Below, one piece after another: positions 1 through 64,000 of a DNA stretch of 64,000 nucleotides. Below the pieces are notes generated by a model. It saw nothing but the letters and a program-made list of their open reading frames with translations. It was not told the DNA's origin and made no database searches. Origin of the DNA: Gemmata massiliana (GTDB lineage: Bacteria > Planctomycetota > Planctomycetia > Gemmatales > Gemmataceae); the NCBI GenBank assembly GCA_000531095.1, contig HG799466.1, positions 150,970 to 214,969 on the forward strand, in the 5' to 3' direction. Every line of letters starts with the position of its first letter. Position 1 is the stretch's first letter. A program made the position numbers and the translations under genes.

Positions 1-1
1 G

Positions 2-205
2 TTTGTGCCACCGGAGCGCCAGGCCGATGTACTCGAAGCACTGAACGGTTGCGTTCACGTGCCGTTCGAGTTCGAGTCGGCAGGCAGCCAAATCATCTTC
101 TACGAACCCGGCACCGACTACGAAGCCGCCGACCGCGCACGCGGCCAGCGTCGGCGCACGTTCAAGGAATTGACCCGCCCCGCACTCAGCGCGGAGGCAC
201 AATGA
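2..205 (+). CDS. C-terminal end of a GHMP sugar kinase (D-glycero-D-manno-heptose-7-phosphate kinase type), partial
   Basis: Only the last 67 residues are in the window; the gene begins upstream. The tail contains VHVPFEFESAGSQIIFYEP, which resembles the end of GHMP-family kinases of the HddA type that phosphorylate heptose 7-phosphate at C1 for nucleotide-sugar synthesis. The stop codon overlaps the start of the next gene (ATGA at 202-205), so the two are translationally coupled. Family assignment rests on a short segment; a related fucokinase-type GHMP kinase is the main alternative. Confidence 0.6.
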   Translation, partial: FVPPERQADVLEALNGCVHVPFEFESAGSQIIFYEPGTDYEAADRARGQRRRTFKELTRPALSAEAQ

Positions 206-1209
206 ACCACGACGTTCGTATTTTCGTCGCCGGGGGCGACACGCTCTACGGCCACGCGCTGATCGATCTGCTGCGTGCGGAGGGTTTCACGAATCTGGTC
301 GGCGCCGGGGCGGACGAGCCGAACCCGACGCGGCCCGCGGCCGTTGAATCGTTCTTCGCCGCCACGAAGCCGGAAGTGGTGCTCCTCTGTGCCGGCAAGT
401 CCGGCGGGATCGGGCTGAACCGCGCGCGCCCCGTCGAACTGATGCGCGACAACCTGCTCGCGACCACGACCGTCCTCGACGCCGCGCACCGGTACGGCGT
501 GACGAAACTCCTGTACCTCGCGAGTTCGTGTGCGTACCCGAAACACGCACCGCAACCGCTCGCGGTGGAATCGCTCGGCACGGGACCGATGGAGCCAACG
601 AGCGAAGCCTACTCGACCGCCAAGTTCGCCGGCTGGAAGTTGTGCGAGGCGTACCGTCGAGAGTACGGGTGCCGGTTCATCACCGGGTTCCCCGCGAACG
701 CCTTTGGGCCGAACGACGATTTCAGCGCGGACGGCGGGCACGTCATCCCGGCCCTCATTCGCCGGGCACACGACGCGAAAAAGCAAAGCGCGCCGGAACT
801 CGTGGTGTGGGGGAGTGGAACCCCGCGCCGGGAGTTCGTGTACTCGCGCGATCTCGCCCGGGCGTGCCTCTTCGTCGCAGAGCACTACGAGAGCGAGGAG
901 CCGATCAACCTCGGCGGCGGCACGGACGCGAGCATCGCGGACGTGGCCCGAGCGGTCGCGGACGTGGTCGGGTTCCGCGGGCAGCTCCGGTTCGACGCGA
1001 CGCAGCCGGACGGCGCCCCGCTCAAGGCACTGAACTCGGCCCCGCTCCTGGAAATGGGCTGGCGACCGGAGACAGATTTCCGCGCCGCACTCGCTGAAAC
1101 TTACGCCTGGTTCCTGCGCCACCACACCACGGAAATTAGTTCCAAGTTCCACGTTTCGTGTCGAGAGGGCGCTGAGAACGTCTACTTGGGCCGTAATGGG
1201 TCGACTTGA
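202..1209 (+). CDS. NAD(P)-dependent sugar epimerase/reductase, GDP-L-fucose synthase-like
   Basis: 335 residues, extended SDR family. The N-terminus has a glycine-rich nucleotide loop (VAGGDTLYG), an SSCAYP strand, and the YxxxK catalytic pair in YSTAKFAG. The segment NAFGPNDDF...HVIPALIRR matches the pattern of GDP-fucose synthases, which epimerise C3/C5 and reduce C4 of GDP-4-keto-6-deoxymannose. ATG at 202 was chosen because it overlaps the upstream stop; a longer frame from 49 only runs through the kinase tail. The last ~25 residues after the Rossmann core are unusual and may be a read-through extension. The substrate is inferred, not shown; the neighbours imply a GDP- or CDP-linked deoxysugar. 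Confidence 0.8.
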   Translation: MNHDVRIFVAGGDTLYGHALIDLLRAEGFTNLVGAGADEPNPTRPAAVESFFAATKPEVVLLCAGKSGGIGLNRARPVELMRDNLLATTTVLDAAHRYGVTKLLYLASSCAYPKHAPQPLAVESLGTGPMEPTSEAYSTAKFAGWKLCEAYRREYGCRFITGFPANAFGPNDDFSADGGHVIPALIRRAHDAKKQSAPELVVWGSGTPRREFVYSRDLARACLFVAEHYESEEPINLGGGTDASIADVARAVADVVGFRGQLRFDATQPDGAPLKALNSAPLLEMGWRPETDFRAALAETYAWFLRHHTTEISSKFHVSCREGAENVYLGRNGST

Positions 1210-1252
1210 AACGTGGAACACGAGATTTGGAACTCACGAGAGGACACCGGAC

Positions 1253-2218
1253 ATGCACGCCAGGCTATTTCGATCGCTGTACCGCATTCGCCGGGTCGAG
1301 GAGGAAGTCGCGCGCGTCTACGCGACGGACAAGATCAAAAGTCCGGTCCACCTCTCCATCGGTCAGGAAGCGGTTTCGGTCGGCGTGTGCGACGCCCTCC
1401 GCGCGGACGACGTGGTGTTCGGCACCTACCGCGGACACGCGCTGTACCTCGCCAAAGGCGGGGACATGAACGCGATGGTCGCGGAACTATACGGCAAAGT
1501 GACCGGCTGCACCCGCGGTAAGGGCGGGTCGATGCACCTGATCGACACCGAGTGCGGGGTGATGGGCACGTCCGCGGTGGTCGGCACGACGATCGCGAAC
1601 GCCGCCGGATACGCCTACTCGCTGAAGCTCCGCCGGTCGGACGCGGTCGTGGTGTGCTTCTTCGGCGACGGCGCCACGGAAGAGGGCGTGTTCGCGGAAA
1701 CGCTGAATTTCGCCGTTCTAAAGCGCCTGCCGCTCCTGTTCGTGTGCGAAAACAACGGCTACGCGATTCACACGTCCCAGGCCAAGCGTCAGGGGCTGCC
1801 TGACATCTGCGCTCGGGCACGGGCTTACGGCATGCCGGCCGAACGGCTCGACGGTAACGATGTGCTGACACTTCGCGACAAAGCCGAAAGTGCCATCGCC
1901 AAACTGCGAGCTGGCGAAGGGCCGCAATTCATCGAAGCCACGACGTACCGGTGGCGCGAGCACGTCGGCCCGGGCGCGGACTACCACCTCGGATACCGTG
2001 CCAAGAGCGAATGCGCGCCGTGGGAAGAGAATGATGCGGTCCGCGTGCTGGCCGAACAGATCCCGACTGAACAGCGCGCCGTGATCGAGGCCGCGGTGGA
2101 GCGCGAGATCACCACGGCGTTTGAATTCGCGGAAACCAGCCCGTTCCCGCACCCGTCCGAACTCATGACCGACATCTTCACGGAGGACGCCAATGATTTC
2201 GCCGCTTGCCAAAGCTAA
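1253..2218 (+). CDS. Thiamine-diphosphate-dependent dehydrogenase E1 component, alpha subunit
   Basis: 321 residues, similar to pyruvate/acetoin/2-oxoacid dehydrogenase E1-alpha. The TPP-binding signature is visible as GDGATEEG at about residues 138-145 followed by NFA and ENNGYAIH near residue 166. ATG at 1253 follows a GAGAGGA ribosome site; an upstream in-frame ATG at 1196 would add 19 unconserved residues. It overlaps the beta-subunit gene by 26 bases. No E2 or E3 gene is nearby, and the setting is a sugar operon, so the heterodimer may transfer a TPP-bound acyl or ketol unit to a nucleotide sugar rather than feed lipoate. That role is inference. Confidence 0.88.
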   Translation: MHARLFRSLYRIRRVEEEVARVYATDKIKSPVHLSIGQEAVSVGVCDALRADDVVFGTYRGHALYLAKGGDMNAMVAELYGKVTGCTRGKGGSMHLIDTECGVMGTSAVVGTTIANAAGYAYSLKLRRSDAVVVCFFGDGATEEGVFAETLNFAVLKRLPLLFVCENNGYAIHTSQAKRQGLPDICARARAYGMPAERLDGNDVLTLRDKAESAIAKLRAGEGPQFIEATTYRWREHVGPGADYHLGYRAKSECAPWEENDAVRVLAEQIPTEQRAVIEAAVEREITTAFEFAETSPFPHPSELMTDIFTEDANDFAACQS

Positions 2219-3299
2219 ATCGCCCCAGGCTCTCCGCGAGAGCATCAAGACGACCGAGCGCACGCGGACGTTCGTAGAAGCCGTCCGCGAGGCGACCGAC
2301 GAGGAAATGGGCCTAGACCCGAACGTCGTGCTGTTCGGCCTGGACGTGGACGACCCGAAGGCCATTCAGGGGACGACCCAGGGGCTCGTGGAGAAGTACG
2401 GCGCGGAGCGCGTCTTCGGCACGCCGCTCTCGGAAGACGCGATGACCGGCGCCGCGATCGGGATGGCCCTGGCCGGGCTGCGCCCGATCCACGTCCACAT
2501 CCGCATGGACTTCCTGCTGCTCGCGGTGAACCAGCTCCTCAACGTGGCCGCGAAGAGCCGGTACACCTACGGCGGGCGCGTGAACGTGCCGCTCGTGGTC
2601 CGAGCGATGATCGGCAAGAGTTGGGGCCAGGGCGCGCAGCACTCGCAGGGGCTGCACAGCTTCTTCATGCACGTCCCGGGGATCAAGGTCGTGGCGCCGT
2701 CCACCCCCTACGACGCGAAGGGCTGCCTCACGGCCGCGATCCGCGACGACGACCCCGTGCTGTACGTCGAGCACCGGCTGCTGCACTTCCAAAAGGGGCC
2801 GGTGCCGACCGAGCCGTACACCGTTGAACCGGGCAAAGCCCGTATCGCGGTGGCCGGCGACGATGTGACGATCGTTGGCATCTCCTACATGCAGGTCGAA
2901 GCTCTGCGTGCGGCGAAGTACCTGGAAGACGTGGGTATTCGGGCCGAAGTCATCGACCCGATCTGGCTGAACCCGCTGGACACCGACACCATTGCGGAAT
3001 CGGTGCGCCGCACGGGGCGGCTCATTGTTGTGGACACCGGGTGGACGAACTGCGGAGCGGCCGCAGAAATTGTCAGCCGCGTGGCCGAACGGTTGCAAGG
3101 CGAGCGCGCTTTCCGTTTCAAGCGTATGGGGTTCGCTCCGACGACGTGCCCGACGACGCCGGGACTCGAAGACCTGTTCTACCCGAACGCGCGGACCGTC
3201 GCCGCCGCCGCCCGCGATCTGGTCGAGGGCCGTGCGTGCAACTGGCTCCCGACCGAGCGCGCGGACCTGCGGAGCATCGAGTTCAAGGGGCCGTTCTAA
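2193..3299 (+). CDS. Thiamine-diphosphate-dependent dehydrogenase E1 component, beta subunit
   Basis: 368 residues, transketolase-like beta subunit. FGTPLSEDAMTGAAIGMALAGLRPI at the N-terminal half is the typical E1-beta core; the C-terminal transketolase domain is seen in VGISYMQVEALRAAKYLE and the VVDTGWTNCGAAAEI segment. The start ATG lies inside the alpha gene, so the subunits are coupled. The pair should form an alpha2beta2 enzyme in the cytoplasm. It ends just before a palindromic repeat (3312-3388) that may act as a transcript end or a 3' stabiliser. Confidence 0.88.
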   Translation: MISPLAKAKSPQALRESIKTTERTRTFVEAVREATDEEMGLDPNVVLFGLDVDDPKAIQGTTQGLVEKYGAERVFGTPLSEDAMTGAAIGMALAGLRPIHVHIRMDFLLLAVNQLLNVAAKSRYTYGGRVNVPLVVRAMIGKSWGQGAQHSQGLHSFFMHVPGIKVVAPSTPYDAKGCLTAAIRDDDPVLYVEHRLLHFQKGPVPTEPYTVEPGKARIAVAGDDVTIVGISYMQVEALRAAKYLEDVGIRAEVIDPIWLNPLDTDTIAESVRRTGRLIVVDTGWTNCGAAAEIVSRVAERLQGERAFRFKRMGFAPTTCPTTPGLEDLFYPNARTVAAAARDLVEGRACNWLPTERADLRSIEFKGPF

Positions 3300-3311
3300 C
3301 CGGCCCGTCGT

Positions 3312-3424
3312 AGCGCTCTGACGAGCCGCGACCGCAAGGGAGCGGGATGCGCCACCGCTCCCTTGCGGTCGCGGCTCGTCAGAGCGCTGATGACCTCCCC
3401 CACTCCCTTGCGGTCGCGGCTCAC
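3312..3424. repeat. Dispersed palindromic repeat, short-loop form, plus a half copy (family A, copy 1)
   Basis: Perfect 34-base inverted arms at 3312-3345 and 3355-3388 separated by 9 bases. The conserved core is GAGCCGCGACCGCAAGGGAG and its complement. A further right half-core follows at 3401-3424. The same core recurs at 23966-24057, 25382-25446 and 57706-57796. There is no T-tract, so it is not a classical terminator although it could fold strongly in RNA. Confidence 0.95.
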
Positions 3425-3510
3425 TGCGAGAAACAAAACAATCTCCGGCACGGGCAAGAAGGTCCGTGCCACATGCAGCCGAATATAGTCGAACATCACG
3501 GAGGATCAAC

Positions 3511-4722
3511 GTGCCGACGACCAAGTCCGCCACCGCTCCGGCCAAACTGAACTGGCCGTTGATGAAGAACAACATCGCCCGCGAAGACCTGAACGCGGTC
3601 ATCGACCTGCTCCAGCAGGACGACCCGATCCTCACGCAATCGAAGAACGTGCGGGCCTTCGAGGAAGAATGGTCCCAGTGGCTGGGAGTGAAGCACAGCG
3701 TCTTCGTGAACTCCGGCTCGTCGGCGAACCTGGTGACGATCGCGGCCCTGAAGGAGCTGCACCCCGAGGGGGGCGAGGTGATCGTCCCCGCGATCACCTG
3801 GGTGTCGGACATCGCGGCCGTGTTGCACTGCGGGTTCACGCCGGTGTTCGCGGACATTGACCCGCGCACCCTGAGCATGGACCCGGACCAGATCCTCGCG
3901 AAGATCACCTCGCGCACGCGGGCCGTGTTCCTCACGCACGTGCTCGGGTACAACGCGCTGACGCGGCCCCTGCTGAACGAACTTGAGGCACGCGGTGTTC
4001 CGCTCATCGAGGACGTGTGCGAGTCGCATGGGGCGACGTTCGAGGACCAGAAGCTCGGCAGTTTCGGGTGGGCGTCCAACTTCTCCTTCTACTATGCCCA
4101 CCACCTCAGCACCATCGAAGGCGGGATGGTCTGCACGAACGACGAGAACCTGTACGAAGCGATTCGGATGTTCCGGGCGCACGGAATGGTCCGCGAGATG
4201 AGCAGCGACAACAAGAAGCGCGACTTCGCCGAGAAATTCCCGGACCTGAACCCGGACTTCATCTTCGCATTTCCTGCGTACAACGTGCGCAGCACCGAGA
4301 TCAACGCCGTGATCGGCCGCTCGCAGTTGCGCCGGCTCGACGACAACAACCAGCGCCGCACCGCGAACTTCATGCTGTTCCTGCGGAACCTCGATCCCAC
4401 GCTGTACCGCACCGATTTCCGCACCGAGGGGAGCAGCAACTACGCCTTCACGCTCGTTCTCAAGGAACCCGATCCCGCTCTGAGCGACCGCGTGACGACC
4501 GCGCTCCGCGCGGCGGGCGTGGAGTTCCGGCGCGGAACGGCCGGGGGCGGCAACCAGCTCCGGCAGCCGTACCTGCGCCGGCTCCTGGGCGATGATGCAT
4601 GGAAGCAGTGCCCCAAGGCCGACCACGTTCACTTCTACGGCTTCTACATCGGCAACTACCCGACCCTGGAAGCGGACCGCATTCTCCAGCTCTGCGACCT
4701 GCTGAACGGCCTCGGGCGCTGA
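3511..4722 (+). CDS. DegT/DnrJ/EryC1 PLP enzyme of the 3-dehydratase (ColD-like) type
   Basis: 403 residues. The fold is that of PLP sugar aminotransferases: NSGSSANL near residue 70, PAITWVSD, and EDVCESHGA. At the position of the Schiff-base lysine (SFxxxK) it reads SFYYAHHLST, putting His197 in place of Lys. That substitution is the hallmark of ColD and RfbH-type enzymes, which remove the C3 hydroxyl of a 4-keto-6-deoxy nucleotide sugar instead of transaminating it. GTG at 3511 was chosen for the GGAGGA site 6 bases upstream; an ATG at 3466 lacks one. Downstream gene spacing is 23 bases. Product is therefore predicted to make a 3,6-dideoxy-4-keto sugar; the nucleotide carrier is unknown. 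Confidence 0.85.
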   Translation: MPTTKSATAPAKLNWPLMKNNIAREDLNAVIDLLQQDDPILTQSKNVRAFEEEWSQWLGVKHSVFVNSGSSANLVTIAALKELHPEGGEVIVPAITWVSDIAAVLHCGFTPVFADIDPRTLSMDPDQILAKITSRTRAVFLTHVLGYNALTRPLLNELEARGVPLIEDVCESHGATFEDQKLGSFGWASNFSFYYAHHLSTIEGGMVCTNDENLYEAIRMFRAHGMVREMSSDNKKRDFAEKFPDLNPDFIFAFPAYNVRSTEINAVIGRSQLRRLDDNNQRRTANFMLFLRNLDPTLYRTDFRTEGSSNYAFTLVLKEPDPALSDRVTTALRAAGVEFRRGTAGGGNQLRQPYLRRLLGDDAWKQCPKADHVHFYGFYIGNYPTLEADRILQLCDLLNGLGR

Positions 4723-4745
4723 ACACCCTCAAACGCGGAACCACC

Positions 4746-6340
4746 ATGACGGCGAACCGACTCGACCTCGTTCTGATCAACCCGAGCAGCCGGACGCAGG
4801 TGTACCAGTCGCTCGGCACCGACCTCGCGGCCGTGGAGAACCCGGTGTGGCCGGGTTGATGGCGACGTTCTGCCGCCAGCGCGGGCTGTCGGTCGAAATC
4901 ATCGACGCGGAAGCCGAGTGCCTGTCCGCGTCGGAAGTCGCGGACCGCGTCGCGTACCTCAAACCGGTACTCGCGGCGGTCGTGGCCTACGGGCACCAGC
5001 CGTCCGCTTCCACACAGATCATGACCGCGGTGGGGCGCGCCTGCTCCGCGGTGAAGGTGACCGCGCCGGACCAGCCGGTGCTGTTGCTGGGCGGGCACGT
5101 TGCGGCCCTGCCCGAGCGGACGCTCCGCGAGGAGGAAGCCGACTTCGTCGCGGCCGGCGAGGGGCTTCACACGCTCGTGAGCCTCGTAGACGCGCTGAAA
5201 TCGCCCGCGCCCGATCTGAGCGCGGTGCCGGGCCTTTGGTACCGCGACAACGGCCGCCCGCGGAGCGGCCCACAAGCCCCACTCCTCACGCGGCTCGACG
5301 CCGAAATGCCGGGCGTCGCGTGGGATCTGCTCCCGATGAGCCGCTACCGCGCACACAACTGGCACTGCCTCGGCGGGCACGAGCGCCAGCCCTACGCGGC
5401 GATCTACACCACTCTGGGCTGCCCCTACCAGTGCTCGTTCTGCTGCATCCAGGCGCCGTTCAAGAACGGTGAGGTGGGCGAGCCGGGCGAAAAGCAGCCG
5501 CCCAACAGCTACCGCTTCTGGAGCGTCGATCACGTTCTGGCGCAGATCGACACGCTGGTCGAGAAGCACGGTGTGCGGAACATCAAGATCGCCGACGAAA
5601 TGTTCGTGCTGAACAAGCGGCACGTCGTCGGCATCTGCGACGGGATCATCGCCCGCGGGTACGACTTGAACATCTGGGCGTACACCCGCGTGGACACGAT
5701 CAAGGACGGGATGCTCGACAAGCTGAAGGCGGCCGGGTTCAACTGGCTGGCGGTCGGCATCGAGGCCGGTGCGGACCGCGTGCGCACCGACGTGGACAAG
5801 GCGTTTTCGCAGGAGCAGGTGTACGGCATCGTGCGCCAGATCCAGTCGGCCGGGATCAGCGTGATCGGGAACTACATCTTCGGCTTGCCGGAAGACGACC
5901 ACGCGACCATGCGGGCGACGCTCGATCTCGCGCTCGATCTGAAGTGCGAGTTTGCCAACTTCTACTCGGCGATGGCGTACCCGGGTTCCCCGCTGTACGC
6001 GCTCGCACTGCGGCGCGGGGTGCCGCTGCCGCAACGGTGGACCGGCTACTCGCAGCACTCGCGCGACTGCCTGCCACTCCCGACGCGGTACCTGCCCGCG
6101 CGCGAGGTGCTCAAGTTCCGCGACGCGGCGTTCTTGAAGCACTACACGGACCCGGGGTACTTGCAGTTGATCGAGAGCCGGTTCGGTACGAAGTCGGTGG
6201 AAGATATTCGCCGCATGACGGCCCACCGACTCGAACGCGACCTGCTCACCGGCGCGCTCGACGTTCCGCCAACGCTCCTCCCCGCAGACAACGCGGTCAG
6301 CGCCCCCGCACCCGAAGTGCTCCAGCTCACCCGGCGCTAG
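4746..6340 (+). CDS. B12-binding-type radical SAM protein, frameshifted near its N-terminus
   Basis: About 531 residues when a one-base deletion is restored. The first 37 codons from ATG 4746 run in one frame and stop at 4857-4859. The rest continues in the next frame, with ENPVW joining directly to AGLMATFCRQRG. The N-terminal half resembles a cobalamin-binding domain (LLLGGH near 5090); the radical SAM cluster motif is GCPYQCSFCC at about residues 224-233. Such proteins in glycan operons typically methylate or rearrange unactivated carbons. The break is most simply a missing G in the run around 4847-4852. It ends the plus-strand sugar operon, facing a minus-strand glycosyltransferase. Confidence 0.8.
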
Positions 6341-6396
6341 GCTCGCTCGGACCGGCATTGGGCGAACGGCCGGTGTAGCCGACCGGTAAAGAACCG

Positions 6397-6468
6397 ACCA
6401 CCCGCTCGTTGTCACTCGCGGTTCGCCAAGAGACGCAGGCAAACCGCGAGTGACAACGAGCGGGTGGT
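6397..6468. terminator. Long perfect inverted repeat between converging operons
   Basis: Perfect 27-base arms at 6397-6423 and 6442-6468 with an 18-base loop, placed between the stop codons of the two converging operons (6340 and 6538). There is no T-run on either side, so a bidirectional transcript end is likely but unproven. Confidence 0.7.
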
Positions 6469-6474
6469 GCTTTC

Positions 6475-6505
6475 GGATCTTGATCCGGTTGATCCTGTCA
6501 AAAGC
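6475..6505 (-). repeat. Dispersed GACAGGAT/AACAGGAT repeat (family C, copy 1)
   Basis: Read on the minus strand this is TTTTGACAGGATCAACCGGA followed by TCAAGAT. It resembles copies at 15802-15835 (+) and 16265-16297 (-). All three lie just downstream of a gene end. Confidence 0.75.
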
Positions 6506-6537
6506 TCTTCGTGGCTCTCACGACCGTCGGTCTGAAC

Positions 6538-8067
6538 TCATCTCCGACCGATTCGGCGCACCCACTTCAGCGGCGTACCCAGCACCGAGTACGCACGATC
6601 GGCGAACTTATGGCGACGCGGAGGCTGCGCGTTCTGCATGTACTCAAGCTGTTGGTGGAACCCGAGGAGTGCCGTCCACAGCGTGAGCGCATCGGCAGGA
6701 GGAAGTGTGCCCGGGTTCGCGAACTGACGCAGCACCCGCTGGTGGTTCGCGAACCAGTTCGTACTGCGTGAGAACCCGCCCGGGCGGTAGCGGTAGTAGA
6801 ACAGGTGCTCCGGCACGACGCCGATCTTGTGCCCCGCGTGGACCAGCTTCACGAACGCTTCCCAGTCCTCGCACGACGTTCCACGATCAGTTTCATACCC
6901 GCCCACGGCCCTCAACGCGGCCGTGCGGAAGATCGCGTTCGCGTCGCCGTACACGTTGCGGATACCGGCCAGAGCATGCGGCCCGCCCACCGGTCGGTGC
7001 GCGTAAAGGTAACGTTCGGGGTGCAGGTTGGGTGCGTCGACATCGAACGCGAGGAAGTAACACGTCATGGCCGACAGACCGGGGTTGCGCTGCATCCCAG
7101 TGACGAACCGCGCAATCATGTCTGGTCGTGCGAGATTGTCTGCGTCGACGGGCACAAAGAATTCGCCGGTGGCGAGTTCGAGGCACCGGTTCCGAGTTGC
7201 TCCGATGCCCGCATTCTCTTGACGCAGGAACCGGTACGCCGGGTACCGCGCTCGCATCGACTCGAACACTTCGACCGATGCTGCGTCCGTCGAGCCGTCG
7301 TCGATAGCGATGACTTCGATGTTCGGGTACGTTTGAGCCGCGAGCGTGGCGAGCGTGTCCGGAAAGTAGCGGCCGAGGTTGTGGTGTGCGATCGCGATCG
7401 TCACGAGCGGCGAGCTACTCACGTTGGGATTTGCGACCTCGAGCGACCGGCTGTACTCGACCGCGGAAGTCACGGCGTCAGGTCGAATCATCCACCCGTT
7501 CCGTCGCACAAACGCTGTCAGTGCGTCGTCCGGTACGCACTGAATATCCGCCCCCTCGAAGGCGAATCGTTCGAGGTAATCGCCTTCCACCGCAGCAAAA
7601 TCCGAAGGCCAGCGCTGGCGGCTTTCGCGATCGCGCTGCGTGTTCCCGTCGAGCCGCACGGCCAGCGTCACATCGGTGAGTGCCAGCCCCGCGCGCTTCG
7701 CCTGAACCGCTCGCGCGCCCAATCCACCGCGAGCGCTGAACTCGATGACGCCGAAGCGATGTTCACGGTGCAATCCTTCGACCGCGTGGCGTACCAGCTC
7801 CGAGCGTTCCGCGGGTCCGTCACCGTGAAGTTCATGCACGCGGAAATCAGCCGGCGGCTCGATCGCAGTGAGATCAGTGCAACCGATGCCAGCCGCGCGC
7901 AGGCGCGCTGCAACACCAGTTTCGGTTCCCGCACACACGAGGACGTGAACGGTCCAACCGTTTTGAAGCAAGTCGCGCAAAGCCGGGGCGTCGGTACTCA
8001 GGCCGCTCGGGTCGTCGACGACGAGGCAGGCGCGCCCGCGAACCGGCGGCGAATCGTTTGGAAACAC
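6538..8067 (-). CDS. Two-part glycosyltransferase: N-terminal unknown domain plus GT2 (GT-A) domain
   Basis: 509 residues. The GT2 part begins near residue 220 with PLVTIAIAHHNLGRYFPDTL, followed by IAIDDGST, the metal-binding PVDADN and a late CEDWEAF segment; it transfers an activated sugar in the cytoplasm. The first ~200 residues look like a Rossmann-type region (CLVVDD...HVLVCAG) and may be a degenerate GT4 N-terminal half. The GTG start at 8067 has a strong AGGAGG site 7 bases upstream, even though this makes it overlap the UDP-galactopyranose mutase gene by 70 bases. Last gene of the minus-strand glycan operon. Confidence 0.85.
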   Translation of the reverse strand: MFPNDSPPVRGRACLVVDDPSGLSTDAPALRDLLQNGWTVHVLVCAGTETGVAARLRAAGIGCTDLTAIEPPADFRVHELHGDGPAERSELVRHAVEGLHREHRFGVIEFSARGGLGARAVQAKRAGLALTDVTLAVRLDGNTQRDRESRQRWPSDFAAVEGDYLERFAFEGADIQCVPDDALTAFVRRNGWMIRPDAVTSAVEYSRSLEVANPNVSSSPLVTIAIAHHNLGRYFPDTLATLAAQTYPNIEVIAIDDGSTDAASVEVFESMRARYPAYRFLRQENAGIGATRNRCLELATGEFFVPVDADNLARPDMIARFVTGMQRNPGLSAMTCYFLAFDVDAPNLHPERYLYAHRPVGGPHALAGIRNVYGDANAIFRTAALRAVGGYETDRGTSCEDWEAFVKLVHAGHKIGVVPEHLFYYRYRPGGFSRSTNWFANHQRVLRQFANPGTLPPADALTLWTALLGFHQQLEYMQNAQPPRRHKFADRAYSVLGTPLKWVRRIGRR

Positions 8068-9152
8068 GCGAGAGCCTCCTGAATCACCTCATCGGTGTTG
8101 AAGTACCGGTACTGCGCGAGCCGCCCGCAGAAGTACACGCTATTCTGCGCCGTTTCCGCTTCCGCCAGTTCGCGGTACCGTGCGTACAGGGCCGCACTCT
8201 CGCGGCGCGGAACGGGGTAGAACGGCTCGCCCGTCGATGCGGACGTTTCGTAGCTCACTACTGTTTCGGGGTGTCGCTGACCGGTGACGTGCTTGATTTC
8301 GACCGACCGCGTGTACGGGAATTCGTTCGGATAATTGATCTGCACACAGGGCTGGCGCCACTCGGTGGCGTGCGGCACGAACTCGAACCGGAGCGAGCGG
8401 TACGGCAACTTGCCGAGTCGGTTCCCGAAGTATTCGTCGACGGGACCGCAATACACGGTCGCGCACCGCGGGCGGATCAAGTCACGCACTTCGATGAAAT
8501 CGCAGTTCAACAGCGTGCGGATCTTTCGGTGCCGGAGCATCCGCGCGAACAGTGCGGTGAACCCGCCCTTTGGCATCATCTGGAACCGGTGCCCGACGTA
8601 CCGGGCGTCACGGTCCAGGCGCACCGGAACGCGCCCGCACACTTGCGGGTCGAGGTCGCGCGGGTGAACGCCCCACTGTTTCAGCGTGTAGTTCAAGTAG
8701 AACGCTTCGTACAACTCGCGCCCGACGCGACTCAGTACGAATTCTTCGGAGTTCGCCGGGTTCGCGATCGGCACGCGGCGCTCAGCCAGGAGTCGCTCCG
8801 CGGCTTCCGCATCAAGCGGCCGACCGAAGAACTGCTCCAGCGTGGTGAGGTTGATCGGAAACGGAAAGAGGTCCCCGCGAACGTGTGACCGCACCTCGTA
8901 ATTCGCGGGGATGAATTCTGTGAACCGGGACAGGTAGCGGAGCAGGTCTTCGTCGTTTGTGCGGAAGTAGTGCGGGCCGTAGTTGTGAACGAGAACCCCG
9001 TTGGACGCCGGTGAATCGTGGCAGTTTCCCGCAATGTGCGCGCGCCGATCCACGACGAGCACCTTCCAGCCGAGCACCGTGGCCGCGCGCTCCGCGATCA
9101 CGCACCCGACCGGCCCCGCCCCGCACACCAGAAGGTCCACATCATCGAGCAC
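7998..9152 (-). CDS. glf: UDP-galactopyranose mutase
   Basis: 384 residues, close to the usual length. It begins with the FAD-binding GAGPVGCVIAERAA and carries HNYGPHYFRTND, FPFPINL, LNYTLKQWG and a C-terminal FCGRLAQYRYFNTDEVI, all typical of Glf. The flavoenzyme interconverts UDP-galactopyranose and UDP-galactofuranose, so the surface glycan made here probably contains galactofuranose. GTG at 9152 follows a GAGGGA site 5 bases away. The C-terminal ~15 residues (rich in Ala/Ser/Thr) overlap the next gene. Sits 13 bases downstream of a GT4 gene. Confidence 0.93.
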   Translation of the reverse strand: MLDDVDLLVCGAGPVGCVIAERAATVLGWKVLVVDRRAHIAGNCHDSPASNGVLVHNYGPHYFRTNDEDLLRYLSRFTEFIPANYEVRSHVRGDLFPFPINLTTLEQFFGRPLDAEAAERLLAERRVPIANPANSEEFVLSRVGRELYEAFYLNYTLKQWGVHPRDLDPQVCGRVPVRLDRDARYVGHRFQMMPKGGFTALFARMLRHRKIRTLLNCDFIEVRDLIRPRCATVYCGPVDEYFGNRLGKLPYRSLRFEFVPHATEWRQPCVQINYPNEFPYTRSVEIKHVTGQRHPETVVSYETSASTGEPFYPVPRRESAALYARYRELAEAETAQNSVYFCGRLAQYRYFNTDEVIQEALACFQTIRRRFAGAPASSSTTRAA

Positions 9153-9165
9153 GGCGGTCCCTCGT

Positions 9166-10608
9166 TCACCCGCGGGCCTTATCGAAGGCGTTCTTGAGAG
9201 CGGCGTTCCACTGATCGGGAGTAAACCGCGTTTGCACGTCCGCGCGGGCCGCGTGCCCGAGCCGCTGGCGCACCGCGCGCTGCTCGATCAACAGCGACAC
9301 CGATTCGATCAATCCGTCGACCACCTTCTTGTCCGCGGTATACATCGGGCCGTAGTTCTCGCGGAGCACGCCGGCCTCGTGGTCGGCCCACGACACCTTC
9401 CCGTACCGACCGGGGACGATCAGCCCCGTGCGCCCGTGCTCAACGTACTCGTCCATTCCCCACCCGTCGGAAACCACCACCGCCTGCCCGTAGGACATGG
9501 CTTGGAGAACCGACACGATGTGGATGCGCGCGGCCGGGAGCAAATAGATGTGCGATTCGCGCTGAAGCTCTGCCATTCGCTCGGCGGGGAGGAAGCGGTC
9601 GATCACTCGAACCCAACCCGACTCCAGGATGCGGTAGTAACGCTCATCGAGGCGCGGAAGACCAGAACGGATCGTGAGCCGGAGTTGCGGATACCGCTCG
9701 CGCAGCACGTCGAACGCTTCCAGCACATCCAGCCCGCCGCGAAGAAAGAAGCTGTCGCGGTTCTGGTGCCAGGAGTTGGTGAACAGCAGGTTCACCGTGC
9801 CGTCTTCGTCGTCGTGCGTTTGCCACTCGCCCGGCAGTTGGACGCCGAGCGGGGCATACGTCACCTTCCGGGCGATCGTTTCGCTCCGGAACAGCGCGGG
9901 AATCATTTCCGCTGTGGACCGCATGTGCGTCACGATCCCGCGACAATACTCGGCTTCGAGTAGCGCTTTGACGGCGCCGAAGTACGGCGACCGCTGGACG
10001 TCCAGCCCGGCCGTCTGGCCGTTCTGAATGAACGGGTAGAACAGCGTGGTTGCGTCCTCGATTTCGATCACCCACGGGTTCTGACCGTAGGTGAACGGTA
10101 CGCTCGTCAGAAAGGCGAGTTCCGCCCGGCGCGGAGCCAGGACCTGTGACTGGAAGTTCCGGGAGTGCGCGAACCGCACCGCCGGCACCACGCGACCCGT
10201 TTGGCGAATCAGCGGGAGTACCAATCGCACGAACCCGAACAGCGTGATGAGGCAGCGAACCGCTCCGAACTGGAACGCCGTCTGTGCGAACATGGTCGCG
10301 GACGTGCCGAGCGCCGAGAACGCCCGTGCGATTCGCTGAACGCGAGTGAGCGGTAGTGTCTCGTCGTCGGTAGCAGCGCGCCCGGAATGAACGAACCTAT
10401 AACCCGCGGGCGGAGCGTCCGTGTGTCTGAAGAGGGGGTGCGTTCCGCAATTCCCGAACCGCTTGAAGACCGGCAACCACCCGAGGAATTCGACCGGTGT
10501 GGCGGCGCGTGTCGCACGGACGGGGTCGGCCGTTTCTTCCCGTGGCGGGGGCACGGACTTGTGCGAGGTGGCGCTCACGGAGTTCCTTCTCCCGCGCGGG
10601 GTGCCCAT
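9166..10608 (-). CDS. Glycosyltransferase, GT4-like (GT-B fold)
   Basis: 480 residues from ATG 10608; a GTG at 10611 is equally possible. The C-terminal half shows GT-B features: LLFTNSWHQNRDSFFLRGG, a long helix with VLRERYPQLRLTI, then a DEYVEHGRTGLIVPG nucleotide-binding segment near residue 400. The Arg/Pro-rich first ~70 residues look atypical and the true start may lie further in. No membrane anchor is obvious. Cytoplasmic addition of a sugar to a lipid-linked glycan is inferred from the operon. Confidence 0.82.
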   Translation of the reverse strand: MGTPRGRRNSVSATSHKSVPPPREETADPVRATRAATPVEFLGWLPVFKRFGNCGTHPLFRHTDAPPAGYRFVHSGRAATDDETLPLTRVQRIARAFSALGTSATMFAQTAFQFGAVRCLITLFGFVRLVLPLIRQTGRVVPAVRFAHSRNFQSQVLAPRRAELAFLTSVPFTYGQNPWVIEIEDATTLFYPFIQNGQTAGLDVQRSPYFGAVKALLEAEYCRGIVTHMRSTAEMIPALFRSETIARKVTYAPLGVQLPGEWQTHDDEDGTVNLLFTNSWHQNRDSFFLRGGLDVLEAFDVLRERYPQLRLTIRSGLPRLDERYYRILESGWVRVIDRFLPAERMAELQRESHIYLLPAARIHIVSVLQAMSYGQAVVVSDGWGMDEYVEHGRTGLIVPGRYGKVSWADHEAGVLRENYGPMYTADKKVVDGLIESVSLLIEQRAVRQRLGHAARADVQTRFTPDQWNAALKNAFDKARG

Positions 10609-10639
10609 CACGATGAGTGAATCACTCGGGACGGAGAGC

Positions 10640-11581
10640 CTAGCCCGGTTGTTCGCGTGGTGTCAAGATCGGCCGGCCGGGGAGCCGCTTCCGGAGTGCC
10701 TGAACAATTCCCCGCGCGTTCTTATGTCGGGCGCGTCCGAGAGCAGCTAAAGCGTTTCGCACAGCTTCCCAGGATGCCTTCCACCAAGGGGTTCGCACGA
10801 CGAGTTGCCGGCCGGGGGTGCGAATATCGAACGACGACGTCACCGCATCGAGTTTCGCCCAGCGCCCTCGTTCGCTCTCGGGATCACTTCGCGCTTCAAT
10901 CGCCGCACACACACGAAGCGCGAGTTCCTTACGCTTCGGAAGCAGTGCATCGAACCGCGGCGCATCGACTGCCAGAATCGCCGGATCGGACATGTACACC
11001 AAACCGGCTTCGGGGTGGTGGACCGCGTTGTCGTGCTCGAACACCACGTCCGGCAAATACACGACGCGCCGGGTGCCGAGCACGGCCAACAGGTTGAACA
11101 CGTCCTCGATGTGGTCATCGATCCGGTACCGCGTGTACTCGGGTGGGCAAATCCCCCCGACCAATTCACAGAACGCTCGCGAGGTGAGTGGGAACGTGCA
11201 AAGGTGGTCCCGCATCAGCGTGTCGTTGACATGAACCAACACGAACGGATCGGGGAACCGGCGAAAACAGTTAAACGCGATCGCGTCCCACCCGGGGGTT
11301 CGCACGATCACGTCGTCGTTGAGCAGCATCACGTAGTCGCCGGTCGTCGCCTCGAACCCGGCACTGTTCAGCGCGCCCATCGTTAAGCCCGGAGGCACAA
11401 CGACGGGGCGCACACTCAGTTTGGGGTGCTCAACGAGGCTCGCCGGGTCGTCCGCGTCAACCACGAGCACGACTTCGATCCGCTCCGGGTGGTACGCGGT
11501 CCGCGCCACGCTGTCGAGGAACCGACGGAGCTTTTCGACGCGCCCGCGGGTCGGGACGATGAGTGAGAAACTCGGTCGCAT
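10640..11581 (-). CDS. GT2 family glycosyltransferase
   Basis: 313 residues. SFSLIVPTRGRVEKLRRFL at the N-terminus and LLNDDVIV near residue 95 are the nucleotide-binding and metal-binding elements of the GT-A fold. C-terminal ~100 residues are basic (Arg/Lys-rich), suggesting membrane-surface association. Spaced 25 bases from the upstream glycosyltransferase gene and 31 bases from the downstream one, consistent with one operon. Sugar specificity cannot be read from the sequence. Confidence 0.85.
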   Translation of the reverse strand: MRPSFSLIVPTRGRVEKLRRFLDSVARTAYHPERIEVVLVVDADDPASLVEHPKLSVRPVVVPPGLTMGALNSAGFEATTGDYVMLLNDDVIVRTPGWDAIAFNCFRRFPDPFVLVHVNDTLMRDHLCTFPLTSRAFCELVGGICPPEYTRYRIDDHIEDVFNLLAVLGTRRVVYLPDVVFEHDNAVHHPEAGLVYMSDPAILAVDAPRFDALLPKRKELALRVCAAIEARSDPESERGRWAKLDAVTSSFDIRTPGRQLVVRTPWWKASWEAVRNALAALGRARHKNARGIVQALRKRLPGRPILTPREQPG

Positions 11582-11606
11582 GCGGTTCCCGTTCCAGCGG
11601 TTCTCG

Positions 11607-12578
11607 TCAGGCCATCGTCGGGTCGACGGTGAACCCGCGGCTCAGCCCCTCGTAGTGGAACATCCGCACGTGTGGGGTCACAACAATCGACCGCCCCTTC
11701 GCGCGAATCCGGCGGCACAGGTCCGCGTCGTTGAGCGAGAGCGGAAGGTTCTCGTCGAACCCGCCCACGTCCTCGAACACGTCTCGGCGCACGAGCATGC
11801 ACGCGGCCGTCACCGCGGGCACGGTCCGCACGATCCGCAGCTCACCGTCCGCACCGGGTTCATCTTCCGGGTGGCCACGGTAGGGGTGAACCCAGGTGCC
11901 GTCGCTACGCGGGAACAAACCCGCGTGCTGAATGGTGCGGTCCGGGTACAGTAGCGTCGCGCCAACAGCGCCCACAGCGGGATCGGCCGCCAATAGCAGC
12001 AGGCGTTCGATCCAGTCGCGTGTGAGCACCTCGGTGTCGTTGTTAAGGAACAAGAAGTGGTCGCCGGTCGCCCGGGCGACACCTGCATTACACAGGAGCG
12101 AGAAGTTGAACGGCCCGGGGCAACTCACAAGGCGCACGTTTTGACGCGCCCCGATACTGGCCAGCAAGCGTCCGGTCCGCGGGCTCTCGCTCCCGTTATC
12201 GACGAGCACGATCTCGGTGTTGCGGAACGTGCTGCGGCGCAGGCCCCGCAAGCAATTCCGCAGTAGTTCGGCGCGGTCGCGGAACGGGATGATGAGGCTC
12301 ACCCGGGCGTTCGGCACCGTCGTTTCCGGCCCGCGGTACGGTTCGGCCTTCTCGGTGATGAACTTCGGAACGATCGCGGGGTGCGGGATGAACCGCCGCA
12401 GTTGCACGCGGAGCCACTCCGCGGCCTTTGCGAACTTGGACCCCTGCAGCCCGTTCAGGTCGTTCTGAAGGAGCTCCGCGCGCTGCCACTCGTCGTGGTA
12501 CCGCTTGTTCAGCAGGTGGATCAGCCCGGCATACGGGTTCCGCCGCCGGCGCCGCCGACGGGATACACGGTCGTGCAT
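11607..12578 (-). CDS. GT2 family glycosyltransferase, rhamnosyltransferase-like
   Basis: 323 residues. After a basic N-terminus the GT-A domain starts at about residue 93 (VSLIIPFRDRAELLRNCL) with ALVDNGSE-like VLVDNGSES, FLNNDTEVL as the DxD-like site, and the late LSLNDADLCRRIRAKG element shared with rhamnosyl- and other O-antigen glycosyltransferases. The run of Arg near residues 7-13 may bind the inner membrane face. It lies 13 bases downstream of the epimerase gene. Confidence 0.85.
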   Translation of the reverse strand: MHDRVSRRRRRRRNPYAGLIHLLNKRYHDEWQRAELLQNDLNGLQGSKFAKAAEWLRVQLRRFIPHPAIVPKFITEKAEPYRGPETTVPNARVSLIIPFRDRAELLRNCLRGLRRSTFRNTEIVLVDNGSESPRTGRLLASIGARQNVRLVSCPGPFNFSLLCNAGVARATGDHFLFLNNDTEVLTRDWIERLLLLAADPAVGAVGATLLYPDRTIQHAGLFPRSDGTWVHPYRGHPEDEPGADGELRIVRTVPAVTAACMLVRRDVFEDVGGFDENLPLSLNDADLCRRIRAKGRSIVVTPHVRMFHYEGLSRGFTVDPTMA

Positions 12579-12591
12579 CGGTCGTGCTCCT

Positions 12592-13536
12592 TCACCCGGC
12601 GTTCTGGTACGGCCCCCGGCCCATCATCCGGTAGCCCTTAATCAGTTCGCGAATGCCGTCTTCGAGCGAGCGCTTGGCCTCGAACCCGGCCTCCTTGAGC
12701 CGCGCGCTCGACACGATGTAGTTGCGCTTGTCCGGGTCTTCGCCGATCGCCGCGAAGTGGATGTAGAACTTCGGCACCTGCTTCTTCACCGCGAGCGCGA
12801 GCTGCTCCTTCGAGAGGTTCGCGGAGTCCAGCCCGAGGTTGTACGGGCGCCCGGACATTTGCGGGCCGTTCACCAGTGCGTGCAAGAAGCAATCGGCCAC
12901 GTCCCGGACGTGAACGAAGTTGCGCTTGAAGTCCTTCTCGAAGAGGACGATGTAGCCGTCTTTGGTGGCCGAATACACGAAGTGGTTGACGAGCAGGTCG
13001 AGCCGCATGCGCGGCGACAGCCCGAAAACGGTCGCGAGCCGGAACGTGACGGCGTTCGGGCTATCGAGCAGCGTGCGTTCGGCCTCACACTTCGTCCGGC
13101 CGTACAGTGAGATCGGTTCGAGCGGTGTGTCTTCAGTGCAAAGCGCGGACCCGGTGGTGGCGCCGTACCCGCTGTTCGTGTTGGGGAACACGACGAGTTG
13201 GTTCGGGCTGCGGAGCCGGTTCAGGAGCCGCACCGATTCCAGGTTCACGGACTTGGCCAGCGCCGGGTCGCGGTCGCACGCCGAAGCGCCCACAATCCCC
13301 GCCAGGTGAACGATCGCGTCCGCGCCTTTAATGGCGTTGCGCATCACGTTTTCGTCGCGGACGTCGCCCTTGATGAAATCGAACGCGGGATTGGCACAGA
13401 GGTGAAACAACCCCTGCCCCGCCCCGTACATGAGGTTATCGAGGGCAGTCACCTCGTACCCGGCCGCGAGGAAGTGTTCGCACGCGACACTACCGAGGTA
13501 GCCGAGTCCGCCGGTTACGAGAACGCGCTGCGGCAC
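12592..13536 (-). CDS. NAD-dependent nucleotide-sugar epimerase/dehydratase
   Basis: 314 residues from GTG 13536, chosen for the CAGGAGA site 8 bases upstream; the longer frame to 13692 lacks one. GGLGYLGSV is the NAD-binding loop, HLAGIVGASACDRDP follows, and YGRTKCEAER holds the YxxxK pair. NFVHVRDVADCF and a C-terminal substrate-binding region are typical of 4-epimerases and 4,6-dehydratases. The upstream ATNSGYGA-like TNSGYG replaces the usual SSxxVYG. First gene of the minus-strand glycan operon; substrate unknown. Confidence 0.88.
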   Translation of the reverse strand: MPQRVLVTGGLGYLGSVACEHFLAAGYEVTALDNLMYGAGQGLFHLCANPAFDFIKGDVRDENVMRNAIKGADAIVHLAGIVGASACDRDPALAKSVNLESVRLLNRLRSPNQLVVFPNTNSGYGATTGSALCTEDTPLEPISLYGRTKCEAERTLLDSPNAVTFRLATVFGLSPRMRLDLLVNHFVYSATKDGYIVLFEKDFKRNFVHVRDVADCFLHALVNGPQMSGRPYNLGLDSANLSKEQLALAVKKQVPKFYIHFAAIGEDPDKRNYIVSSARLKEAGFEAKRSLEDGIRELIKGYRMMGRGPYQNAG

Positions 13537-13768
13537 GATGCAGTCTCCTGAAGTTCCGCGGAACAAAAGAGTTCCAGACGAACGCCTCGCGCCGCGAACC
13601 GGTCCGTCCGCCGGCCCCCGTTGGCGGTTGTGTCGCGACCCGAGTGTTGGGTGGGAAGTGTAATGGGCCGAATTGTTATGAATCAAGCCCACTCGGTTTC
13701 GGGGCGTGTCTCAGCTTGGCTTTTCTCGAAAGGGTTCAGCCGACTGCCAACCAGACTGAAGCGACACT

Positions 13769-13927
13769 TCACCGCTTGCGGGTTCGCGGCCATGCGATGT
13801 GTTGCAACAGAATGTTGGCCACAATCCAGAGCAGCAAGGGAGTGAGTACGACGGCGTAACACCAGAACTGGAGTTCGGACTCCGCACGCTCCCAATCCTG
13901 CATTGCGTCGAAGCCGAAGAGTGGCAT
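13769..13927 (-). CDS. 52-residue single-pass membrane microprotein
   Basis: A short frame begins MPLFGFDAMQDWERAESELQ, continues with a hydrophobic stretch FWCYAVVLTPLLLWIVANIL at about residues 21-40, and ends with a basic tail PRTRKR. This is the layout of a one-helix membrane protein with its C-terminus inside. A GAGGATAACC ribosome site sits directly upstream of ATG 13927, and third codon positions are GC-rich through much of the frame. It is divergent from the VWA gene (start 14073). No family is recognised. Confidence is limited by its length. Confidence 0.55.
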   Translation of the reverse strand: MPLFGFDAMQDWERAESELQFWCYAVVLTPLLLWIVANILLQHIAWPRTRKR

Positions 13928-14072
13928 GGTTATCCTCGTGCAACCAGCGCGGCGGGACGCGAAGAAAATTCAAACTGAGATACTACCCGATTACGCCCCG
14001 AAACACAGCCCGGCGCACACGGCCTCGACCGACCGGTTACAATGGGACGTCGCCACCGATTCGAGGATCGTG

Positions 14073-15788
14073 ATGGACCCCCAAGAAGTGCAGACCCCGG
14101 GCGGGATCGTACACACCTACCAGGGGTACGACCCGGTGAACTTCCCCAGCCCCACCGCCCCGCCGCCGGACATGGTTTCGCCGCTCATGGAGCACATGCT
14201 CCGGTTCGGCGACGTCGACGAGTTCACCGCAGAACAGTTGGCCAACGCGATCCACATCGATGCGTCGCAGATCGCGGGGTTGGGGCCGAGCATCGACGCG
14301 CTCAAGGAAATGCTCCTCGAACGCAAGCGGAAGATCCTCGCGACCTACGAAACCAAAGCCGCACAGAAGGCTGCGGCGACCGCGTTCCGCGACGCGGCAC
14401 AAGACGTGAACCCGCCGAAGAAACTCGCGGCCGATTTCCGCCGTGCCATCAAGGACGAGCAGCTCGCGGACCTCGAATCGCTGTACTTCCGCGCGGGGGA
14501 TGATCGCTCGCCCTTCGCGCAATCGCTGGTGCCGCTCGTCGAGCGCCTCGGCGACAAGTATCAGGTGGACGAACTCGCCGGGAAGTACGAGTTCACTGGG
14601 CGGGAGAAAATGAGCGTCCCCACCGCGCTCGAAGTGAAAGAAGAACTGGAAACGATCGACGAGTTGTTGAAGCAACTCGAAGAGGCGAAGAAATCGCCCG
14701 CCCAACTCGCGATCATCGATCTGGAAGAACTCGAACAGTTCGCCGAACCGGGCGACATCGAGGGACTCCAGGCGCTCCAACAGCAGGTCGAGGACTACAT
14801 TCGCGAACAGGCCGAAAAGCAGGGGCTCGAAGGGGACGGGAGCGGGAAGTTCAAACTGACCCCCAAAGCACTTCGACTGTTCCAGTCGAAAGTGCTCACG
14901 CAGATCTTCAGCGAACTCCAGGCGTCGCGGACCGGGCGCCACCCCGACGCGGTGACGGGAGAGGGGGCCGTCGAGTCGCCCAAAACGAAGCCCTACGAGT
15001 TCGGTGACTCTGTCGCGCAGATGGACATCCCGGCCAGTATGGTGAACGCCCTTCTGAGAGCGGGACCGGGGCTCCCGGTGCGGATGAAGCCCGACGACAT
15101 CGTCATTCACCGCACCCGCGTGAACCCGAAGGCCGCGACCTGCGTGCTGCTCGACATGAGCGGCTCGATGCGCTACGACGGCCTCTACGTGAACGTGAAG
15201 CGCATGGGCCTCGCGCTCGACGGCCTCATCCGGACCGAGTACCCGGGCGATTTCCTCCAGTTCATCGAGATGTACACGTTCGCGAAACCGCGCCACCTCT
15301 CGGAGGTCGCGGGGCTGATGCCGAAACCGGTCACGATCTTCAGCCCGGTGGTGCGGCTCAAGGCCGACATGAGCAACCCGGAAACCAGCGAGTTCCGCAT
15401 CCCGCACCACTTCACGAACATCCAGCACTCGCTCCAAACCGCGCGCCGGTTCCTCGCGAACCAGGACACCCCGAACCGACAGGTGGTGCTCATTACCGAC
15501 GGGCTGCCCACCGCGCACTTTGAAGGCAGCATGTTGTACATGCTCTACCCGCCGGACCCGCGCACCGAAGAAGCGACCATGCGTGAGGCGCTGCTCTGTG
15601 CCCGCGAAGGGATCACGATCAACATTTTCCTGCTGTCGAACTGGAACCAGTCGCAAGAAGACGTGCAGTTCGCGTACAAGATGGCGCAAGCGACGAAGGG
15701 CCGCGTCGTGTTCACCGCGGGGCGCGACCTGGATCGCTACGTGATCTGGGACTACATCAAGCGGCGCAAGCAGATCATCTCAGGGTGA
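14073..15788 (+). CDS. VWA (von Willebrand factor A) domain protein
   Basis: 571 residues from ATG 14073. The first ~370 residues are helical and acidic, with long Lys/Glu/Leu stretches that look like coiled coil. The C-terminal VWA domain has the metal-ion site LLDMSGSMRYDG near residue 415, a second VLITDGLPT and a terminal KGRVVFTAGRDLDRYV. Proteins of this kind usually work with a MoxR-type AAA ATPase, but no such gene is adjacent here; one lies at 24363. No signal peptide, so cytoplasmic. Confidence 0.85.
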   Translation: MDPQEVQTPGGIVHTYQGYDPVNFPSPTAPPPDMVSPLMEHMLRFGDVDEFTAEQLANAIHIDASQIAGLGPSIDALKEMLLERKRKILATYETKAAQKAAATAFRDAAQDVNPPKKLAADFRRAIKDEQLADLESLYFRAGDDRSPFAQSLVPLVERLGDKYQVDELAGKYEFTGREKMSVPTALEVKEELETIDELLKQLEEAKKSPAQLAIIDLEELEQFAEPGDIEGLQALQQQVEDYIREQAEKQGLEGDGSGKFKLTPKALRLFQSKVLTQIFSELQASRTGRHPDAVTGEGAVESPKTKPYEFGDSVAQMDIPASMVNALLRAGPGLPVRMKPDDIVIHRTRVNPKAATCVLLDMSGSMRYDGLYVNVKRMGLALDGLIRTEYPGDFLQFIEMYTFAKPRHLSEVAGLMPKPVTIFSPVVRLKADMSNPETSEFRIPHHFTNIQHSLQTARRFLANQDTPNRQVVLITDGLPTAHFEGSMLYMLYPPDPRTEEATMREALLCAREGITINIFLLSNWNQSQEDVQFAYKMAQATKGRVVFTAGRDLDRYVIWDYIKRRKQIISG

Positions 15789-15801
15789 GAATGCACAAGA
15801 C

Positions 15802-16243
<442 letters not shown>

Positions 16244-16264
16244 CATTTACGATTGCCAGTCTAA

Positions 16265-16297
16265 CCACTCTTAATCCTGTTAGTCCTGCCAAAAACC
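16265..16297 (-). repeat. Dispersed GACAGGAT repeat (family C, copy 3)
   Basis: On the minus strand it reads GGTTTTTGGCAGGACTAACA then GGATTAAGAG. It abuts the desaturase stop codon at 16299 and is inverted relative to copy 2. Confidence 0.85.
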
Positions 16298-16298
16298 T

Positions 16299-17657
16299 TC
16301 ACTGCTTCTGGCGCGACATCTCCACTTCCTTCGCCAGACCTTCCTTGTCGTTGAATTCGACGACTGACACCGCTTCCGCGTCGATGTGAACGTCCGCGGT
16401 TCGCGGCGCGTACTCCAGTCCGAGCACGTCCACCACGGTGGGATGAACCTGCGGGCGCTCCGGCGACACGAAGTAGCCGTGGACCTCGAGTGCTTCGGCC
16501 CGGTACTCGTCGTACCGCATCAGCAGCGCGTGGAGCTTCTTCAAGCGATAGTGCGGGACGGTCGCGTACATGTGGTGCGGCAGGTGGTAATCCTGGCCGA
16601 ACGGGAACACCGCGAAGCGGATGAACGGTGCAACGAGGAACGTCCGCGTGTTGTTGATCCACCCGCGCCCGCCGTTCCCGTGCTGCACCAGTTGGCGCAG
16701 GATCATAAAGAACGCGAACGCGGTGAACAGCGGCACCACCCACAGTAACAGGAAGTACGGCACGGCCGGCGCGCCGGTCAGTTTGGTGGCGACCACGAGC
16801 GACGTGAGCAACAGCGTGATGAACCCGACCCGCAACGCGGAGGTGTACCGCGCATGGATGACGGGTCGAAGTTTGCTCTGGTGGTACTTATGGTCCGGGA
16901 GCTTCATAAACACAGCAACAACAACGATCCACATCGCGAAGGCCGTCACCGGCATCACCCACCAGTCGTCCGTGAGGTAGAAGAGTGTCGTGAGCGCTGC
17001 CACAGTTGCGAGTAGGTACAGGATGCCGACTCGAACCGCTCCCTTCGAGGGTTTCTGACCCTTAATCATGTAGGGGTTCTTGTCGGTTCCGGTCGCGTTG
17101 TACTGTGCGCGGATGCGCATGAAGCGGATCAACCGAAACGGCGATAGTTGCCACGTGAATGCCCGAATCACGTCGCGTCGGGCGAGCGGGAACCCGAGCC
17201 AGTGGCCGCTGGTTTTGAGCTGCGACACGTCCGGGTCGCGGTCGGGGTCGTTGACGAACTGGTGGTGCGCGAGGTGCTGGAGCCGGTAGTGGTAGATGCT
17301 CGCGAACAGCGGGAACATCGTGAACAAGTCCGACGCGAGATCGTTCACGAACCGGTTGCGGAACAGGATGTAGTGCGAGCCTTCGTGCGCGAGTCCGCTA
17401 AGTTGGTGCTGCCCGGCTCCCACAAGCACAATCGCGACCAGCGCAATGGGCACATTCGCCCACCACCCGATCCCGAAGTCTTCCCGGTTCTCGAAGAACC
17501 ACACTGCCCCGCCGATTACGAGAGCGAGGTACAGATACGTCCGAACGACGAACCACCAGTTCCGGACGTTGTCCGTTCGGCGCAGCTCCTGGAGCGCGGC
17601 CTTCAGCTCCGGATCAGAAAGCGTTTTAACGGGCGCGTCGATAGTGCTCGTGCTCAT
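16299..17657 (-). CDS. Membrane fatty acid desaturase family protein
   Basis: 452 residues. Three histidine boxes are visible: HEGSH, HLAHH and HLPHH, which bind the di-iron centre. Hydrophobic segments at about residues 40-60, 70-90, 205-250 and 275-310 give the usual four-helix membrane layout. The enzyme introduces a double bond, or a related oxidation, into fatty acyl chains using O2. The last ~50 residues are soluble and acidic. The HD-domain gene ends 6 bases upstream, so both are one operon. Confidence 0.88.
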   Translation of the reverse strand: MSTSTIDAPVKTLSDPELKAALQELRRTDNVRNWWFVVRTYLYLALVIGGAVWFFENREDFGIGWWANVPIALVAIVLVGAGQHQLSGLAHEGSHYILFRNRFVNDLASDLFTMFPLFASIYHYRLQHLAHHQFVNDPDRDPDVSQLKTSGHWLGFPLARRDVIRAFTWQLSPFRLIRFMRIRAQYNATGTDKNPYMIKGQKPSKGAVRVGILYLLATVAALTTLFYLTDDWWVMPVTAFAMWIVVVAVFMKLPDHKYHQSKLRPVIHARYTSALRVGFITLLLTSLVVATKLTGAPAVPYFLLLWVVPLFTAFAFFMILRQLVQHGNGGRGWINNTRTFLVAPFIRFAVFPFGQDYHLPHHMYATVPHYRLKKLHALLMRYDEYRAEALEVHGYFVSPERPQVHPTVVDVLGLEYAPRTADVHIDAEAVSVVEFNDKEGLAKEVEMSRQKQ

Positions 17658-17663
17658 AAGCGG

Positions 17664-18146
17664 TCACTTCGGGTCTTCGAGGCTCGTCATCAGTGTGCGG
17701 TACGTTTCCTCGTCGATCTGGTCGGCGAGGAACTTGTACGTCACGAGGTACTTCACGATGCGCCGTTGGTCCCAGTCGAAGCGCGCCGGGTCGATCACGT
17801 TGCGGTCGAGCCGGGAGTTATCGGCCAGGTCCGAGAGTTTCACCTGCCGGGCGATCGCATTACCCTTCAACCGAATCACGTAATCGGCGTATTGCGCGCC
17901 GTGTGGCCGAGTCAGGCACTCCACCGCTTCCAGAATCGGGGCCGCAAACCCTTCGGTTTGCAAGTGGGCGAGCGTGACGTCGGTGTCTTCCACGAGATCG
18001 TGGAGCACGGCCGCGATGCGCACGTTCGGGTCGTTTACCGCGAGTGCCACCCGGAGCACGTGCAGCAAATACGGTTGGCCCTCTTTATCGACCTGCCCCG
18101 CGTGCGCGGAAGCCGCGAGTTGCACCGCCCGGTCGAACGTGGCCAT
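17664..18146 (-). CDS. HD-domain phosphohydrolase, small (p)ppGpp-hydrolase-like
   Basis: 160 residues. QVDKEGQPYLLHVLRVAL, AAVLHDLVEDTDVT and QVKLSDLADN correspond to the metal-binding His, His-Asp, Glu-Asp and C-terminal helix of the SpoT/Mesh1-type hydrolase fold. It could hydrolyse the alarmone ppGpp or another nucleotide. There is no synthetase, TGS or ACT domain. It is 6 bases from the desaturase gene and likely co-transcribed. Confidence 0.75.
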   Translation of the reverse strand: MATFDRAVQLAASAHAGQVDKEGQPYLLHVLRVALAVNDPNVRIAAVLHDLVEDTDVTLAHLQTEGFAAPILEAVECLTRPHGAQYADYVIRLKGNAIARQVKLSDLADNSRLDRNVIDPARFDWDQRRIVKYLVTYKFLADQIDEETYRTLMTSLEDPK

Positions 18147-18193
18147 CCGTAGTCCCTCACGTCGTTCGTGTCACGCTGAAAACAAACCCAGTT

Positions 18194-18991
18194 TTACGAG
18201 TACAGTTTCTTCACCTTGCGCGCGAGGAGCCAGTTCGTGAGCCGCGGGAAGTAGCGATTGAAGCGCAACAGGCGTTTCGCCTCTGAACCCAACACCGTCT
18301 CGGTGCGGTTCTTCTGGATCGCGTCGATGATCTTCGCGGCGAGGTACTCGGGGGTCATACCCTCCTGGAACCGCAAATCGGCTTTGCCGTCGTTGCGGAG
18401 CCAGTTCCGGTCGAACCCGCTGTTCGTCATCCCGGGGACGATCGTGAGTACATCAATATCGAAGCGCTCGAACTCGCCGCGCCACGCCTCCGACATCCCC
18501 ACCAGCGCGAACTTGGACGCGGAATACTCGGGCCACGCGGGCATCCCCTTCCGACCGCACATCGAGGTGATGTTCACCAACGCGGGTTGGTTACCTCGCA
18601 TGAGGTGCGGAACCGCCAGCCGCGTAAGCTCGATGGGCGCGAAAAAGTTCACTTCCATCACGGTGCGGCAAATCGCTTCCGTCGAATCGGCGAAGTGCCC
18701 CCAACTCCCGACACCCGCGTTATTTACGAGCAGATCGATGCCCCCGAACGCACTCACCGCACTTTCGACCAGGTGCTGCCGATCGTCCGGCTTTGTGACG
18801 TCCGCGTGTACCGCAATCGCTTCGCCACCAGCGGAGCGAATCGAAACGGCCAACTCGTTCAGTTTATCGGTGTTGCGCCCGGCGAGAGCGATCCGCGTTC
18901 CGGCCTTGGCCAGAGCGGTTGCGATTGCGCGGCCGATTCCGCCGCTCGCGCCCGTCAAAATCGCCCGTTTGCCTGCTAATTCGCGCTGCAT
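18194..18991 (-). CDS. Short-chain dehydrogenase/reductase (SDR)
   Basis: 265 residues from ATG 18991, which has a GAGGGG site 6 bases upstream; an ATG at 19012 is further out. Classical SDR: TGASGGIG at the N-terminus, NNAG, and the catalytic Tyr-Lys in YSASKFAL. The C-terminal ~35 residues are basic and hydrophobic, typical of DltE-like or 3-ketoacyl reductases that sit at membranes. Substrate not identifiable. It lies 47 bases upstream of the HD-desaturase pair. Confidence 0.87.
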   Translation of the reverse strand: MQRELAGKRAILTGASGGIGRAIATALAKAGTRIALAGRNTDKLNELAVSIRSAGGEAIAVHADVTKPDDRQHLVESAVSAFGGIDLLVNNAGVGSWGHFADSTEAICRTVMEVNFFAPIELTRLAVPHLMRGNQPALVNITSMCGRKGMPAWPEYSASKFALVGMSEAWRGEFERFDIDVLTIVPGMTNSGFDRNWLRNDGKADLRFQEGMTPEYLAAKIIDAIQKNRTETVLGSEAKRLLRFNRYFPRLTNWLLARKVKKLYS

Positions 18992-19193
18992 TATCAGCCC
19001 CTCGCGTTTCACTCAGTCTAAACGATGAGGGGACTCTGGGCGCCCGCGCCGGGACAAAGCACAGGCTCGGAATTCCTTGGCTCGCCCTCTCAAATTGCGC
19101 TGACGGCACAACCGGAACCGAGGTTGGGCTTCCCAACCCGATTTTCGGCTCGGTATCATGTCTCACTTCCTCACTTGCACCAGGGACGGTGTC

Positions 19194-20477
19194 ATGCGCT
19201 GGCTGCTCATCGGCTACATGTTCCTGTTCATCGAGCGCCCGTTTGAAGTGTGGACATGGCTCGGCGACATGCACATCGAGCGCATCTACATGCTGTTCAT
19301 GCTCGGCGTGTGGGTCATCTACCCGAACAAGCGGTTCCTGCCGAACATTCAGCACGCCGCTTACGTCGCGTTCGTGACCGGGGTGCTGTTCGCGTGGGCG
19401 ATTAGCCCGTGGTCGTCCTACGGTCAGCCCGTAGTCGAGGACTGGCTCAAGATCGTCGTTTTCTACGTGTTGCTCGTCACGTGTATTCACGACGAAGAGG
19501 GGCTCAAGCACATCGCGATGGGGTTCCTCGCGGTGATGTGCTTTTACCTGCTCCACTCGTTCCGCGAATACATAGCCGGCCGGCACACGTACCGCATGGG
19601 TATCTCCCGTATGATCGGGGTCGATACCACGCTCGGTGATCCGAATAGTTTCGGGGCGAGTATTGTCTTTGCACTGCCGATCGTGGTGGCGCTGTGGAAG
19701 GCCGGGATCGGCGGGCGTTTGGGGCGGTTGGTGCTGCTTGGCTACGTCGGGCTGTCGTCGCTGTGCATCCTGCTCACCGGGTCGCGGTCGTCGCTGCTCG
19801 GACTGCTCCTCTGGTTCACGATTATCATTTGGGGCACAAAGTATCGCTTCAAGGCGCTGATCGGGTTCGCGCTAATGGCCCCGGTCGCGTTCGTGGCGCT
19901 GCCGGAATCGCTCCAAACGCGCTTCGAGACGATCATCAACCCGGAGGTCGGTCCCGCGAACGCACGCGAGTCCGGTGAGGGGCGGTATCAGGGACTCGTG
20001 ATGGGCTTCCAGCAGTGGGCGAACAACCCACTCACGGGCATCGGCCCCGGGGCCTGGCGTCCCGCGAACAACACCAAGATCGAGTCGCACAACCTCTACG
20101 GCCAACTCTTCGGGGAAACCGGGTCGGTGGGGGGCGGGGCGTTCATCGGGCTGCTCCTGTGCTTCTGGATCAACCTGCGGATGGTCCGGCGCATCCGAAA
20201 AGACGTCCCCGAGTGGCAGAACGACCTCATCTTCACGCTCTCCAGTTCGATCGGAATGGCCGTGTTCCTGCTGCTGTTTATGGGGAACTTCGGGCACAAC
20301 TTGTTCCGGTACACGTGGCTCTGGTACGGCGGGTTCCTCATCATCGCGCGGCACTGTGTCGAACAGCGCCTCGCTGTGTGGGATCCGGAAGCAGAACCAG
20401 AGGTCGACGAAGAAATGGAGATGGAACTGGAACCCGAACTCCCACCAGGGTGGATTCTCCACGGCCCGCACGGGTGA
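19194..20477 (+). CDS. O-antigen ligase/polymerase (Wzy_C family) membrane protein
   Basis: 427 residues from ATG 19194 (AGGGACGG upstream); ATG 19158 is an alternative. About ten hydrophobic helices are seen, with a periplasmic loop at roughly residues 250-310 containing GFQQWANNPLTGIGPGAW and ESHNLYGQLFGETG, the Wzy_C/WaaL pattern. The protein would join or polymerise glycan units on the outer face of the inner membrane and is a natural partner of the glycosyltransferases at 6.5-13.5 kb. The C-terminus is acidic (EVDEEMEMELEPE). Confidence 0.87.
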   Translation: MRWLLIGYMFLFIERPFEVWTWLGDMHIERIYMLFMLGVWVIYPNKRFLPNIQHAAYVAFVTGVLFAWAISPWSSYGQPVVEDWLKIVVFYVLLVTCIHDEEGLKHIAMGFLAVMCFYLLHSFREYIAGRHTYRMGISRMIGVDTTLGDPNSFGASIVFALPIVVALWKAGIGGRLGRLVLLGYVGLSSLCILLTGSRSSLLGLLLWFTIIIWGTKYRFKALIGFALMAPVAFVALPESLQTRFETIINPEVGPANARESGEGRYQGLVMGFQQWANNPLTGIGPGAWRPANNTKIESHNLYGQLFGETGSVGGGAFIGLLLCFWINLRMVRRIRKDVPEWQNDLIFTLSSSIGMAVFLLLFMGNFGHNLFRYTWLWYGGFLIIARHCVEQRLAVWDPEAEPEVDEEMEMELEPELPPGWILHGPHG

Positions 20478-20486
20478 ACGGAAACC

Positions 20487-20595
20487 TACCCCCCGTCCCC
20501 CCTAGAGGGAAGGGGCAAAACCAAATGCAAAAATGCCCTCGCCTACTGCTTTCTCCCCTTCCCTTTAGGGAGGGGGATGGGGGTAGGTCTGACTT
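20487..20595. repeat. C/G-rich palindromic repeat (family B, copy 1)
   Basis: Imperfect inverted repeat: the left arm is ACCTACCCCCCGTCCCCCCT followed by AGAGGGAAGGGG. The right arm contains CCCTTTAGGGAGGGGGATGG and ends GGGGTAGGT. A related palindrome sits inside the ubiD gene at about 53560-53650. Confidence 0.85.
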
Positions 20596-20754
20596 TACTC
20601 CCGTCTTCAGCTATTCGCGCCAATTGCTTGCTTCAGACATCCGGTTCCGTCACAATAGGGAAGTTGCGCACCGAACCGACGGACCGCGGCCCGTTCCGGC
20701 CGCGCCCACTTCATTGCGAGTTCGGCGCTGAACGTTGTTCGGAGGCGACCCCTC

Positions 20755-22335
20755 ATGTCCGCCGGCCGCCGCGGTTTGTTACTCTCGGTCGCGTTCTTCG
20801 GTTGTGTGTTGTGGCTGTGCCCCGCGAACCGGGTACGCGCGCAACAACCCCTCAGGCCCATTCCGGGGGGGAACCCGCATCAACTGCAATTGATCCCAGA
20901 AAACGACCCGCACGCCGGGCGCCACACCATCTGGCAACGGGATCTCCGGGCCGAACAGATCCGCGATTTGCTCGCCAAATTCGGCAAGGGCGACGGCGAC
21001 GGCGACGCGAACAAGCAACTCGAAGACCTGATCCGCGATTCGGTCAAGCAGCGGAACCCCCGCGCGAACGACGACCAGGTGGACGCGGCCATCAAGCGCA
21101 TGCTGGCCGACAAAGAGTTCATGAAACGGATGACGGACCTCGCGCAAAAACACAAGAACGAGAATCCCAACCAGAACCCGAACGAGATCCCCCGGCTCAC
21201 GCCCGAAGACCTCGAGAAGCTCAAGAACCTGCGGCCGAACGGTAACAACGGGGCCGACCCGTTCAAGTTACCCAAGATCGACCCCAACACGGTCAACCCG
21301 AACGACCCGCAGCGCGTCGACCCCAACACCGGGCGCCCGATCGCCCCCAAGCAGGGTCTGCCGAAAATCGATCCAGCATTCCCACCCAATATGGGCGGGC
21401 CGCCCGCGCCCCCGCCGATGATCGACCCGAAAACCGGCCAACCGGTCCCGCCACTAAACCCGGACGAGCGGCAGCCGTTCGACCCCGAGAACCCGTTCGG
21501 TAACCGCCCCGATTCACCGGAAAAGACGGCTAAAACGAAAACCGTCGAGACCGCGACCGCCCTCTGGGAAAAGAACGTCGGTCCCATCGACGAGTCGCCC
21601 GCGGTCAAGCGCGCGCTCCTCGACCTCGTGAACGACCCCGACGCGATGAACGCCCTCACCGACAGCAAGGGCAACAGCCTCTTTGACATGTTCAAAGAAG
21701 GTGGCGACGGCGAGGGTATGAAGGATCTGTTCGGCGGCGCAGAGGGCAAGGGCTGGGAGTGGCCGAAACTCGACCTGGACTTCAACTGGAGCCGGAGCGA
21801 TCGCAACTTTAACGTCCCCGAGAGCAGCAACCGCAGCCGGTGGCCCGATATGTCCATGCCGGACCGGTCACGCGGTGGGTCCGGGTCGTCAATGGGCGGG
21901 ATGGGCTCGTTCGACTTCGGCGGGGTTCAGGTGCCCTGGCTAATTATGCTGATCCTGTTCGCACTGGTCCTGACAGCGGTGCTGTGGTGGAAGTGGGCCG
22001 CGATCTTCCCCGCTTCTGATCGGGCAGTTCGGTCCCCCGACGGCCTCGGGGCGTGGCCGCTCGACCCGCGCTCGATCAACACCCGAGAAGATGTGGTGAA
22101 AGCGTTCGAGTACTTGAGCGTCCTCATTTGTGGACCCGGCGCGAAGACGTGGACGCACTCCACGATCGCCGACGAGTTGACACAGTTGGCCCGAACGCAC
22201 GGTGAAACCGCTGTGAAACTGGCCCGGCTCTACGAACTGGCCCGGTACGCGCCGCTCGACGAGCCGCTGACGCGGGCCGAGGTGCTCGAAGCCCGGCGCT
22301 TGGTTTGTGACCTGGCGGGAGTGGACGAGGCATGA
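20755..22335 (+). CDS. Exported or membrane protein with DUF4129-like C-terminus, first gene of the MoxR/DUF58 locus
   Basis: 526 residues. A signal peptide ends at about ANRVRAQQ. Next is a long low-complexity middle rich in Pro, Asn, Asp and Gln, then a Gly/Ser stretch, one membrane helix near residues 400-420 (PWLIMLILFALVLTAVLWW), and a cytoplasmic C-terminal domain with IADELTQLART...ARLYELARYAPL. The tail resembles DUF4129 of transglutaminase/MoxR clusters. Start ATG has GGAGG 9 bases upstream. The stop overlaps the next gene (ATGA). Confidence 0.8.
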   Translation: MSAGRRGLLLSVAFFGCVLWLCPANRVRAQQPLRPIPGGNPHQLQLIPENDPHAGRHTIWQRDLRAEQIRDLLAKFGKGDGDGDANKQLEDLIRDSVKQRNPRANDDQVDAAIKRMLADKEFMKRMTDLAQKHKNENPNQNPNEIPRLTPEDLEKLKNLRPNGNNGADPFKLPKIDPNTVNPNDPQRVDPNTGRPIAPKQGLPKIDPAFPPNMGGPPAPPPMIDPKTGQPVPPLNPDERQPFDPENPFGNRPDSPEKTAKTKTVETATALWEKNVGPIDESPAVKRALLDLVNDPDAMNALTDSKGNSLFDMFKEGGDGEGMKDLFGGAEGKGWEWPKLDLDFNWSRSDRNFNVPESSNRSRWPDMSMPDRSRGGSGSSMGGMGSFDFGGVQVPWLIMLILFALVLTAVLWWKWAAIFPASDRAVRSPDGLGAWPLDPRSINTREDVVKAFEYLSVLICGPGAKTWTHSTIADELTQLARTHGETAVKLARLYELARYAPLDEPLTRAEVLEARRLVCDLAGVDEA

Positions 22336-23885
22336 GATCGCCAACCCGTTTTCGCGGCCCACAGATTCTCACGGGCGCGCTGGCCGTAATTCTGCTCGCG
22401 GTCCCGAGCGCCGGCGCCCAGCCGAACCGGTTCCCCGAACCGCCCCCACCCCAGATCTCGATACCCGCTGGGGGAACCGAACTGTTCCGCGCGCTCCTGG
22501 ACCGCGAACGAATCGACCCGGTCCGGGCGTTTGACGCGCACCGTGCGATCGACCGCAACACAATCGTCATCGCCCTCGGGATCCCGGAGGCGGGGGACTG
22601 GAGCGAATCACTCGCGCAGGTTCGACGCGCGATCAGTGTCGGTGGGGCCGCGCTGATTGCCACCGACAGCGGGGTGCGACTGTACGAACACAACATCAAC
22701 CCCAACACCAACAACCCGATCGGTCTGTTCTCCGGTCAGGTCGTCATGGCCGACCGACAGAACCCCCAGCACACTTACAGATCAAGGCCCGATTGCCCCC
22801 TCGTGGTGCCCGTTTCGCCGGACGAAGTGGACAATGTTCCGGAGCGCCCCGGTCGCGTTTGGAACGTGTTCCGGGGACTGAAGCGCGTCGCGACCAACCA
22901 GCCCACGTTCTTCCAACAAACGCAATTCAGGCAGGAGTACCAGCACCCGCTCGCGCGACTGCCCAAATCGTCACGCACCGATAACTGGCGCCTCAAAGAC
23001 CCGATCTTCGCGGTCGGCGGGGACGGTCCCGACTGGTTCGGCACGCCCGGTTACTCGTTCCTCGCGATGGCCGACTCCAGCGTGTTCATCAACCAGATGT
23101 TGATGGAAACCGACACGGACAACCTGGAACTGACACTGCGCACCATCGAGTACCTTCAAGGGCCGGATAAGGCGCGCAACAAGTGCCTCTTCTACGAGAA
23201 CGGCCGCGTGATCGAAAAATTCGATGGCCTGCGCCACGCGATGGCGAAGCCGCTGCCGAAGATCCCGCCCGACGCGATGCCCAACATGGGCGGTCTGCTT
23301 GGAAAGAACCAGGACAAAATCATTGATGTCGCCAACCGCATCGCCGACCAACTGCAAACCAGAGATGAACTGCACACAAAACTGGTCGGCGAACCTGGAT
23401 CAGAGGGGGAACGCAACTCAGCGGCGAACTGGATTGAGCGCGCCGCGGTCCTCGCGTCGATCGCTGCGATCCTGTTCTTGATCCGGCGGTTGTGGAACGC
23501 GCGACACCCGCAGGACACCCCGCCCGCCCCGATTACGGGCGCCGGAGCCGCGGCCACCGGGCCGCCCGGAGTGTTTGACCGGCGCCAAAAAGAACTGGTG
23601 CGCCGGAACAACGTGTACGAGCCGGTGCGTCAGTTAACACGGGAGTTCTTCGCCAGCGCGGGCGCACCGGAGAACCCGGGACCGCAACTGCCGGACCTGG
23701 AAATCTCCGACACGGTGCGCAAACCCGGATCGCTCCGCCAGGCGCTCCGCGACATGTGGCGCCTCGCCTACGGCCCGCCCACTGCCATGAGCGCGCAGCG
23801 CTGGTTCGAGTTAGAACCCTACTTCGAGCGCCTAAAACAAGCCCACGCGGACGAGAAATGGCGCTTCGTCCGGAACGAAGTGTAA
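22332..23885 (+). CDS. Exported/membrane protein, DUF4350-like
   Basis: 517 residues. Signal peptide ALAVILLAVPSAGAQ; the outer domain up to about residue 370 contains TELFRALLDRERIDP, AISVGGAALIATDSGV and a GDGPDWFGTPGYSFLAMADSSVF segment. That pattern is like the DUF4350 proteins that accompany MoxR-DUF58 genes and sit between the membrane and a soluble tail. One membrane helix near residue 375-390 (AAVLASIAAILFLI). ATGA overlap with the upstream gene implies co-translation. Exact role unknown. Confidence 0.78.
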   Translation: MRSPTRFRGPQILTGALAVILLAVPSAGAQPNRFPEPPPPQISIPAGGTELFRALLDRERIDPVRAFDAHRAIDRNTIVIALGIPEAGDWSESLAQVRRAISVGGAALIATDSGVRLYEHNINPNTNNPIGLFSGQVVMADRQNPQHTYRSRPDCPLVVPVSPDEVDNVPERPGRVWNVFRGLKRVATNQPTFFQQTQFRQEYQHPLARLPKSSRTDNWRLKDPIFAVGGDGPDWFGTPGYSFLAMADSSVFINQMLMETDTDNLELTLRTIEYLQGPDKARNKCLFYENGRVIEKFDGLRHAMAKPLPKIPPDAMPNMGGLLGKNQDKIIDVANRIADQLQTRDELHTKLVGEPGSEGERNSAANWIERAAVLASIAAILFLIRRLWNARHPQDTPPAPITGAGAAATGPPGVFDRRQKELVRRNNVYEPVRQLTREFFASAGAPENPGPQLPDLEISDTVRKPGSLRQALRDMWRLAYGPPTAMSAQRWFELEPYFERLKQAHADEKWRFVRNEV

Positions 23886-24362
23886 GAAGCGACCAGCGCC
23901 CGATTGGTTTTCAGTGTGGTCCGCTCGCTCCGCGAGCGGTTAGTCCCGTTTCAGTCTCCTCGTAGCGAGCCGCGACCGCAAGGGAGCGGAGCTTCCGGTG
24001 TGTGGAACCGCGAAGATAGACGGGGTGCGCCTCCCGCTCCCTTGCGGTCGCGGCTCGTTTGGTCACTACACGGATCTCGAAACGGGACTAGCTCCTTGTG
24101 CCAGAACGCCGCGCGAGAAACGGCGCTATGCTTCCTCGCAGTCGCGTCTCGTCACGGAGCAGCCGGACGAACCTTCCGCCCCGATCGACCAACAAGTGCG
24201 ACGTCACCATGTGCCCGAAACATCAGCGCCCGGTGCAGTTCCCGCTCGCCGAACCGGTCCCTTCGGCCAAAAATATCAGCAAATGTGAGTGAGTGACCGG
24301 CGCCCTTTGCGGGTGAGAGACTGTAGACTGCCATTCGTGATCGACACCGACGGGAGCACGGC
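23886..24362 (+). other. 477-base gap before the MoxR gene
   Basis: Contains the long-spacer palindrome at 23966-24057 and nothing else I can assign. Short frames here (for example 24098-24292) lack a good ribosome site and family resemblance. GTGAGTGAGTG at 24288 is low complexity. Confidence 0.6.
23966..24057. repeat. Dispersed palindromic repeat, long-spacer form (family A, copy 2)
   Basis: Arms of 24 bases at 23966-23989 and 24034-24057 with the shared core GAGCCGCGACCGCAAGGGAG. The 44-base spacer has GCTTCCGGTGTGTGGAACCG, closely matching the spacer of copy 4. Confidence 0.93.
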
Positions 24363-25373
24363 ATGAGTCTGGCCTCGACATCGAACCCCGGCACCCTGGC
24401 CCCACCTGCCGACCCGAGGGCCGCGGCCCACGAACTGGCTCAGGAAGCGAAACAACTCAGCCACAAGGTAACGGCCGAAGTCGCCCGCGTCGTGGTCGGT
24501 GCGGAAGATGTGACGCGGCAGTTGCTCATCGCGCTCCTCGCGGGCGGCCACGTACTGCTCGAAGGGGTGCCGGGCGTCGCGAAAACGACGCTCTCGAAGG
24601 TCTTCTCCCGGCTCCTGGGGTGCCAGTACCAGCGCGTGCAGTTCACCCCCGACCTGCTCCCGTCGGACGTGACCGGGACGTCCATCTTTGACCGCAACAA
24701 GAACGACTTCGTGCTCCGCAAGGGGCCGCTGTTCACGCAAGTGCTCCTCGCGGACGAAATCAACCGCGCACCCGCGAAAACGCAATCGGCGCTCCTCGAA
24801 GCGATGCAAGAGTACCAGGTCACTGTCGACGGCGTTTCGCTCCCGCTCGCCCTGCCCTTCCTCGTGCTCGCGACGCAGAACCCGATCGAACAAGAGGGCG
24901 TGTATCGGCTCCCGGAAGCGCAACTCGACCGGTTCCTGCTCCGCGTCGAAATGGGCTACCCGGGCTTCAAGCACGAAGTGGGGCTGCTGAAACTCTATAG
25001 CAAGCCGATCGTGGAAGTGCAGCCGATGTTCACGCCCGACATGATTATCGGGCTTCAACGGAAGCTTCCCGGTGTGTACGGGGCGGAGTCGCTGTACGAG
25101 TACATCGTGCAGCTCGCCGAAGAGAGCCGCAAGCACCCGGACGTGGCCCTCGGCGCGAGTCCGCGTGCCGCACTCAACCTGCTCCGCTGTGCGCGGGCGC
25201 GAGCGGTATTGGAGGGGCGGCACTTCTTCACGCACGAGGACGTGCAGGCGGTCGCGTTCGGCGTCCTCGGTCACCGACTCATCCTGCGCCCCGAGGCCGA
25301 AATCGAGGGTAAGCACGTGTCCGAAATCGTCCGCGAGATCCTGGACGCGGTCCCCGTTCTGGAAACGGTTTGA
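24363..25373 (+). CDS. MoxR-type AAA ATPase
   Basis: 336 residues. Walker A is GVPGVAKTT, Walker B LLADEINRAPAKTQSALLEAMQE, sensor region LATQNPIEQEG, then the C-terminal lid ASPRAALNLL. MoxR ATPases act as chaperones that load cofactors or remodel VWA-domain partners; the DUF58 protein downstream is the usual partner. The Walker A Gly before Lys is Ala here, common in this family. Separated from the DUF58 gene by a palindrome and an unusually AT-rich stretch. Confidence 0.93.
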   Translation: MSLASTSNPGTLAPPADPRAAAHELAQEAKQLSHKVTAEVARVVVGAEDVTRQLLIALLAGGHVLLEGVPGVAKTTLSKVFSRLLGCQYQRVQFTPDLLPSDVTGTSIFDRNKNDFVLRKGPLFTQVLLADEINRAPAKTQSALLEAMQEYQVTVDGVSLPLALPFLVLATQNPIEQEGVYRLPEAQLDRFLLRVEMGYPGFKHEVGLLKLYSKPIVEVQPMFTPDMIIGLQRKLPGVYGAESLYEYIVQLAEESRKHPDVALGASPRAALNLLRCARARAVLEGRHFFTHEDVQAVAFGVLGHRLILRPEAEIEGKHVSEIVREILDAVPVLETV

Positions 25374-25381
25374 TGCGAGAC

Positions 25382-25446
25382 GTAACGAGCCGCGACCGCA
25401 AGGGAGCGGGAGGCGTTTCCGCTCCCTTGCGGTCGCGGCTCGTTAC
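25382..25446. repeat. Dispersed palindromic repeat, short-loop form (family A, copy 3)
   Basis: Perfect 28-base arms at 25382-25409 and 25419-25446, 9-base loop. The outermost bases are GTAAC/GTTAC, unlike copy 1, yet still complementary. Confidence 0.95.
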
Positions 25447-25833
25447 AAGGAAACCAAAGCCACCTGTAAAATCCCGTACACTAGTATACAATTCCCAATT
25501 GCAAGAGTCGCAATTGGAGGTTTACGGTTGTGGCGCGTGTCTCGGATACGTGGGGCCGTTAAAAACAAAGCCACAATTTGGCACCGTTTTGAGCGCCAAT
25601 TGCACCGGACAGGCGTGGAAATTTGGTCGTAATGTTAACGTTTGTTACCCGCTCGAGTAGCCAACGGAGCGACGGGAAGTCAGAAGTGGCGCCGGAACAC
25701 CAATACTATCAAGCTGTTAGTGTCAATTGACGCCCCAAAAAACGGGCATAGGACCGTTTCCGGGCCGGAAACGTTAGCATTTGTTAGCCGTGCCCTCGAC
25801 GGCCCCTCGATCAACGACAAGGACCGATGACGA
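25447..25833 (+). other. AT-rich intergenic region between MoxR and DUF58 genes
   Basis: The first 60 bases are about 40% GC by direct count, against roughly 65% for the genes around it. It holds an inverted repeat CCAATTGC-7 bases-GCAATTGG (25495-25517) just downstream of TAGTATACAAT, two more CAATTG sites, and a direct repeat GTTAACGTTTGTTACCCG / GTTAGCATTTGTTAGCCG (25634, 25774). No gene seen; a promoter and operator for the DUF58 gene is plausible. Confidence 0.6.
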
Positions 25834-27909
25834 ATGCTTACCGCGCGCGGCTGGTGGTTCGTCCTGATCGTCGGCTTTCTCCTGGTGTTCGGGGCGTTCG
25901 TCGTGCCCTACCACACCGCGGTGCCGGCCATTCTCTCCGTCACACTGTTCGTGTGGTTCGTGTGGGAGTGGGTCCAGTTTCACTTCAAATCGAACGCGGC
26001 CGTGTCCCGGTTGCGCGTGCGCCGGTGGGTCATGCAGGGCGGACGCGACGCCCCCATGCTGTGGGCCAACGTGCCATTCGAGGTGCGCGTTCGTGTCAGG
26101 CACGACGGCTTCGTCACCATCGACTACGCGGTGGTCGAGGACCGGCTCCCCTCGGGTGCGGACATCATTGAAGGCGAAACCGCGGACCACGCCACAATCG
26201 CTCCCGGCGAACCGGCCGATGTGATTTACACGCTCAAATGCCCCGCGCCGGGCGTACTCCGGTTCGAGGGCGTGAAGGTCCGCGTCGCCGACCTCCACGG
26301 GTTCTTCTACCGCCGCGTGTTCCTGCGCGACGCGGTCGAGTTCCTCGTTCTGCCGCCACTCATGAACGAAGAGGGCCGGCAGCGCGCCGACAAGCGGTTC
26401 AACACGCTCCCGCCCCCTGGGATTCACCGCCTGCGCCGGCCCGGTTCGGGCGACGAACTGTTGGATCTGCGAGACTACCGCCCCGGTGACCCGCCGAAGA
26501 TGATCGCGTGGAAGGCTTCGGCCCGCAAAGACAAGCTCATTACGAAGGAATACGAGAGCGACGTACCCGTGCGGTGCGTGCTGTTCCTCGATACCAGCGA
26601 GGGCGTGCGTCTGGGTCCACCGGGTAACACGCTCCTCACGCGCATGGCCGGGGTCGCGGCCGTGGTCGCACAAGCTTCGACGGCGAACCGCGACCTCGTG
26701 GGTCTAACCACCTTCGACGATCAGACTGTGACCCCGATCGCCCCGGCCCGCACGCAGACGCACACGATCAACGTGATGCGCCGGCTGGCGGAAGTCTCCG
26801 CGCTGCAACCCGGAACGAAGGGCGTGCCGGCCGAGCACCTCACGCGCCGCGCGTACCCGCTCGCGCACGAGTTGTACCCGGAACTGATGGCGAAGCCGAC
26901 AAACTCGATGCCGCTGAGCCGGTTGTGGATTCCGCTCCTCGAAAAGTGGTGGGGCTGGATCGTTCTGTTCCTCCTGGTCGTCCCGCCGTGCCTGCTCGCG
27001 TATCGGCTCGGTGGCATGTTCAGCCCCGGCAGCGCACCGCTCCCGACGTGGCTCCAGAAAATCTACGCGAGCTGGATGAGCGGCACGTTCGAGTTCGCGG
27101 TCCGCTCCACGCGCGGGATGCAGTGGGCCTTACGCATCGCGGTAGCCCTATTCATCTGGGCCAACCTGCTGTTACTCCCGTCGGTCATTGCGGGGTTGTT
27201 CTGGTTCATTCACGGGTTCCGCGGGTGGTTCGGGCCGCGTGCGGGCGAACTCACGCGGCGAAAGCGCTTGTCGGCACTGTTCTCGCTTCAGGACGGTACC
27301 GGGCCGGATGCTATCGAGCGCTACGTTCACGACGACGAGGCCTACGCCGAGCGCGTGGCGCAGTTCCTCCAGTACCACCACCTCCGGTGCCCGATCCCGC
27401 TCTACGACGAACAAGGGCGGTACCGGTTCCGGTGCGCGGAGAAGGCCGAGGTGCTCGGCGGCGCGATAATTCGGGCCGTGGGCCGCGCACGCGACAACGA
27501 GTTGTACGTGATCCTCGCGGATCTCGCCGAACTCGGCCCGGACCTCGAACCGCTCGTGAAAGCGTGCCGCGTGGCCCGCGCGCGACGGCACCACGTCATG
27601 GTGATCGTCCCCTGGCCCGCGGACGTGGCCTCGCCGGACGTGGTTCCCGAAGCGGCCGCTCCGGTGCCGGACAAAAAGAAGAAATTCAAGAAGCGCCACC
27701 CGGACGATATCGATCAAGCGGCCCGGCACAAGCGCATCACGAAGATCGTGCAGGACAGCCTCACGCGCCAGTACCACGAGTCGTTCCGCCAAATGCGGCG
27801 CGCGCTCAGCGGCGTCGGGGCAACGGTAATGCGCGTGAACGACGGCGACCCGGTGCGCCTCGTACTCGACCGACTCGACCGACTCCGCGGGATGAGGAGC
27901 CGCCGATGA
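25834..27909 (+). CDS. DUF58 domain membrane protein (VWA-like)
   Basis: 691 residues, longer than usual (about 300-450). Two N-terminal helices (FVLIVGFLLVFGAFVV), a beta-rich middle, then the DUF58 signature LRDYRPGDPPKMIAWKASAR near residue 210 and FLDTSEGVRLG (partly degenerate MIDAS). At about residues 370-460 there is an inserted pair of further membrane segments, followed by a second soluble half with RRHHVMVIVPWP, as if the VWA fold is split by membrane helices. ATG 25834 has AAGGA upstream. Overlaps the next gene by ATGA. Confidence 0.85.
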   Translation: MLTARGWWFVLIVGFLLVFGAFVVPYHTAVPAILSVTLFVWFVWEWVQFHFKSNAAVSRLRVRRWVMQGGRDAPMLWANVPFEVRVRVRHDGFVTIDYAVVEDRLPSGADIIEGETADHATIAPGEPADVIYTLKCPAPGVLRFEGVKVRVADLHGFFYRRVFLRDAVEFLVLPPLMNEEGRQRADKRFNTLPPPGIHRLRRPGSGDELLDLRDYRPGDPPKMIAWKASARKDKLITKEYESDVPVRCVLFLDTSEGVRLGPPGNTLLTRMAGVAAVVAQASTANRDLVGLTTFDDQTVTPIAPARTQTHTINVMRRLAEVSALQPGTKGVPAEHLTRRAYPLAHELYPELMAKPTNSMPLSRLWIPLLEKWWGWIVLFLLVVPPCLLAYRLGGMFSPGSAPLPTWLQKIYASWMSGTFEFAVRSTRGMQWALRIAVALFIWANLLLLPSVIAGLFWFIHGFRGWFGPRAGELTRRKRLSALFSLQDGTGPDAIERYVHDDEAYAERVAQFLQYHHLRCPIPLYDEQGRYRFRCAEKAEVLGGAIIRAVGRARDNELYVILADLAELGPDLEPLVKACRVARARRHHVMVIVPWPADVASPDVVPEAAAPVPDKKKKFKKRHPDDIDQAARHKRITKIVQDSLTRQYHESFRQMRRALSGVGATVMRVNDGDPVRLVLDRLDRLRGMRSRR

Positions 27910-28844
27910 GTCACCCGACCGAAATTCAGCAAACGGCCGAACCGACCCAGCGGCAGGTGATCGACGTCCTGTTCCGCGACCGGGCCGTGCGCGCGTACAC
28001 GTTCACCACACTCGGCGCGCTGGCCATGATTTTCATGGTCATGTTCATGAACGGGAGCGACCTGGGCGGCGTACTCGTCGTGGTCTTCGGGGCCGCCGCG
28101 CTCGTGCTCCGGTGGACGGCCGCGCCCCCGTTCCTGCTACTGATTATCGCGTACTTCCTGGTGTTCCCGTTCGGCATCCCGGACCTCGGGTCCGAGAACC
28201 CCTACGAGATCCGCGAGACGCACTTCCGCGTCGCCGACGTGGTACTCGTGATGGCGATACTCGTTTACCTCCGCGCGCAGTACCGCGTGTTCGGCTTCGT
28301 TCACCAGATCGTGCCGTTCGAGAACGTGGTGCGGCGCAAGGGCGACGTCCCCACGCGGCGCCCGCCGGGCCACATCCGGTCTGACGAGATCGCGTGGCTC
28401 ATCGGGATCGCGGGCGGGGTCGTGATCGTCGGTCAGATCGTGTGGTGGCTGGTAAACTCACTGGATTTCGTGCCGATGGAGGACTTCCCGTTCCGGTGGA
28501 CCGATAAAAGCTCACTGGTATCCGCGTACCGACGGGCGCCGGTCCCGGGCGAGTTTCGCCCCGGCCAGAACCGGTTCTTCCTAATCGTCGGTGGTATGTT
28601 CTTCGGAACGCTCTTGCTGCGCCTCGCGTTCGGGTACTGGCAGCTCCGGACAATGAACGCCGCCGAAGGTGCGATGATCCTGACCGACACGAGTTGGGCG
28701 GAATCGCACCGCGAGCGGGTCCGCGTGGAGAAGTGGCGCATCTGGGGGCGCCAGAAGGCCGAGGAAGAGGCGAAACGGGCTGAAATTCGGGCAGAACGCG
28801 AAGAACGGGAACACGAAACCCGGCGCTCGAAGCGACGGAACTGA
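27906..28844 (+). CDS. Multi-pass membrane protein of the MoxR/DUF58 locus
   Basis: 312 residues. Helices at about 35-55, 60-85 (VVVFGAAALVLRW, LLLIIAYFLVFPFG), 160-180 (IGIAGGVVIVGQIVWWL) and 220-240; the last ~65 residues are a charged helix rich in Arg/Glu (AEEEAKRAEIRAEREERE) likely in the cytoplasm. No family is recognised. The ATGA overlap with DUF58 and position match the transmembrane component often found downstream, but no transglutaminase core is visible. Confidence 0.75.
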   Translation: MSHPTEIQQTAEPTQRQVIDVLFRDRAVRAYTFTTLGALAMIFMVMFMNGSDLGGVLVVVFGAAALVLRWTAAPPFLLLIIAYFLVFPFGIPDLGSENPYEIRETHFRVADVVLVMAILVYLRAQYRVFGFVHQIVPFENVVRRKGDVPTRRPPGHIRSDEIAWLIGIAGGVVIVGQIVWWLVNSLDFVPMEDFPFRWTDKSSLVSAYRRAPVPGEFRPGQNRFFLIVGGMFFGTLLLRLAFGYWQLRTMNAAEGAMILTDTSWAESHRERVRVEKWRIWGRQKAEEEAKRAEIRAEREEREHETRRSKRRN

Positions 28845-28864
28845 GTACCAAATAAGGGTTCGTC

Positions 28865-29197
28865 ATGAGATTCGCATACTGGAGCCGCGAACTGGCCGGG
28901 TGGGGGCTGATCGCCATCGGGCTGTGGCAGTTCTGGAACACCTACGTGCTGCTCACGAACCGGCGCATCTTCGAGGCGGGACCGGCCGCGTTCATCGCGT
29001 TCGTCGTTTTCCGCGGCGGGTTGCACCTGCTGAAAGTCGCGGTGGCGGCGCAAGCGGCGCGGTCGCTCGCGGACTCGGCGGTGCCGCACACGCGCAAGGC
29101 GAGCCGTATGGCGACGCGCTCGGTCGCCCCCACGTCCGCTAAGTCGGTGATACCGGGGCCGAAGAGTCGCGCGGTAGCAAACGGAGCGGCGGACTAA
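28865..29197 (+). CDS. Small two-helix membrane protein
   Basis: 110 residues with hydrophobic segments at about 13-33 (GLIAIGLWQFWNTYVLL) and 40-58 (AAFIAFVVFRGGLHLL), then a basic Ala/Ser/Pro-rich tail. It follows the previous gene by 20 bases and precedes the HAD gene by 1 base, so it is probably co-transcribed. No family recognised. Confidence 0.7.
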   Translation: MRFAYWSRELAGWGLIAIGLWQFWNTYVLLTNRRIFEAGPAAFIAFVVFRGGLHLLKVAVAAQAARSLADSAVPHTRKASRMATRSVAPTSAKSVIPGPKSRAVANGAAD

Positions 29198-29198
29198 C

Positions 29199-29891
29199 GT
29201 GCCCCGCGTTCCCGTACATACGCGCGCGGTCTTTTTCGACGCGGTCGGCACCCTGCTCTTCCCCGAACCATCTGCACCGACGGTCTACGCCGACGTCGCG
29301 CAGCGCTACGGACTTCAGCTCGCGCCGAGCGACGTGCGGAGCCGGTTCATCACCGCGTACCGCGTCGAAGAGGCTGCAGACGTTGCGACTCAGTGGGTGA
29401 CGAGCGAGGAGCGCGAACACGAGCGCTGGCACCGCATCGTGACGCAAACACTTACCGGCGTTTCCGATCCAGAGGCGTGCTACCGCGACCTTTTCGACCA
29501 CTTCGCGCGCCCCGCCGCGTGGCGCGTGGCACCGGATGCCACAGAAGTGTTCGCGGCACTCCAATCGCGCGGCCTGGTCCTCGGGATGGGGTCCAACTAC
29601 GACGCTCGCCTATGGCTCGTACTAGCCGGCTTCCCCGAACTCGCGGCTCTCGCGGATCGCGTGGTTATTAGCGCCGCGGTAGGTGTACGAAAACCCGGTA
29701 CGGGCTTCTTCCAAACAGTGGCACGGATCGCGAACTGCGAACCGAACGAAGTGCTATTCGTGGGCGACGACTTGAATAACGACTACGTCGGCGCGACCAC
29801 GGCCAGAATGCACGCGATTCTCCTCGATCCGCGCGGGGATCACACACACATTCCGCACCGCATCACGAAGTTGAGCGAGCTGCTTACCTAA
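29199..29891 (+). CDS. HAD superfamily hydrolase
   Basis: 230 residues. Motif I is FFDAVGTLL: the nucleophilic Asp is present, but the +2 position is Val rather than Asp, a form seen in the HDHD3-like branch. Motif II is LGMGSNYD, motif III the Lys in GVRKPGTGFF, motif IV FVGDDLNND. It should act on a small phosphorylated molecule in the cytoplasm. GTG start 29199 lies 1 base past the upstream stop. Substrate unknown. Confidence 0.85.
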   Translation: MPRVPVHTRAVFFDAVGTLLFPEPSAPTVYADVAQRYGLQLAPSDVRSRFITAYRVEEAADVATQWVTSEEREHERWHRIVTQTLTGVSDPEACYRDLFDHFARPAAWRVAPDATEVFAALQSRGLVLGMGSNYDARLWLVLAGFPELAALADRVVISAAVGVRKPGTGFFQTVARIANCEPNEVLFVGDDLNNDYVGATTARMHAILLDPRGDHTHIPHRITKLSELLT

Positions 29892-29937
29892 CTCGCGCCG
29901 CGCATCGGAAACACCGCAGGGCGGGTAGCCCGAATGG

Positions 29938-30648
29938 TTACTTCCGCTTCTTGGGCTTCTTCGCACCACCAGATTTCGGAGATTTGACGGATTTCGGAGC
30001 GGGTCGCAGTTGCTCAAACAACTGCCCCACCTCGACCTCGAACCCGGGTAGCACGTCGCCGCCATCGAGAGTGTCCGTTTCGCTCAGTTCGGTCACGTCA
30101 TCAGGAGATGTGAAAACTCGCACCGTGCGTTTTCGCGGGTCGATGAACCACACCAGCGCCACTTCGGAAAGGAAGTATTCTTTGAGCTTGCGGTCCATCT
30201 CTTCGCGCGTGTTGCCCTCGCTGAGGATCTCGACCGCAAGGTCGGGCGCGAGTTCGGGAACCGGTTCATCGGGCACGCGCCGATCGGGTACACGGTCCCA
30301 GTTGGTGAACGACACGTCCGGGATACGAACCAACTTGTCCATCAGTTTGAACGGCCCGTCTGCGCCGAGCACCATACCCAAGTTTCCCCGCGCTTCTGAG
30401 TAATTGCTCACGAGGGTACTCAAGCACACGGCAACGAACGACTCCTTCACACCCAGGATCTTTTCGACAAGGGTGCCGTCCACCAGTTCGTAGAGCCGGC
30501 GCGTCTTGGTGCGGAGACGCACTACGTCGCGCGCGGTGGCTCTACCGGGCGTGGGTTTCATGCGCACACGATCGGGCGAAATGCTCCCAAGACTGGCAAG
30601 CAGATCGCCCACCGATTCAAAATCGGTGCCCGCGAGTTTCGTACTCAT
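29938..30648 (-). CDS. Uma2 family protein (PD-(D/E)XK nuclease fold)
   Basis: 236 residues from ATG 30648 (GGAGGG upstream); ATG 30702 is too far out. LYELVDGTLVEKILG, VRIPDVSFTNWDR, PDLAVEILSEGNTREEMDRKLKEYF and ALVWFIDPRKRTV match the Uma2 family, whose members are abundant in cyanobacteria and planctomycetes. The Asp, Glu and Lys suggest a nuclease centre but activity is unproven for the family. The tail is Lys/Ser-rich. It is downstream of leuA on the same strand, 37 bases away. Confidence 0.88.
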   Translation of the reverse strand: MSTKLAGTDFESVGDLLASLGSISPDRVRMKPTPGRATARDVVRLRTKTRRLYELVDGTLVEKILGVKESFVAVCLSTLVSNYSEARGNLGMVLGADGPFKLMDKLVRIPDVSFTNWDRVPDRRVPDEPVPELAPDLAVEILSEGNTREEMDRKLKEYFLSEVALVWFIDPRKRTVRVFTSPDDVTELSETDTLDGGDVLPGFEVEVGQLFEQLRPAPKSVKSPKSGGAKKPKKRK

Positions 30649-30685
30649 CGCGCCCTCCATGAGTGCGCGCCACTCGTACCACGAC

Positions 30686-32272
30686 TCAGCTCGCGGGGAC
30701 AACTTCGGTCGGTACGTCGTCGGTGGGCTTGAGCCGATCGCGGAGCAGGCGCGAGGCGACGCGGTTCACCACTTCGAGGTACGCCAGGGCGCTCGCCTCC
30801 ACCACATCGAGGCTGACCGCACGGGCGCGCGACCGCTTACCGGCGTGTTCGATCTCGATGTTGACCTCGCCCAGAGCGTCCATGTCCTGGCTCACCGACC
30901 GCACGCGGTAGTCCACCACCTTCACCTCCGCGCCGGTGATGCGGTTGATCGCCTTGATGAGCGCGTCGATGGGACCGTTCCCGATGGCCGCGTCGCGGCG
31001 CACGGTGCCGTCAAGGTGCTTCAGCGTGACCGCGGCCGAAGTCTGCGACCCGGTGCCCGCGGTGCTGGTGAAGCCGACGAGCGTCCACAAGTTACCGGTG
31101 CCGGCCTGGAGCTGGTTCTCCGCCAGGGCTTCAATGTCCGCGTCGTAGATCTCCTTCTTCTTGTCCGCGAGCTTCTTGAACTCCTCGAACACGCGGTTCA
31201 GTTGTTCATCGGTGAGCCGGTACCCGAGATCGGTGACGCGCTGCTTGAGAGCGTGCCGGCCGCTGTGCTTACCCAGCACCAGTTCCGTTTGCGGGATGCC
31301 CACGTCTTCGGGCTTCATGATCTCGTAGGTGCTGCGCTCCTTCAGCATCCCGTCCTGGTGGATACCGGCTTCGTGGGCGAAGGCGTTCTGGCCGACGATG
31401 GCCTTGTTCCGCTGCACCTGTTGGCCGGTGATGTGCGCCAGTTTCCGGCTCACGGGGTACAGGTGCCGCGTGTTAATCCCGGTCGCGAGTTTGTAGAAGT
31501 CGGAGCGCGTGTGCAGCGCCATCACCACCTCTTCGAGCGAGGTGTTCCCGGCCCGCTCGCCGATGCCGTTGATGGTGCATTCTACCTGACGCGCGCCCTC
31601 GCCCAGTGCCGCCAGGCTGTTAGCGACGGCGAGGCCCAGGTCGTTGTGACAGTGGACCGAGAGGACGCACTTGTCGATCCCGCGCACGTGCTGCTTCAGG
31701 TGCCGGATGATGGCCGCGTAGTGCGTGGGCACCGCGTACCCAACTGTGTCCGGGATGTTGAGCGTGGTCGCGCCGGCCTCGATCGCGCGCTCGACAACTT
31801 CCGCCAGGAAGTCGAGTTCGGTGCGGGCCGCGTCCTCGGGCGAGAATTCCACGTCCGCGCACCGGTCGCGGGCGCGCTTCACGCCCTCGACGGCCCGTTT
31901 CGCGACCTCTTCCGAAGTCATCCGGAGCTTAAACTCCCGGTGAATCGCACTGGTCGCGAGGAACACGTGGATGCGCGGCTTCGAGGCGTCTTTCACCGCG
32001 TCGGCGGCGCGATCGATGTCGGTCGGGTTGCACCGGGCCAGCCCCGCGATGACCGGGCCGTGGATCTGCCGCGCAATGGCCTGCACGCTCTCGAAGTCGC
32101 CCGGCGACGCGATCGGGAACCCGGCCTCGATCACGTCCACGCCGAGGTCCGCAAGCGCGCGGGCCATCTCCAACTTCTCGGGAAGGTTCATGCTGCACCC
32201 GGGGCTCTGTTCCCCGTCGCGCAGCGTGGTGTCGAAGATGATGACGCGGTTCGGATCAGTCGGCACAGGCAT
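30686..32272 (-). CDS. leuA: 2-isopropylmalate synthase
   Basis: 528 residues, the usual long-form length. The TIM-barrel start VIIFDTTLRDGEQSPG, EAGFP, SVHCHNDLGLA and QNAFAHEAGIHQDG are typical; the C-terminal ~120 residues form the leucine-binding regulatory domain. It condenses 2-ketoisovalerate with acetyl-CoA, the first committed step of leucine synthesis. ATG 32272 has GGAG 6 bases upstream; the longer frame begins within the leader. A terminator hairpin and a leucine-rich leader frame lie immediately upstream (32294-32424). Confidence 0.96.
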   Translation of the reverse strand: MPVPTDPNRVIIFDTTLRDGEQSPGCSMNLPEKLEMARALADLGVDVIEAGFPIASPGDFESVQAIARQIHGPVIAGLARCNPTDIDRAADAVKDASKPRIHVFLATSAIHREFKLRMTSEEVAKRAVEGVKRARDRCADVEFSPEDAARTELDFLAEVVERAIEAGATTLNIPDTVGYAVPTHYAAIIRHLKQHVRGIDKCVLSVHCHNDLGLAVANSLAALGEGARQVECTINGIGERAGNTSLEEVVMALHTRSDFYKLATGINTRHLYPVSRKLAHITGQQVQRNKAIVGQNAFAHEAGIHQDGMLKERSTYEIMKPEDVGIPQTELVLGKHSGRHALKQRVTDLGYRLTDEQLNRVFEEFKKLADKKKEIYDADIEALAENQLQAGTGNLWTLVGFTSTAGTGSQTSAAVTLKHLDGTVRRDAAIGNGPIDALIKAINRITGAEVKVVDYRVRSVSQDMDALGEVNIEIEHAGKRSRARAVSLDVVEASALAYLEVVNRVASRLLRDRLKPTDDVPTEVVPAS

Positions 32273-32293
32273 GAGTAGCTCCAGAAACAGAAA

Positions 32294-32320
32294 CGGCCCC
32301 GGAACTGGGTTCCGGGGCCG
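32294..32320 (-). terminator. leuA leader attenuator hairpin
   Basis: Perfect 12-base arms (CGGCCCCGGAAC with its complement), 3-base loop, then TTTCTGTTTCT on the minus strand, about 20 bases before the leuA start. Its 5' arm can instead pair over 8 bases with leader positions 32369-32376. Confidence 0.8.
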
Positions 32321-32340
32321 CTGCAACCTCGTGGATCGAA

Positions 32341-32424
32341 TCACTTCGGATCGAAACGCGAAGAAGACCGGCCCCGCGGCGGTCCAAGAAGTCGAATGTC
32401 GAGGAGCAGCGGCAAAACGGTCAT
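32341..32424 (-). CDS. Putative leucine leader peptide of leuA
   Basis: A 27-codon frame starting MTVLPLLLDIRLLG holds six leucines within residues 4-13 and ends with TGA, 21 bases before the attenuator hairpin. The Leu cluster and the competing pairings fit ribosome-mediated attenuation: low leucyl-tRNA would stall the ribosome and prevent the terminator. A weak purine-rich site (GACGGA) precedes the ATG. Function is inferred from arrangement; I know of no described planctomycete homologue. Confidence 0.65.
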   Translation of the reverse strand: MTVLPLLLDIRLLGPPRGRSSSRFDPK

Positions 32425-32539
32425 CGGGGTTCCGTCTCGTTCGGGTTGATCTACCGGCAGTGTACGGCGCGAAACGCTACGGATCAACAGGAAGCGTTCA
32501 CGTAATCTCTTCACACACGCGAACGCGGGCCGAAGGCGA

Positions 32540-33364
32540 CTATTTAATGTCGTCGAGAGCCTTAGCGACGGCCTCGCGCACCAGTCCTTCTGTATCGAAC
32601 CGAAGGCCGGTGAGGGTCTTCTTCGTCGTCGGCGCAGTGTTCTCGTCGACGAGTAATGGGACCAGTGCGGTGGCCTGAGCTCGCACCACCGGGCCTTCGT
32701 TGATAGTTTTTGCGATCGTCAGCACGCCTTTCAATGCGAGTTTCTTGTTTTTCAACTGCGCAACGTGGCCGAGCGCACACCGCCTCAGCGTCTCTGACGG
32801 ATTGCCTAACATTGCGATAACGGCCTGGTTCACGCGCTGATCGTCGGGCGCTATTGCCGCAAGGGCGCCAACGGCGGCACACACGGAGTCCTGAGCATTA
32901 AAACTCTCGAAACCGCCTTTGCTAGCCACAGGAACGAGGGCCGTCGCGTGAGCCAAAATTAACGGCGCGAGTGGCTCCGCGTGTGCCCCCAGTTTAGCCG
33001 CCGCCCGGAAGTGTTCGTCACGTTTGTCGATCACGATTCCGAGTGCCAATTTGTAAATCGGCTCATCAACCTTCTTGAGGGCGTCCGCCGCGGCCGTGCG
33101 GACCGAGGTATTCGAGTCCAACATCCCTTCGCAGAGAATGCGGCGATGCCCCTTAGCCTTCTCCCCCAACTCACCCAGGGCCTTGTAAGCCGAAGTTCGA
33201 GTGGCAATCGTCTTACTCTTCGTGTCCTCGCGGAGCTTCGCAATGAGCGCTTTAGTTTCGGGAGTCAGATCGTCTTCTGCGCGGACTGGTGCGAGTAAAA
33301 AGGAACCGAGAGTTCCGAGTGCGAGAAGAGCGCGTGTGGTGATACGAGGGGCCGTAACAAGCAT
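32540..33364 (-). CDS. Exported HEAT-repeat protein
   Basis: 274 residues. Signal peptide ALLALGTLGSFLLAPVRAED; then alpha-helical repeats with the pattern YKALGELGEKA, ADALKKVDEP, ALGHVAQLKN and AVAKALDDIK, each about 35-40 residues. HEAT repeats make protein-binding solenoids. Nothing enzymatic is visible. It lies upstream of, and on the same strand as, the leu leader; no co-transcription evidence. Confidence 0.78.
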   Translation of the reverse strand: MLVTAPRITTRALLALGTLGSFLLAPVRAEDDLTPETKALIAKLREDTKSKTIATRTSAYKALGELGEKAKGHRRILCEGMLDSNTSVRTAAADALKKVDEPIYKLALGIVIDKRDEHFRAAAKLGAHAEPLAPLILAHATALVPVASKGGFESFNAQDSVCAAVGALAAIAPDDQRVNQAVIAMLGNPSETLRRCALGHVAQLKNKKLALKGVLTIAKTINEGPVVRAQATALVPLLVDENTAPTTKKTLTGLRFDTEGLVREAVAKALDDIK

Positions 33365-33539
33365 GGGCGGCTCAATTAGAACAGGTGGCGGGATAAAACA
33401 GACGTATAGTACCGCTTAATATTCTCCCGTCAACCCCTCTACCGCGCCCACTCAATTTGGCACACGTCTCGCGCCCACTCCAACCCCACAATTGAGACCA
33501 AACAAGTACCGGATCGAAGGTGACGCGCCCGAGAAGCGA

Positions 33540-34262
33540 TTACGGTTTATCTTTCAACCGGTCCAGTGCCTCTTTAGCCATCTTGGTGGGTTGCGCGTCG
33601 GGGTGCCCGGCCGCAAGTTCCTTCAGGGTCGCCACCGCGTCCGGCGTTCCGAAGAATTCCAGGAGCGAAATCGCGCGAACGGCTCGCGTCCACTTCCGCT
33701 TGGGGCACCCGACAAACTCCCCGACGTTGAGCCGGTCCACCTTGTGCTCGGCCCACCACGACCCTTCGGCCTGGAAGTTGTACCCTTCTCCCTTTCCGAG
33801 TGGCCGCAGGGTAACGGCTTTATTCATCAGGTACTTGTCCAGGTACTCCAAGCTCCGCCCGCTCAGTACCGTGACCAGCCGTTGCCGAGCCGGGGCTTCT
33901 GTGACTTGTTCCATCAGGTCTACCAATTCGATCGCCAGGCGCGGGTCTTGGTATTCCAACTCGTAAAAGGCGCCCTTCCACACCGCCTCCTTGTCGCTCC
34001 CCAAGTCGGTCAGGAGTTGCTGAACTCGTTCCTTCGTCAGTTTCAAGGGCTTCAGGTGCTCGCGCAGGTAAGGAACGGCGTCCTTCGGGCGCCCCGCGAG
34101 CGCCAGAAGTGCTTTCGATGCGTCCGGCTCGCCTTTCTCCAAATCGGCCCACTGAGCGTCGAGCAGTTTACGCACCGCCGCCGGATCGTTCGGAACGGGA
34201 GCGGCGGTCGTAAACGGTGTAGTTGGGGCAACGAACCAGAGAGCTAATAGAGCGTAGTGCAT
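33540..34262 (-). CDS. Exported helical-repeat protein of a planctomycete family
   Basis: 240 residues from ATG 34262, chosen for GGAGG 6 bases upstream. A signal sequence (ALLALWFVAPTTPFTTAAP) is followed by helical segments (AAVRKLLDAQWADLEKGEPDA, AVPYLREHLKPLKL, LEFFGTPDAVATLKELAAGHPDA). The pattern GTPDAVATLKELA is seen in the C-terminal regions of Gemmata WD40-type proteins. Role unknown; not in an operon with the HEAT gene (175 bases apart). Confidence 0.7.
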   Translation of the reverse strand: MHYALLALWFVAPTTPFTTAAPVPNDPAAVRKLLDAQWADLEKGEPDASKALLALAGRPKDAVPYLREHLKPLKLTKERVQQLLTDLGSDKEAVWKGAFYELEYQDPRLAIELVDLMEQVTEAPARQRLVTVLSGRSLEYLDKYLMNKAVTLRPLGKGEGYNFQAEGSWWAEHKVDRLNVGEFVGCPKRKWTRAVRAISLLEFFGTPDAVATLKELAAGHPDAQPTKMAKEALDRLKDKP

Positions 34263-34379
34263 CGCGGTCCTCCGGAGTTGTGGGAGCATCCTACCAGAGA
34301 CGCTTTCGCGGTCACAGTATTTCGGAACCGTACCGAATTGGATCCGAGAACACTTGGCTAAACTGAGGGCAACGTGCGA

Positions 34380-35150
34380 CTACCCCGGCGCATAGGTGCC
34401 CGGGGATGTTCGCGTAACCGCTCGGAACTGCTTGTAAAAGCGGCTCAGATCCCCGAATCCGACGTCGAACCCGACCTGTGCGATTTTGTCCCCAGCGAGC
34501 AACTTCATAATCGCGTGCAGCACCCGTAAGCGGTGCCGATACACGCGGGGCGGGACACCGTAATCGCGCTTGAACGCCCGACTGAACTGCGCGGGGCAAA
34601 CGTGAAGTGTTTGGGCCAATTCGGACAGTGGCACGGCCGAGTCGAAGTGTCGATCGATCACGTTTTTGCACGCGGAGCCAAGCGCGGTTGGGGTTTGCGA
34701 TCGGCTGATCTGAATCGACTTCCCCGCACCCGCGACCAGCGCCGCAATCACTTCGGGCGTTTCTGGACATGGGTCTGTTGGTGCTTCAAACAGAATTGGT
34801 TCGTTCCCGACGCCTTCGGGAAACGGGCCGCTGCAAAAGACACCCGTCGAAACGCAGTGGAACTCCTGAAATTGAAGTTCCACCAGTGAATAGGGCGGGA
34901 GGAACCAACAGAACCGATCGAACGGCACCCACGCCACTCCGTCCGCACGCTGGCACCCGATCGCCCCGGCGTCCCGTTCGATCCGCGCGAAGAACCAGTA
35001 CGGCCCCGTCCCCATCACCGCCCGGTGTGCAACCGGCACCGTGATCTCTTCCGACATTCCGACCAACCCACCGCGAACAAATCGAACCTTACGACGGATG
35101 TGAACCGTGTCACGGTCCGAATCAAATGCGGGCAGGTTTGGAATGTTCAT
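34380..35150 (-). CDS. AraC-family transcriptional regulator
   Basis: 256 residues from ATG 35150. The C-terminal ~100 residues are a double helix-turn-helix: LSELAQTLHVCPAQFSRAFKRDYGVPPRVYRHRLR and IAQVGFDVGFGDLSRFYKQFRAVTRTSPGTY. The N-terminal ~150 residues form a cupin-like sensor. Start codon has no ribosome site and may be leaderless. It is divergent from the His-rich protein and metal-efflux genes at 35313-40609, so it may control them. Confidence 0.85.
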   Translation of the reverse strand: MNIPNLPAFDSDRDTVHIRRKVRFVRGGLVGMSEEITVPVAHRAVMGTGPYWFFARIERDAGAIGCQRADGVAWVPFDRFCWFLPPYSLVELQFQEFHCVSTGVFCSGPFPEGVGNEPILFEAPTDPCPETPEVIAALVAGAGKSIQISRSQTPTALGSACKNVIDRHFDSAVPLSELAQTLHVCPAQFSRAFKRDYGVPPRVYRHRLRVLHAIMKLLAGDKIAQVGFDVGFGDLSRFYKQFRAVTRTSPGTYAPG

Positions 35151-35242
35151 GTGCGTCACACGGAAGGAGGGCTATCATTGTAGAACCCGCACCGGCTGCC
35201 TCGCTCGGTGGTCGGAACGGGTTCGCGTCGCCCGCGTAATAC

Positions 35243-35274
35243 TTGACAGCACGTGAGATCGAGTTACCCTTAAT
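35243..35274 (+). promoter_or_regulatory. Candidate promoter of the metal-efflux operon
   Basis: TTGACA at 35243-35248 with TACCCT (16-base spacing) or CTTAAT (20-base spacing) as -10. The stretched spacing is of the kind used by MerR-type metal regulators, but no merR gene is near. Between the divergent AraC and His-rich genes. Confidence 0.45.
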
Positions 35275-35312
35275 CCACGTGGGATTCGTGCGGTACCGAG
35301 ATCGTTGACCTC

Positions 35313-35759
35313 ATGACGCGGCTCGTTGTCACGCTGTTGCTGATACCGAGTGTGCTGCTCACGCAGCTCGCTGCGGCGCCGCACGTCCACACCGGCTCAG
35401 AGCAAGAATCGACACAACACTCCCAACCGCACCTCCACTTCCACCTGTTCCGTTCGGCTGCTTCGCACCCGAGTACGGGTTCTCGTTGCGATTGTGGCTC
35501 TAACTCTTCGGCAATCCAGGCCGACGAGGACACGCCCTGGGACCACGACGCCGACGCGCTTTACGTCGAAGCTGCAACAGTGGCTCCCGAGCGCGCGAAA
35601 CAGGATGTGAGTGACAGCCACTTGTACGCGACGCCCGTCGCACAAGTGTTGTCTCTCGACGGCAACGTCCGCGTGTCGGCGCACCTCACGCAGCACAGTG
35701 ATCGGCTCCGCTCTCAGAACTGCCCGTTGTACCTCCGCTACCTCACGCTCACGATTTAG
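35313..35759 (+). CDS. Exported His-rich protein preceding a metal RND pump
   Basis: 148 residues. Signal peptide LLLIPSVLLTQLAAAP, then many His residues, including HVHT, HLHFH and SHLYAT, with a single CDC motif. The spacing of His suggests metal binding, and the gene precedes a CzcB/CzcA-type pump. It could be a periplasmic metal sponge or sensor. No known family is recognised. Starts 153 bases from the divergent regulator. Confidence 0.6.
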   Translation: MTRLVVTLLLIPSVLLTQLAAAPHVHTGSEQESTQHSQPHLHFHLFRSAASHPSTGSRCDCGSNSSAIQADEDTPWDHDADALYVEAATVAPERAKQDVSDSHLYATPVAQVLSLDGNVRVSAHLTQHSDRLRSQNCPLYLRYLTLTI

Positions 35760-35992
35760 CCACTCGCATTGGTCTCGCGACTCGTTCCGCGCGTACCGGC
35801 GTCACGCCCGGTAGCAGCGCAGGTGGTGTCCACCGAACGCACCCGTCGCTCGGCCGTTTCAACTGTTCGCACAAACTGTTGTTCGTTCCGTGACCGCGCC
35901 ATGCGCGTGTTCCGGGCTTTCACACCGAGCGCGTTCGACCGCGGCCTGAGTGCCGGTCGCTGCGCACGCACGCGATGCAACGAGGGAACACA

Positions 35993-37498
35993 ATGAGCGA
36001 AGTGGTTACTCGCCGAGAACCGTCGTCGGGCGCGATACCCGCGCAGACCCGGCGCTGGTGGATCGCGGCGCTACTATTCCTGGTGCTTGGTGCCGGAGGT
36101 GCGGGGGTCATCGCCTCCGGCGCGCTGCGGGCTCCCTCCCCAGCTAAACCTGACGACTCCGAAAAACGTACCGAGAGCGCCAAAGACACCATCACGATGG
36201 CCAAGGACAAACAGTCTGCGGCGGGAGTCGATACGGCCCTCGTTTTGGCCGCTCCGCTCCGGGTGAACACCTGGCGCACGGGCCGCGTGGCTCTCAACGA
36301 CGAGCGCGTCGCTCACATCTGCCCGCCGGTCGAAGGGATCGTTCGCGAAGTTCCCGTGCGCCTCGGGCACAATGTCGCGGCCAGCGACGTACTGGCCGTC
36401 ATCGATTGCCGCGAGCTGAGTTCCCTGAAGTTGGAACTGGTCCGAGCGCGGGCGGCCCTCGCCACCGAACGCGAAGCGGCCACGCGCACCCGAACGACGA
36501 CCACCAACGCGGCCGAACTGCTCAAGCTCCTTGCGACCGACACGCCGCTGACCGAAATCGAGAAAAAGCTGACGGACAAGCCGATCGGTGACTGGCGCGC
36601 CCAACTCCTGGGCGCGTACACGCGGAAAGAGCAACTTCGCACGCAACTCGCGTCGCTCCGGTCCTCGGCCGGCGCCGTGCCCGAATCCGTCGCGCTCAAA
36701 GTGCAGTCCGAAGCGGACGCGGCCAATGCGACTTACACCAGCCTCGTTGAAGACCTCCGTTATCAGGTGAAGTACCAGGTCCGACAAGCGGAACTCAAGC
36801 TCCGTGAAGCGGAAACGGCGGTGGACATCACCCGGGCCAAACTCGTGGCCCTCGGATTGGCCCCTGAAACTATCGACACCCTCGACCCACTCGCGGAAGG
36901 CGCGAAGGCGTCGCTGCTCACGATCCGGGCGCCGTTCGCGGGCACCGTGGTCGAAAAACACGTGGTGCTGTCCGAGCGCGTCGGGCCGCAATCGCAACTG
37001 TTCGTGTTGTCCGACCTGTCGACCGTCTGGATTCAGGCGGACGTGTTCGAGGCTGACCTGCCCCTGATTCGCAGACTCGCGGGTCGAACGGTCGTGTTCC
37101 GTTCGGACTTGGCGGGCATCTCCGAGCGAACGGCGACGGTTGTGTACACCGGCGACGTCATCGACAAATCGTCCCGAACACTGACACTGACGGCCGAAAC
37201 ACCGAATCCCGAGCGAGCACTCAAGCCCGGCACAATGGTCGAGGTCGGGTTCGACACCGGCACGTCCGATCCGGTGATCCAGGTACCCGCGTCGGCGGTC
37301 CTCCGTCACGAGAACAAGCCGTTCGTGTTCGTGGTCACCGGCACGGACACGTTCGCCAAGCGCGAAGTGGCACTGGGCCGACAAGCGGGCGAGGCGGTTG
37401 AAATAACCGACGGTGTCCGGGTCGGTGAAGCAGTGGTCGTGCGCGGCGGATTCGTGCTCAAGTCCGAGCTGCTCAAAGACCAAATGGTGGGGGAATAA
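35993..37498 (+). CDS. RND efflux membrane-fusion (periplasmic adaptor) protein, CzcB/CusB-like
   Basis: 501 residues from ATG 35993 (GAGGGA upstream). Signal/anchor helix WWIAALLFLVLGAGGAG near residues 22-38; then VEGIVREVPVRLGHNVAASDVLAVIDC (lipoyl half), a long helical hairpin with two coiled segments, IRAPFAGTVVEKHVVLSERVGPQSQLFVLSDLSTVWIQADVFE, and beta-barrel and membrane-proximal domains. It couples the RND pump to an outer-membrane channel; no CzcC is next to it. Confidence 0.88.
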   Translation: MSEVVTRREPSSGAIPAQTRRWWIAALLFLVLGAGGAGVIASGALRAPSPAKPDDSEKRTESAKDTITMAKDKQSAAGVDTALVLAAPLRVNTWRTGRVALNDERVAHICPPVEGIVREVPVRLGHNVAASDVLAVIDCRELSSLKLELVRARAALATEREAATRTRTTTTNAAELLKLLATDTPLTEIEKKLTDKPIGDWRAQLLGAYTRKEQLRTQLASLRSSAGAVPESVALKVQSEADAANATYTSLVEDLRYQVKYQVRQAELKLREAETAVDITRAKLVALGLAPETIDTLDPLAEGAKASLLTIRAPFAGTVVEKHVVLSERVGPQSQLFVLSDLSTVWIQADVFEADLPLIRRLAGRTVVFRSDLAGISERTATVVYTGDVIDKSSRTLTLTAETPNPERALKPGTMVEVGFDTGTSDPVIQVPASAVLRHENKPFVFVVTGTDTFAKREVALGRQAGEAVEITDGVRVGEAVVVRGGFVLKSELLKDQMVGE

Positions 37499-37503
37499 GC
37501 GCG

Positions 37504-40500
37504 ATGTTTGTGCGCGTTATTGACTTCGCCATTGCTAATCGTTTTCTGGTGATCCTCGGAACGTTCCTCCTTCTGGCCGCGGGCGTATACGCCGCGGGTC
37601 GGTTACCGGTCGATGCCGTACCCGATGTGACCAACGTCCAGGTTCAGGTCATGACAACCGCGCCGGCCCTCGGCCCCCTGGAAGTGGAGCAGGCGGTCAC
37701 GATTCCCGTCGAGACGTCCATGAGCGGGCTTCCTCGCGTCGAGGAAATCCGTTCGGTATCCCAGTTCGGCCTCTCGGTGGTGACAGTCGTGTTCGAGGAA
37801 GGAACGGACATTTACTGGGCGCGACAACAGGTCAACGAACGGCTCGCCGAAGCGCGCGAGAAGATTCCGCCCGGTGTACCCGCGCCGAAACCCGGTCCTA
37901 TCGCCACCGGGCTTGGTGAAATCTACCAGTTCGAGGTTCGCAACAAGCCGGGTTACGCGCACTCGCTCATGCGCTTGCGAGAGATCCTGGACTGGCAGAT
38001 CGCCCCGCAGCTCCGCGGGGTGCCCGGCGTCACCGAGGTGAACACCAACGGGGGGCAGTCGCGCGCCTATCAGGTCCGCCCCGATCCGGAAAAGCTCCGG
38101 GCGTATAACATCTCGCTCGAAAAACTGTTCACCGCGCTCCAACAGAACAACACGAACGAGGGCGGCGGGTACCTGCTGCTACGATCCCAGGAACAGCGCA
38201 TCGTGCGCGGTGAGGGGCTGATTCACTCGCTCGACGACGTGCGCAACGTGGTGCTGGACGCACGCGGAGACGGCACGCCGGTCTACGTCCACCAAGTCGC
38301 TGACGTCCAGTTCGCGCCCGTATTGCGGCAAGGCGCTACGACCCGCGACGGGACCGGAGAAGCCGTCGTCGGAATCGTGATGCTGCTCGCAGGAGAAAAC
38401 TCGCGCGAAGTGGTACGCGCCAGCAAAGAGAAGATGGAGCACATCAAGAAAACGCTCCCGGAAGGTGTGGAAATCGACGTGGTCTACGACCGAACGGAAC
38501 TGGTCGAGCGCACGGTTCACACCCTGAAAACGAACCTTCTAGAAGGCGGCGTACTCGTTGCGATCGTGTTGCTCGTGCTTTTGGGAAGCCTGCGGGCCGG
38601 TCTGATCGTCGCACTGGCGGTCCCGCTCGCGATGGCCGGCGCGTTCGTGGGGATGTGGGCCGCGGGGCTGTCTGGCAACCTAATGAGCCTCGGCGCGATC
38701 GACTTCGGGCTGATCGTGGACGGCAGCGTCGTGCTGATCGAGAACGTCGTTCGCCGGGTGGCCGAGCACCGGCACCACAACCGGGACGAACGCGCGCCGA
38801 TCGAGGTCATTCGTGCCGCGTGCGGCGAGGTCGCCCGACCGGTCGTGTTCGGGGTGGGCATCATTTTGCTCGTGTACCTCCCGATCCTCTCGCTCCGAGG
38901 GGTGGAGGGGAAGATGTTCTGGCCGATGGCACTCACGGTCATCTTCGCGCTCCTCACGTCCCTCGCTCTGGCGCTCGTGCTGATGCCGGTGCTGGCGTCC
39001 ATCTTCCTCCGCAGCGTGTCCGAACACGAACCGCTCCTGGTGCGGTGGGCGAAAGCGGTTTACCAGCCGCTCCTACATCTCGCGGTGCGGTTCCCGCGCA
39101 CGGTTCTGGCCACCTCTGCCGGGGTGTTCGCGCTGAGTGCCTGGACCGCACTACACATGGGGGCCGTGTTCATCCCGAAACTGGACGAGGGCTCGGTCGC
39201 GATCCAGGCTACGCGGCTCCCCAGTGCCTCGCTCGAAACGTCCGTCGAAATGACGACGCGGATCGAGAAATGTCTCCGCGAGATGCCCGAAGTCGAATCC
39301 GTCATTTCCAAGAGCGGTCGGCCCGAAATCGCCAACGACCCGATGACGATTAACCTCACGGACGTGATCGTCGCGCTGAAGTCGCGCGATTCGTGGCGCT
39401 TCGCCAGCAAGGAGGAACTGGTCAAGGCGATGGAGGAGAAGTTGGAGAGCGAAGTGCCCGGGCAGGTCTACGCCTTCTCGCAGCCGATCGAGTTGCGCGT
39501 AGCTGAATTGGTTGCCGGGGTCAAAACAGACGTGGGAATCAGCGTTTACGGCGACGACCTCGAAAACGCTGCGCGCGACCGCAGAAGACGTCGCGGCCGC
39601 GGTCAGCAAAGTGCCGGGCGCGGCAGACGTCGCGGTCGAACAGACGGGTGGCTTACCGTACCTGCGCGTAATTCTGCGCAGGGACGCACTCGCGCGCCAC
39701 GGAATTAACGCGCGGGCGGTTCTTGATGCCGTGGCCGTCGTGGGTGGGAGAGAAGTGGGTGAGGTGTTCGAGGGGCAGCGCCGGTTCCCGCTCCAGGTGC
39801 GGTTCCCGGAATCCGTGCGGGAAGACCTGGACCGACTCAAGCGCGTCACCGTGCCCGATACGCAGGGGCGCCCCATTCCCCTTGAGCACCTCGCGGAACT
39901 GAAGTTCGACGACGGCCCGGCACAGATCAGTCGCGACGCGATCCGGCGCCGGGCGGTGATCTCGTGCAACGTGCGCGGGCGCGACCTCGCCGGGTTCGTT
40001 GCAGAAGCGCAAAAGGTCGTGGACGAGAAGGTGAAGCTGCCCACCGGCTACTCGGTCGCGTGGGGCGGGCAGTTCAAGAACTTGCAGGAAGCCACTCGGC
40101 GCCTCTCCGTGGCCGTGCCGGTCGCGCTGTTGCTCATCTTTGTGCTTCTGCACTCCACGTTCAATTCGACCAAACTGGCGGCACTCATCTTCCTGAACGT
40201 GCCGCTAGCCGCGTCCGGCGGGGTGTTCGCGCTGTGGCTTCGGGGAATGGACCTATCTATCTCCGCCGGCGTCGGGTTCATTGCACTGTTCGGGGTCGCG
40301 GTGCTGAACGGGGTCGTGCTCGTGACTTACGTTGTGGAACTGCGAAAGTCGGGTCAGGACTCGCACGAGGCGGCATTCGGAGGCGCCATGATGCGCGTGC
40401 GCCCGGTGCTCATGACGGCCCTCGTCGCGATGCTCGGGTTTATCCCAATGGCGTTTTCCAGCGGGTCCGGGGCCGAGGTGCAAAAGCCGCTGGCTACAGT

Positions 40501-40609
40501 CGTTATCGGCGGTCTCGTGACGTCCACGTTATTGACTTTATTCGTCATCCCGGCCGTCTACCGCTGGTTCGATCCGGAAACAGAAAACTCAGAACAAGAA
40601 GGACTGTGA
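37504..40609 (+). CDS. CzcA-type RND heavy-metal efflux pump, frameshifted near residue 690
   Basis: About 1034 residues once one extra base is removed, the normal HME-RND length. TM4 carries AIDFGLIVDGSVVLIENVV, with the acidic residues typical of the divalent-metal (CzcA, Co/Zn/Cd) branch rather than CusA. The first frame runs from 37504 and reads VYGDDLE, then loses sense; the second resumes with TLRATAEDVAAAV. The switch is at the A4 run, 39563-39566. Proton-driven export across the inner membrane with the adaptor next door. The break most likely reflects a homopolymer error. Confidence 0.85.
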
Positions 40610-40650
40610 ACCGTGCTTCCCGGTCAAAAAATCTGCGCGATGCGCGCAAC

Positions 40651-40683
40651 AAAAAAGGGTGCGGGAACGGTTCCCACACCCTT
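40651..40683 (-). terminator. Hairpin terminator between converging genes
   Basis: On the minus strand AAGGGTGTGGGAAC pairs with GTTCCCGCACCCTT, then TTTTTT follows. It ends the beta-helix gene at 40708 and could also serve the efflux operon. Confidence 0.85.
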
Positions 40684-40707
40684 TGCGCAGCTACTGGGGT
40701 GAACGAG

Positions 40708-41241
40708 TTAGAACGGGGCCTCGTTATTCACGAAGAACGTCCCGCCGTTCCCCCAACTGTTATCGACGTGGATGATGTCGTAGGCGTTCCCGCCGTCGAG
40801 CACCAGCGCGCCACCAGCGACCACGCCCGATGCGAACAGCGTGTCGTTGGCCTCGCCGCTGTGAACCTCGATGTTCCCGGACGCCCCGACGTTCCACAGG
40901 TACAGGCCGTCGCCGTCGTTCCCGCCCTGAACGTTAATCGTCCCGGCATACACGCCGACCATCTCCAGGTAATCCTGACCGTTGCCCAGATCGACGAACA
41001 CGCCGGACGGAATCCCCTGCCCGATGTAAACGGCCGATTGACCGTTCACCGTGGTCCCCGCCAGCCCGATCACAGACAGGTTCCCGGCGCCGTCCTGCTC
41101 GATCCGGACGCGGTTGAAATCGTCGTCGCCCGTAACGATCAGCGCCCCACCCGAAAGCATCGCGGTCACGTTCCCGGCCGGCGTATCGCGGTCTTCGAGG
41201 TATTCGCACGTCAGGTTGGTGTGACTATCGTGCCCCGTCAT
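40708..41241 (-). CDS. Exported repetitive beta-solenoid protein with planctomycete LEDR N-terminus
   Basis: 177 residues from ATG 41241, with a perfect AGGAGG 8 bases upstream; the longer frame upstream is ignored. The first 25 residues carry CEYLEDRDTPAGNVT, a motif that recurs at the N-termini of surface proteins of Gemmata-type planctomycetes. The rest is Gly/Asn/Asp-rich repeats (GGALIVTGDDDFN, GNAYDIIHVDNS, GGNDGDGLYLW) as in beta-roll or beta-helix proteins. No catalytic site. Ends in a T-rich terminator. Confidence 0.7.
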   Translation of the reverse strand: MTGHDSHTNLTCEYLEDRDTPAGNVTAMLSGGALIVTGDDDFNRVRIEQDGAGNLSVIGLAGTTVNGQSAVYIGQGIPSGVFVDLGNGQDYLEMVGVYAGTINVQGGNDGDGLYLWNVGASGNIEVHSGEANDTLFASGVVAGGALVLDGGNAYDIIHVDNSWGNGGTFFVNNEAPF

Positions 41242-41572
41242 GGCTATCCTCCTACGGTTGGGGCGAACGTAGGAGAGAGTGTTGCAACCAGCGTGCCCAT
41301 AACGATCACCGTTCGGGCGATCCCCGGTCACCTCACCAATGCCTGAAAAAGATTGATCGCAACGACTCAGACCCGGCACGGCCCGGATCAAGAATTGAAA
41401 GCTGAAAGACGGAAGGTGTTCTGATCAGTATCAGCGAAGAAATGCGCCAGCCAACATAATTCGTTCGGCAGCGTGAACGAAGCCTGCACCGCCAACAGAT
41501 AGGGGCAACGACGTCACAAAGAACGGGCCGCGCTTCCGCAAGTTAACAGGGACGCGCGGCCCGGACTCCGCA
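41242..41572. other. 331-base gap upstream of the beta-solenoid gene
   Basis: Contains a GC-rich hairpin (41524-41563) and a small palindrome CTGATCAGTATCAG near 41420. No frame of interest. Confidence 0.55.
41524..41563 (-). terminator. Candidate terminator after the small 41573 gene
   Basis: Arms CGGGCCGCGC / GCGCGGCCCG with a 20-base loop, followed on the minus strand by a weak TTCTTTG. Confidence 0.5.
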
Positions 41573-41860
41573 TTAGCGCTGGGGCGCGGACACCCGCGGC
41601 TTCAGTTGGAACTCGTACTCGCCATACTCGGCCGCGTGCTGCCCCTTTTCGGTCAGCGCGTAAGTGGCCTCGAACGGATCGGTCGCATTACCGGTGGCGC
41701 GTGCAAGAAGCCCTTCTTCGACCAGGGCCGTCAGGAACGAACCGTCCTTGGTCTTCGCGGTCGGGGCGAGCCGCAGGGTGCGGCCAACGGGCGCCTTCTT
41801 GCTACGCTTGACTGCTCGTAAAACTTGCCAGGTAAAATGGGTCGTAGAACGGACGGGCAC
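41573..41860 (-). CDS. Small protein with winged-helix-like appearance
   Basis: 95 residues from GTG 41860. The middle, GSFLTALVEEGLLARATG and then FEATYALTEKGQHAAEYGEYEF, has the helix-wing-Thr-Glu-Lys-Gly-Ala pattern seen in MarR/PadR-like winged helices, where TEKG follows the wing. It may be a small DNA-binding regulator or a stand-alone wing domain. The N-terminus is basic. No neighbour points to a target. Confidence 0.5.
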   Translation of the reverse strand: MPVRSTTHFTWQVLRAVKRSKKAPVGRTLRLAPTAKTKDGSFLTALVEEGLLARATGNATDPFEATYALTEKGQHAAEYGEYEFQLKPRVSAPQR

Positions 41861-42069
41861 TGTGAACGCTCGCTGTCAGGGTGATGGGCGGACAGTTAAG
41901 GCGAGAGAGGATGGCGGGCAAAGAAAGTGTATACCCGAAACCAGGAATTAGCAACTCCGTCCCACACTCGCAATCCAAGTAAATCGCGAGAATAACTGTT
42001 CCTATTCGGATGGAACAGAATCTTGCGCCAGCACCTTCCGAACTCTCTCATTTGTTCGTCGCCAGAACT

Positions 42070-42495
42070 TCACCGCGACACGCCGAACACGAACTGATCG
42101 GGGTCGCAAACCCGCACCACGGTCGGTGCGGTCTTGAAGACCGGGAGGCCGACGTCCTTCTTCCCCGCCTTGTCGCCGACCTTAATATCGGTCAGTTCCA
42201 ACTTCCCGTCCTTCAGTTTCCACGAGCCAGTAATCTCGTCACCCGTGACGCCCTCGGGCAGCAACTTTTCGATCAGATGTTTGGGAATCGGCCCGGCACC
42301 CTTTTTAATCACGAACTCAGATTTGGTGAACGTCCACGTGAAGTCCGGCTCGTGATTCTTCTTGTCCGGGGTGAAGTAATGGTTCAACTTCATCCCCGGG
42401 ATGTCGGCCGCCGCTACCGCGGACGGTTGCGCGTGAGCGTGCCCGGTCAGCACCGCAACCGCAACGCCAATAGCAAGCACTCGATGATCGATCAT
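42070..42495 (-). CDS. Exported protein of unknown function
   Basis: 141 residues from ATG 42495 (GAGGG upstream). Signal peptide VLAIGVAVAVLTGHAHAQ. The mature part alternates charged strands (FTWTFTKSEFVIKKGAG, GSWKLKDGKLELTDIKVGDKAGKKDV) like a small lipocalin or beta-sandwich. The gene stands alone between two other minus-strand genes. I recognise no family. Confidence 0.6.
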   Translation of the reverse strand: MIDHRVLAIGVAVAVLTGHAHAQPSAVAAADIPGMKLNHYFTPDKKNHEPDFTWTFTKSEFVIKKGAGPIPKHLIEKLLPEGVTGDEITGSWKLKDGKLELTDIKVGDKAGKKDVGLPVFKTAPTVVRVCDPDQFVFGVSR

Positions 42496-42594
42496 TTCAC
42501 GCCCTCTCATGAGAATTGAGTGAGACGATTCTACACCGATGAAATGTGTCCGGTTGTAACGACCGTTTGCGCCGCGTGTATTCGATGGCGGTGC

Positions 42595-43350
42595 TTACAG
42601 CGGCCACTCGGGGCCGACCGCGTCGCGTAACTGACCCATCAGTTCCATCGACGCCGGCGCGACGTGTTGAACCAGGTCCGTGCGATTGGGGAAAGTGTGA
42701 TGGCAGTCCCAACGCATCGGCGCGATCGGCCGGCGCAGGGGTTCTTCGGGGTTGGGTTGTAGAGCCCCTCGGCGCCGGAGCCGGTGCCGACGCGGAGAAA
42801 CGGTGAATGCGGCCATCAAGCGCCACGACGGGCGATCGGGCGCGGGGGCTTCGATCGAAAAGCTCAAGCCCTCGGCGTTGGTGACCTCGGCGCGTTCCAG
42901 GGGCCACACGGCGAGCGCTCGCGGGACGAGTTCGTACCAGTCCGCGAGTGGCGCGATCAGTTCGGACAACAGTCCGCGTGCGAACACCCCGGACACACTC
43001 CCGATCCGGACCGTCACCCGGTCGGCCGTGTTGTCCCACACCCAGTCGCCGAAGTTGAGCGGCTTCGGGCCAACTCCGAGTTCTGACAACCAATGAGCGG
43101 GCCACCCGCTTGTGGTCACGGCAGCGAGGTCGCCCAGCGCGGAATAGTAATCGGGGTCGTCGATCAGCGCTTCGTCGCGGAACCGGGACGCGGTGACTCC
43201 GGCCCGCAAGAACCGCCCAAACACGTCTTCGTCGTGCTCGTCGAGCCAGTCGGCCAGAACGAGGCGCGCGGTGTCATCCGATGGGTTTTCTAGCACGTTT
43301 GCGAATAAGGCACTGCGCTCGTTCACGTCAACCGCTCCGTCGATCGTCAC
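42595..43350 (-). CDS. TIGR02996-domain protein
   Basis: 251 residues from GTG 43350. The first ~40 residues hold ANVLENPSDDTARLVLADWLDEHDED, the TIGR02996 motif (ADWLDE) that occurs widely in Gemmata and related planctomycetes, usually at the front of repeat proteins. The rest has no recognisable domain. Function unknown. Confidence 0.78.
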   Translation of the reverse strand: MTIDGAVDVNERSALFANVLENPSDDTARLVLADWLDEHDEDVFGRFLRAGVTASRFRDEALIDDPDYYSALGDLAAVTTSGWPAHWLSELGVGPKPLNFGDWVWDNTADRVTVRIGSVSGVFARGLLSELIAPLADWYELVPRALAVWPLERAEVTNAEGLSFSIEAPAPDRPSWRLMAAFTVSPRRHRLRRRGALQPNPEEPLRRPIAPMRWDCHHTFPNRTDLVQHVAPASMELMGQLRDAVGPEWPL

Positions 43351-43390
43351 AGAGCAGTTTACGCGATGCGCGTTCCTCGGGACCGCCGAT

Positions 43391-44386
43391 CTACTTCGCG
43401 CGGGGCAACCTGTAGAGATCCGATCCCATCTTCATCACGTAGAGCGCGTCGCCTTTCGGGTCGTACTCCAACCACGTCAGTGTCGAAACGCCTTTCAACT
43501 CTTTCGGCACGGCAACGGGCTTCGCCCACGACACGCCAGCGTCGGTGCTCTCGATGACGCCGGCCGTGGTGAGCACGAACAGGTGTTTCGCGTCCCGACC
43601 GAACACGGGACCGTAGCGCGCGTCCTTCACGTCGCTCACCTTTTCCCACTTCGCACCTTTCTCCGTGCCCATCAGCAGCGCGCCTTCGACGAGCCAGAAC
43701 AGCGCGTCGCCCTGGAGCTTGGGAAGGGAAACCGGGTTGTGCTCGGAAACAGGGCTGAACGTTTTCCCGCCGTCCGTGGTGCGAAGGATTCCACCAGTCG
43801 CCTTCTGCCGCGATTTCTCGCGAGCGACAACGGCCGTGTCCGCGTCGAAGACCCACGCCCCCAACCCGTACCCCTTACCGGCTTCGGAAAATGACTTTCC
43901 ACCATCGCGTGAGAGGAGTAAAAGCCCGCCGGATTCGTGCTTGAAGGCGAGCACGAACTTCGTTTCCGGATCGGTCCAGTCGACCGCGCACCAATCGACG
44001 TGTTCGCACTTTTTGTCCATCGTGCGCCACGCGGTCGCGGGATCGGTGGACGCGACGATGACCGGCCCGCCGTACACCGTGGCCATCAGGAGCTTTTTGG
44101 TCTTCCCGGTGGGGTCGAGTTGCAGGCAACCGGGCGTCTCGGTTCGGCCCTTCGGTACGTCTTTGCCGTGCCGCTCCCAGGTTTTGCCCGAATCGGTCGA
44201 GCGGAACACGCCGCGATCACTGAGGCACACGAACAGCGTGCCGGTGTCACGATCAACCGCGACTCCGGACAGTCCGCCGAAGCCCGTCTTCTCGCGCGCG
44301 AGGAGTTCGGTCGCGACCGGTTGCCATTCGCCCGCGCGTGCCGCGGGTGTCACCAGAAAGGTGAGCGCAAGGAGAGCCGAACGCAT
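43391..44386 (-). CDS. Exported BNR/sialidase-like beta-propeller protein
   Basis: 331 residues. Signal peptide ALLALTFLVTPAARAGE. Asp-box repeats (STDSGKTW, SRDGGKSF, TTDGGKTF, STDAGVSW) with four or five blades suggest a propeller of the sortilin/photosystem-stability-factor type. No sialidase catalytic triad is visible. It probably binds or scaffolds in the periplasm. 59 bases upstream of the next minus-strand gene. Confidence 0.75.
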   Translation of the reverse strand: MRSALLALTFLVTPAARAGEWQPVATELLAREKTGFGGLSGVAVDRDTGTLFVCLSDRGVFRSTDSGKTWERHGKDVPKGRTETPGCLQLDPTGKTKKLLMATVYGGPVIVASTDPATAWRTMDKKCEHVDWCAVDWTDPETKFVLAFKHESGGLLLLSRDGGKSFSEAGKGYGLGAWVFDADTAVVAREKSRQKATGGILRTTDGGKTFSPVSEHNPVSLPKLQGDALFWLVEGALLMGTEKGAKWEKVSDVKDARYGPVFGRDAKHLFVLTTAGVIESTDAGVSWAKPVAVPKELKGVSTLTWLEYDPKGDALYVMKMGSDLYRLPRAK

Positions 44387-44445
44387 GATGACAGGTCCGA
44401 TGTGTTCCCCTCTTGACAGAGAGGAGATGGGGGTAGGGTCTTCCG

Positions 44446-45717
44446 CTATTCCTTCGTGCCGACACAGTACAGCATCTTGCGGCCCTTGAGAAACAGTTTG
44501 CCGTCCGCGATCGCGGGGGAGGCGGGCGCGTCGTCGCCGAGATCGTTGATCGAAAGCACCTCGAACTTCTCACTGGCCTGGATGACAAACGTCTTCCCGG
44601 CGCTCGCGAAGTAGACGCGCCCGCCCGGGGCCGCGACCGGGCTCGCGTGAATCGAAACACCCGCGAGCCCCTCGCTATACAGCACTTCGCCGTTGGAGAG
44701 TTTGAGGCACTTCAGAACCCCCGGCGAGTGTAACCGGTACAGGTGCTCGCCGACGATGACCGGCGACCCGTACCCTTCGGGCATCGTCCCGGTCTTCCAC
44801 TTCAGATTGGTTTTGGTGACGTCGCCCGAACCGGTGGGATCGACCGCGACGCCGGTTCCCCCGCGCCCGCTATCAAGGTACACCAGCCCGCCACCGAGTA
44901 CAGGCGAGACGGTATCGCCGCTCGCGGTACAGGACCACACCACCTTGCCGGTACCGGGATCGACACCCTGTAGCGCATTCGATGCGGCCACGAGCAACTG
45001 TTTCTTCCCGCCGATGTCCGCGAGCACCGGCGTGCTGTGTGCGAAACCGTGCGCCGGCCGAAGTTGCTCCCATTTCACGTCGCCGGTCTTGCGGTCGAAG
45101 CCGATCAACCGCGACTGTTTGTCGGTCTGGTCGCACTGCATCACCACTGTGTCGCCGACGAGTACCGGACTGGCCGCGAGCGCGACATCGAACTTGAATG
45201 GTTTGATTTCCTTCCGCCAGAGCTGCTTGCCGTCGCGATCGAGCGCCGCGATGACGGACGACCCGAACACCACATAGACGCGATCGTCGTCCGCGGCGGG
45301 CGTGGGCGCGGTGTAACCGCCGCGGAGGTCGGCGAAGGTCCACGGCCCCGGTTCGATCTTCACGTCCCAGAGCCGTTTGCCGTCATCCGCGCGGTAGCAC
45401 GCGACGTGGTGCTCGGGTTGCTGTTTGGGGTCGATCTTCCCGGGCCAGTAGCTCACGGTGACGAACACGCGCCCGCGGTACACGATGGGGCTGGACTGGT
45501 TCTGATCCTGCGCGGCCTTCTCTTCGGTGCCCGGTAGCGGCGATTTCCAACGCACGTTCTCGCCGGTCTTGCCGTTCCAGGTGAGCGGTAGGTTCTTGTC
45601 GTCCGTCTGGCCCATTCCGGTCGACCCGCGCCACCCCGACCAATCAGCGGCAGTAGCAACCCCCGCACTCGCGACGCAAACGAGAAGCACCAGGAGCCTT
45701 GACCGCAAGGCGAGCAT
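44446..45717 (-). CDS. Exported PQQ-like beta-propeller (outer-membrane assembly BamB-like) protein
   Basis: 423 residues from ATG 45717; a longer frame to 45942 lacks coding character. Signal peptide LLVLLVCVASAGVATAAD, then DWSGWRGSTGMGQTDDKNLP with PQQ-type blades ending in KTGDVKWEQL and GTGKVVWSC. Proteins of this kind are frequent in planctomycetes, with a WRGPxxxG start. Binding partner unknown; the WSGWRG motif is the Trp-docking start. Confidence 0.85.
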   Translation of the reverse strand: MLALRSRLLVLLVCVASAGVATAADWSGWRGSTGMGQTDDKNLPLTWNGKTGENVRWKSPLPGTEEKAAQDQNQSSPIVYRGRVFVTVSYWPGKIDPKQQPEHHVACYRADDGKRLWDVKIEPGPWTFADLRGGYTAPTPAADDDRVYVVFGSSVIAALDRDGKQLWRKEIKPFKFDVALAASPVLVGDTVVMQCDQTDKQSRLIGFDRKTGDVKWEQLRPAHGFAHSTPVLADIGGKKQLLVAASNALQGVDPGTGKVVWSCTASGDTVSPVLGGGLVYLDSGRGGTGVAVDPTGSGDVTKTNLKWKTGTMPEGYGSPVIVGEHLYRLHSPGVLKCLKLSNGEVLYSEGLAGVSIHASPVAAPGGRVYFASAGKTFVIQASEKFEVLSINDLGDDAPASPAIADGKLFLKGRKMLYCVGTKE

Positions 45718-45808
45718 GTCGGTTACTCGAAGTGGGGAGAGAACAGGCGGGAACGCAACCGAGTGTACCCGCCGATTCGGTGAGGAGCAACGATCCGGCG
45801 CCGCGGTG

Positions 45809-46957
45809 CTAACTGCACTGCATGAAAGCACGGATGTGAGGTTCGCGGTGGTTGCGGCACACGAAAACGTACATTCTTCCCGCGTCGCCGAAAGTGCATC
45901 CGTGAGCGCGGTGAACCGACTCTTGCTCACGAAACCCCGCACTCAAGATAGGGCGGTCTTCGACCGCTACCCACCGCCCCCGGTTACTGCCACCCCATTC
46001 CCAGCTTCCAAATGATAGAAGGTGTTCCATTTTGGCTCCGCAGCCGCAATTTGGGTAGTGCGAGTCCTGAACCCAGTCTGGATAGCCGCCGACTTTGGTA
46101 CCCTCGGTCGTACTGAGCCAGAATTGATACAAGTCATCTGCACCAGCAGGAGGCCGAAGCTCTCGAGCTGCGGGTTGACTCTGAGCGACCGCGAGAGCGG
46201 CGCAAAGGTTTGGGCTTTTGTTCCCTTCGATGTCGTACCCAATCCCGGCAGGGTGGAACTCAAACGGGTCCGGGTACTCGGTCACGCGCTCGGGGTAAAG
46301 CACGCACAGACGCGGGAAGTACCCGTACTCGACATCGGCCGGCTCAGGCGCGGCGGCAAGCGTCCGCTTCACGCTCGCGCGCTTGCGCCAGTAGACGGCC
46401 GGCTTCGGGCAGTACATATCGTCTTCGTCATGTCCCTGCGGGCACCACAACAGTTGGAATAAGTCCGTGCCGGTTGGAAAGCCGAGTTCGGGCACATCCT
46501 CTTTGCGAAGTTGCAACGCGGTCACATACGGGATGCTGTCGTGAATCGGGCAGACCGGCCACGGTTCATTCTTCGGCCACAGAAACATTCCGCCGATCTT
46601 GCTCGCATCGACCGGCGCTTCACCCGGACGCGGGTGGAGCCTCACGGCGGTCTTCGCCTTGCCGCGCAGGTCCGGTAGCGCCTCCTCCACGTTCACTGGC
46701 GGCGCGGGTGTAGTACAGCGGCGCACCGCCGCGAGCCAAGCGGGATCGATGCGGCCTGCGAGTTCCGCCATACGCGCGTAAAGCTCGGTACAGGGCTTGT
46801 CGTACCACCACTCGCGGACGAGTTCGACCTGGAGTCGCAGGTATGCGGCGCGGTCCGGTTCACCGTTCTCATCGAGCCAATCGGCGAATGCGAGGCGCGC
46901 GGTGTTGTCGCTGCGGTTCGCAGTGATCGCGTGGAGAAGCGCCGTTTCGGTAGACAT
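45809..46957 (-). CDS. TIGR02996 plus DUF1963-like protein
   Basis: 382 residues. It opens with ARLAFADWLDENGEPDRAAYLRLQVEL, the TIGR02996 element; from about residue 110 a DUF1963 (YwqG-like) domain follows, with GGMFLWPKNEPWPVC and the late VGGYPDWVQD...GCGAKMEHLLSFGSW. YwqG-type proteins are of unknown function. Four Cys near the C-terminus could bind metal. It is 86 bases from the DUF1549 protein's stop. Confidence 0.8.
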   Translation of the reverse strand: MSTETALLHAITANRSDNTARLAFADWLDENGEPDRAAYLRLQVELVREWWYDKPCTELYARMAELAGRIDPAWLAAVRRCTTPAPPVNVEEALPDLRGKAKTAVRLHPRPGEAPVDASKIGGMFLWPKNEPWPVCPIHDSIPYVTALQLRKEDVPELGFPTGTDLFQLLWCPQGHDEDDMYCPKPAVYWRKRASVKRTLAAAPEPADVEYGYFPRLCVLYPERVTEYPDPFEFHPAGIGYDIEGNKSPNLCAALAVAQSQPAARELRPPAGADDLYQFWLSTTEGTKVGGYPDWVQDSHYPNCGCGAKMEHLLSFGSWEWGGSNRGRWVAVEDRPILSAGFREQESVHRAHGCTFGDAGRMYVFVCRNHREPHIRAFMQCS

Positions 46958-46981
46958 CGCGATTCACCCCACCGCATAAAG

Positions 46982-47015
46982 AAAGGCCCGGGGGACGGAC
47001 GTCCCCCGGGCCTTT
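46982..47015 (-). terminator. Rho-independent terminator
   Basis: Perfect 15-base arms (46982-46996 / 47001-47015), 4-base loop, then CTTTCTTT on the minus strand. It ends the DUF1549/DUF1553 gene at 47044 just before the next start. Confidence 0.9.
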
Positions 47016-47043
47016 CAAGTTACCACATCAGCGCCGGAACGCA

Positions 47044-49566
47044 TTACTGGTTGAACCAGAACTCCTTGGTGTTCACCAGCGCCCAGAGGATGTTCTCGTA
47101 GGCGGTCTTCTTGCCCACAGCGCCCCCCTTGGCTTCGAGTTTCTTGATGTGCTCGATGGCCCCGTCGAGGTCGTCTTTTGTTGGCTTGCGGGCGAACGCC
47201 CACAGGAACAGGTCCGCTACCTTCTCTTCGTCCGATCGCTTGTCGTCCGCTCGGGTGAGCGCGTCCACGCGCCCGCCGTCGCGCTTGATCTTGCCCTCCA
47301 CCTCGTCGCTGTTGAGCATGTGCAGCACGGCCGCGAGGTTCGCTTCGCTCACGCGCTCGCACTCGCACGCACTGATGCGCTGGGGCCGCCCGTTCACGTC
47401 CAGGAAGTACGACTGGAACGACTCGTCCGGTAGCATGATCGCCCGGTTCGGGGCGTTCTTGTCCGCCGGCAGCCCGTTGAACCGCGACGGGCTGTCGGTC
47501 ACCTGACAGAGCGCGTCGAGCAGCACTTCCGCCTGGAGGCGCCGCGGGTAGTAGCGGGCGTATGTCTGCTTGTCGTGCTTGTTGAAGTCGTTCGGCGCGC
47601 TGCTCAATTGGTACGTCCGGCTCTTGCAGATCGTCTTGATGAGCGTCTTCAGGCTGTACTTGTTGTCCACCAGGTTCTTCGCAAGCGCATCGAGCAGTTC
47701 GGGGTTCGAGGGCGGGTTAGTGATCCGCATGTCGTCGAGCGGGTCGACGATCCCGCGCCCGAAGAAGTGCGCCCAGTACCGGTTCGCCACCGTCTTCGCG
47801 AAGAACGGGTTTTTCGTATCCACCATCCAGTCCACGAGCTTTTGCCGCGGGTCATCGTCGGTGGAAACGGTCATCGGGGCCGCGTCGAGCGGCTTCGGCT
47901 CGGCGGGCTTCTGCGTGCGCTTGTTCTGTACGTTCCCGATGGTGCGGATGTAGATCGTCTGAACCCGGTTGTCCTGGCGGTTCGGGTCGGCACTGGGCAC
48001 GCGCACCTCTTTGCGCCCCACCCGGCCGTAGAACGCGGCCAGCCCCCAATAATCGTCCTGTGACCACTTCTCGTAGGGGTGGTGGTGGCAGTTCGCGCAC
48101 GCCAACCGCTGCCCCAAAAACACCTGGCTCACGTCGTCCACAAACTGCTCGGCCTTCTCGACCTCCTTGTACCACACGGTCGGCGGACTCTTGCGCTCGT
48201 CGCCACTGGACGCGATGATCGCCCGCGCGAAGTCGCTGTACGGCGTATCCGCAGCGACCTGTTCGCGAATCCATTCGTGGAACGCGAACGTGCCCGGCGC
48301 CCGATCGGATTGCTGCCGGCGCTTCACACGGAGGATGTCGGCCCATTTGTTCGCGAAGTAGTAGGCGTATTCCGACGAGTCGAGGAGCTTGTCGACCAGT
48401 TTGTCACGCTTCGCCGGGTCCGGGTCCGCGGCGAACGCGAGAACGTCCTTGGGCGCGGGCAGCGACCCGGTGATATCGATCGACACGCGCCGGATGAACT
48501 GCTCGTCGCTGCACAGTTCAGAAGGAACCAGCCCGAGTTCCTTCCACTTTTTGGCCGTGAACTTATCGACCACGGTTTTCTCAGCAAAAGACCACTCGGG
48601 TGTCTTCACGCCGAGCGGCACCGTGGCGCGGAACACCGCGACCATCCCCTGGTACCGAGCCATCACCGCAGCTTCGCCGCTCATAGCAAGCGTGCGAACC
48701 AGCCCGCGTTCCTCGACCGTAGCAATTTCCGGATCGTTGCTCTCGTACTGTGCCCGGCGCGTGATGTCCTCGACCGTGCCGTCGGTGTAGTGCGCGTACA
48801 CCGCGAACTGCTGCTTGCTCTGCCGGCTCAGCACGCGGTGCTCGGGATACACACTAATCTTGGTAACTTTGGGATCTTTCTCGTCGCCCCACGGCATCCC
48901 GGCCGCGATCCAGCGCCGCACGAGTTTGTACTCGTCCGAATCGGGGTCCATCTTCTTACCGCCGCCGTGCGGCGCCCGCCCGGTCGCCTTCATCAGAAAG
49001 AGGCTCGCGTCCGGGTTCGCGGGGAACAGCCGCCGACCGCGTGCCTCTTTCACGAGTGTCATGAAGTCGAGGTCCGGCTCGAACCCGAGCAGCGACAGCC
49101 GAAACCCGTTCTGCCCCGCGAGTTTGCCGTGGCAGCCACCCGAGTTGCACCCGAGCTTCGTGAAAATCGGCACCACCTGGTTCGTGAAGTTCAGCGGCAA
49201 CTTCTCGCCCAGGCTCTTGACCCCGAGCGGCACCCGCGCGGTCTGCCCTCCGAACGTCACCACCACTTCCGACGAACCGTTCGCACGCGGAACGACGCGC
49301 CCGCCGGCAAGCACGGTAGCCAATTTCCCGTCGGCAACGGCGTAAGTCGCGTCGGGAGTGAGATCCACCAGACGCCCGTCGGCCAGAGTGCCCGTCACGA
49401 CGAGCTGCGTCGCGTCGTCGGCCCCGGTCAGGGTCACTTTTGCCGGGTGAATCGCGAGACTCTTCACATCAGACGGGTTGATTTCGGCGGCGCCGGCCCG
49501 GGTTGTAACTCCTTGCGTCGCAACACAGGCGAGGAGAGCGGCCCAAAGTTGGACGTGCTTCGGCAT
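47044..49566 (-). CDS. Planctomycete DUF1549/DUF1553 protein with Ig-like and cytochrome-like parts
   Basis: 840 residues from ATG 49566. Signal peptide LLACVATQGVTTRAGAAE. Ig-like BIG2-type segment (KVTLTGADDATQLVVTGTLADGRLV) at 40-115; a heme-c-type CNSGGCHG near 140; a second Ig-like region; DUF1549 with RRVSIDITGSLPAPKDV...ANCHHHPYEKW; then DUF1553 (NRYWAHFFGRGIVDPLDD). Such proteins are abundant and exported in planctomycetes; an electron-transfer or polysaccharide role is speculated. The CHG heme site (CxxxxCHG form) is unusual. Confidence 0.9.
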   Translation of the reverse strand: MPKHVQLWAALLACVATQGVTTRAGAAEINPSDVKSLAIHPAKVTLTGADDATQLVVTGTLADGRLVDLTPDATYAVADGKLATVLAGGRVVPRANGSSEVVVTFGGQTARVPLGVKSLGEKLPLNFTNQVVPIFTKLGCNSGGCHGKLAGQNGFRLSLLGFEPDLDFMTLVKEARGRRLFPANPDASLFLMKATGRAPHGGGKKMDPDSDEYKLVRRWIAAGMPWGDEKDPKVTKISVYPEHRVLSRQSKQQFAVYAHYTDGTVEDITRRAQYESNDPEIATVEERGLVRTLAMSGEAAVMARYQGMVAVFRATVPLGVKTPEWSFAEKTVVDKFTAKKWKELGLVPSELCSDEQFIRRVSIDITGSLPAPKDVLAFAADPDPAKRDKLVDKLLDSSEYAYYFANKWADILRVKRRQQSDRAPGTFAFHEWIREQVAADTPYSDFARAIIASSGDERKSPPTVWYKEVEKAEQFVDDVSQVFLGQRLACANCHHHPYEKWSQDDYWGLAAFYGRVGRKEVRVPSADPNRQDNRVQTIYIRTIGNVQNKRTQKPAEPKPLDAAPMTVSTDDDPRQKLVDWMVDTKNPFFAKTVANRYWAHFFGRGIVDPLDDMRITNPPSNPELLDALAKNLVDNKYSLKTLIKTICKSRTYQLSSAPNDFNKHDKQTYARYYPRRLQAEVLLDALCQVTDSPSRFNGLPADKNAPNRAIMLPDESFQSYFLDVNGRPQRISACECERVSEANLAAVLHMLNSDEVEGKIKRDGGRVDALTRADDKRSDEEKVADLFLWAFARKPTKDDLDGAIEHIKKLEAKGGAVGKKTAYENILWALVNTKEFWFNQ

Positions 49567-49719
49567 GGGATGAGACCCTCGATTGGGGTAACGATCGGTG
49601 GGTGCGGACGTTCGGCGGAGTGTTCGTGGCAGGTTGGTGTGATTGTCGCTTACGTAAAGCCACAGTGCAAGTGGGAGCAATAGAAAGCGAGGAGGCACTC
49701 CCAAACGCGGACCGACACC

Positions 49720-50037
49720 ATGAGCGAGTATCTGTGTCTCACACTGATTGCCGAAGCGGGCGAAACCGAGAGCGCGTTCAAGGCGCGGCTCACCGCGTTC
49801 TGGTCACACGTCATCCGCACGCTGCCCGATACGTATGAAGCCGTGTACGCAGAAGCGAAGCACTTCGACTCGACCGGTGGTCGCGTGTCGCGCCAGTACA
49901 TGGTAGAAGCAGACGCCACCACCGCAGTAACCGAAGCACTGGTTCAGCAAGGAATTGCGACCGCACCCGTAGATGCAGACGACATCTACACGAAGTACGA
50001 AGCGAGCGGGAGCGAATGGTTCCAAATCGACCACTGA
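49720..50037 (+). CDS. Hypothetical protein
   Basis: 105 residues, soluble, acidic. Begins SEYLCLTLIAEAGETES. No domain is recognised. It is 153 bases divergent from the DUF1549 gene and 102 bases before a toxin-antitoxin-like pair. Confidence 0.65.
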   Translation: MSEYLCLTLIAEAGETESAFKARLTAFWSHVIRTLPDTYEAVYAEAKHFDSTGGRVSRQYMVEADATTAVTEALVQQGIATAPVDADDIYTKYEASGSEWFQIDH

Positions 50038-50139
50038 AATTTGATTAGATCGCGTTACTCTCTGTGCGAGAGGCACTAGCGCTTTGCGGCCGGTCTGTTA
50101 AAATGGCGCAACCAGTCGAGGTGCATAACGGAGGCCGCC

Positions 50140-50427
50140 ATGCCGGAACTGACGCTCGCGGTGCTCGCCGCTCGGATCGAATCATTGGAACGGAAGGTCG
50201 AAGAACTCGTGTGTTCTCAAGCCGATCCACCAGGAACAGTCGGTGACGAGCAATCCGACGATCCTGAAGCGATCGCGCGCTGGGTCGCGGCATTCGACGC
50301 GATCCCCCCTCTTCAGATGCCATCCGAGGAAGAGGCCGCGTGGCAGACCGTGCGTGTAGAACAAAAGCGCACCGATTCTGCGGCGTTTGATCGGCTCGCA
50401 TCGAATCTGCCGGGGGACAACACGTGA
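50140..50427 (+). CDS. Antitoxin-like partner of the PIN toxin
   Basis: 95 residues. The start LTLAVLAARIESLERKVEELV is a leucine-zipper coiled coil, followed by an acidic C-terminus. GGAGG precedes the ATG. The last bases overlap the next start (GTGA at 50424-50427), as in TA operons. No DNA-binding fold is evident, so it may be a coiled-coil antitoxin. Confidence 0.65.
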   Translation: MPELTLAVLAARIESLERKVEELVCSQADPPGTVGDEQSDDPEAIARWVAAFDAIPPLQMPSEEEAAWQTVRVEQKRTDSAAFDRLASNLPGDNT

Positions 50428-50832
50428 GCCGCTTTTTGTTGGACACCAATGCGGTTGCGGATTGTGTGTTCCGACGGCGCGGTGTCCACGAACGGGTTCG
50501 GACGGCTTGCCGGGCACAAAATTGGCAGTGGAATACCGGTGCTTGCGGAACTCTGTGCGGGGATTGAATATAGCGCGACCCGTGACGTCAACATGGACGT
50601 GTTAAACCGAAATATCGGCCTCTTCCGTCTGTGGCCTTTCACCGCGGAAGCTGCTCGTGAGTACGGCCGTTTGTACGCCGCGCTTCGGCGGACCGGCCGC
50701 ACGATTCAAACTGTGGACCTGATGATCGCCGCAATCGCACTAGCACTCGGCGGCTGCACAGTTGTTACTTCGGACTCGGATTTGTCTGCGATCCCGCGAT
50801 TGAATGTTGTGAATTGGGCAGCAGTTACTTAA
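50424..50832 (+). CDS. VapC-type PIN-domain toxin, frameshifted
   Basis: About 135 residues if one extra base is removed. The first frame gives SRFLLDTNAVADCVF (first PIN Asp). From about 50510 the continuing frame gives IPVLAELCAGIEYS (Glu), IQTVDLMIAAIALALG and VVTSDSDLSAIP (C-terminal acidic residues). All the conserved acidic residues of a PIN RNase are thus present but split across two frames. The break lies near TTGCCGGGC (about 50504-50512). Either a decayed toxin or a sequencing slip. Confidence 0.75.
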
Positions 50833-50925
50833 TACGGTATTCGTTCCGCAGTGTGGCCCTGTCGACTGGTTCCATACCGCTTTCGGGTGTGTTATCCTGG
50901 GGCTTCCTTCCGACCGAGAGCCGCC

Positions 50926-52404
50926 ATGAGCGACACCGGTGACCGGCCCCCGACCGACACAGTGCCTGAACCCGCGCCCCTCGACATCCCTCAACCGGAG
51001 GTCCGTACCCGGTTCGCGCCCGGTGATCCGCTACCCAACCTGGAAATGTGGGTTCTCGAACGGTGGCTCGGGGGCGGCGGGTTCGGCGAGGTCTGGCTCG
51101 CCCGGCACGAGCGCAAGGGCGTGGCCGCCGTCAAGTTCTGCACCGACCCGACCGCCCGACACCAGCTCGTTACCCACGAGCGAACTGTCGTCGCGCGTGT
51201 AATGAAGCACGGCGATCACCCGAACATCGTTCCACTGCTCGAGTGCAACCTCAGTGGGGACATTCCCTGGCTCATGTACGAGTTCGTCGAGGGCGGCACG
51301 CTGGCCGAGGCGGTCGAGGAATGGAGTAAACTTCCGGCCCCGCGCCGGCTCGGTCGGACCGTGCGCGTGCTCCACACCATCGCCAGCGCGATGGCCAAGT
51401 TCCACCAACTCACCCCGCCGCTCGTTCACCGCGACCTGAAGCCGCAGAACGTGCTGATGTCGCAGGGCGTTCCGCGCATCACCGACTTCGGCATCGGCGG
51501 TGTGGCCGCGGAAGCGGCCCAGTCCGATCGGCCGGAAGCCAACACCAGCATCCTGGCCCGCGTGCCGACGCTCCTCCGGGCGATGGGGAGTTCGCGCTAC
51601 GCGCCCCAGGAGCAGCTTTTCGGCAGCCCTCCGAACCCGCGCGACGACGTGTTCGCGATCGGCGTCCTGGCGTACCAGATGATGCTCAGCGACCTGACCG
51701 CCATCCCCGGCCCGGACGCCGCGGCCGAGTTGCGCGCGCTGAAGATCCCCGTGGAACTGGCGGCGCTCATCGTGCGGAGCGTGGCGTTCGACCCGGAACG
51801 GCGCCCCAAGGACGCGACCGAGTGGGAAGCAAAGCTCACGGCTCTGCTGCAAAAGAAAACGGTCTCGCGCTCGCCGGCCCCAAACCCGGGCGAGTCGCGT
51901 GACGACCCGACGGAAGAACTCGAGGTACCCAACGCCTCGGACTCGAGCGGGTCCATTGTGACGCAAATGCTCGACGTCCCCGCGCGCGGGCGCTGGTACT
52001 CGCGCCCGGCCGGCAAGTCCGGAGTCGAATGGCGCATCGTCGCGACCACGCCCGCAGAGGTGCGGCTCGCGACCGGCGAATTGTACCGGTTCTCGATCAA
52101 GTCCACCGCGACCGAAAAGGATGTGGCCGCGCTCGCCGTTTTGGGCGGGCTGCGCTCGCTCTATTACCTAAATCTGTCGTACTGCGCCGGTGTCACAGAC
52201 GCCGGTTTAACACAACTCAAAAACTTCACTCACTTACGGCAACTGTTCTTGCGCGCGTGCCCCAACATCACCGACGCCGGGTTGGTTAACGTGTACGGTC
52301 TTACGCACCTCCGCACGCTCGAACTGACCGACTGCCCGAAGCTCACCTCCGCTGCGATCGACGCCGTTCAAAAGGCACTGCCGAAGTGCAAAATCCAGCG
52401 CTGA
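50926..52404 (+). CDS. Serine/threonine protein kinase fused to leucine-rich repeats
   Basis: 492 residues. Kinase domain at about 40-300: glycine loop GGGGFGEVW, AAVKFC (Lys), HRDLKPQNVL and TDFGIGG. A Ser/Pro linker follows, then C-terminal LRRs at roughly 410-490 (LRSLYYLNLSYCAGVTDAGL, LRTLELTDCPKLTSAAI) of the RNI/cysteine-containing type. No membrane helix, so it is soluble. Kinase-repeat fusions are common in planctomycetes. Targets unknown. Confidence 0.92.
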   Translation: MSDTGDRPPTDTVPEPAPLDIPQPEVRTRFAPGDPLPNLEMWVLERWLGGGGFGEVWLARHERKGVAAVKFCTDPTARHQLVTHERTVVARVMKHGDHPNIVPLLECNLSGDIPWLMYEFVEGGTLAEAVEEWSKLPAPRRLGRTVRVLHTIASAMAKFHQLTPPLVHRDLKPQNVLMSQGVPRITDFGIGGVAAEAAQSDRPEANTSILARVPTLLRAMGSSRYAPQEQLFGSPPNPRDDVFAIGVLAYQMMLSDLTAIPGPDAAAELRALKIPVELAALIVRSVAFDPERRPKDATEWEAKLTALLQKKTVSRSPAPNPGESRDDPTEELEVPNASDSSGSIVTQMLDVPARGRWYSRPAGKSGVEWRIVATTPAEVRLATGELYRFSIKSTATEKDVAALAVLGGLRSLYYLNLSYCAGVTDAGLTQLKNFTHLRQLFLRACPNITDAGLVNVYGLTHLRTLELTDCPKLTSAAIDAVQKALPKCKIQR

Positions 52405-52448
52405 TCGTGGCGCAATTGGACACTCGCCTTAACGGTGGATGCCGCCCG

Positions 52449-54397
52449 TTATTTCTCCAGTCCACTGAGTGGTCCCCCGCGTGCGAACAGTGCATCCACG
52501 CGCCGGGTAACGGCCGGGTCCGCGTCAAGTGGGGGCGGCATGTGCGGTTTCAGTCGCGCGTCGATGACGAGCGGGCCGCGGCACCCCCAGTGCTTGTGTC
52601 GCGTGGACGCCTCCACACCGTGGACGTCGGTCGCGGGATCGGAGCGCGTGAACACAGCCCACAAGAAGTTATTCAGCGTGCGCGCGACGAATTCGCTGTC
52701 ATCGACCACGACGATAACGGGAAGCCCTTCAAATGCGGAATGTGAAGCACGAAACGCGGCGTTCAGAGAAGTTAAAAGTTGAGCAATGTCTGGGTCTTCG
52801 TCTATTCCACCGGCCCCATTTCGCGCACCACACTTCGGCCCTGAAATGGCCAATACTCCTGGCATCACGAGCCGCGGATCGGCGAACCCGTGGGGCAGGC
52901 TCAGGTTCACGGGCACAGTCGCCCCGAGCGTGCGCCGAGCGGGACCGGCAGCGGCAATTACGAGCTTGCTCCCCGCGTTCAGCCCCAAGCCCGCCGAGTA
53001 ATCGAGCGTGTCAATCGTCGTCCGCGTCTGGAAGTGCAGGTCCGTTTCCGGGTCGAAGCGTTCGAGCAGGTGGCGCAAAAACGCCCCGATATCGTGGATG
53101 TCGAGGTCGGGATTGTCTTCCTTCGCCACGATGAACAGATACTTGGCGAGCGACAACTGCCCCTGCCCCAGAACCGCGTTCGCGAGCGTGAGTAGTTCCT
53201 GCGGGCGCCGGGTGCCGGCATACGGAACGTACCGCTCCGAGCCGATCGCGAGCAGCAGCGGATGAACCCCCGCGGCATCCACCGCGTGGACCGCGTGTAG
53301 GCCGGGAATGACAGTGGGGATGACCGGGCCGGTCAATTCGTGAATCAGCTCGCCGAAGGTCGTGTCTTCCTGTGGGGGCCGACCGACCACCGTAAAAGGC
53401 CAGATTGCCCCGGGTCGGTGGTACACCGCGTCCACCGTCATGACGGGGAAGTCGTGCGTCAGACTGTAGTAGCCGAGGTGATCGCCGAACGGTCCCTCCG
53501 GCTTCGTCCGCGTCGGGTCGATCCACCCCGAAATGACGAAATCGGCCTCTGCGGGAAGGGGGAGAGAGAACCCCTCCCCAACCCCTCCCCCAAGGGGAGA
53601 GGGGCATTCAAAGCCCCCTTCCTTCTTAGGGAAGGGGTTGGGGGGTTAGGTCGTACCATCGTGAGCCTGCGCCCTCCCAGCGCGCCCGCGAACGCCAGTT
53701 CCGGCAGCCCTTCGGGTAGCGGCATCACGGCCGCGACCGCCAGCGCGGGCGGTCCGCCCACGATCACGTTCACGCGCAAGCGCTCCCCGCGCCGAACCGC
53801 CGCCGCGTGGTGCGCGCCGATGCCGCGGTGGATCTGGTAGTGCAGCCCCACTTCGCGGTCCGGCTCGAACTCGTTGCCGCTCAACTGCACGCGGTACATT
53901 CCGAGGTTCGACTTCATCCAACCGGGGGTGTCCGGGTGCTCGGTGTACACTTGGGGGAGCGTCACGAATGCCCCGCCATCGAGCGGCCAACACTTCAATT
54001 GCGGGAGTTGCGAAACGGTCGTGGTGTGCTTGAGGATCGGCCCGGAGCGCACGAACTTGGGGCGCAAGCGCCACGCCAAAAGAGGCAGGTTCCAGTACCG
54101 CCACGGACGCTTGCGGGCGTTCGCGGGATCCGTTTTCAGTTCCACGAGCTTGCGCACATCGTCGAGCGCGTCGCGGAAAAGGAACCGGGCGCGTTCGACT
54201 GTACCAAACAGATTCGACACCATCGGAAACGGCGAACCCTTCGTGCGCGCGAAGTAGATCGCCGGTCCCCCGGTCGCATAAACGCGCCGCTGGATCTCGG
54301 CCGCTTCTAAGTGCGGGTCGATCTCTCGTTCGATGCGGACGAGGTGCCCGGCGCGCTCCAAATCGGCAACAGCAGCAGAGAGGTTACGGTGGCCCAT
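52449..54397 (-). pseudogene. ubiD: UbiD-family decarboxylase interrupted by a palindromic repeat
   Basis: The N-terminal ~240 codons (54397 down to about 53650) and the C-terminal ~365 codons (about 53560 down to 52449) each match UbiD, which removes a carboxyl group from aromatic acids using prenylated FMN. The N-part has GGPAIYFARTKGSPFPMVSNLFGT and NLGMYRVQLSG. The C-part resumes at EADFVISGWIDPTRTKPEGPFGDHLG. Between them lies about 100 bases carrying a C/G-rich palindrome, and the frames differ by two bases. The repeat seems to have entered a loop of the protein. If a homopolymer count is wrong the fusion could be in frame. Confidence 0.85.
53560..53650. repeat. C/G-rich palindromic repeat inside ubiD (family B, copy 2)
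   Basis: On the minus strand AACCCCTTCCCTAAG and CTTGGGGGAGGGGTT are nearly complementary, with two mismatches, over a ~35-base loop. It resembles 20487-20595 in composition and palindromic form. Confidence 0.8.
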
Positions 54398-54690
54398 CGA
54401 TACTCGACTCGCAGAGACCGGCGCGGGCGGAAACAGATAACAAACCGCTTCGGGATAACCCCAGGCAACACCGTGAATTCGCGCCCGGCGCGGACATTTC
54501 GTCCCGGTTACTAACGATTCCGGCCCATTTCAGAAGATTCCTGAACCGACCCGAACAGGGGCCGTATGTTTCCCACCCCGAACGTTTGGAACCGGCCCGG
54601 TTCGGGCTTATGGTAGCGTATGAACCCGACCCCGGGTTTCGCCCAACTTGGTCGCGTGCCCCGCGAACCGAACTCCGCCTGGATCGTCGA

Positions 54691-57675
54691 GTGACATTTT
54701 CACCGCCCAATAAACCATTCCCGTGGCTCCCCGCGATCCTCGTGGCCGCGACGGCCGGCGGGGCCGCGGTGTGTGCGACCGCCGTCCCCCAACCGATCAC
54801 CGGCCCACTCGTCGGGGTGCTCGTACTCGTTGCAGCAGTTCTGGGGTGGTGGGCCAAGCGCCCCGCACCCGTAGCGCGCCCGGTAATGAACACCGGACCG
54901 CACGATACGCTCTCGGAATCCGACACGCGCCTCCGGTTGCTCGAATCGGCCGTGGTCCACGCGCACGACGCGGTGGCCATCGTCGAGGCGACGCCCGGCA
55001 ACGGACCGGGGCGGTCCGTGATGTACGTGAACGATGCGTTCTGCCGGCTCACCGGGTACGCGCGCGCCGACGTGATCGGGCGCTCGCTCTACATGCTCCG
55101 TGGCGCCGGGTCCGACCCCGACACACTCGCGCGTCTGGGGGCGGCGATGGCCGCGGGCACGCCCCTGCGCGTGGAACTGCGCAACTACCGCAAAGACGGC
55201 ACCCCGTTCTGGGTGGACCTGAGCGCGGTCCCGGTCCCGGACCCGGACGGCAACCTGTCCCACTGGGTGATGATCCAGCGCGACATCGACCGGCGGAAAT
55301 CGGCCGAGCGCCGGGCGCGGCAAACGGGCCAGTTGCTCCGCGCCATTATCGATGCGTTCCCCGGACCGATCAGCGCCAAGGACCGGGACAGCCGGTACCT
55401 GGTGATGAACCAGTTCCAAGCGGAACTTCTGGGCGTAACGCCCGAGGACGCGGTCGGCCGAACCGCGGCCGAACTGGTCGACGCGACCTACGGCGCGGTG
55501 ACGGTCGAGCGGGACCGCGAGGTGATGTCCACCTGTCGCCCGGTCCAGTTCGAGGCGCGCTACCCGGCCCCGATCGGCGACGGGCGCCCGTGGCTGACGA
55601 GTAAGGCCCCGCTGTGGATGCCCGACGGGGTCGACAGCGAACCGGCCGGTGCCCGCGGGGTGGTCACCGTGGCGCTCGATATTTCCGCACTCAAAGCAGC
55701 CGAAGACGCACTGCGCCGGAGCGAAGAGCGCTACCGGCAGTTGTTCCGGGCGGTGCCGCACCCGGTGTTCGTGTACGACACCCAGACGCTCCGCATCCTC
55801 GCGGTCAACGAGGCCGCGATCCGCAAGTACGGGTACACGCGCGACGAGTTCCTGACCCTTACGGTGCCCGACATCCGCCTGGCGGACGACGTGAGTTACT
55901 CGCTCGCGTCGGTCGGTGACAGCAGCCTGCCCGACGGTCCGCCCGCGATCCGGCGCCACCGGACCCGGACCGGGGCGCTCATCAACGTCGAGGTGTCGTC
56001 GTTCGCCCTGAGCCTGGAGGGGCGCGGGGTCAAACTGGCCCTCGTGAACGACGTGACCGAGCGGCGCAAAGCGGAAGAAGAACTGCGCCGCAGCGAGGAA
56101 CTGTTCCGCGGGATCTTCGAGAGCACCTCCGCGGGCGTGTCGCTCACCAACGCCGAGGGGCTGTTTGTTTCGTGCAACCCGGCGTTCGCGGCCATGCTCG
56201 GGCGCACCGTTCCCGAGGTACTCCAGCTCACGCCCGCGAGCATCACGCACCCGGACGACCTCGCCGAGCAACAAGTTCTGATGGACGAGGTGCGGACCGG
56301 AACCCGGGACCGGTTCAGCTACTCGAAACGGTACATCCGCCCCGACGGGCAAATCATGTGGGCCGAGCTGTCGTTCGCCGCGGTCCGCAACGCCGCGGGC
56401 GAGTACGAGTACGGCCTGGGCGTCTCCGTCAACGTGACCGAGCGCCGGCTGCTGGAAGATCAGTTGCGCCAGGCCCAGAAGATGGAGGCCATCGGCCAAA
56501 TGGCCGGGGGCGTGGCGCACGACTTCAACAACCTGCTCACGGCCGTGCTGGGGAACCTGTCCCTGGTGCGCCTGCCGGACCACGACCCGAACCGCCCCCT
56601 GCTAACGGCTGTGGAACAGGCCGCGGCACGCGCGGCCGACCTGACCCGCAAGCTCCTGGGATACGCCCGCCGCAACCAACTCGTGTTCGCGCCGGTCGAA
56701 CCGCGCGACGCGCTGGGCGAGGTGATGGCGCTCCTGCGGCACACGGTGGACCCGCGCATCCACCTGGGGATCGAGATCGACCCCGATTGCCCCCCGGTCC
56801 ACGCCGACCCGACGCTGCTCGTTCAGGCCGTCATGAACCTGGGGCTGAACGCCCGCGACGCGATGCCCGACGGCGGCACGCTCACGTTCACGGCCGAACC
56901 GATCAACCTCCACGACAACGACGTGCGCCCGGCCGGTTGGGACGACGTGCGCCCGGGGCGCTACGTCCGGCTCGCCGTGTCCGATACCGGCACCGGGATG
57001 ACGCCCGAGGTCCAGGCGCGCCTGTTTGAACCGTTCTTCACGACCAAGGCGATTGGTAAGGGGACCGGGTTGGGGTTGCCGATGGTCCACGGGATCGTGA
57101 AACAACACCACGGCTGGATCGAGATCTACTCCAACCCAGGCATCGGAACCCGGATCGAACTGAATCTGCCCATGTCCGAACTGATGACCACGCCGTCGCG
57201 CGCCCACTCGCGCACCCCGCTGCCGATCCCAATCCCGACCCCGTTCCCGGCACTCGCCCCGAGCGCGTCCGGTCCGGTACGCGCCCCGAGCGCCCCCACC
57301 CCGGCAACGATTCTCCTGGTGGACGACGAACAGATGATCCGCGACCTGGGCACCGCGGTTCTCACGCGGGCCGGGTACCGGGTGATTACCGCCGAAGACG
57401 GCCAGGAAGCGGTCGAAACCTTCCAGCGCGAGTTCGCGGACATCGCATTGGTGATTCTGGACGTGACCATGCCGCGCATGTCGGGCAGCGACGCCTCGCG
57501 ACACATGATCCGCATTGATCCGAGCGTGCGCGTGCTGTTCTCGACAGGATATTCTGCCGACGATTTGGCCGAACTCGACGGGTCGCAGGGGTTACTCAGT
57601 AAACCGTACCGACCGCAGGAGCTGGTCGCCGCCGTGCGCGCCGCGCTCACGATCACGCCCCAACCCGTCGGTTAG
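54691..57675 (+). CDS. Hybrid sensor histidine kinase with PAS repeats and a receiver domain
   Basis: About 994 residues. After two membrane helices (residues ~10-50) come PAS/PAC units at roughly 85-205, 215-345, 350-460 and 470-585. The H-box [14 protein letters not shown] with His near 608 follows, then the ATPase ([24 protein letters not shown]) and a C-terminal receiver ([13 protein letters not shown] Asp ~922, KPYRP Lys). The start is uncertain: GTG 54691 fits the coding composition, while ATG 54610 and TTG 54586 lie in sequence of lower GC3. It may autophosphorylate and relay to another protein; none is adjacent. Confidence 0.88.
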
Positions 57676-57705
57676 TCTCGTTTTGAGACCCGTGCAGTGA
57701 TCGAA

Positions 57706-57796
57706 CGAGCCGCGACCGCAAGGGAGCAGGGCTTCCCGTATGTGGAACTGGGATTCCAAACAGAATCCCGTCCCACTCCCTTGCGGTCGCGGCTCG
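57706..57796. repeat. Dispersed palindromic repeat, long-spacer form (family A, copy 4)
   Basis: Core CGAGCCGCGACCGCAAGGGA and its complement CCCTTGCGGTCGCGGCTCG at the two ends. Spacer GCTTCCCGTATGTGGAACTG corresponds to that of copy 2, so these two form a subfamily. Confidence 0.9.
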
Positions 57797-57854
57797 CTAC
57801 AAGAAATGGAAACGTCACTAATTAGATCGCACCAAATGTGCCAAGAAATGCGAT

Positions 57855-57883
57855 GAGGGCGGCACCACGTTGGTGCCGCCCTC
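57855..57883 (-). terminator. Hairpin terminator after the ketosynthase gene
   Basis: Arms GAGGGCGGCACCA / TGGTGCCGCCCTC with a 3-base loop, downstream of the minus-strand gene ending at 57908. A moderate T-rich tail follows on the minus strand. Confidence 0.75.
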
Positions 57884-57907
57884 CCGTATCTGTTCTGTGC
57901 GCAGTCG

Positions 57908-59200
57908 TTACACCGCGGCCATCACCAGCGCGCCGTTCTGTCCGCCGAAGCCGAAGCTCGTGGACAGACCGTACTTCACCTTCGCTTCGCGCGCGGTGTT
58001 CGGGATGTAGTCCAAGTCGCACGCCGGGTCCGGGTTCGTCAGGTTGATCGTCGGCGGATACACCTGCGTCTTCAGGCTCATCGCGAGCGCCGCCGCTTCG
58101 ATCGCACCGCTCGCACCGATCGAGTGCCCGATCATCGACTTGATCGACGAGAGCTGCACGTTCTTGGAGTGCTCGCCGAACACGCGCTTCACGGCCGCCG
58201 TTTCCATCAGGTCGTTCAGCTTCGTGCTGGTGCCGTGCGCGTTGATGTACCCGACATCGCGGAAATCCACTTCCGCTTCAGTGAGGGCCGATTGAATCGC
58301 CCGCGCCCCGCCCCGCCCTTCCGGATCGGGCTTCGTTACCGAGTAAGCGTCGAACGTGCTGCCCCAACCCTTCACTTCCGCATAGATCGGCGCGTTCCGG
58401 GCCTTCGCGCGCTCGTACTCTTCGAGCACCAGAACCGCGGCGCCCTCGCTAATCACGAACCCGTCGCGGAGGCGGTCGAAGGGGCGCGAGCGCTCCCCGG
58501 GCGCCCGCCCGTTGGACTTGCTGAGCGTCCCCAGGGCGGTGTACGCGAGCAGCATGAGGGGGTCGATCCGGCTGTCGGCCCCGCCGCACAGCATCACGTC
58601 CGCGTCGCCCCGGGCCACGAGCCGGTACCCCTCGCCCACGGCCTGTGTACCGGCCACGCACGCGGTCACCACCGTGTTGTTCGGCCCCTGGCAGTTAAAC
58701 GCCATCGAAATGTGTGCGGCCGCCATGTTCGGCAGGTACTTCAGCAGCCACAGAGGGAACAACGGCGAGTCCGTCCGGTTCGGGTCCGGGAGCTTCGTTT
58801 CGTCGAACTCCCCGTCTTCCTGGCAGGCGCGGGCCAGGAGCGGCGCGAGTTCGCCCAGGTCCATCGGCACGAGGCCCGTACCCATGACCACGCCGAACCG
58901 CTCCGGATCCGTGCTCGCCACGTCGAGCCCGCTGTCAGTCACGGCAAGGCCCGCGGCGCCGATGCCGAACTTCGCGGCGCGCCCCATGACCTTCACCGAC
59001 TTGCGGAACTTGTCGGGAATGAACGGCTCCGGGTCGAAGTCGATGACCTCGCCCGCCACCCGGATCGGGTGGTTGGATGCGTCAAACGAGCGGATCGGGC
59101 CGACCCCACTGTGGCCCTCCACGCACGCTTGCCAGAAAGCGTCTTTACCGACCCCGTTGGGCGCAACGACGCCCAAGCCGGAAATTACCACCCTGCGCAT
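57908..59200 (-). CDS. Beta-ketoacyl-[acyl-carrier-protein] synthase, FabF-like
   Basis: 430 residues from ATG 59200. The nucleophile is in TVVTACVAGTQA; the two His are in NAHGTSTKLND and GHSIGASGAIEAAA; the C-terminus FGFGGQNGALVM is typical. It condenses acyl-ACP and malonyl-ACP in fatty acid (or polyketide) synthesis. FabF-like by length and the C-terminal loop, but the active-site motif ACVAG rather than ACATG suggests a variant substrate. No ACP gene adjacent. Confidence 0.93.
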   Translation of the reverse strand: MRRVVISGLGVVAPNGVGKDAFWQACVEGHSGVGPIRSFDASNHPIRVAGEVIDFDPEPFIPDKFRKSVKVMGRAAKFGIGAAGLAVTDSGLDVASTDPERFGVVMGTGLVPMDLGELAPLLARACQEDGEFDETKLPDPNRTDSPLFPLWLLKYLPNMAAAHISMAFNCQGPNNTVVTACVAGTQAVGEGYRLVARGDADVMLCGGADSRIDPLMLLAYTALGTLSKSNGRAPGERSRPFDRLRDGFVISEGAAVLVLEEYERAKARNAPIYAEVKGWGSTFDAYSVTKPDPEGRGGARAIQSALTEAEVDFRDVGYINAHGTSTKLNDLMETAAVKRVFGEHSKNVQLSSIKSMIGHSIGASGAIEAAALAMSLKTQVYPPTINLTNPDPACDLDYIPNTAREAKVKYGLSTSFGFGGQNGALVMAAV

Positions 59201-59638
59201 GACGTTACCCCGAGCGGCCGTCCCTCTCATCCCTAAGCGGTGCGGCACGTCACGTCACCCCCGGGCCGACTCATCAGCACTTCCGCCGTCCCCGCCGACC
59301 CCTTAAAACCCCCATCTGCACCATCTTCCATAAAGTTAATCCGTGCTGCGGCTTCCTTCAATCCCCTCGACGGCGAGGAATCACACTATCTCACTCAAAC
59401 TGCGCAGATTAACTCGTTACACTCGGCACAACCGGCCCTGAAAAGTCAGTTCCGACCCGATTGTTGGTGTGCGATACGTGCATCAGGTTGTGAGAATGCG
59501 AAGCGTGTGCCGGCTTGCGAGCCGCGCAACCGAGTCCCCGGAACGTTCTTTGGTCCCGGCCCCCCGCGGCGTTATAATCTGAACAAGTGGGCGGGGGTGG
59601 AGAACCACCCGAGCGCACTCTGCAAGGAACGACAACCA
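59201..59638. other. Divergent promoter region between fabF-like and nfeD genes
   Basis: 438 bases. Holds the promoter at 59550-59578 and no frame with support. The rest is featureless to my reading. Confidence 0.6.
59550..59578 (+). promoter_or_regulatory. Candidate sigma-70 promoter of the nfeD operon
   Basis: TTGGTC at 59550-59555 and a perfect TATAAT at 59573-59578, separated by 17 bases, 61 bases before the nfeD start codon. Confidence 0.7.
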
Positions 59639-61848
59639 ATGCTCTTCTCTCTGCGCTGCTGGACGGGGGGCCTCGTCCCCGCCGTCGTGTGGGTGCTGCT
59701 GTTCGGGTCCGTGGCGGGTGCGCAAGAAGCGAACAGCGCGCTGTTCGTGACCGTTCAAAACCCGATCACCAGCGACGTCGCCACGCGGATCGAGAACCAG
59801 ATCAGCGCCCGCGCGAACGAAAAGAACGAAGAGCGCCGGGCGTGGGTCGTGGTGCTCGACTTCAACCCCGACGGCAAGCCCGCGTCGACCACCAACTTCG
59901 GCCCGTGCTCCGACCTCGCCAAGTTCCTCAGTAGCCCCAAGATGGCGGGCGTGAAGACCATTGCCTTTGTTCACGCCCCGGTGACCGGACACACGGTGCT
60001 CCCGGTACTCGCGTGCAAAGAAGTGGTGATGAGTAAGGCCGGGGCGATCGGCCCCGTCGTGGTCGAGGGCGTACCGGCACTTGAGGTGTCCGAGCAGGTC
60101 GCGTACAAGACCCGGTTCAACCGTGACGACCGCTGGCCCATCGTGCAGAAAATGTTCGACCCGAACGTGGCACTCGTGAAGGGCGTGGCGAAATCCAACG
60201 GCGCCCCGCGCTACGCGGACGCGAACAACCCGGAGTCGGTGTCCGCAATAACTTCGTATAGCATACAGTCGCCGGAGCCGCTCCCGTAAACGGCGTGCAG
60301 GACCGGCAGCCCGCGAGCTACCCGACCCCGGTCGCGCGAGCGGTCGAACTGGCCAGCGGGGTCGCGGAGAACCAGCGCGAGGTCGCCGAACTGTTCGGCC
60401 TCCTACCGCTCCGCTCCGACCCACTCGCCGGGCGCACGCCCGATGCGTACCAGTGGGCGCTCCGGGGCGACGTGGACGGCGCGATGAAGGAGTCTGTGAA
60501 CCGCGTCATCCGCGACGTGCGTAAGAGGAAGGGGAACGTTCTCATCCTGACCCTGAACTGCGGCGGGACCGACCTCGAAGCGGCGCGCGCGTTGGCCGAC
60601 GACCTCGCGGGCGCACAAACCGGCGACGACGCCCTGCTCATCATCGGGTTCGTGCCCGAATCCGCGCCCGACGCGGCCGCGGTCGTCGCGCTGGGGTGTT
60701 CCGAGATCGTGATGACCAAGCCGAAGGGCGCAGAGGGGGAGACAAAAGAGGCCGATCTGGGGAACTTCGAGCGCTACCTGAAGACCGCGAAACCGTCCGC
60801 GGTGGCCGCCCAGCGCCAGAGCTTGCGCGACTTCGCCGAACAGCGCGGCTACCCCGGCGTACTGTTTGAGGGGATGCTCAACCGCGACGTGGAGATCGTT
60901 CGGGCCGAGGGCGAGGGCAACAACCGCAACAAGCGGAAGTTGATGACGCGCTCCGAGTTCGAGACCGAACAGAAGGCCAGCCCCGGGCTGTGGAAGCAGG
61001 GCCGGGTCGTCAAGCAACCCGGCAAGCGGCTCGAACTGACCGCGACCCTCGCGGCCGAACTCGGTGTAGCCCGCCTCACCGTACCGACAACAAACGTGGA
61101 CGAAGTGTGCAGCGCTTACGGCTTGGGGAAGGCGAAAAGCCCGGACCCGGGCTGGCTCGACAAGTTCGCCGAGTTCCTGCGCATCCCCGCGGTGACCATC
61201 ATCCTCGTAATGGTCGGGTTCATCGGGCTGATCCTCGAACTGAAGGTGCCGGGGCTGACCGTACCCGGGATCGTCGCGGCGGTGTGCTTCATCTTGGTGT
61301 TCTGGTCGCAGTCACGGTTCAGCGGTGAAATGTTCGTACTCGCGCTCCTGCTGTTCATCCTGGGGTTGATACTGGTCGGGTTGGAAATCTTCGTGCTCCC
61401 GGGGTTCGGCGTGTGCGGGATCAGTGGCGTGCTGTTCATGCTGGCCGGGTTGGGGCTGGTGACACTGGAGCGCTTCCCGCAGACCTGGGAAGAAGCAGTC
61501 CCACTGGGGGTGCGGATCTCGACGTACCTGTTCGCGATGATGGGCGCGATGGTAGCCGCGTTCGTGATCGCGCGGTTCCTACCGCAAGTGCCCTACGCGA
61601 ACCGGATGATGTTAACTCCACCCAGTGACCAGTCGAGCGCGACCGAAGTGCAGTTGCCCGGCGCGAGCGAGGCGGCGGAGTTGCTGGGGGCCATCGGCGC
61701 GAGCACGACCGCGTTACGTCCGGCCGGCGTCGTGCGGTTCGGGGAGAAGTTCGTGGACGTGGTTTCGGACGGCGGGTTCATCCCGTCCGGGAGCCGCGTT
61801 CAGGTAATCGCGGTCGAGGGCACGCGGATCGTTGTCAAAGAGGTTTAA
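59639..61848 (+). CDS. nfeD: Long NfeD-type membrane serine protease/flotillin partner, split by an artefactual insertion
   Basis: About 728 residues after removal of 23 foreign bases. Signal peptide and ClpP/SppA-like protease region (VLDFNPDGKPASTTN, a second such part with LNCGGTDLEAARALADDL), then four or five membrane helices (VTIILVMVGFIGLILELKVPG, MFVLALLLFILGLILVGLEIF) and the C-terminal OB-fold NfeD domain (VVRFGEKFVDVVSDGGFIPSGSRVQVIAVEG). NfeD proteins act with flotillin-type proteins at the membrane. Frame is lost at 60245-60267, where residual loxP linker sits. The ATG has AAGGA upstream. Confidence 0.85.
60245..60267. other. Residual loxP paired-end linker inside nfeD
   Basis: ATAACTTCGTATAGCATACA (60248-60267) is identical to the first 20 of the 34 bases of loxP; 60245-60247 may belong too. 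Removing 23 bases restores one reading frame (ESVS joined to VAGAAPVNG). Best read as library linker left in the assembly. Confidence 0.9.
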
Positions 61849-62067
61849 TGATCGTTTCGCGCGAAAAGCGGAAGCGTGTGGCGCGCGGGTCGTAAATCGT
61901 GTAAGTTTGGTTCCCGGACCGGGTGGGCGCGGTAGCGCGGAGCGGTTCGCGCGAAATCCTAAACCGAAAGGGCGCAATTAGATCGCTCCGGCGCCCGAGT
62001 GTTCGTACTCTTGCCCGTAGTACCGGGCGGAATGTGTCGCTCCATCACACTCACACGCGCGTCCCGC

Positions 62068-62715
62068 ATGGATGACTATCTGATCATTGCGATTGTTCTG
62101 ATGGCCCTCGGCGCGGGGTTGCTCGGGGCCGAGATCCTGGTGCCGACCGGCGGGTTCTTGATAGTGGGCGCACTGGTATTCTTCGCGCTGGCCGTTGGTA
62201 TCATCTTGTACCAAGGTACGACCATCGAGGCCGTGGTCGCGATCGGGGGGCTGGCAGTCGGCTTGCCCGCGGCCGGGTTCGTTGCGGTTGCGGCGTGGCG
62301 CAGAATGTCGCTCGATAATGTGCTCGATGAAGTTTCCACCGATTCACCGATCGGGGTCGCACCCGAAGCGAACACACTCAAAGGGCGCGCGGGCAAGACG
62401 GTCTCGCCCCTGCGCCCCTCGGGTTCGGTCGAGTTCGACGGTAAGCGCGTGGACGCGATGACCGAGGGCATGATGCTCGACGCGGGCGTCTGGGTGCGGT
62501 GCGTAGACGTGAAGCGCGGGCAGGTGATCGTCCGCGCGATGGAGTCGCAGCCGGACGTCTCCGAGGTCGAGCGAGCCGATGCCGCTCTGCCCGCGCAATC
62601 AAAAGCCAGCGCTGCAGTCAGCGAAGAACCACAGAAGGACGAACCCAAAAAAGAAGAGCCGAAGCGCCCGCGCGACGATTTCGACGACTTCGACATTGGT
62701 CTCGATAAGATCTGA
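62068..62715 (+). CDS. Short NfeD-like membrane protein
   Basis: 215 residues from ATG 62068. Two or three helices at the N-terminus (DDYLIIAIVLMALGAGLLGAEIL, IVGALVFFALAVGIIL, AVGLPAAGFVAVAAW), then an OB-like NfeD domain (LKGRAGKTVSPLRPSGSVEFDGKRVDAMTEGMMLDAGVWVRCVDV), and an acidic/Lys-rich tail. It precedes the flotillin gene and is likely co-transcribed with it. Confidence 0.83.
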   Translation: MDDYLIIAIVLMALGAGLLGAEILVPTGGFLIVGALVFFALAVGIILYQGTTIEAVVAIGGLAVGLPAAGFVAVAAWRRMSLDNVLDEVSTDSPIGVAPEANTLKGRAGKTVSPLRPSGSVEFDGKRVDAMTEGMMLDAGVWVRCVDVKRGQVIVRAMESQPDVSEVERADAALPAQSKASAAVSEEPQKDEPKKEEPKRPRDDFDDFDIGLDKI

Positions 62716-62877
62716 CCGGGAATGATGTTCCGTTCCGAACCCGGCTCACCGAATCGCGCCCACGGTGATTCGTCTGGTCGCCGCCAAAAGTGAAGCGCAA
62801 CGACTTCGATCAGTAACAAACGGTAATCGCAATCGCCGGGTCGGTGACCGACCCGGAACTCGAAAGGACCGACACCC

Positions 62878-63990
62878 GTGACGCTCTCGACGACGCTCTC
62901 GACCGCGCTCGCTCTGTTCGCCCAAGGCAAAGATGCGGTGAAGGACGGGGGCGGCCCGAACCCGGTGAGTACCGCCAGCATCATCATCATTGTGGTGGCG
63001 CTGGTCGCGGTCCTCATTTTCGTGGTGTTCCTCTTTCTGTTCTTCAGCTTCATCCGGCTCTGGATCCAGGCCCTTTTGACAAAGGCCGACATCGGGATCG
63101 GGAGCCTGATCGGGATGAAATTGCGGAACGTCGATTACGCGATGATCGTGCGCCAGAAGATCGCGCTCGTGCAAGCCGGCGTGCGCGTCACCACCGGGGA
63201 GCTGGAAAGCCACTTCCTCGCACGCGGTAACGTGCCGAAAACGGCCACCGCGGTCATCGCGGCGCACAAGGCCGGGCTCGATTTGCCGTGGCGTACCGCC
63301 GCGGCGATCGATCTCGCCGGGCGCGACGTGCTCGAAGCCGTCCGCACGAGCGTGAACCCGAAAGTCATCGACTGCCCGGACCCGTCCAAGGGCAAGCAGT
63401 TCCTCGACGCGGTGTGCCGTAACGGTATTCAGTTGCTCGCGAAGGCCCGCGTGACCGTGCGCACCAAGCTCGAACGACTGGTCGGCGGGGCGACCGAAGA
63501 AACGATCATCGCCCGCGTCGGCGAGGGCATCGTGAAGGCCATCGGCTCGGCCCACGATCACAAGGAGGTGCTCGCGAACCCCGGTATGATCTCGCAGACC
63601 GTGCTGCACAACGCGCTCGACGCGCAGACCGCGTTCGAGATCGTGTCCATCGACATCGCGCACATCGAAGTCGGCGAGAACATCGGTGCGAAACTCCAGG
63701 CGGACCAGGCGGCGGCGGACCTCCGCGTGGCCCAGGCCGAAGCCGAAAAGCGCCGCGCCGCGGCCGTCGCCCGCGAACAGGAAATGCGCGCGCTCGTCGA
63801 GGAGAACCGGGCGAAGGTCGTCGAGGCCGAGGCCCAGGTTCCGCAAGCCATCGCGGACGCCTTCCAGAAGGGCAACCTGGGCGTGATGGACTTCTACAAC
63901 ATGAAGAACGTGCAGTCCGACACCCTCATGCGGAACAACATCGCGACCATGACCGGCGGCGCGGAGGGTCAGAGCGGGTCCGGACGGTAG
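62878..63990 (+). CDS. floA: Flotillin-like protein
   Basis: 370 residues from GTG 62878 (AAGGA upstream). One hairpin of hydrophobic residues near 33-60 ([25 protein letters not shown]), then a SPFH-type body with [54 protein letters not shown] (helical, Ala/Glu-rich) and a C-terminal [21 protein letters not shown]. Matches YqfA/FloA. It organises membrane microdomains, working with NfeD proteins, here encoded upstream. Confidence 0.92.
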
Positions 63991-64000
63991 TCACCGCCGA

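Follow-up and report, generated by a model that had tools for sequence, protein, structure and literature searches.

What controls leuA, the gene for 2-isopropylmalate synthase, in the planctomycete Gemmata massiliana, and could a ribosome translating a short upstream leader decide whether the gene is transcribed? In leuL of Escherichia coli and Salmonella, leuA is preceded by a leader peptide containing Leu codons and by a terminator and an antiterminator that exclude each other, and classical attenuation depends on a ribosome that translates the leader close to the RNA polymerase. Transcription-translation coupling has been questioned for Gemmata, and a spatial separation of the two processes has been proposed for the group; since the mechanism needs coupling, a switch at leuA matters for this question. 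The window analyzed here, i.e. the whole stretch of DNA under study, comprises 64,000 nt of G. massiliana (GCA_000531095.1, contig HG799466.1, positions 150,970-214,969). From the sequence of the window and of related loci, we assign a probability of about 0.9 to the reading that leuA is preceded by a ribosome-mediated transcription attenuator responding to leucine. Sequence and comparison show the leader, the hairpin, the genome-specific fit of antiterminator and terminator arm and the bias to minor codons, from which we infer promoter, ribosome stalling, termination and the leucine response.

The leader, the hairpin and leuA all lie on the minus strand (Table 1), a point absent from the preliminary description. 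A classical ribosome-mediated attenuator has a short open reading frame (ORF), rich in codons for the end product, directly upstream of its target, and here a Leu-rich ORF precedes leuA, with Leu at positions 4, 6, 7, 8, 12 and 13 (codons TTG, CTG, CTC, CTC, CTT and CTT). The preliminary description of this DNA had recognized these six Leu residues, but the leader that it quoted covers the first 14 residues of an ORF that runs for 27 codons. An attenuator also has an intrinsic terminator between leader and gene, and a putative one is found here, in a position that recurs among relatives: its arms, segments B and C, form 12 Watson-Crick pairs around a loop of 3, or 14 pairs when the flanking A-U and G-U pairs are included, and it is followed by a tail that is T-rich, although C and G interrupt the T tract. 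The 12-base arms and the T-rich tail just upstream of leuA had been described correctly. The hairpin core (ten fixed bases per arm, loop 3-11) occurs at one site in the 9.27 Mb genome. Finally, an attenuator has an antiterminator that uses one terminator arm and is mutually exclusive with the terminator, and segment A, which lies wholly within the leader ORF, with 28 nt between its end and that of the stop codon, is an exact complement of part of the 5' arm, as had also been noted before.

Table 1. Features of the leuA upstream region of Gemmata massiliana, in window coordinates.
Feature	Position	Strand	Remarks
Putative promoter, -35 element TTGATC	32482..32487	minus	17 nt before TACACT
Putative promoter, -10 element TACACT	32459..32464	minus	Presumed transcription start ~32452
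Leader ORF MTVLPLLLDIRLLGPPRGRSSSRFDPK	32341..32424	minus	27 residues; ATG at 32424, TGA at 32343-32341
Tandem CTT-CTT, minor Leu codons proposed as control codons (codons 12-13)	32386..32391	minus	
Segment A CGGGGCCG, antiterminator 5' half, within leader ORF	32369..32376	minus	8/8 pairs with 32320-32313 (CGGCCCCG)
Spacer hairpin between A and B, spanning the leader stop codon	32327..32363	minus	Predicted, constrained fold
Segment B, 5' arm common to terminator and antiterminator	32309..32320	minus	
Segment C, terminator 3' arm	32294..32305	minus	
T-rich terminator tail TTTCTGTTTCTG	32282..32293	minus	
Shine-Dalgarno-like GGAG of leuA	32279..32282	minus	
leuA, 2-isopropylmalate synthase	30686..32272	minus	528 aa, ATG at 32272; TIGR00973 1.1e-219, NF002086 4e-231

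Promoter-like sequences with a score of at least 10 were found in 49 of 90 loci, against 5.6% of shuffles, and a scan with stricter criteria listed no promoter at the window leader. A function of the leader at the peptide level, suggested by its conserved SSSRF/SSRVG end, was considered and rejected, as one related locus (L011) reads the same DNA in another frame; judging from this one locus, conservation there would seem to concern the RNA and not the peptide. Antisense to leuA, the window also contains an open frame of 590 aa (30506-32278, plus strand), which GC-rich codon use probably explains.

A Leu-rich ORF (at least 5 Leu in 9 residues) with a terminator-like hairpin downstream arose in only 2 of 1000 dinucleotide shuffles of the window upstream region. 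Taken in the window alone, the 8-base match of A to B is not significant in such GC-rich sequence (z -1.2, p = 0.119); since it lies within chance, relatives were compared, and the support for A:B pairing is comparative. Of 95 Gemmataceae genomes, 82 could be used, the other 13 having either no leuA match or a sequence piece without the gene start. Genomes from other families, 28 of 151, were picked by hand: three of the four that represent a second family within the order, plus 25 of the 147 from the rest of the class. For this comparison, a leader was an ORF with at least 4 Leu in 9 residues, accompanied by a hairpin downstream.

By this measure, leader and hairpin were present upstream of leuA in 72 of the 82 Gemmataceae (shuffles, 26/820; reverse strands, 2/82), in all three genomes of the second family (shuffles, 0/30; reverse strands, 0/3) and in 16 of the 25 hand-picked genomes from other families of the class (shuffles, 5/250; reverse strands, 0/25), counts that do not represent independent events since many loci come from related species. 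Examples of leaders in relatives include MNRKLLLLELLLILPLAG, MANLLLLLGLLLTLG and MTSRIGLLLLDLLLLPGETS. The preliminary description had named loss of the leader in close relatives with the same gene order as a point against an attenuator; counted irrespective of gene order, the arrangement was mostly kept, and ten Gemmataceae did not show it (L022, L024, L121, L135, L136, L164, L167, L168, L171 and L173). Two of these, L022 and L024 of genus g32, whose leuA is 83% identical to that of the window, retain hairpin-like sequence, but their Leu codons have become few, which looks like decay of the leader or possibly a change of signal. Six others, from genera g25 and g35 (L135, L136, L164, L167, L168 and L173), lack a Leu-rich leader followed by a hairpin upstream of leuA.

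Beyond the class Planctomycetia, the distribution of leader and hairpin is patchy. Among 22 loci from other planctomycete classes, both were clear in L215 and L233 and possible in L209, and the combination was not seen in the remaining loci. In a broader set of 79 named leuA loci from many phyla, at least 6 Leu in 9 residues occurred in 14 (shuffles, 4/790), four of which are planctomycetes (L034, L035, L040 and L041). Those of the 14 with a strong terminator-like hairpin as well include Verrucomicrobia and Pedosphaera records (L056, L071, L073 and L098) and Syntrophaceae of the Deltaproteobacteria (L086 and L093). In the window's own genome, inspection by eye of the 350 nt upstream of ilvB and trpE revealed no leader rich in Leu, Ile, Val or Trp; a terminator-like hairpin upstream of trpE is situated near the end of the preceding gene.

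The competing pairing was assessed in 91 loci by measuring how well the stretch from the last Leu codon to the hairpin pairs with the hairpin 5' arm. These loci are what remained of 110 after 19 without the combination of leader and hairpin had been left out, and removal of a further 28 as near-duplicates gave 63 dissimilar loci. Over the 63, the fit of A to B was on average better than in shuffled sequence (mean z -2.10, se 0.16), whereas the control with the 3' arm gave a mean z of -0.16 (se 0.18); single loci reached p<0.05 in 36 cases. Moreover, the fit is specific to the genome. Pairing with a locus's own arm averaged -18.15 kcal/mol, compared to -14.73 kcal/mol with the arms of other genomes, a difference equalled in 0 of 20000 permutations, and the own arm had a median rank of 10 among the 63 arms (0 being best), ranking 54 or worse in five loci. 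The signal was absent (z -0.2 or higher) in seven loci of two genera (L138-L140 and L142-L145). Hairpin arms vary by genus (e.g. CGGCCCCGG, CCCTGGGAC and CCCTAGGA), and on this comparison A and B change together over the set, though the fit is imperfect in some loci. Recurrence and own-arm fit thus lend support to the leuA leader-peptide attenuator with competing antiterminator that had been proposed from the window.

Constrained folding of the window RNA yielded both of the states that a switch would require. With the leader masked through the last Leu codon and segment C not yet made, A paired with B over 8 pairs, closed over the spacer hairpin; with the mask extended to 12 nt past the stop codon, B paired with C over 14 pairs. 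In 23 loci chosen from the 91, the respective states had 4-16 A:B pairs and 8-18 B:C pairs. When the full RNA was folded at equilibrium, B:C prevailed in the window even with the Leu codons masked, and likewise in most of the 23 loci, so that the switch must be kinetic, with the order of synthesis deciding the outcome. The Leu-codon mask did not include the downstream footprint of the ribosome; assuming a footprint of about 12 nt, A would be reached by a ribosome positioned on codon 13, but not by one on codon 12 or on codons 6-8. A consensus fold of 26 close sequences contained the terminator only, with 11 pairs, 2 of them changed on both sides, and since the arms hardly vary there is almost no covariation in this set. 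The spacer hairpin, a candidate pause hairpin, is present in the constrained fold and missing from the consensus fold.

These observations suggest the following course of events. RNA polymerase would start about 28 nt upstream of the leader ORF, at the putative promoter, with a ribosome translating the leader behind it. When charged tRNA-Leu is scarce, the ribosome would halt at Leu codons 6-8 or at the CUU of codon 12; if it reached codon 13, it might already extend over the start of A. Downstream of such a stalled ribosome, A could pair with B, enclosing the spacer hairpin, while C was still to be synthesized; no terminator would form and leuA would be transcribed. When leucine is plentiful, the ribosome would pass A and open the spacer hairpin at the stop codon, and A and B would be kept apart. 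In the window's genus, A lies well before the stop codon, and the terminating ribosome would not cover A; instead, it may occupy the loop that separates A from B and open the spacer hairpin. With A:B pairing prevented, B would pair with C and transcription would end before leuA.

Other explanations of the same anatomy have to be weighed against this one. The hairpin might simply be the terminator of the upstream gene (32540-33364), a gene of the same strand with its end some 220 nt upstream of the hairpin, and the Leu-rich ORF a product of chance. We regard this as very improbable, since leader and hairpin recur together far above the level in shuffles (72/82 against 26/820), a promoter-like pair lies between this gene and the leader, and A fits the arm of its own genome. 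Control at the level of translation, in which leader or hairpin would hide the leuA ribosome-binding site or leuA would be reached by reinitiation after the leader, has several features of the window in its favor: the GGAG starts 12 nt beyond the point where pairing in the 12-bp stem ends, the Shine-Dalgarno region is a possible pairing partner of the Leu-codon run (z -2.3), and a GTG overlapping the stop codon of the leader shares its frame with leuA. Over the 63 loci, however, pairing of the Leu run with the Shine-Dalgarno region had a mean z of -0.14 (se 0.13) and fell below -1.64 in only five, the distance from hairpin end to start codon varied from 6 to 191 nt, and the open frame containing leuA was of variable length (516-742 aa among the full-length copies listed). 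It is because of this variable distance and the T-rich tail that the anatomy indicates attenuation of transcription and not, as the preliminary description had it, of translation; translational control appears improbable to us.

The pairing statistics also bear on a resemblance to the LEU element of Actinobacteria, where the Leu run and the leuA Shine-Dalgarno sequence would form the base of a pseudoknot, possibly bound by a protein. In both systems, the ORF that immediately precedes leuA contains a Leu-codon run (PMC1262725), and the window taken alone yields the base stem at z -2.3. Yet this stem is absent as a rule over the 63 loci, and a T-tailed, terminator-like hairpin is present here, as opposed to the conserved pseudoknot with a base stem of Leu codons and Shine-Dalgarno sequence described in PMC1262725, which leaves an element of this type with hardly any likelihood. 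Equally little credence can be given to a T-box or an amino-acid riboswitch. The kind of target gene and the presence of a terminator would be the same, but no Rfam family reached threshold in the window, low-threshold scans of the leader and 20 related loci returned 9 matches to unrelated families, all below threshold, and no match to the Rfam T-box model was listed in the window or in these low-threshold scans. In the scan with all 4227 families of Rfam 15, no match was listed to the leucine leader family of gamma-proteobacteria, presumably RF00512.

The leucine attenuator proposed for planctomycete leuA would thus work by a known mechanism, as in the enterobacterial leu attenuator, from which it departs in control codon and layout. 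Like leuL, it has a Leu leader, minor control codons, and a terminator and antiterminator before leuA. Unlike leuL, it occurs in a different phylum, has no Rfam match and uses, in the family of the window, CUU in place of CUA, the latter being the control codon of the enterobacterial leu leader and rare in the genome (PMC1183508). The layout differs in that two alternative helices and a predicted spacer hairpin are present, and in that A lies within the ORF in the window's genus; over the whole set, the paired stretch and the stop codon of the leader overlap in 41 of the 91 loci (e.g. TCCTAGG with UAG inside).

Among other branched-chain amino acid systems, the ilv-leu attenuator of Staphylococcus aureus, for which leucine-dependent attenuation has been proposed, is similar in having a 26-aa leader with Leu codons and a terminator 52 nt past the stop codon, but it carries Ile and Leu codons before ilvD, and its antiterminator captures the poly-U tail instead of the 5' arm (as described in PMC5794164). 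The ilvB uORF motif of Corynebacterium likewise combines an upstream ORF, an antiterminator and an intrinsic terminator, differing in its Ile, Leu and Val codons, its target ilvB and its restriction to one genus (as described in PMC11109978). For Planctomycetes, a peak of leader genes near structural genes has been reported (PMC4833913); the subject there is short distances from leader to gene, and leuA goes unmentioned. Planctomycetes are absent from the main text of three surveys of bacterial noncoding RNAs and upstream ORFs (PMC11109978, PMC8632094 and PMC6429828).

Searches of a collection of open-licence papers gave no report of a planctomycete leuA leader (see also PMC2965389, 2010). An earlier prediction may be contained in Lopatovskaya 2010, reportedly a comparative survey of attenuation in bacteria.

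The choice of Leu codons in the leaders is biased toward minor codons. Across 28 loci that belong to the window's genus or to near genera (L024 being left out, as the ORF there is not the leader), CTT accounts for 68 of 157 leader Leu codons, compared to 2.7% of 1200 in leuA. Within the window's genus, 17 of 18 loci have CTT at the position matching codon 12, and 10 have it at the positions of both codons 12 and 13. The preference extends to 19 other Gemmataceae genomes, with CTT making up 53 of 136 leader Leu codons against 612 of 4489 in nearby long ORFs, the proportion being higher in the leader in 17 of the 19. Outside the order, a different codon stands out: in 18 genomes, CTA represents 22 of 115 leader Leu codons against 2.9%, a count for which two of 20 genomes (L181 and L196), having no Leu-rich ORF, were skipped and in which one ORF (L198) is probably not a leader. 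Eight of these 18 genomes belong to family f3, in which CTT is preferred (19/48 against 12.4%); the CTA-rich families comprise one to three genomes each. Nine further loci, drawn from other families of the class and including one near-identical pair (L211 and L212), had CTA in 19 of 65 leader Leu codons, against 1 of 310 in leuA. As the counts use related species, p-values for them are too optimistic and were not relied on. In one leader (L195), TTA provides four of the six Leu codons, unlike the CTT or CTA seen elsewhere.

Among the tRNA loci examined in the window's genome (matches of at least 80 nt and three clusters, out of 78 matches), tRNA-Leu genes with the anticodons GAG, TAG, CAG and CAA were found and none with AAG. 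CUU is therefore probably read by the GAG tRNA, which would also serve the common CUC. According to selective-charging theory, the codon employed in a leader is one read by the tRNA that is first to become uncharged (PMC1183508), and the use of CUU in these leaders fits this idea as set out there, without proving it.

A coupling-dependent switch in most of the Gemmataceae examined argues, on genomic grounds, that transcription and translation can meet in these cells, at least at leuA, and through this switch the coupling question becomes testable. We consider the odds to be slightly better than even that leucine attenuation of leuA is old in the class Planctomycetia, that its upkeep in Gemmataceae is genetic evidence for coupling at least at leuA, and that the control codon has switched by lineage, with CUU, probably read by tRNA-Leu GAG, in Gemmataceae and family f3 and CUA in several other families. 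If so, the switch of control codon between families would provide a natural test of the selective-charging theory as presented in PMC1183508.

The tRNA genes of this genome also show some features of their own. While single tRNA genes occur elsewhere, one cluster (L317; G000:C9:204000-207000) holds 19 tRNA genes within 2.5 kb, including further copies of tRNA-Leu GAG, CAG and CAA, and another (L322; G000:C4:636000-639200) holds 12 within 1.4 kb and one further on. In addition, a tRNA-SeC with the anticodon TCA was identified (L320; G000:C9:29438-29610), suggesting that selenocysteine may be used in this genome.
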